From: Thermoprotei archaeon
GTDB lineage: Archaea; Thermoproteota; Methanomethylicia; Nezhaarchaeales; WYZ-LMO8
Direction: 5' to 3'
Assembly (NCBI GenBank): GCA_003649565.1
Contig: QMSF01000005.1
Coordinates: 1-12,815, forward strand
Length of the DNA: 12,815 nucleotides
The notes under the pieces are model-generated. The model was not told the origin of the DNA. It saw only the letters and a program-made list of their open reading frames with translations, and ran no database searches. Positions 1 through 12,815 of this stretch are shown here, in pieces (positions within the stretch are counted from its first letter, which is position 1; every line of letters begins with the position of its first letter). The position numbers were made by a program, and so were the translations under genes.

Positions 1-8
1 ATGAGGCC

Positions 9-1226
9 ATGAAAGGATACGTTGTAAGCAGTTTCATTGGTCTGTTACTTTGTGATGATAAAGGTGAAATTCTAGAGAAGGCCCTATTTCCAAAGGACTC
101 GCATGTACAAGCTGACAAATTGTATTTATTGAGTAGGGGGGAGAGCATCGATGAAGTTAGAGAGTTATGTGAAAAAGCAAGGTCGCTAGGTATTGATGAG
201 ATCGTGCTTGAAAATCCTATGGTTGCTAAAGCATTTGCTAGTTCAGGATTCCAGAATGTAAAGGTAGAAGCTCCAAACGATATTGCTAAGATGGTAAGAT
301 CTCAACTATTAGAAACAGCTGTAAAGCTTGGATATGCAAAGAATGAAAAAGAAGTTCTTAAAATGCTTCATCAAGCAGCTTACAGTTTAAGTGCAAAGAA
401 GATCGTCGAAGCAGTAGAGAAAAGGGACTTATTGGTAGCTCAAGCCGTCTCTTGTATAGATGAAGTCGAAAAAATGCTTAACATATTGGCTTCAAGGCTA
501 AGAGAGTGGTATGGAATACATTTCCCTGAACTTGGGAATATGATTAAAGATCATGAAGATTTCATAAGGGCATTACAAATCATAGGGCATAGAGACAACA
601 TAAGGAAGCAAGAGGTCTTAGCAAAGTTAGGTCCTATTAAAGATAAGATTTCTAAACTTCTTGAAAGCGGTGGCATTTCATTAGGTGCTGACGTGCTTCC
701 AAAGGATATAGATATAATTAGGGAGGTTGCGTCGATAGCTCTTAGCCTATATGATTTAAATGATAAATTGCGACAATACGTTAATGAGGTTATGGGTGAG
801 GTTGCTCCAAATCTTAAAGAGCTTATAGGCCCGGTCTTAGGAGCTAGGCTTATATCCCTTGCTGGAGGTCTTGAAAGACTAGCCAAGTTACCCGCAAGTA
901 CAATTCAGCTTTTAGGCGCTGAAAAGGCACTCTTTAGAGCATTGAGAACAGGGAGTAAACCGCCTAAGCACGGTATAATATTCCAGCATCCTGAAATACA
1001 TAGATCACCGAGATGGCAAAGAGGAAAGATCGCCAGAGCTTTAGCTGGCAAAATAGCTATAGCTGCTAGAGTTGACTACTTCACTGGAGAATACATAGCT
1101 GATGAGCTAAAGGAGGACCTAAAGAAGAGAATAAAGGAGATAAAGGAGATCTATAAGACGCCACCTAAGAAAGTTGTAGAGAAAAGGCCTCCAAAGAAAG
1201 CAAAGAAGAAAGCAAAGAAGAGGTGA
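9..1226 (+). CDS. nop5: Nop5 (Nop56/58-like), core protein of the box C/D RNP
   Basis: Scaffold of the archaeal C/D small RNP: it binds L7Ae-guide RNA through its NOP domain and holds fibrillarin through its N-terminal domain. The 405 residues show an N-terminal fibrillarin-binding domain (about 1-120), a charged helical coiled-coil region (about 125-265) and the NOP domain (about 265-375). The NOP domain carries the family signature [13 protein letters not shown] at 303-315, followed by [10 protein letters not shown] and [11 protein letters not shown]. The last 20 residues are a Lys-rich tail, usual for archaeal Nop5. The ATG at 9 follows a short GAGG and gives a normal N-terminus. Fibrillarin starts 7 bases after the stop, the standard archaeal pairing. 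A candidate guide RNA for this complex lies at 11631-11694. Identity is secure. Confidence 0.96.
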
Positions 1227-1233
1227 GGAAAAC

Positions 1234-1923
1234 ATGAAAGTTAGACCTCATGAAAGTATAGAGGGTCTTTATGTTGTAGAGTTAGATGATGGATCTCTAA
1301 GGTTAGCCACACGTAATCTAGCTCCAGGCATTAAAGTTTATGGAGAGATGTTAATTCAACACGAAGGAGTTGAACTCAGGATATGGGATGCCTACAGATC
1401 TAAGCTTGCAGCAGCATTTATGAAGGGATTAAAGACCTCTCCTTTGAAGGAAGGACTTAGAGTACTATATTTAGGCGCAGCATCAGGAACCACGTGCTCC
1501 CACGTTTCAGATATAGTTGGGCATAAAGGTCGAGTATATGGAGTTGAGTTTTCGCCTAGAGTTATGAGAGAGTTCTTAGAGAGAGTTGCCAGGCATAGAG
1601 AAAATGTTATACCAATACTGGCTGATGCAAGATTTCCAGCAGAATATTCGCATGTCATGGAAGAAGTCGACGTAATATATCAAGACGTTGCACAACCATA
1701 TCAAAGTAAAATATTGATAGATAACGCCGATTTCTACTTGAAAAAGGGTGGATGGGCCTTTTTAGCAATAAAAGCTAGAAGCATTGATGTTACAAAGGAG
1801 CCATCAGAAGTCTATAAGAGAGAAATTGAGACATTGAAGGAAGGAGGCTTTGAAATAGTCCATGTTGTGCATTTAGAACCTTATGACGTCGACCATGCAA
1901 TGATATTAGCACGTAGGGTGTAA
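1234..1923 (+). CDS. flpA: Fibrillarin-like rRNA/tRNA 2'-O-methyltransferase
   Basis: Catalytic subunit of the C/D RNP. It transfers methyl from S-adenosylmethionine (SAM) to the ribose 2'-OH chosen by the guide RNA. The 229 residues match archaeal fibrillarin in length, without the eukaryotic GAR domain. The SAM motif is [11 protein letters not shown] at 77-87, the acidic ribose-binding residue is E105 in GVEFS, and D131 lies in ADAR. The family hallmark DVAQPYQ is at 151-157 and the catalytic Lys is about K180 in AIKARS. The ATG at 1234 has a strong SD, GGTGAGG at 1222-1228, that overlaps the nop5 stop, so the two are probably translationally coupled. Nothing is missing from the active site. 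Confidence 0.96.
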
Positions 1924-1928
1924 GCTCA

Positions 1929-2393
1929 TTGTTAAATCATTCTTATTTAAAAGATGGCTTTTTCCAAAGGGTAAGCCGTGTACTGATACGAGAAATAGAG
2001 AGAATAAATGATCATCTACCTAGAGAGAGTAAGACACTAAAAGAGCTCTTAGAGATGGATGAACCTAAAGTTATAACAAAATCTGGTGATGAATTAATAA
2101 TGAATAAAGAGGAACTAGAACTCCTAGCTAAGCTAGTGCCAGCCCAGTACCATGATAAGTTAAGGTTGCCCATAATCATTTTACGCATGATAGAGATGGG
2201 TGAAGGCGTGTACATGATATGTGGTGGCGACTTAGAAGCACAAGTCATTACAAGAGTTTTGGGCTTTGAAGGAGCCGTCTATCGCGATAAGGGTAAAGCA
2301 TTTTTATACAAGCCCTATGTAGCTATTTTGAGAAGTAAGCTTAGGACTACAACGGTTATAGGTTTTGTTTCTAGCACAGGGGTGAGGGGTTAA
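1929..2393 (+). CDS. DUF61 / UPF0216 family protein
   Basis: A 154-residue archaeal conserved protein of unknown function. The family is recognised by the N-terminal block RINDHLPRESKTLKELL (about 25-41), the central LPIIILRM and a mixed alpha/beta C-terminal part. No catalytic motif, membrane segment or Cys cluster is visible. The only usable start ahead of the conserved block is TTG at 1929, five bases after the fibrillarin stop, with a weak GGGTG at 1916-1920 as SD. No ATG or GTG occurs in frame between the previous stop and the conserved region. It sits between fibrillarin and an HTH regulator in one operon, which suggests but does not prove a link to RNA modification or translation. Confidence 0.85.
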   Translation: MLNHSYLKDGFFQRVSRVLIREIERINDHLPRESKTLKELLEMDEPKVITKSGDELIMNKEELELLAKLVPAQYHDKLRLPIIILRMIEMGEGVYMICGGDLEAQVITRVLGFEGAVYRDKGKAFLYKPYVAILRSKLRTTTVIGFVSSTGVRG

Positions 2394-2400
2394 CCCTGTG
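2375..2400 (+). promoter_or_regulatory. Hairpin enclosing the SD and the GTG start of the HTH gene
   Basis: CACAGGG (2375-2381) is perfectly complementary to CCCTGTG (2394-2400), giving a 7-bp stem and a 12-base loop; a G-U pair at 2374/2401 can extend it. The loop holds most of the SD (GGTGAGG, 2381-2387) and the DUF61 stop. The 3' arm ends in the GTG start codon of the next gene. If it folds in mRNA, initiation of the HTH gene would depend on ribosomes finishing DUF61 and opening it. As DNA it could also be an operator. The pairing is seen; the function is inferred. Confidence 0.4.
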
Positions 2401-3372
2401 TCAATAGAAGATCTCATAATGAAGACCGTAGAGACGCTATACGATAAGGGATTTGAGGTTTCAAGACCTTATGTTAATGAGAAAAGCTCAATAAATATAG
2501 TTGCTAGAAGTGGGAATAAACTGCTTCTAGTTAAAGCTCTTAGTAATGTCGATGAACTTAAAACTTGTTGCACAGTAGAGATTAAGAAGGCAAGTTATGC
2601 TCTTAGAGCATCTCCGATAATAGTCGGTGAAAGGGAAACGAATGAAGAAATAGATAAAGAAGCAGTTTATGAGAAGCATGGCATCTATATAGTTCATCCT
2701 GATGCGTTGAGAGAATACTTAGAGGGTAGAAGGCAATATGTCTATTATAAAGGCGGAAGATTTTATGTAAGGATTGATGGTGAGAAACTTAGGAAAATAC
2801 GCGAGAGAATAGGATTATCGCTTGGCGGACTAGCAAGTCTATTAGGTGTTTCCAGAAAGGCTGTTTATGAATATGAGAGAAATGAAATGGACGCTACAGT
2901 CGATGTAGCTGCAAAACTTTACGAAATATTAAGAGAGTTCGTCGGGGAAGAAGAGGCATTAGAGGCTTTTAAGCCTGTTGATATTTTAAGTACGGTAATG
3001 GAACCTGAGGTAAAAGATTATGACGAGGCATTAAGGGGAGGAACTAAGAGGTACAAGTTGCAGGAGGAAGTAGCCTTAAAGCTTTTGGAGCTAGGCTTTT
3101 CAGTCTTTAAATTTAAGGATGCCCCATTCAACTTGATAGCTAAGAAGAACGATGATAAAAAGAAGACAATACTCATCTTAACGGTAGAGACGCTAAGTGG
3201 AAAGTCTAAGGAAGAAGCTGAAATTCTAAGAGAGGTAGCTGAGGTAGCTAAGGTTGGAGGTCTCGTTGTAACACGTAAAGCCCTCCATGAGGAGGAAGGC
3301 GTCATCAGCTCGAAGAAATTAGAAAATATAGTAAGTCCTGACGAGTTAATTGAAGTAACATCATTAAGCTAA
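2398..3372 (+). CDS. COG1395-type archaeal HTH transcriptional regulator
   Basis: A 324-residue predicted regulator. A Cro/Xre-like helix-turn-helix lies at about 129-180: LRKIRERIGLSLGGLASLLG, then VSRKAVYEYER as recognition helix. It is flanked by two alpha/beta domains that resemble each other, about 1-110 (LYDKGFEV...INIVARSGNKLLLVKALS) and about 218-320 (LLELGFSV...FNLIAKKNDDKKKTILILTVE). Both look like catalytically dead nuclease-type folds. The start is GTG at 2398, four bases after the DUF61 stop, with GGTGAGG at 2381-2387 and inside a hairpin. The 3' end overlaps the convergent trm1 gene by 9 bases. It closes the Nop5 operon; its DNA target is unknown. The family is a known archaeal group of putative regulators without a well-defined role. 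Confidence 0.85.
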   Translation: MSIEDLIMKTVETLYDKGFEVSRPYVNEKSSINIVARSGNKLLLVKALSNVDELKTCCTVEIKKASYALRASPIIVGERETNEEIDKEAVYEKHGIYIVHPDALREYLEGRRQYVYYKGGRFYVRIDGEKLRKIRERIGLSLGGLASLLGVSRKAVYEYERNEMDATVDVAAKLYEILREFVGEEEALEAFKPVDILSTVMEPEVKDYDEALRGGTKRYKLQEEVALKLLELGFSVFKFKDAPFNLIAKKNDDKKKTILILTVETLSGKSKEEAEILREVAEVAKVGGLVVTRKALHEEEGVISSKKLENIVSPDELIEVTSLS

Positions 3373-4530
3373 TAGTCTAGTTAACTCTGTAATTTTTCCA
3401 TTGAATCTAAAGCCTTTAGGATTAAAGTGCGTAGGAGAGGCGTTGAATCCTTCTGATTGCAATTTTTGTATTAAGTCCTGCATTTTTGGTTGTCTTATTT
3501 TATAGATGCGTGATAATGAATCAATGGTATAATAAGTGGGTGGACCATCAGCTTCACTAACTATTAAACTCAAAGTCCTTCTAAGAGGCTTTTTGTGGGG
3601 CAAAGTCATGGAGTTGAGCGTTGCGAGGACTTCTCTACAAAACTCTTTGTCAAATATGGGGCCTATCCAGAGAGGACCTGCCAATCTCATTGGCGTGCCG
3701 CAGTTTTCACATAGTAAACCACAAGAGCTTACCTCATCTATCTTCACAGTTTCTCTATGTAAGCACTTGTAGCAATGATATATGAAGCCTATGTTTTCTG
3801 TTCTTTTGTAGGATACTAATTGTGCATAGACCCTTATGTAATGCCTAGTGCTATGAGCTATTAAGGGTTTTATTGAAAGGTCATATTTGCCTGCCTCTCT
3901 GCATAGGAGGCCTAGCACTAATCTTATGGCTATTTCATGGCAGTACTCTGTTTTTAATGATAAACCACCATATTTTTTTAGAGCAACTTCGGGGTAGACG
4001 CCGCAAAGAGGGGGCATGTCGGTTGCAGTAACTGCTATAATACCGCCTATGAGCGTAGATCTCAATGCGGAATCTATGTAGGGTGCTGGTGAGCCGAAGG
4101 GATCTATATCTACAACATCGAAGCGCTTGTCTTTGGTAGCATGCATTGATAGAATCATGTTAGCGTCAGAACATTTTATTATAACTTTGTCTTCTAAGCG
4201 GTTTAAGAACGCATTTATCTCAGCAAGTTCTACAGCTATGGGATTGACATCAGATAGAAGCACTTCATGTACTTCCTCTATTTCCTTAGCATATCTTAGA
4301 CCTCTAATTCCGCTCGCTGTTAAAGGTTCAGCAATTCTTAGCTTTTTATTACTTAACTTAGCATATGCTTTTAATACGCATATTGAGAAATCTCTTGAAA
4401 AAGCCATATGAATATTGTAAAACACTATTTTTCTGGCTCTATCCTCACCTAGGACATTGTTATCAGGCAATAATATCTTTACTTTGCCTTCAGAAGAAAC
4501 TTTAAGTGGCACCTTTATCTGCATGGTCAT
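3364..4530 (-). CDS. trm1: tRNA (guanine-26 N2,N2) dimethyltransferase Trm1
   Basis: SAM-dependent enzyme that makes m2,2G26 in tRNA, at the hinge between the D and anticodon stems. The 388 residues show the Trm1 pattern: FYNIHMAFSRD at 37-47, the SAM-binding loop EPLTASGIRG at 68-77, motif SDVNP at 93-97 and the catalytic DIDPFGSP at 141-148. A zinc-binding insert has CYKC (253, 256) and CENC (274, 277), with one further Cys at 270. The C-terminal domain has the PTYYTIDSLSR block. The start is ATG at 4530; a second in-frame ATG six bases later is also possible. It is the last gene of the minus-strand run, 15 bases after rlmE, and has only a weak SD (GAGAAG). Its end overlaps the opposing HTH gene. 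Confidence 0.95.
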   Translation of the reverse strand: MTMQIKVPLKVSSEGKVKILLPDNNVLGEDRARKIVFYNIHMAFSRDFSICVLKAYAKLSNKKLRIAEPLTASGIRGLRYAKEIEEVHEVLLSDVNPIAVELAEINAFLNRLEDKVIIKCSDANMILSMHATKDKRFDVVDIDPFGSPAPYIDSALRSTLIGGIIAVTATDMPPLCGVYPEVALKKYGGLSLKTEYCHEIAIRLVLGLLCREAGKYDLSIKPLIAHSTRHYIRVYAQLVSYKRTENIGFIYHCYKCLHRETVKIDEVSSCGLLCENCGTPMRLAGPLWIGPIFDKEFCREVLATLNSMTLPHKKPLRRTLSLIVSEADGPPTYYTIDSLSRIYKIRQPKMQDLIQKLQSEGFNASPTHFNPKGFRFNGKITELTRLLA

Positions 4531-4545
4531 TTAAACTACTTCTCA

Positions 4546-5181
4546 TTATTCTTGATTTATATTATTAATCGAATTCCTACGAAAACCCTTGCATATTAAA
4601 TAAGTTTCTCTGCTTTTAGGCTTTGATGCTTTTGGTTTGAAGAGGCGTATTTTATCAAACATGTCGCGCAATTTAGTTATTAACTCATTAAGTTCGTTGC
4701 TTTGAAATACCTTAATAACAGCAATGCCTCCCTGTTTAAGTGTTTTAGAGGCAAGTAGGAGAATACAGTTTACTAAATGGAAATGTCTTGCTATATCTGT
4801 TAGCCATACACCAGTTAGTTTAGGTGAAGTATCAGATAGTATTACATCAGCTTTGCGTGGCAATATCTTGATTATTTCCTCATGAGTATTTTCATCGCAT
4901 ACATCACCTACTATTGTAATTACGTTTGGGGGCTCTAACTTCTTAATAGGTTTTAGGTCAACACCTATAACAAGTCCTTCTTTTCCAACAACCTCTGATG
5001 CTACTTGTAGCCAACCTCCAGGATAGGCTCCTAAATCTAGGACGATATCACCTTTCTTAAGGATGTTAAATTTTTTGATAATTTCCATGAGTTTGAAGGA
5101 GGCACGAGATCTTAAGCCAAGCTGCTTTGCCTTTTTATGATAAAAGTCTTTTGCCCTTTCAATGCGCCATCGCTTTGACAT
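4546..5181 (-). CDS. rlmE: RlmE/FtsJ-type 23S rRNA 2'-O-methyltransferase
   Basis: Ribose methyltransferase of the RrmJ/FtsJ family. The bacterial enzyme methylates U2552 in the A loop of 23S rRNA, and the archaeal homologues are expected to do the same. The 211 residues carry the whole K-D-K-E tetrad: K30 in RASFKL, D117 in SDTSP, K157 in VIKVFQ and E192 in SRETYL. The SAM loop is DLGAYPGGW at 49-57. There is no C-terminal TRAM domain, which some archaeal homologues have; the tail (about 200-211) is short and Asn-rich. The ATG at 5181 lies 9 bases after the stop of the TFE-beta-like gene, with no clear SD. The neighbouring trm1 is also an RNA methyltransferase. Confidence 0.94.
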   Translation of the reverse strand: MSKRWRIERAKDFYHKKAKQLGLRSRASFKLMEIIKKFNILKKGDIVLDLGAYPGGWLQVASEVVGKEGLVIGVDLKPIKKLEPPNVITIVGDVCDENTHEEIIKILPRKADVILSDTSPKLTGVWLTDIARHFHLVNCILLLASKTLKQGGIAVIKVFQSNELNELITKLRDMFDKIRLFKPKASKPKSRETYLICKGFRRNSINNINQE

Positions 5182-5190
5182 CGTGGATCA

Positions 5191-5556
5191 TTACTCGTCT
5201 TTTAAGAGCCACTCTGTTAGATCTTCGCAATTCTCTGGACTTATGTGTTGCCCGCTGCCACAACGAATTAGATTCATACATGAAAAGCAGGGGCAGCCTT
5301 CAACAGTCTCTAAGCTTACTTTTAAGTCATTGGATATTGCTATGAGCCTGAAAGTTTTCCAGCGCTCTTGGGTTACTGGTTCTCTAACAATAAGTCCCTT
5401 CTTCTCTAAGGCCAAGGCTATGCGTGAGCCTTCACGGCTGCTAACATTGAGTGATTTCCATAGATCTCGTTGTAGGATCCCCTGAGGGCCTGCTTTTCTT
5501 ATGATCTCCAAAGCTTTTGCGTATAGGTCTTCAGATGTCTTTTGTTTTCGTTTCAT
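5191..5556 (-). CDS. TFE-beta-like transcription factor (RPC34/RPC39 homologue) with Cys cluster
   Basis: A 121-residue protein with an N-terminal winged helix (about 10-75: LYAKALEIIRKAGPQGILQR, then a basic recognition helix) and a C-terminal cysteine domain. The cysteines follow C90-x2-C93-x5-C99-x10-C110 (an extra Cys at 88) and run into ISPENCEDLTEWL. From memory, the C-terminus of human RPC39 has the same spacing and a near-identical GGEISPxNCxYMTEWL block, where the Cys bind a [4Fe-4S] cluster. That makes this the archaeal TFE-beta, which pairs with TFE-alpha to help open the promoter. Its length fits crenarchaeal TFE-beta. It starts 8 bases after the tfb stop with no SD. The alternative is an unrelated winged-helix Fe-S regulator, which is less likely given the C-terminal match. 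Confidence 0.82.
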   Translation of the reverse strand: MKRKQKTSEDLYAKALEIIRKAGPQGILQRDLWKSLNVSSREGSRIALALEKKGLIVREPVTQERWKTFRLIAISNDLKVSLETVEGCPCFSCMNLIRCGSGQHISPENCEDLTEWLLKDE

Positions 5557-5564
5557 AAAGAAAG

Positions 5565-6494
5565 TTATATGGTAACTATAAATTCAAGTTTTCGCATGAG
5601 CTCTTGATATCGATTGCGTATTGTTACCTCAGTTACGTTAGCTGATGACGCTATATCCCTTTGCGTACATTTAACATGTTGAAGAACGCTTGCAATATAT
5701 ATCGATGCTGCTGCAATACCCATGGGTCCTCTGCCAGATGTTAGACCCATATCTCTTGCTTTTTCAAGTATTGTTATAGCGAGTTTTTGCACTTCATGTG
5801 ACAAATTTAACTTGTTGACGAGGCGAGGTATGAAGTTTATTGATGCCATTGGCGTGATCTTGGTTACAAGAGTCCTTAGTAAAAGCCTATAACTTCGTCC
5901 TATTTCACGCTTCTTTATGTTTGATGCTTGTGCTATTTCATCTAATGTTCTCGGTATCCTATTTTGCCTACATGCTGCATATATTGCTGCCGCCACCATA
6001 CTCTCAATAGATCTACCCCTTATTAGCTTGGCTTCAACCATTCTTCTATAGAAAATAGCTGCACTTTCCCTAACATTTCTAGGGAGGCCTAATTGAGAAG
6101 CTATCCTGTCTAGCTCTGACAATGCAAAGGTTAAATTCCTTTCAAATGCATTTGAGACGCGCGACCGTTGTTGCCATTTCTTTAACTTGTAAATTTGTAT
6201 TCTTCTCGCTGGGCTCATGGATCTCGAAGATTTGCCACCGCCATGCCAGTCTATTACTGTTGACAAGCCCTTATCATGAATCGTGAGGGTTAATGGTGCC
6301 CCTGCCCTAGCTCTCTTATCTTGTTGTTCAGAATCAAAGGCTCTCCATTCCGGGCCTAAGTCTATAAGGCGTTCGCTTATTACTAATCCACACCTAGCAC
6401 ATGCCATTTCAGCTCGGTCATAGTCCCTGAAGAACTCAGTACTTCCACATTCAGGGCATTTAAATTCGGGTTCATCGGTCAGTTGATTCTTCAT
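5565..6494 (-). CDS. tfb: Transcription initiation factor TFB (TFIIB homologue)
   Basis: Bridges TBP on box A, the BRE element and RNA polymerase in the pre-initiation complex. The 309 residues contain an N-terminal zinc ribbon (CPEC at 13-16, CARC at 32-35), the B-reader/linker region with GPEWRAF and RARAGAPLT, and two cyclin-like repeats (about 110-205 and 210-305). The second repeat ends in the BRE-binding HTH (TQRDIASSANVTEVTIRNRY). The ATG at 6494 overlaps the gar1 stop as ATGA and has a strong purine SD (GGAGGAAGAGG) just upstream, so it is coupled to gar1. The TFE-beta-like gene follows directly, so two initiation factors share one transcript. Full length and intact. Confidence 0.97.
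   Translation of the reverse strand: MKNQLTDEPEFKCPECGSTEFFRDYDRAEMACARCGLVISERLIDLGPEWRAFDSEQQDKRARAGAPLTLTIHDKGLSTVIDWHGGGKSSRSMSPARRIQIYKLKKWQQRSRVSNAFERNLTFALSELDRIASQLGLPRNVRESAAIFYRRMVEAKLIRGRSIESMVAAAIYAACRQNRIPRTLDEIAQASNIKKREIGRSYRLLLRTLVTKITPMASINFIPRLVNKLNLSHEVQKLAITILEKARDMGLTSGRGPMGIAAASIYIASVLQHVKCTQRDIASSANVTEVTIRNRYQELMRKLEFIVTI
5576..5582 (-). promoter_or_regulatory. Possible box A (TATA) for a leaderless TFE-beta transcript
   Basis: TTTATAG on the minus strand, inside the last codons of tfb, begins 26 bases before the ATG at 5556, the usual box A to start distance for a leaderless archaeal mRNA. The gene also lacks an SD. No convincing purine-rich BRE is seen directly upstream, so co-transcription with tfb remains the simpler reading. 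Confidence 0.25.
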
Positions 6495-6766
6495 CTCCTC
6501 TTCCTCCTAATGTCTTTGAGGGGGGATTTAACATAAACTTTTTTCAAACGGCGCAAGTCATGGGGGGTTAAATCACTAGAAGGTTTGATGACTATGTAAG
6601 GTGATGATACAGGGCCTATTATGTCATAAATTATGCCTATTGTTCTGCTTTTATTATCATAAACAGGATCGCCAATTTTAGGCACTTTTCTAGTGCCTCT
6701 GACTATGAGCATGTTGCTCTTTGATAGGTGTAAAGTGGAACCAAGAAGCGTTAGGGATTCCCCCAT
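6491..6766 (-). CDS. gar1: Gar1, H/ACA RNP subunit
   Basis: Small protein that binds Cbf5 in the H/ACA RNP and promotes release of pseudouridylated RNA. The 91 residues form one six-stranded barrel-type domain: KVPKIGDPVYDNKSRTIGII, then YDIIGPVSSPYIVIKP, the standard archaeal Gar1 core. A basic tail (KDIRRKRR) follows, without the eukaryotic GAR repeats. The ATG at 6766 lies about 5 bases downstream of the transcription start predicted from the box A at 6794-6801, so the mRNA may be nearly leaderless; no SD is seen. gar1 next to tfb is an order I recall from several archaea. Confidence 0.93.
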   Translation of the reverse strand: MGESLTLLGSTLHLSKSNMLIVRGTRKVPKIGDPVYDNKSRTIGIIYDIIGPVSSPYIVIKPSSDLTPHDLRRLKKVYVKSPLKDIRRKRR

Positions 6767-6793
6767 GACTGAGAACCCCTTTGAAGGGATCTG

Positions 6794-6801
6794 ATATAAA
6801 A
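6794..6801 (-). promoter_or_regulatory. Box A (TATA) promoter of the gar1-tfb-TFE-beta-rlmE-trm1 run
   Basis: TTTTATAT on the minus strand is preceded by the purine-rich GGAAAC, which suits a BRE. Counting about 26 bases from the box centre puts the start near 6771, just before the gar1 ATG at 6766. It is the best promoter-like sequence in the 111-base gap between srp19 and gar1. Confidence 0.55.
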
Positions 6802-6877
6802 GTTTCCTAAGATGTTTATGTGAGACCTCAAGTTTTGTTAACGGAATTTTCGTGAGCTATAAAGGAGCCTTTAGGCT

Positions 6878-7150
6878 TTATGTGCGCTTTCTTCTCTTCT
6901 CTAAAATCTTTTGAGCTAGCATGAGAAGCAATTTTCTCTTTGATGCCACTTTCCTTATTGAAATTCTAGATGTTTCTTCCCACCACCAAGAGGGGTGAGG
7001 TTTATCTTCGATTATAGGGTCTAAATTTAGTTCTTGAGCTGCTTGAAATATTTCATCAATTTTGGGTGAAGGAAAAGCAAGCTTCTTAGGCACTTTTCTA
7101 CCTTTGGCTTCGCTCTTCGTGGAATCAAAATAGCATGGGTATATTATTAC
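6878..7150 (-). CDS. srp19: SRP19, signal recognition particle protein, with a non-canonical start
   Basis: Binds 7S RNA helices 6 and 8 and primes SRP54 loading. From GTA at 7150 the reading frame gives the complete family pattern: IIYPCYFDSTKSEAKGRKVP (first strand and the RNA-binding GRKVP loop), then KLAFPSPKIDEIFQAAQELN, then HPSWWWEE. It is about 90 residues, a normal archaeal length. The first ordinary start codon in frame is GTG at 7093, but beginning there deletes the conserved IIYPxYFD strand and half of the RNA-binding loop. Between the S8e stop at 7178-7180 and 7093 there is no ATG, GTG or TTG. A GGAGAT SD at 7160-7165 fits initiation at GTA 7150, or possibly ATA 7147. The exact start is inferred; the identity is firm. 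Confidence 0.85.
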   Translation of the reverse strand, partial: VIIYPCYFDSTKSEAKGRKVPKKLAFPSPKIDEIFQAAQELNLDPIIEDKPHPSWWWEETSRISIRKVASKRKLLLMLAQKILEKRRKRT

Positions 7151-7159
7151 GCGGTCTCT

Positions 7160-7165
7160 ATCTCC
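7160..7165 (-). promoter_or_regulatory. SD site pointing to the non-canonical srp19 start
   Basis: GGAGAT on the minus strand lies 9 bases before GTA 7150 and 12 before ATA 7147. It is far from the in-frame GTG at 7093, about 66 bases away, so it supports translation beginning near the IIYP strand. Confidence 0.5.
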
Positions 7166-7177
7166 TAGTATGACTCT

Positions 7178-7573
7178 TCACTCTCCATGTTTGCTTATTA
7201 ATACTGCGTTTACAATACCGTCTTGACCTGGTCTTGATGTAACCCTAGCAAGTCCCTTTTCTGTCTCAATGATTGCTCCTTTCGTTATTACGCCTCTTCG
7301 AGAGTAGTCAACACTTGCTGGATTCTCCTTAACGCTTAATATTTTAAGCTTGTAGGATCTGTTGGTTTCCGGGTCTAGCACATTAGCATAAACAGCATAT
7401 TTAAGACCTACTTTATGATTACCCCCTCTTACCCTCCTTATAATTCTACTTTCATGATCAGCTAATACTGTTTCAAGGGGGTCTCTACCCATTTCATACT
7501 TTCTCTTCTTTCGATGAGGCCTTATTTTGCCTCCTGTGGGTTTCTTTAGGTCTCTGCCATGATATTGCGGCAT
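7178..7573 (-). CDS. rps8e: Ribosomal protein S8e
   Basis: Small-subunit ribosomal protein of the archaeal/eukaryotic type. From ATG 7573 it has 131 residues and begins [20 protein letters not shown], followed by [10 protein letters not shown], the expected rRNA-binding basic start. It ends with [20 protein letters not shown], the family's conserved C-terminus. A longer frame opens at GTG 7585 (adding MINA), but the SD GGAGTGAT at 7581-7588 sits 7 bases before ATG 7573 and overlaps that GTG, so the shorter form is preferred. The TGA stop at 7178-7180 is in the same frame as srp19, 27 bases from the presumed srp19 start. Confidence 0.95.
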
Positions 7574-7580
7574 CGCATTT

Positions 7581-7588
7581 ATCACTCC
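7581..7588 (-). promoter_or_regulatory. SD of rps8e, decides the start
   Basis: GGAGTGAT on the minus strand with a 7-base gap to ATG 7573. It contains the competing GTG at 7585 and so argues against that start. Confidence 0.6.
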
Positions 7589-7601
7589 ATGTTATTGAGA
7601 A

Positions 7602-7640
7602 GCATATAGCGAAGAAAATTCAAAAAAGAGGGGTTATAAG
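7602..7640. promoter_or_regulatory. Divergent, interleaved promoters for rps8e and hypE
   Basis: The 91-base gap between the two divergent starts holds two TATA-like sites. The palindrome TTATAA at 7634-7639 would start minus-strand transcription near 7611, giving rps8e a leader of about 38 bases with its SD. CATATAG at about 7603-7609 would start plus-strand transcription near 7632, giving hypE a leader that includes its SD (GAGGGGTG, 7653-7660). TTATAA read on the plus strand would instead start hypE almost leaderless. The assignment is by spacing only. Confidence 0.35.
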
Positions 7641-7664
7641 CTTTATGCAGATGAGGGGTGTTTT

Positions 7665-8687
7665 ATGAGCGGTGAAGTCTTATTGGCACATGGTGCTGGC
7701 GGAACTGTGATGGTTGAGCTCATAAGGAATTTAATATTAGGTAACATAAAGCGACGAAGCATCCTTAATGGACTAGGTTTAGACTCCATGGATGATGGTG
7801 CAACAATACCTTTAGGCGATTATGAGGTCGTATTAACGATAGATGGACATACCGTAGATCCGATATTTTTCCCAGGTGGGGATATCGGGAAATTAGCGGC
7901 GGCTGGAACGATAAACGATTTAGCTGTTATGGGTGCAAAGCCCTTGGCCATATTGGATTCTATAATTGTTGAAGAGGGGTTTCCACTTCAGGATTTAGAG
8001 AAGATAGTGAAATCAATGGATCATGTAGTTGAAGAAGTTGGCGCGGCTATAATTCATGGTGACTTTAAAGTTATGCCCAAAGGAAAGATCGATAAGATCG
8101 TCATAAGCACTGCTGGCATAGGCTTAGCGGAAAAAGGCAAGATTTTGAAAGACTCTAACTTGAGAGTTGGAGACAAGGTAATAGTATCAGGCTTCATTGG
8201 AGATCATGGAATAGCATTAGCATCAGTAAAGGAGGGTATAGAGTTCGAATCCACTTTAACATCAGATGTAGCTCCTATATGGGATGTTATCGAAGCTGCC
8301 ACGAAGATTGGAGGAGTTCATGCAGCTAAAGACCCAACAAGAGGGGGACTTTCTATGGCTTTGAATGAAATGGCGGCTAAGTCAAGTCTCTCGATATGGA
8401 TTAGGGAAAGAGACATACCTATAAGGGAAGAAGTAAAAGCCGCATCTGAAATGCTAGGATTAAACCCCCTTGAGGTTACGTGTGAAGGTGTTGCAGTACT
8501 TGTAGTTGATGGTTCTGTTGCCGAGGAGGTTTTGGAAGCTATAAGGAAGACAAAACATGGTGTTAATGCCTCCATTATAGGCGAGGTCAGAGAGGAGCCT
8601 GCACGAAAAGTTGTACTTGAAACGGTTGTTGGCGGTAAAAAATTACTAGAACCTCCTCTGGGAGAACCTACGCCAAGGGTGTGCTAA
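7665..8687 (+). CDS. hypE: HypE, [NiFe] hydrogenase cyanide-ligand maturation factor
   Basis: Accepts a carbamoyl group from HypF on its C-terminal Cys and dehydrates it with ATP to a thiocyanate, the source of the CN ligands on the active-site iron. The 340 residues belong to the AIR synthase/PurM-like fold. They start with the typical LLAHGAGGTVM, then DDGATIPLG (43-51) and the ATP-binding stretch DGHTVDPIFFPGGDIGKLA. The protein ends in PTPRVC, so the essential terminal Cys340 is present. ATG 7665 has the SD GAGGGGTG four bases upstream. No other hyp or hydrogenase gene is in the window, so it is separated from its partners. The M24 peptidase follows after 3 bases. Confidence 0.96.
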   Translation: MSGEVLLAHGAGGTVMVELIRNLILGNIKRRSILNGLGLDSMDDGATIPLGDYEVVLTIDGHTVDPIFFPGGDIGKLAAAGTINDLAVMGAKPLAILDSIIVEEGFPLQDLEKIVKSMDHVVEEVGAAIIHGDFKVMPKGKIDKIVISTAGIGLAEKGKILKDSNLRVGDKVIVSGFIGDHGIALASVKEGIEFESTLTSDVAPIWDVIEAATKIGGVHAAKDPTRGGLSMALNEMAAKSSLSIWIRERDIPIREEVKAASEMLGLNPLEVTCEGVAVLVVDGSVAEEVLEAIRKTKHGVNASIIGEVREEPARKVVLETVVGGKKLLEPPLGEPTPRVC

Positions 8688-8690
8688 CAC

Positions 8691-9785
8691 GTGAAAATTG
8701 GTCCCGCTCCAAGTCATGTTATTAAATCGAGGATCAAGAAGCTTCAGCGTGTTATGATTGAAGCTAATGCCAAAAGTCTTCTCATCACACAACCTGAAAA
8801 CGTTCAATATGTAACGGGGTTTAATGTTGTTGGAAATCCTCCCAAAAATGTTTGGGCTCTCGTGCTCGAGGATAGGGAAGAAGCCTATCTTTTGGTACCT
8901 CCTCTTGAGTATTATGAGGCTCTAGATGAAGTTAAGAGTGCGGAGATAATTCAATTAAACCGTAAGCGAAGAAGTATAGAGGCAATAATAGATTTTCTCA
9001 TAAGCATTAAGGTGCCAATACCTCTTTATGTAGATGACTTATATCCTCAAGATCTTATTGATGCAATTAGACGTAAGCTTGAGCTGCATGAAGTAAAAGC
9101 CTTAGGACAAGAGATTGAAAATCTTAGAGCTAAAAAAGATGACTATGAAATTTCATGTATAAGAGAGGCTATTGAAAAGACTAAGAGAGGTTTAGAGAAA
9201 GCACATGAGGTATTATGTGAAGGTGTTAGAGAAACAAGCATTGCTGCTGAAATTGAAAGAGCATTGAGAGAGGAAGATGTTGAAGCCATGGCTTTTGATA
9301 TTGTGGTGGCCTCTGGGCCAAGATCTTCATATCCCCATGCCAAGCCCACGTCAAAGCGCATTAAGAGAGGAGAGAACGTTGTGATAGACTTGGGTGTGAG
9401 AGTGCAAGGATATTGCTCAGATTTAACAAGGACATTCATAGTTGGACGTAACCCTGAAGTGGAAGAAAAGCTAAGTCACGTCATTGCTGCACAGGAGGAA
9501 GCTATTATACATATGAAAAGCGGCATTAAAGCCTCAGTAATAGATGAAAAAGCAAGAGGGTATTTAAAGGGAAAAGCATTGGATGAACATTTCTTGCATG
9601 GTTTAGGTCATGGTTTAGGCCTCTCAGTGCATGAAAAGCCCACACTTTCAGACTTAAGTGAAGATATATTAGAGAAAGGTAATGTCATAACCGTGGAGCC
9701 TGGAATATATTTTAGAGGCAGGTTTGGTGTAAGGCATGAAGATGTGGTTCTCATTAATGATGGAGGATGCATTAAATTATCATGA
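8691..9785 (+). CDS. M24B metallopeptidase, Xaa-Pro dipeptidase/aminopeptidase-like
   Basis: Cytosolic peptidase of the pita-bread fold that would cleave X-Pro bonds using two metal ions. The 364 residues have an N-terminal creatinase-like domain (about 1-140, with LLITQPENVQYVTGF) and a catalytic domain. The five metal ligands are present: D233 in VIDLG, D244 in CSDLTRTF, H307 in GLGHGLG, E336 in TVEPGIY and E350 in RHEDVV. Supporting histidines are H216 and H314. The start is GTG 8691, three bases after hypE, with GGGTG at 8677-8681 as SD, and it gives the usual family N-terminus. Prolidase and aminopeptidase P cannot be told apart from sequence alone. No secretion signal is seen. Confidence 0.92.
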   Translation: MKIGPAPSHVIKSRIKKLQRVMIEANAKSLLITQPENVQYVTGFNVVGNPPKNVWALVLEDREEAYLLVPPLEYYEALDEVKSAEIIQLNRKRRSIEAIIDFLISIKVPIPLYVDDLYPQDLIDAIRRKLELHEVKALGQEIENLRAKKDDYEISCIREAIEKTKRGLEKAHEVLCEGVRETSIAAEIERALREEDVEAMAFDIVVASGPRSSYPHAKPTSKRIKRGENVVIDLGVRVQGYCSDLTRTFIVGRNPEVEEKLSHVIAAQEEAIIHMKSGIKASVIDEKARGYLKGKALDEHFLHGLGHGLGLSVHEKPTLSDLSEDILEKGNVITVEPGIYFRGRFGVRHEDVVLINDGGCIKLS

Positions 9786-9786
9786 G

Positions 9787-9792
9787 GGTGAT
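9787..9792 (+). promoter_or_regulatory. SD of serS, decides the GTG start
   Basis: GGTGAT, a full six-base match to the anti-SD, ends 5 bases before GTG 9798. The ATG at 9791 in another frame lies inside it and reads only 14 codons, so it is not the start. Confidence 0.65.
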
Positions 9793-9797
9793 GAAGA

Positions 9798-11372
9798 GTG
9801 AAGTTCTGTTTAAAAGGGTACATAATCTTGAGTAAACCACTCGATGCAAATGGAACTAAGAGATTGTCAGAACTTATCGTTGAAGCGAACAAGAGCCTCT
9901 TAATTAAAGGTGCACCTAAGGGTAAGGAACAAGAGGCAGCTCGAGTAGTGAGCTGGTCGATCGATGCTGATAAGGTGTACTTAGAAATCGAGTCTGGAAG
10001 ATATGTTCGCGCGCACGATGCGCTATTCAGGTTAAAGAACAGTTTAGGCTTGAGTTTAGGAAGAGAATTCAGAATTGGCGTAAGGGGATTTGGTGCGACA
10101 TCTTATGAAATTGAGGTGCCTAAATTTAAAGGCGATATCGAAGAGCTTAAGAAGTTAATAGGCAATCTTGGCGTCGTTGAGATAGCTGATGAAAAATTGA
10201 TTATTAAACTTGGAGAGTTAAGTGAAAAAGACCTTGAAGCTAGGCTTGTAGATAGACTTGTAAAAAAGATTTTGGAAGGAGCAGCTGGAATCTCTGAGGA
10301 GCAGGCAAAACTTGTCCCCTTTGGTTATGTTTTAGAGCAGGCAAAACCCAAGCCCGTTAAGGTTAAACTAGAAGTTGCGAGTGAAGCTGAGAAACTAGGA
10401 TGGATAAAGAGATTCCCGGCTAAAGGGCAGTGGATCTTTACGGCACCAATGGTTGGTCTTTTAAAAGTCATGCGTGATTTAATAATTGAATACGTTTGTA
10501 AACCATTAGGCTTTGAAGAATGGATGTTTCCAAGGCTTATACCAATGTCTGTATTAGCAAAGCTTTCAAGCTATGTTGAACATCTTCCAGAAGGAATGTT
10601 CTATGTATGTATCCCGCCGAGGGATCCATCAGCTTTTGATGAGTACAAGAGGGAGTATGCTTTAAAGCGCATATTACGCAAGGATCTGCTAAAAGAAATA
10701 CTTGGTGAGCCTGAATACATACTTGATGCTGTTCAATGCCCACCATTCTATCAGTTCTTCAGTGAGGAGACTGTAAGGCTTGAAGACCTGCCAATAAAGG
10801 TTTATGAATGTATGGGTGGGTGGACTTGGAGAAATGAGGCTGGCGGCGTTGAAGGACTAGCTAGAACAAATGAATTTTGGCGTATGGAGATGGTTTACTT
10901 AGGCTCACCGAATGACGTCGTTAAGATAAGGGATGAGGTCGTTTCAAGAACTATTGAGCTTGTAGACAAGATCTTGGATCTCGAATGGAGGGTAGTGGTA
11001 GGAGCTCCATTTTATCTTTCAAGTGAAGAAGCAAGCAAAAGACGTGTAGACATATCATCGAGAGACAAGATACCGACTCTCGATGTGGAATGTTATCTAC
11101 CATATAGAGGAGAAAGAGGAAAAGCCGAATGGCTAGAGATAACAGCTGCCAGCGTACATTATACTCATTACGTCTCAGCTTTTAAGATAAAAGAAGTAAA
11201 AGGACGGGAAATATGGACAGGGTGTACGGGTCACGGGTTGACAAGATGGGCTACAGCTTTTCTAGCTCAACATGGTTTCAATCCGTCTGACTGGCCAAGC
11301 AAAGTGAAAGATCTATATGAAAAATATGGTCCCTATAAAGTCGTGAAAACGCTTGAATGGCCTCCAAAATAA
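9798..11372 (+). CDS. serS: Type-2 (methanogen-type) seryl-tRNA synthetase
   Basis: Charges tRNA-Ser (and tRNA-Sec where present) with serine. The 524 residues match the rare archaeal SerRS2, not the common bacterial/eukaryotic SerRS. The N-terminal tRNA-binding domain (about 1-165) is alpha/beta rather than a long coiled coil. The catalytic class II core carries motif 2 at about 344-365 (WRNEAGGVEGLARTNEFWR) and motif 3 at about 475-494 (GCTGHGLTRWATAFLAQHGF). The serine-binding zinc ligands known from the Methanosarcina barkeri enzyme are all found: C314 in AVQCPP, E364 in WRMEMV and C476 in WTGCTG. The GTG at 9798 is fixed by a strong SD. It is the third gene of the hypE run, 12 bases after the peptidase. 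Identity is strong because zinc ligands and motif 3 agree. Confidence 0.94.
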   Translation: MKFCLKGYIILSKPLDANGTKRLSELIVEANKSLLIKGAPKGKEQEAARVVSWSIDADKVYLEIESGRYVRAHDALFRLKNSLGLSLGREFRIGVRGFGATSYEIEVPKFKGDIEELKKLIGNLGVVEIADEKLIIKLGELSEKDLEARLVDRLVKKILEGAAGISEEQAKLVPFGYVLEQAKPKPVKVKLEVASEAEKLGWIKRFPAKGQWIFTAPMVGLLKVMRDLIIEYVCKPLGFEEWMFPRLIPMSVLAKLSSYVEHLPEGMFYVCIPPRDPSAFDEYKREYALKRILRKDLLKEILGEPEYILDAVQCPPFYQFFSEETVRLEDLPIKVYECMGGWTWRNEAGGVEGLARTNEFWRMEMVYLGSPNDVVKIRDEVVSRTIELVDKILDLEWRVVVGAPFYLSSEEASKRRVDISSRDKIPTLDVECYLPYRGERGKAEWLEITAASVHYTHYVSAFKIKEVKGREIWTGCTGHGLTRWATAFLAQHGFNPSDWPSKVKDLYEKYGPYKVVKTLEWPPK

Positions 11373-11420
11373 ATAATTAGGAAAAGCTAAATGGTGAAAG
11401 GAGAGTAAATATGGGCTTCA

Positions 11421-11564
11421 TTAAGAATTCTCCTTTTCCATATACATATCACAGCTATCAGCAGGCGTTGTCCATATCGAGCGGGCTCTACAATACCCTT
11501 TATTTAAATCGTAGTTCTTGCAGTTATAGCAAGAACCCTTCAAAAAGCCGAGCGTAGCCGACAT
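11421..11564 (-). CDS. Small 47-residue four-cysteine protein
   Basis: A short minus-strand frame, ATG 11564 to TAA 11421, in a stretch otherwise without a large gene. It encodes cysteines at 12, 15, 25 and 38 (C-x2-C-x9-C-x12-C): SCYNCKNYDLNKGYC, then RARSIWTTPADSCDMYMEK. An aromatic residue after the CxxC, a Gly two before the third Cys and a Cys-Asp-x-Tyr end recall small Zn or [4Fe-4S] proteins, including the small HiPIP-like subunits of some glycyl-radical enzymes; that likeness is from memory. It has an SD (GGTGAG, 4-base gap) and a TATA-like box upstream. The opposite strand also holds a 48-codon frame with an SD, but of Ser/Tyr-rich, featureless composition. Function unknown. Confidence 0.62.
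   Translation of the reverse strand: MSATLGFLKGSCYNCKNYDLNKGYCRARSIWTTPADSCDMYMEKENS
11514..11536. repeat. Perfect 8-bp inverted repeat inside the four-Cys gene
   Basis: GTTCTTGC (11514-11521) and GCAAGAAC (11529-11536) pair perfectly around a 7-base loop. On the minus strand the hairpin spans the codons of the CxxC motif. No T-run follows on either strand, so it does not look like a terminator. Confidence 0.5.
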
Positions 11565-11568
11565 GATA

Positions 11569-11603
11569 CTCACCACTGAGATTTTTTAGGCATTAGCTTA
11601 AAA
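11569..11603 (-). promoter_or_regulatory. Promoter and SD of the four-Cys gene
   Basis: GGTGAG at 11569-11574 is the SD for ATG 11564. TTTTAAG at 11597-11603 lies about 25 bases upstream of the SD and would start transcription near 11575; TATAAT at about 11605-11610 is an alternative box. Together they support a real small gene. Confidence 0.4.
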
Positions 11604-11630
11604 GATTATATTCAGACAATGATTTGTTGG

Positions 11631-11694
11631 GGCGTCAGTCCGCCCATCACCCATCATCGCATGGAGCTCTTAGACCGTCATTTCTTCATCCGCC
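11631..11694 (-). ncRNA. Box C/D guide RNA, predicted to target 16S rRNA C1402 (E. coli numbering)
   Basis: Read on the minus strand, 64 bases have the order of a C/D sRNA: terminal stem GGCG (11694-11691), box C ATGAAGA (11689-11683), a 9-base first guide, a weak D' CTAA (11673-11670), C' ATGATGG (11657-11651), a 12-base guide GTGATGGGCGGA (11650-11639), box D CTGA (11638-11635) and closing stem CGCC (11634-11631). Stem and boxes are spaced as a k-turn needs; box C differs from RTGATGA by one base. The D guide pairs with the universal 16S segment CCGCCCGUCAC over 11 bases with one G-U. The fifth base from box D then lies opposite C1402, a site methylated in bacteria and, by snoRNA, in eukaryotes. 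Nop5 and fibrillarin are in the same window. The D'/C' half is weaker (12-base spacer). Confidence 0.6.
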
Positions 11695-11711
11695 ACAGCA
11701 TAAGTGGTCAG

Positions 11712-11764
11712 AGCTGAATATTAGGATTCCTGTCTTTAACCGTAACTTCAAGCGGCATTCAGCT
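11712..11764. repeat. 8-bp inverted repeat, 37-base spacer
   Basis: AGCTGAAT (11712-11719) is the exact reverse complement of ATTCAGCT (11757-11764). The left arm overlaps the possible box A of the guide RNA. No ACA box or pseudouridylation pocket could be fitted, so it is not called an H/ACA RNA. Confidence 0.35.
11717..11724 (-). promoter_or_regulatory. Possible box A for the C/D guide RNA
   Basis: CTAATATT on the minus strand is centred about 26 bases before 11694, the first base of the predicted RNA stem. The distance fits an archaeal box A, but the sequence is a weak match. Confidence 0.3.
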
Positions 11765-11830
11765 TAAAGCCTTAAATCTTAATGCTTACCAAAGATAAGC
11801 AGTGAAAAATATAGCTTAAGGTGTCATGGA

Positions 11831-12601
11831 TTGAGCTGTGAACCAATCGTAGGAGCCATATCAGATATACATTCACCGAAGTTCTTAGAGGACTTTAAGA
11901 AGGTGTTGAATAACAGCCCAGATGTCGACTTAATGTTACTTGCAGGAGACATGATATACAAGGGGCGAGTAGAAGAGTATCATAATGTTATAGACATCAT
12001 TAAGAAGAGATATGGAGAATGCAGGATAGTGGCATGTTTTGGTAATGAGGAATATGACGATAAAATCCACTACATAATGGAAAGATTTAGTGAGGTAGTA
12101 TGGCTTAATGACAGCTACATAACTATTGAGCTACGGGGATTAAAGGTTAGTATCATAGGGACAAAAGGGTGTTTAGATAGGCCGACAACATGGCAAAGGA
12201 AGAACATACCAAATATAAATCAGGTCTATGAGGAGAGACTTAGAAAAATAGATGAGCTATTAGTTGATGCCGCATCTAAGAAACCTGATATTATCATATT
12301 ACTCTCCCATTATTCAACGACATTTAAGACGCTCATTGGAGAGCCTCGATGGGCTTGGCCGGAGTTAGGCTCTAGTAAACTTGAAGATATTATTAAGAGG
12401 CGCAAGCCCAATGTCGTAATTCATGGTCATGCACATAATAGCAAAATTTACACCGCTACAATTGATGGCACACAAGTGTACAATGTATCGTTTCCAGCCA
12501 CAAGGAAGCTTACAATCATTAGACTACAAAAAGGTGGAGAAAGGCTTAAAAAACAACAAAAACAAATGATGTTAACATCATTTATGAGAGGTAAGCCTTA
12601 A
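11831..12601 (+). CDS. Calcineurin-like metallophosphoesterase
   Basis: A 256-residue cytosolic phosphoesterase of the two-metal calcineurin fold; substrate unknown. The metal ligands can be placed: D12 and H14 in SDIH, D40 in AGDM, N72 in GNEE, H160 in LLSHYS, and H198/H200 in HGHAHN. In the third motif the usual His of GNH(D/E) is replaced by Glu73, so the residue that commonly stabilises the transition state is absent; I recall GNEE in other archaeal members, so this may be a subfamily trait. The start is TTG 11831 with GGTG at 11820-11823 as SD; the nearby ATG 11826 reads only two codons. The last 25 residues are basic and Gln-rich (KKQQKQ). It stands alone, 30 bases before tRNA-Pro. Confidence 0.85.
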   Translation: MSCEPIVGAISDIHSPKFLEDFKKVLNNSPDVDLMLLAGDMIYKGRVEEYHNVIDIIKKRYGECRIVACFGNEEYDDKIHYIMERFSEVVWLNDSYITIELRGLKVSIIGTKGCLDRPTTWQRKNIPNINQVYEERLRKIDELLVDAASKKPDIIILLSHYSTTFKTLIGEPRWAWPELGSSKLEDIIKRRKPNVVIHGHAHNSKIYTATIDGTQVYNVSFPATRKLTIIRLQKGGERLKKQQKQMMLTSFMRGKP

Positions 12602-12604
12602 ATC
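12597..12604 (+). promoter_or_regulatory. Possible box A for tRNA-Pro
   Basis: CTTAAATC overlaps the phosphoesterase stop. Its centre plus about 26 bases puts the transcript start near 12626, six bases before the tRNA. Confidence 0.35.
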
Positions 12605-12631
12605 ACGCCCCTATTTGTTCAGCAAATGCAA

Positions 12632-12707
12632 GGGGCCGTAGGCTAGCTTGGTAGACTGCGAGGCTTGGGCCCTCGTGACCCAGGTTCAAATCCTGGCGGC
12701 CCCACCA
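12632..12707 (+). tRNA. tRNA-Pro (anticodon UGG), CCA encoded
   Basis: All arms fold: acceptor GGGGCCG/CGGCCCC (7 bp), anticodon stem CGAGG/CCTCG around the loop CTTGGGC with anticodon TGG at 12666-12668, a 4-base variable loop, and T arm CCAGG-TTCAAAT-CCTGG. Discriminator A is followed by an encoded CCA (12705-12707). There is no intron. The D stem is weak: position 12 (C) faces 23 (A), and the neighbouring pairs include two G-U. Confidence 0.97.
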
Positions 12708-12728
12708 CTCTTCTGTGCGGGGCTCCAC

Positions 12729-12815
12729 GTGAATCAAGTCGAAAACAGGGATTTTTCGTGGTTTAGTTCTGGTTCCAAACCAGTACTTTCTGAAACGTGT
12801 TCACGATGCTTAATC
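12729..12815 (+). CDS. Possible start of a further gene, cut by the window end
   Basis: From GTG 12729 the frame stays open for all 29 remaining codons (MNQVENRDFSWF, then SKPVLSETCSRC), ending in a CxxC pair that could begin a metal or Fe-S site. There is no SD and the stretch is too short to judge. A minus-strand frame is also open from the window end to a TGA at about 12737. Treat as tentative. Confidence 0.25.
   Translation, partial: MNQVENRDFSWFSSGSKPVLSETCSRCLI
12769..12783. repeat. 6-bp hairpin downstream of tRNA-Pro
   Basis: CTGGTT and AACCAG pair around a CCA loop. A second short inverted repeat, CGTGTTCACG, follows at about 12795-12804. Neither is followed by a T-run. Confidence 0.3.

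Follow-up and report, generated by a model that had tools for sequence, protein, structure and literature searches.

The window analysed here, a stretch of 12,815 nucleotides of DNA from a Thermoprotei archaeon, carries the genes for Nop5 and fibrillarin, which the first-pass annotation had named and which matches to PF01798 and PF01269 confirm, as well as serS (Table 1). A gap of 458 bases separates serS on one side from a phosphoesterase ORF on the other, and within this gap, on the minus strand, lies an element with the layout of a box C/D sRNA. No ORF of at least 70 aa runs over this element; two short ones, of 32 and 47 aa, do so on the plus strand.

Table 1. Features of the window that bear on the putative sRNA gene; the parts of the element are given in the 5' to 3' order of the RNA.
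Feature	Positions	Strand	Basis or remark
Nop5 gene, sRNP scaffold	9-1226	plus	PF01798, 1.2e-70
Fibrillarin gene, 2'-O-methyltransferase	1234-1923	plus	PF01269, 1.3e-98
serS	9798-11372		
TATA-like stretch TAATATT	11717-11723	minus	23-29 nt upstream of the stem
Putative box C/D sRNA gene, mature part	11631-11694	minus	conserved in L001-L004 and class genomes
Terminal stem, 5' arm GGCG	11691-11694	minus	covaries with 11631-11634
Single G between stem and box C	11690	minus	
Box C, ATGAAGA	11683-11689	minus	sequence; one difference from consensus RUGAUGA
D' guide, AATGACGGTCT	11672-11682	minus	complements 23S 2587-2596 (E. coli numbering)
D' box, AAGA, degenerate	11668-11671	minus	alignment; many relatives have TTGA
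Short loop between D' box and box C'		minus	
Box C', ATGATGG	11651-11657	minus	sequence
D guide, GTGATGGGCGGA, 12 nt	11639-11650	minus	complements 16S 1399-1409; N+5 is C1402
Box D, CTGA	11635-11638	minus	sequence and alignments
Terminal stem, 3' arm CGCC	11631-11634	minus	covaries with the 5' arm

The terminal stem, boxes C, C' and D and the 12-base guide are found in the sequence at the place, in the order and on the strand first assigned to them. That initial list of boxes was right in what it named, and overlooked the D' box and the D' guide. With these two included, the element combines boxes C and D, a terminal stem and a k-turn, with a single departure in box C, and an internal C'/D' pair serving two guides at a spacing of about 12 nt, the D spacer measuring 12 nt and the D' spacer 11 nt. 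Each guide is complementary to rRNA, the base adjoining box D being unpaired in the window. The k-turn of box C/D RNAs consists of a stem, a three-base bulge and then a GA facing the GA of CTGA; here the bulge is G-A-U, 3 nt long, counting the G at 11690 ahead of box C. A reading of box C as GATGA, abutting the stem with no k-turn bulge, was dropped: relatives with ATGATGA fix box C as ATGAAGA and the bulge as GAU. Also disfavoured was a D' box CTAA with a 9-nt guide, as relatives put TTGA further on and the pairing with 23S rRNA spans that stretch. Many relatives combine TTGA with a D' spacer of 12 nt, where the window has AAGA with 11 nt. Box C, box C' and above all the D' box of the window RNA deviate from consensus; among the 75 aligned copies described below, box C reads ATGAAGA or ATGAAGT in 46, ATGATG in 16 and ATGACG in 4.

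Relatives of serS with 75-82 percent identity occur in four genome records, titled Candidatus Methanomethylicota (L001), Candidatus Nezhaarchaeota (L002 and L004) and Thermoprotei (L003), and blastn of the gap located the element downstream of serS in all four. A loose box pattern, scanned over the window and 27 loci, matched only the window and L001-L004. Over these five close loci the element is 63-70 nt long. Their alignment shows hardly any change in the terminal stem, box C, the D' guide or the D-guide core, variation in the loop and in the last bases of C', and much lower similarity in the flanks, with the exception of L003, which shares about 250 bases, downstream flank included, with the window at 74 percent. 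The first-pass annotation had proposed that its claim be checked by aligning this intergenic region among relatives and by a model search, and in both the boxes and the guide prove to be conserved. Just downstream of the element, on the same strand, lies a cysteine-rich ORF of 47 aa (11421-11564, minus strand, MSATLGFLKGSCYNCKNYDLNKGYCRARSIWTTPADSCDMYMEKENS); L003 has a close version of it, whereas a search for the motif in L001, L002, L004, L029 and L032 found none.

The wider distribution was followed with two models. R1 was built from the five copies (the window and L001-L004) and applied to what we call the class, that is, the 40 genomes grouped with G004, the genome of L004. It gives matches at E<=1e-4 in 34 of these genomes, four of them sources of the model, and at E<=1 in 39; in the six that fall short of the stricter limit, whose genome sizes are about 0.3-1.4 Mb, the best match ranges from 7.8e-4 down to none. 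R2, built from 31 sequences, falls below 1e-4 in 68 of 398 genomes of the phylum, 34 inside the class and 34 outside it, and in none of 289 bacterial control genomes (the class of a record titled Alphaproteobacteria bacterium), where the best match is 6.0e-4. At E<=0.01 the counts are 112 of 398 in the phylum vs 11 of 289 in the control, and because the control also gives such matches, those in the phylum weaker than about 1e-4 are individually unsafe. From four non-class archaea with a related serS came matches of 2.2e-4 (G005) and 0.036-0.31 (G234, G219 and G006), so that the RNA is not demonstrably universal in the phylum.

An alignment of 75 sequences (A5) was assembled from the window, 30 class loci, four further R2 loci and 40 R2 regions, the last taken mostly in rank order, with some ranks skipped and most matches weaker than about 5e-4 left out. 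Four of the 75 could not be parsed and were omitted from the counts by guide position. The motif GGGCG beside box D is absent from five of the 75, by one base in L043 and L103 and clearly so in L110, L136 and L138. These last three, R2 matches of 28.8-35.5 bits without the GGGCG guide core, are likely to be false matches or different C/D RNAs; the counts include them, and they stand as a warning about weak matches in the phylum list.

Of the cells that this alignment (71 distinct sequences) gives for the four base pairs of the terminal stem, 92.4 percent hold a formed pair. Changes on both sides occur at every one of the four pairs, where shuffles expect 2.7 and 29 of 500 reach four, and amount to 45 cells, vs 9.0 in the shuffles. 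The covariation score, obtained with an alignment model that itself includes the stem and judged against shuffles that ignore kinship, is 0.468 vs 0.124, a value that none of 500 shuffles reaches; versions of the stem slid along the alignment stay at or below 0.083. The register of the stem is hardly free, because it abuts box D. Within the class, covariation is seen at one pair, G-C becoming U-A in three sequences. Minimum-energy folds of the single strand, computed for five sequences, are little or no better than those of shuffled sequences (z of -0.47 to -1.95), as is expected of a C/D RNA.

The region upstream of the stem is promoter-like. Besides the TATA-like stretch of the window, 24 of the 35 class members have an all-A/T hexamer at -30 relative to the stem; the count drops to 8-10 at -36 to -32 and at -28, and to 0-2 between -26 and -20 and between -42 and -40. 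The 40 relatives outside the class show a weaker peak (7-9 of them at -30 to -26). The hexamer stands at the distance of an archaeal TATA box from a start near the stem, and the minus strand is therefore favoured.

Pairing of the two guides was judged on the 16S and 23S rRNAs of relatives, which stand in for the window's own rRNA. Nineteen class genomes have a 16S that includes the target of the D guide, and in every one it reads ACCGCCCGUCGC; the others have no 16S or a fragment without the target site. This sequence pairs with the guide; a failure of the genome's own 16S, for which the relatives' stands in, to do so had been named beforehand as ground for abandoning the claim. In the window guide the pairing extends from C1399 to C1409 and includes U-G wobbles opposite G1405 and opposite G1408, and the N+5 rule supports 16S C1402 as its predicted target. 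The first-pass annotation had counted one G-U pair and an unpaired base next to box D as the only irregularities; both are there, and it missed the second G-U pair, at G1408, because the class target reads ACCGCCCGUCGC and not ...CAC.

Among the 35 class members used for guide counts (34 genomes and the window), each of positions 3-10 of the D guide pairs with 16S 1400-1407 in 34 or 35, position 11 in 33, position 2 in 25, position 12 in 7 and position 1 in 5. Position 8 is T in 32 members and C in 3, both of which pair with G1405. Since the targets are invariant in the class, covariation between guide and target is not observable there; in G005 and G006, archaea outside the class, U replaces C1400. 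When the window guide is run along the 16S of G004, the most stable 12-base windows lie at the C1402 site (-21.8 to -23.0 kcal/mol). With each genome's own guide, no other 16S site does better than this one in 13 of 14 genomes, the exception being G004, whose own guide reaches -20.5 kcal/mol at another 16S site vs -19.5 at C1402. The match of the D guide to rRNA, taken alone, is equalled by 3 of 200 shuffled 16S+23S sequences and is thus only moderately rare, so that the case rests on conservation.

For the D' guide, a scan of the rRNAs points to the peptidyl-transferase centre of 23S rRNA, where the target UUAGACCGUCGUG occupies 2585-2597 (E. coli numbering); a target in 16S was rejected, the best window there reaching -11.2 kcal/mol. 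In the window, 12 contiguous pairs, one of them a wobble, form with UUAGACCGUCGU at 23S 2585-2596, the pairing continuing through the AA of the D' box to 2585. The target motif is present in 15 of 15 LSUs examined, and the D' guides of 27 of the 35 class members pair over 10-13 nt at this site; the other eight have no run of at least 8 pairs with 2585-2597, L045 by a single mismatch. The D' score is equalled by 1 of 200 shuffles. For relatives that combine TTGA with a 12-nt spacer, the N+5 rule gives C2590 as the D' target; in the window it would be C2591 if AAGA serves as the functional box. Behind position 2590, and behind position 2558 considered below, stand what we take to be the E. coli 23S letters. 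Both numbers follow from equal lengths against those letters together with the U2552 row of PMC11542601, and a count of +38 from the same row makes the equivalent of C2590 yeast Cm2959 and human Cm4536 (PMC11542601).

In 13 of the 75 copies (the phylum relatives L105, L106, L109, L111, L118, L119, L127, L128, L129, L133, L137, L139 and L140), GAGTCA precedes D' and its complement TGACTC opens the D-guide region, as if the D' guide had turned into a stem presenting the D guide.

The D guide also fits the A-loop of 23S rRNA, and this loop, rather than 16S, could be its main target. The guide would then cover 2555-2564 with N+5 at C2558, 32 nt from the D' target, and both guides would act on 23S, an arrangement resembling many linked double guides. 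The window guide makes 10 contiguous pairs with the A-loop sequence CCCGCCCAUUAA at -18.9 kcal/mol, its best 23S site in G004, and in 11 of 14 genomes the best 23S window of the D guide overlaps the A-loop site, which in archaea reads CTGCCC or CTGCTC. Moreover, U at guide positions 8 and 11 forms Watson-Crick pairs with 23S A2561 and A2564 but only wobbles with 16S, and U11 accompanies a 2590-type D' guide (GGTCT): over the 32 distinct sequences among the 35 of the class, it occurs in 20 of 25 with such a guide and in 0 of 7 without (Fisher p 2e-4, kinship uncorrected). Nevertheless, over the same 12-base span the window guide reaches -21.8 kcal/mol on 16S vs -18.9 on the A-loop, and in 13 of 14 genomes, all but G016, the 16S duplex has the lower energy, though the margin is frequently under 1 kcal/mol. 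Outside the class, with fit to 16S scored against the class sequence, position 8 suits 16S in 35 of 36 sequences and 23S (base T) in 14, the corresponding counts for position 11 being 27 and 4. What the wider family has in common is the 16S target, and we consider a main target in the A-loop unlikely; C1402 would be the shared target of the family, and the A-loop possibly one added in the lineage of the window.

Two further readings carry less weight. The RNA might act mainly as a folding chaperone on the A-loop strand, the 2585-2597 strand or helix 44 of 16S rRNA, with methylation a secondary matter; such a role has been put forward for dual-guide sRNAs (PMC4644070), and both guides of this RNA have targets in functional centres. 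We regard this as improbable, however, for the boxes and the N+5 geometry are kept along with the guides, a 2'-O-methyl at the C1402-equivalent base is reported in P. abyssi (PMC7005279) and nothing requires a chaperone. That the element is a chance look-alike or a decayed sRNA could be argued from its degenerate D' box, from the few shuffles that equal its guide match and from folding energies close to those of shuffles, but the reading is scarcely credible in view of the conservation and stem covariation over 75 sequences, the promoter-like position and the bacterial control. The boxes and both guides are kept while the loop and flanks change, and the stem covaries, which rules out a chance origin.

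The minus strand at 11631-11694 thus most probably encodes an archaeal double-guide box C/D sRNA for 16S C1402 and 23S C2590 or C2591. The original proposal of a C/D guide RNA aimed at 16S C1402 finds support in conservation, stem covariation, promoter placement and kept pairing. A TATA promoter of its own, in the gap that separates serS from the phosphoesterase gene, would drive transcription of the sRNA, whose two k-turns would be bound by L7Ae, with Nop5 and fibrillarin completing the sRNP. Through the D guide, seated on 16S 1399-1409, C1402 in the P site of the decoding centre would be positioned for 2'-O-methylation, and through the D' guide, on 23S 2585-2596 in the peptidyl-transferase centre, C2590 (or C2591) would be positioned likewise. 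In bacteria the 2'-O-methyl of C1402 is made by RsmI, a protein-only enzyme (PMC11542601). None of the 40 class genomes has a match above the cut-off to the RsmI model (TIGR00096), three of them giving weak matches at E<=0.001, while the model is positive in 12 of 14 control genomes, E. coli among them. The window that encodes Nop5 and fibrillarin also holds an FtsJ-family methyltransferase gene (4546-5181, minus strand; PF01728, 2.9e-54), whose product is a candidate for making, by protein alone, the mark at 23S U2552 that RlmE makes in bacteria.

The type of RNA, its first target (C1402) and the mark are already known, and an archaeal C1402 guide is not a new idea. The 2'-O-methyl of C1402 is listed for bacteria, eukaryotes and one archaeon in a table of PMC7005279, where Cm1376 of P. 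abyssi, equal to E. coli 1402, figures among the 16S modifications; the P. abyssi base equal to E. coli C1402 is given as Cm1369 in PMC11542601. According to PMC3511168, sR12 of Pyrococcus and Sulfolobus was predicted for the snR70 site by Gaspin et al. (2000), and is thus, like the window RNA, an archaeal C/D sRNA predicted for 16S C1402. For the Rfam family sR12 (RF01147), the 40 class genomes gave no match above the cut-off, a result of little power because the 14 control genomes gave none either; the phylum relatives L108, L113 and L114 score 20.6-22.7 bits, the cut-off being 38. The printed consensus of RF01147 is without the GGGCGG guide, whereas the window RNA has a predicted C1402 guide, and Rfam's sR12 may therefore differ from that of Gaspin et al. 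In an Rfam scan of the window, nothing matched the element at E<=1 and no family reached its gathering score, while a scan of the short stretch gave 10 sub-threshold matches at E<=10, all of them snoRNAs or scaRNAs and nine on the minus strand; a match at gathering score is not required of an archaeal box C/D sRNA, Rfam modelling single families.

SNORD43/U43, yeast snR70 and Arabidopsis AtU43 are listed as C/D snoRNAs for the C1402-equivalent base as well; unlike them, the window RNA has a second guide that points to 23S. For this second site, Pyrobaculum calidifontis sR30 and Ignicoccus sR124/127 are predicted guides of 23S C2864 in alignment numbering (PMC4644070); with C2880 equal to E. 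coli C2606, this position works out as E. coli 2590, to which the D' guide also points. sR30 couples C2864 with C2880, whereas the window RNA couples its 2590-type target with 16S C1402. Predictions in helix 44 are described as sparse (PMC4644070), and section 4 of that paper, together with term searches of its text outside the supplement, yielded no C1402 guide. The portions of PMC11698992 and PMC5539422 consulted hold nothing bearing on a C1402 guide RNA. In the titles, opening lines of abstracts and some passages of main texts that the literature searches covered, we found no report of the window RNA, of a class-wide family or of a single RNA guiding both 16S C1402 and 23S C2590.

As a tentative extension, perhaps somewhat against the odds, one sRNA may mark C1402 together with C2590 or C2591 in most of the class, the D guide also fitting C2558 of the A-loop, which would be a third site in a functional centre, in the lineages with a 2590 guide. 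In yeast, marks of the C1402 type and the 2590 type are handled by separate snoRNAs, snR70 and snR73. Alignable across an archaeal class and into further genomes of the phylum, the putative guide RNA offers a traceable example of the RNA-guided route to C1402. Earlier work left undecided whether the archaeal and eukaryotic C1402 guides share a common ancestry or arose by convergence (PMC3511168), and the present family supplies sequences with which these two possibilities can be tested. Finally, if the D' target is true, a single RNA would serve the active centres of both ribosomal subunits.
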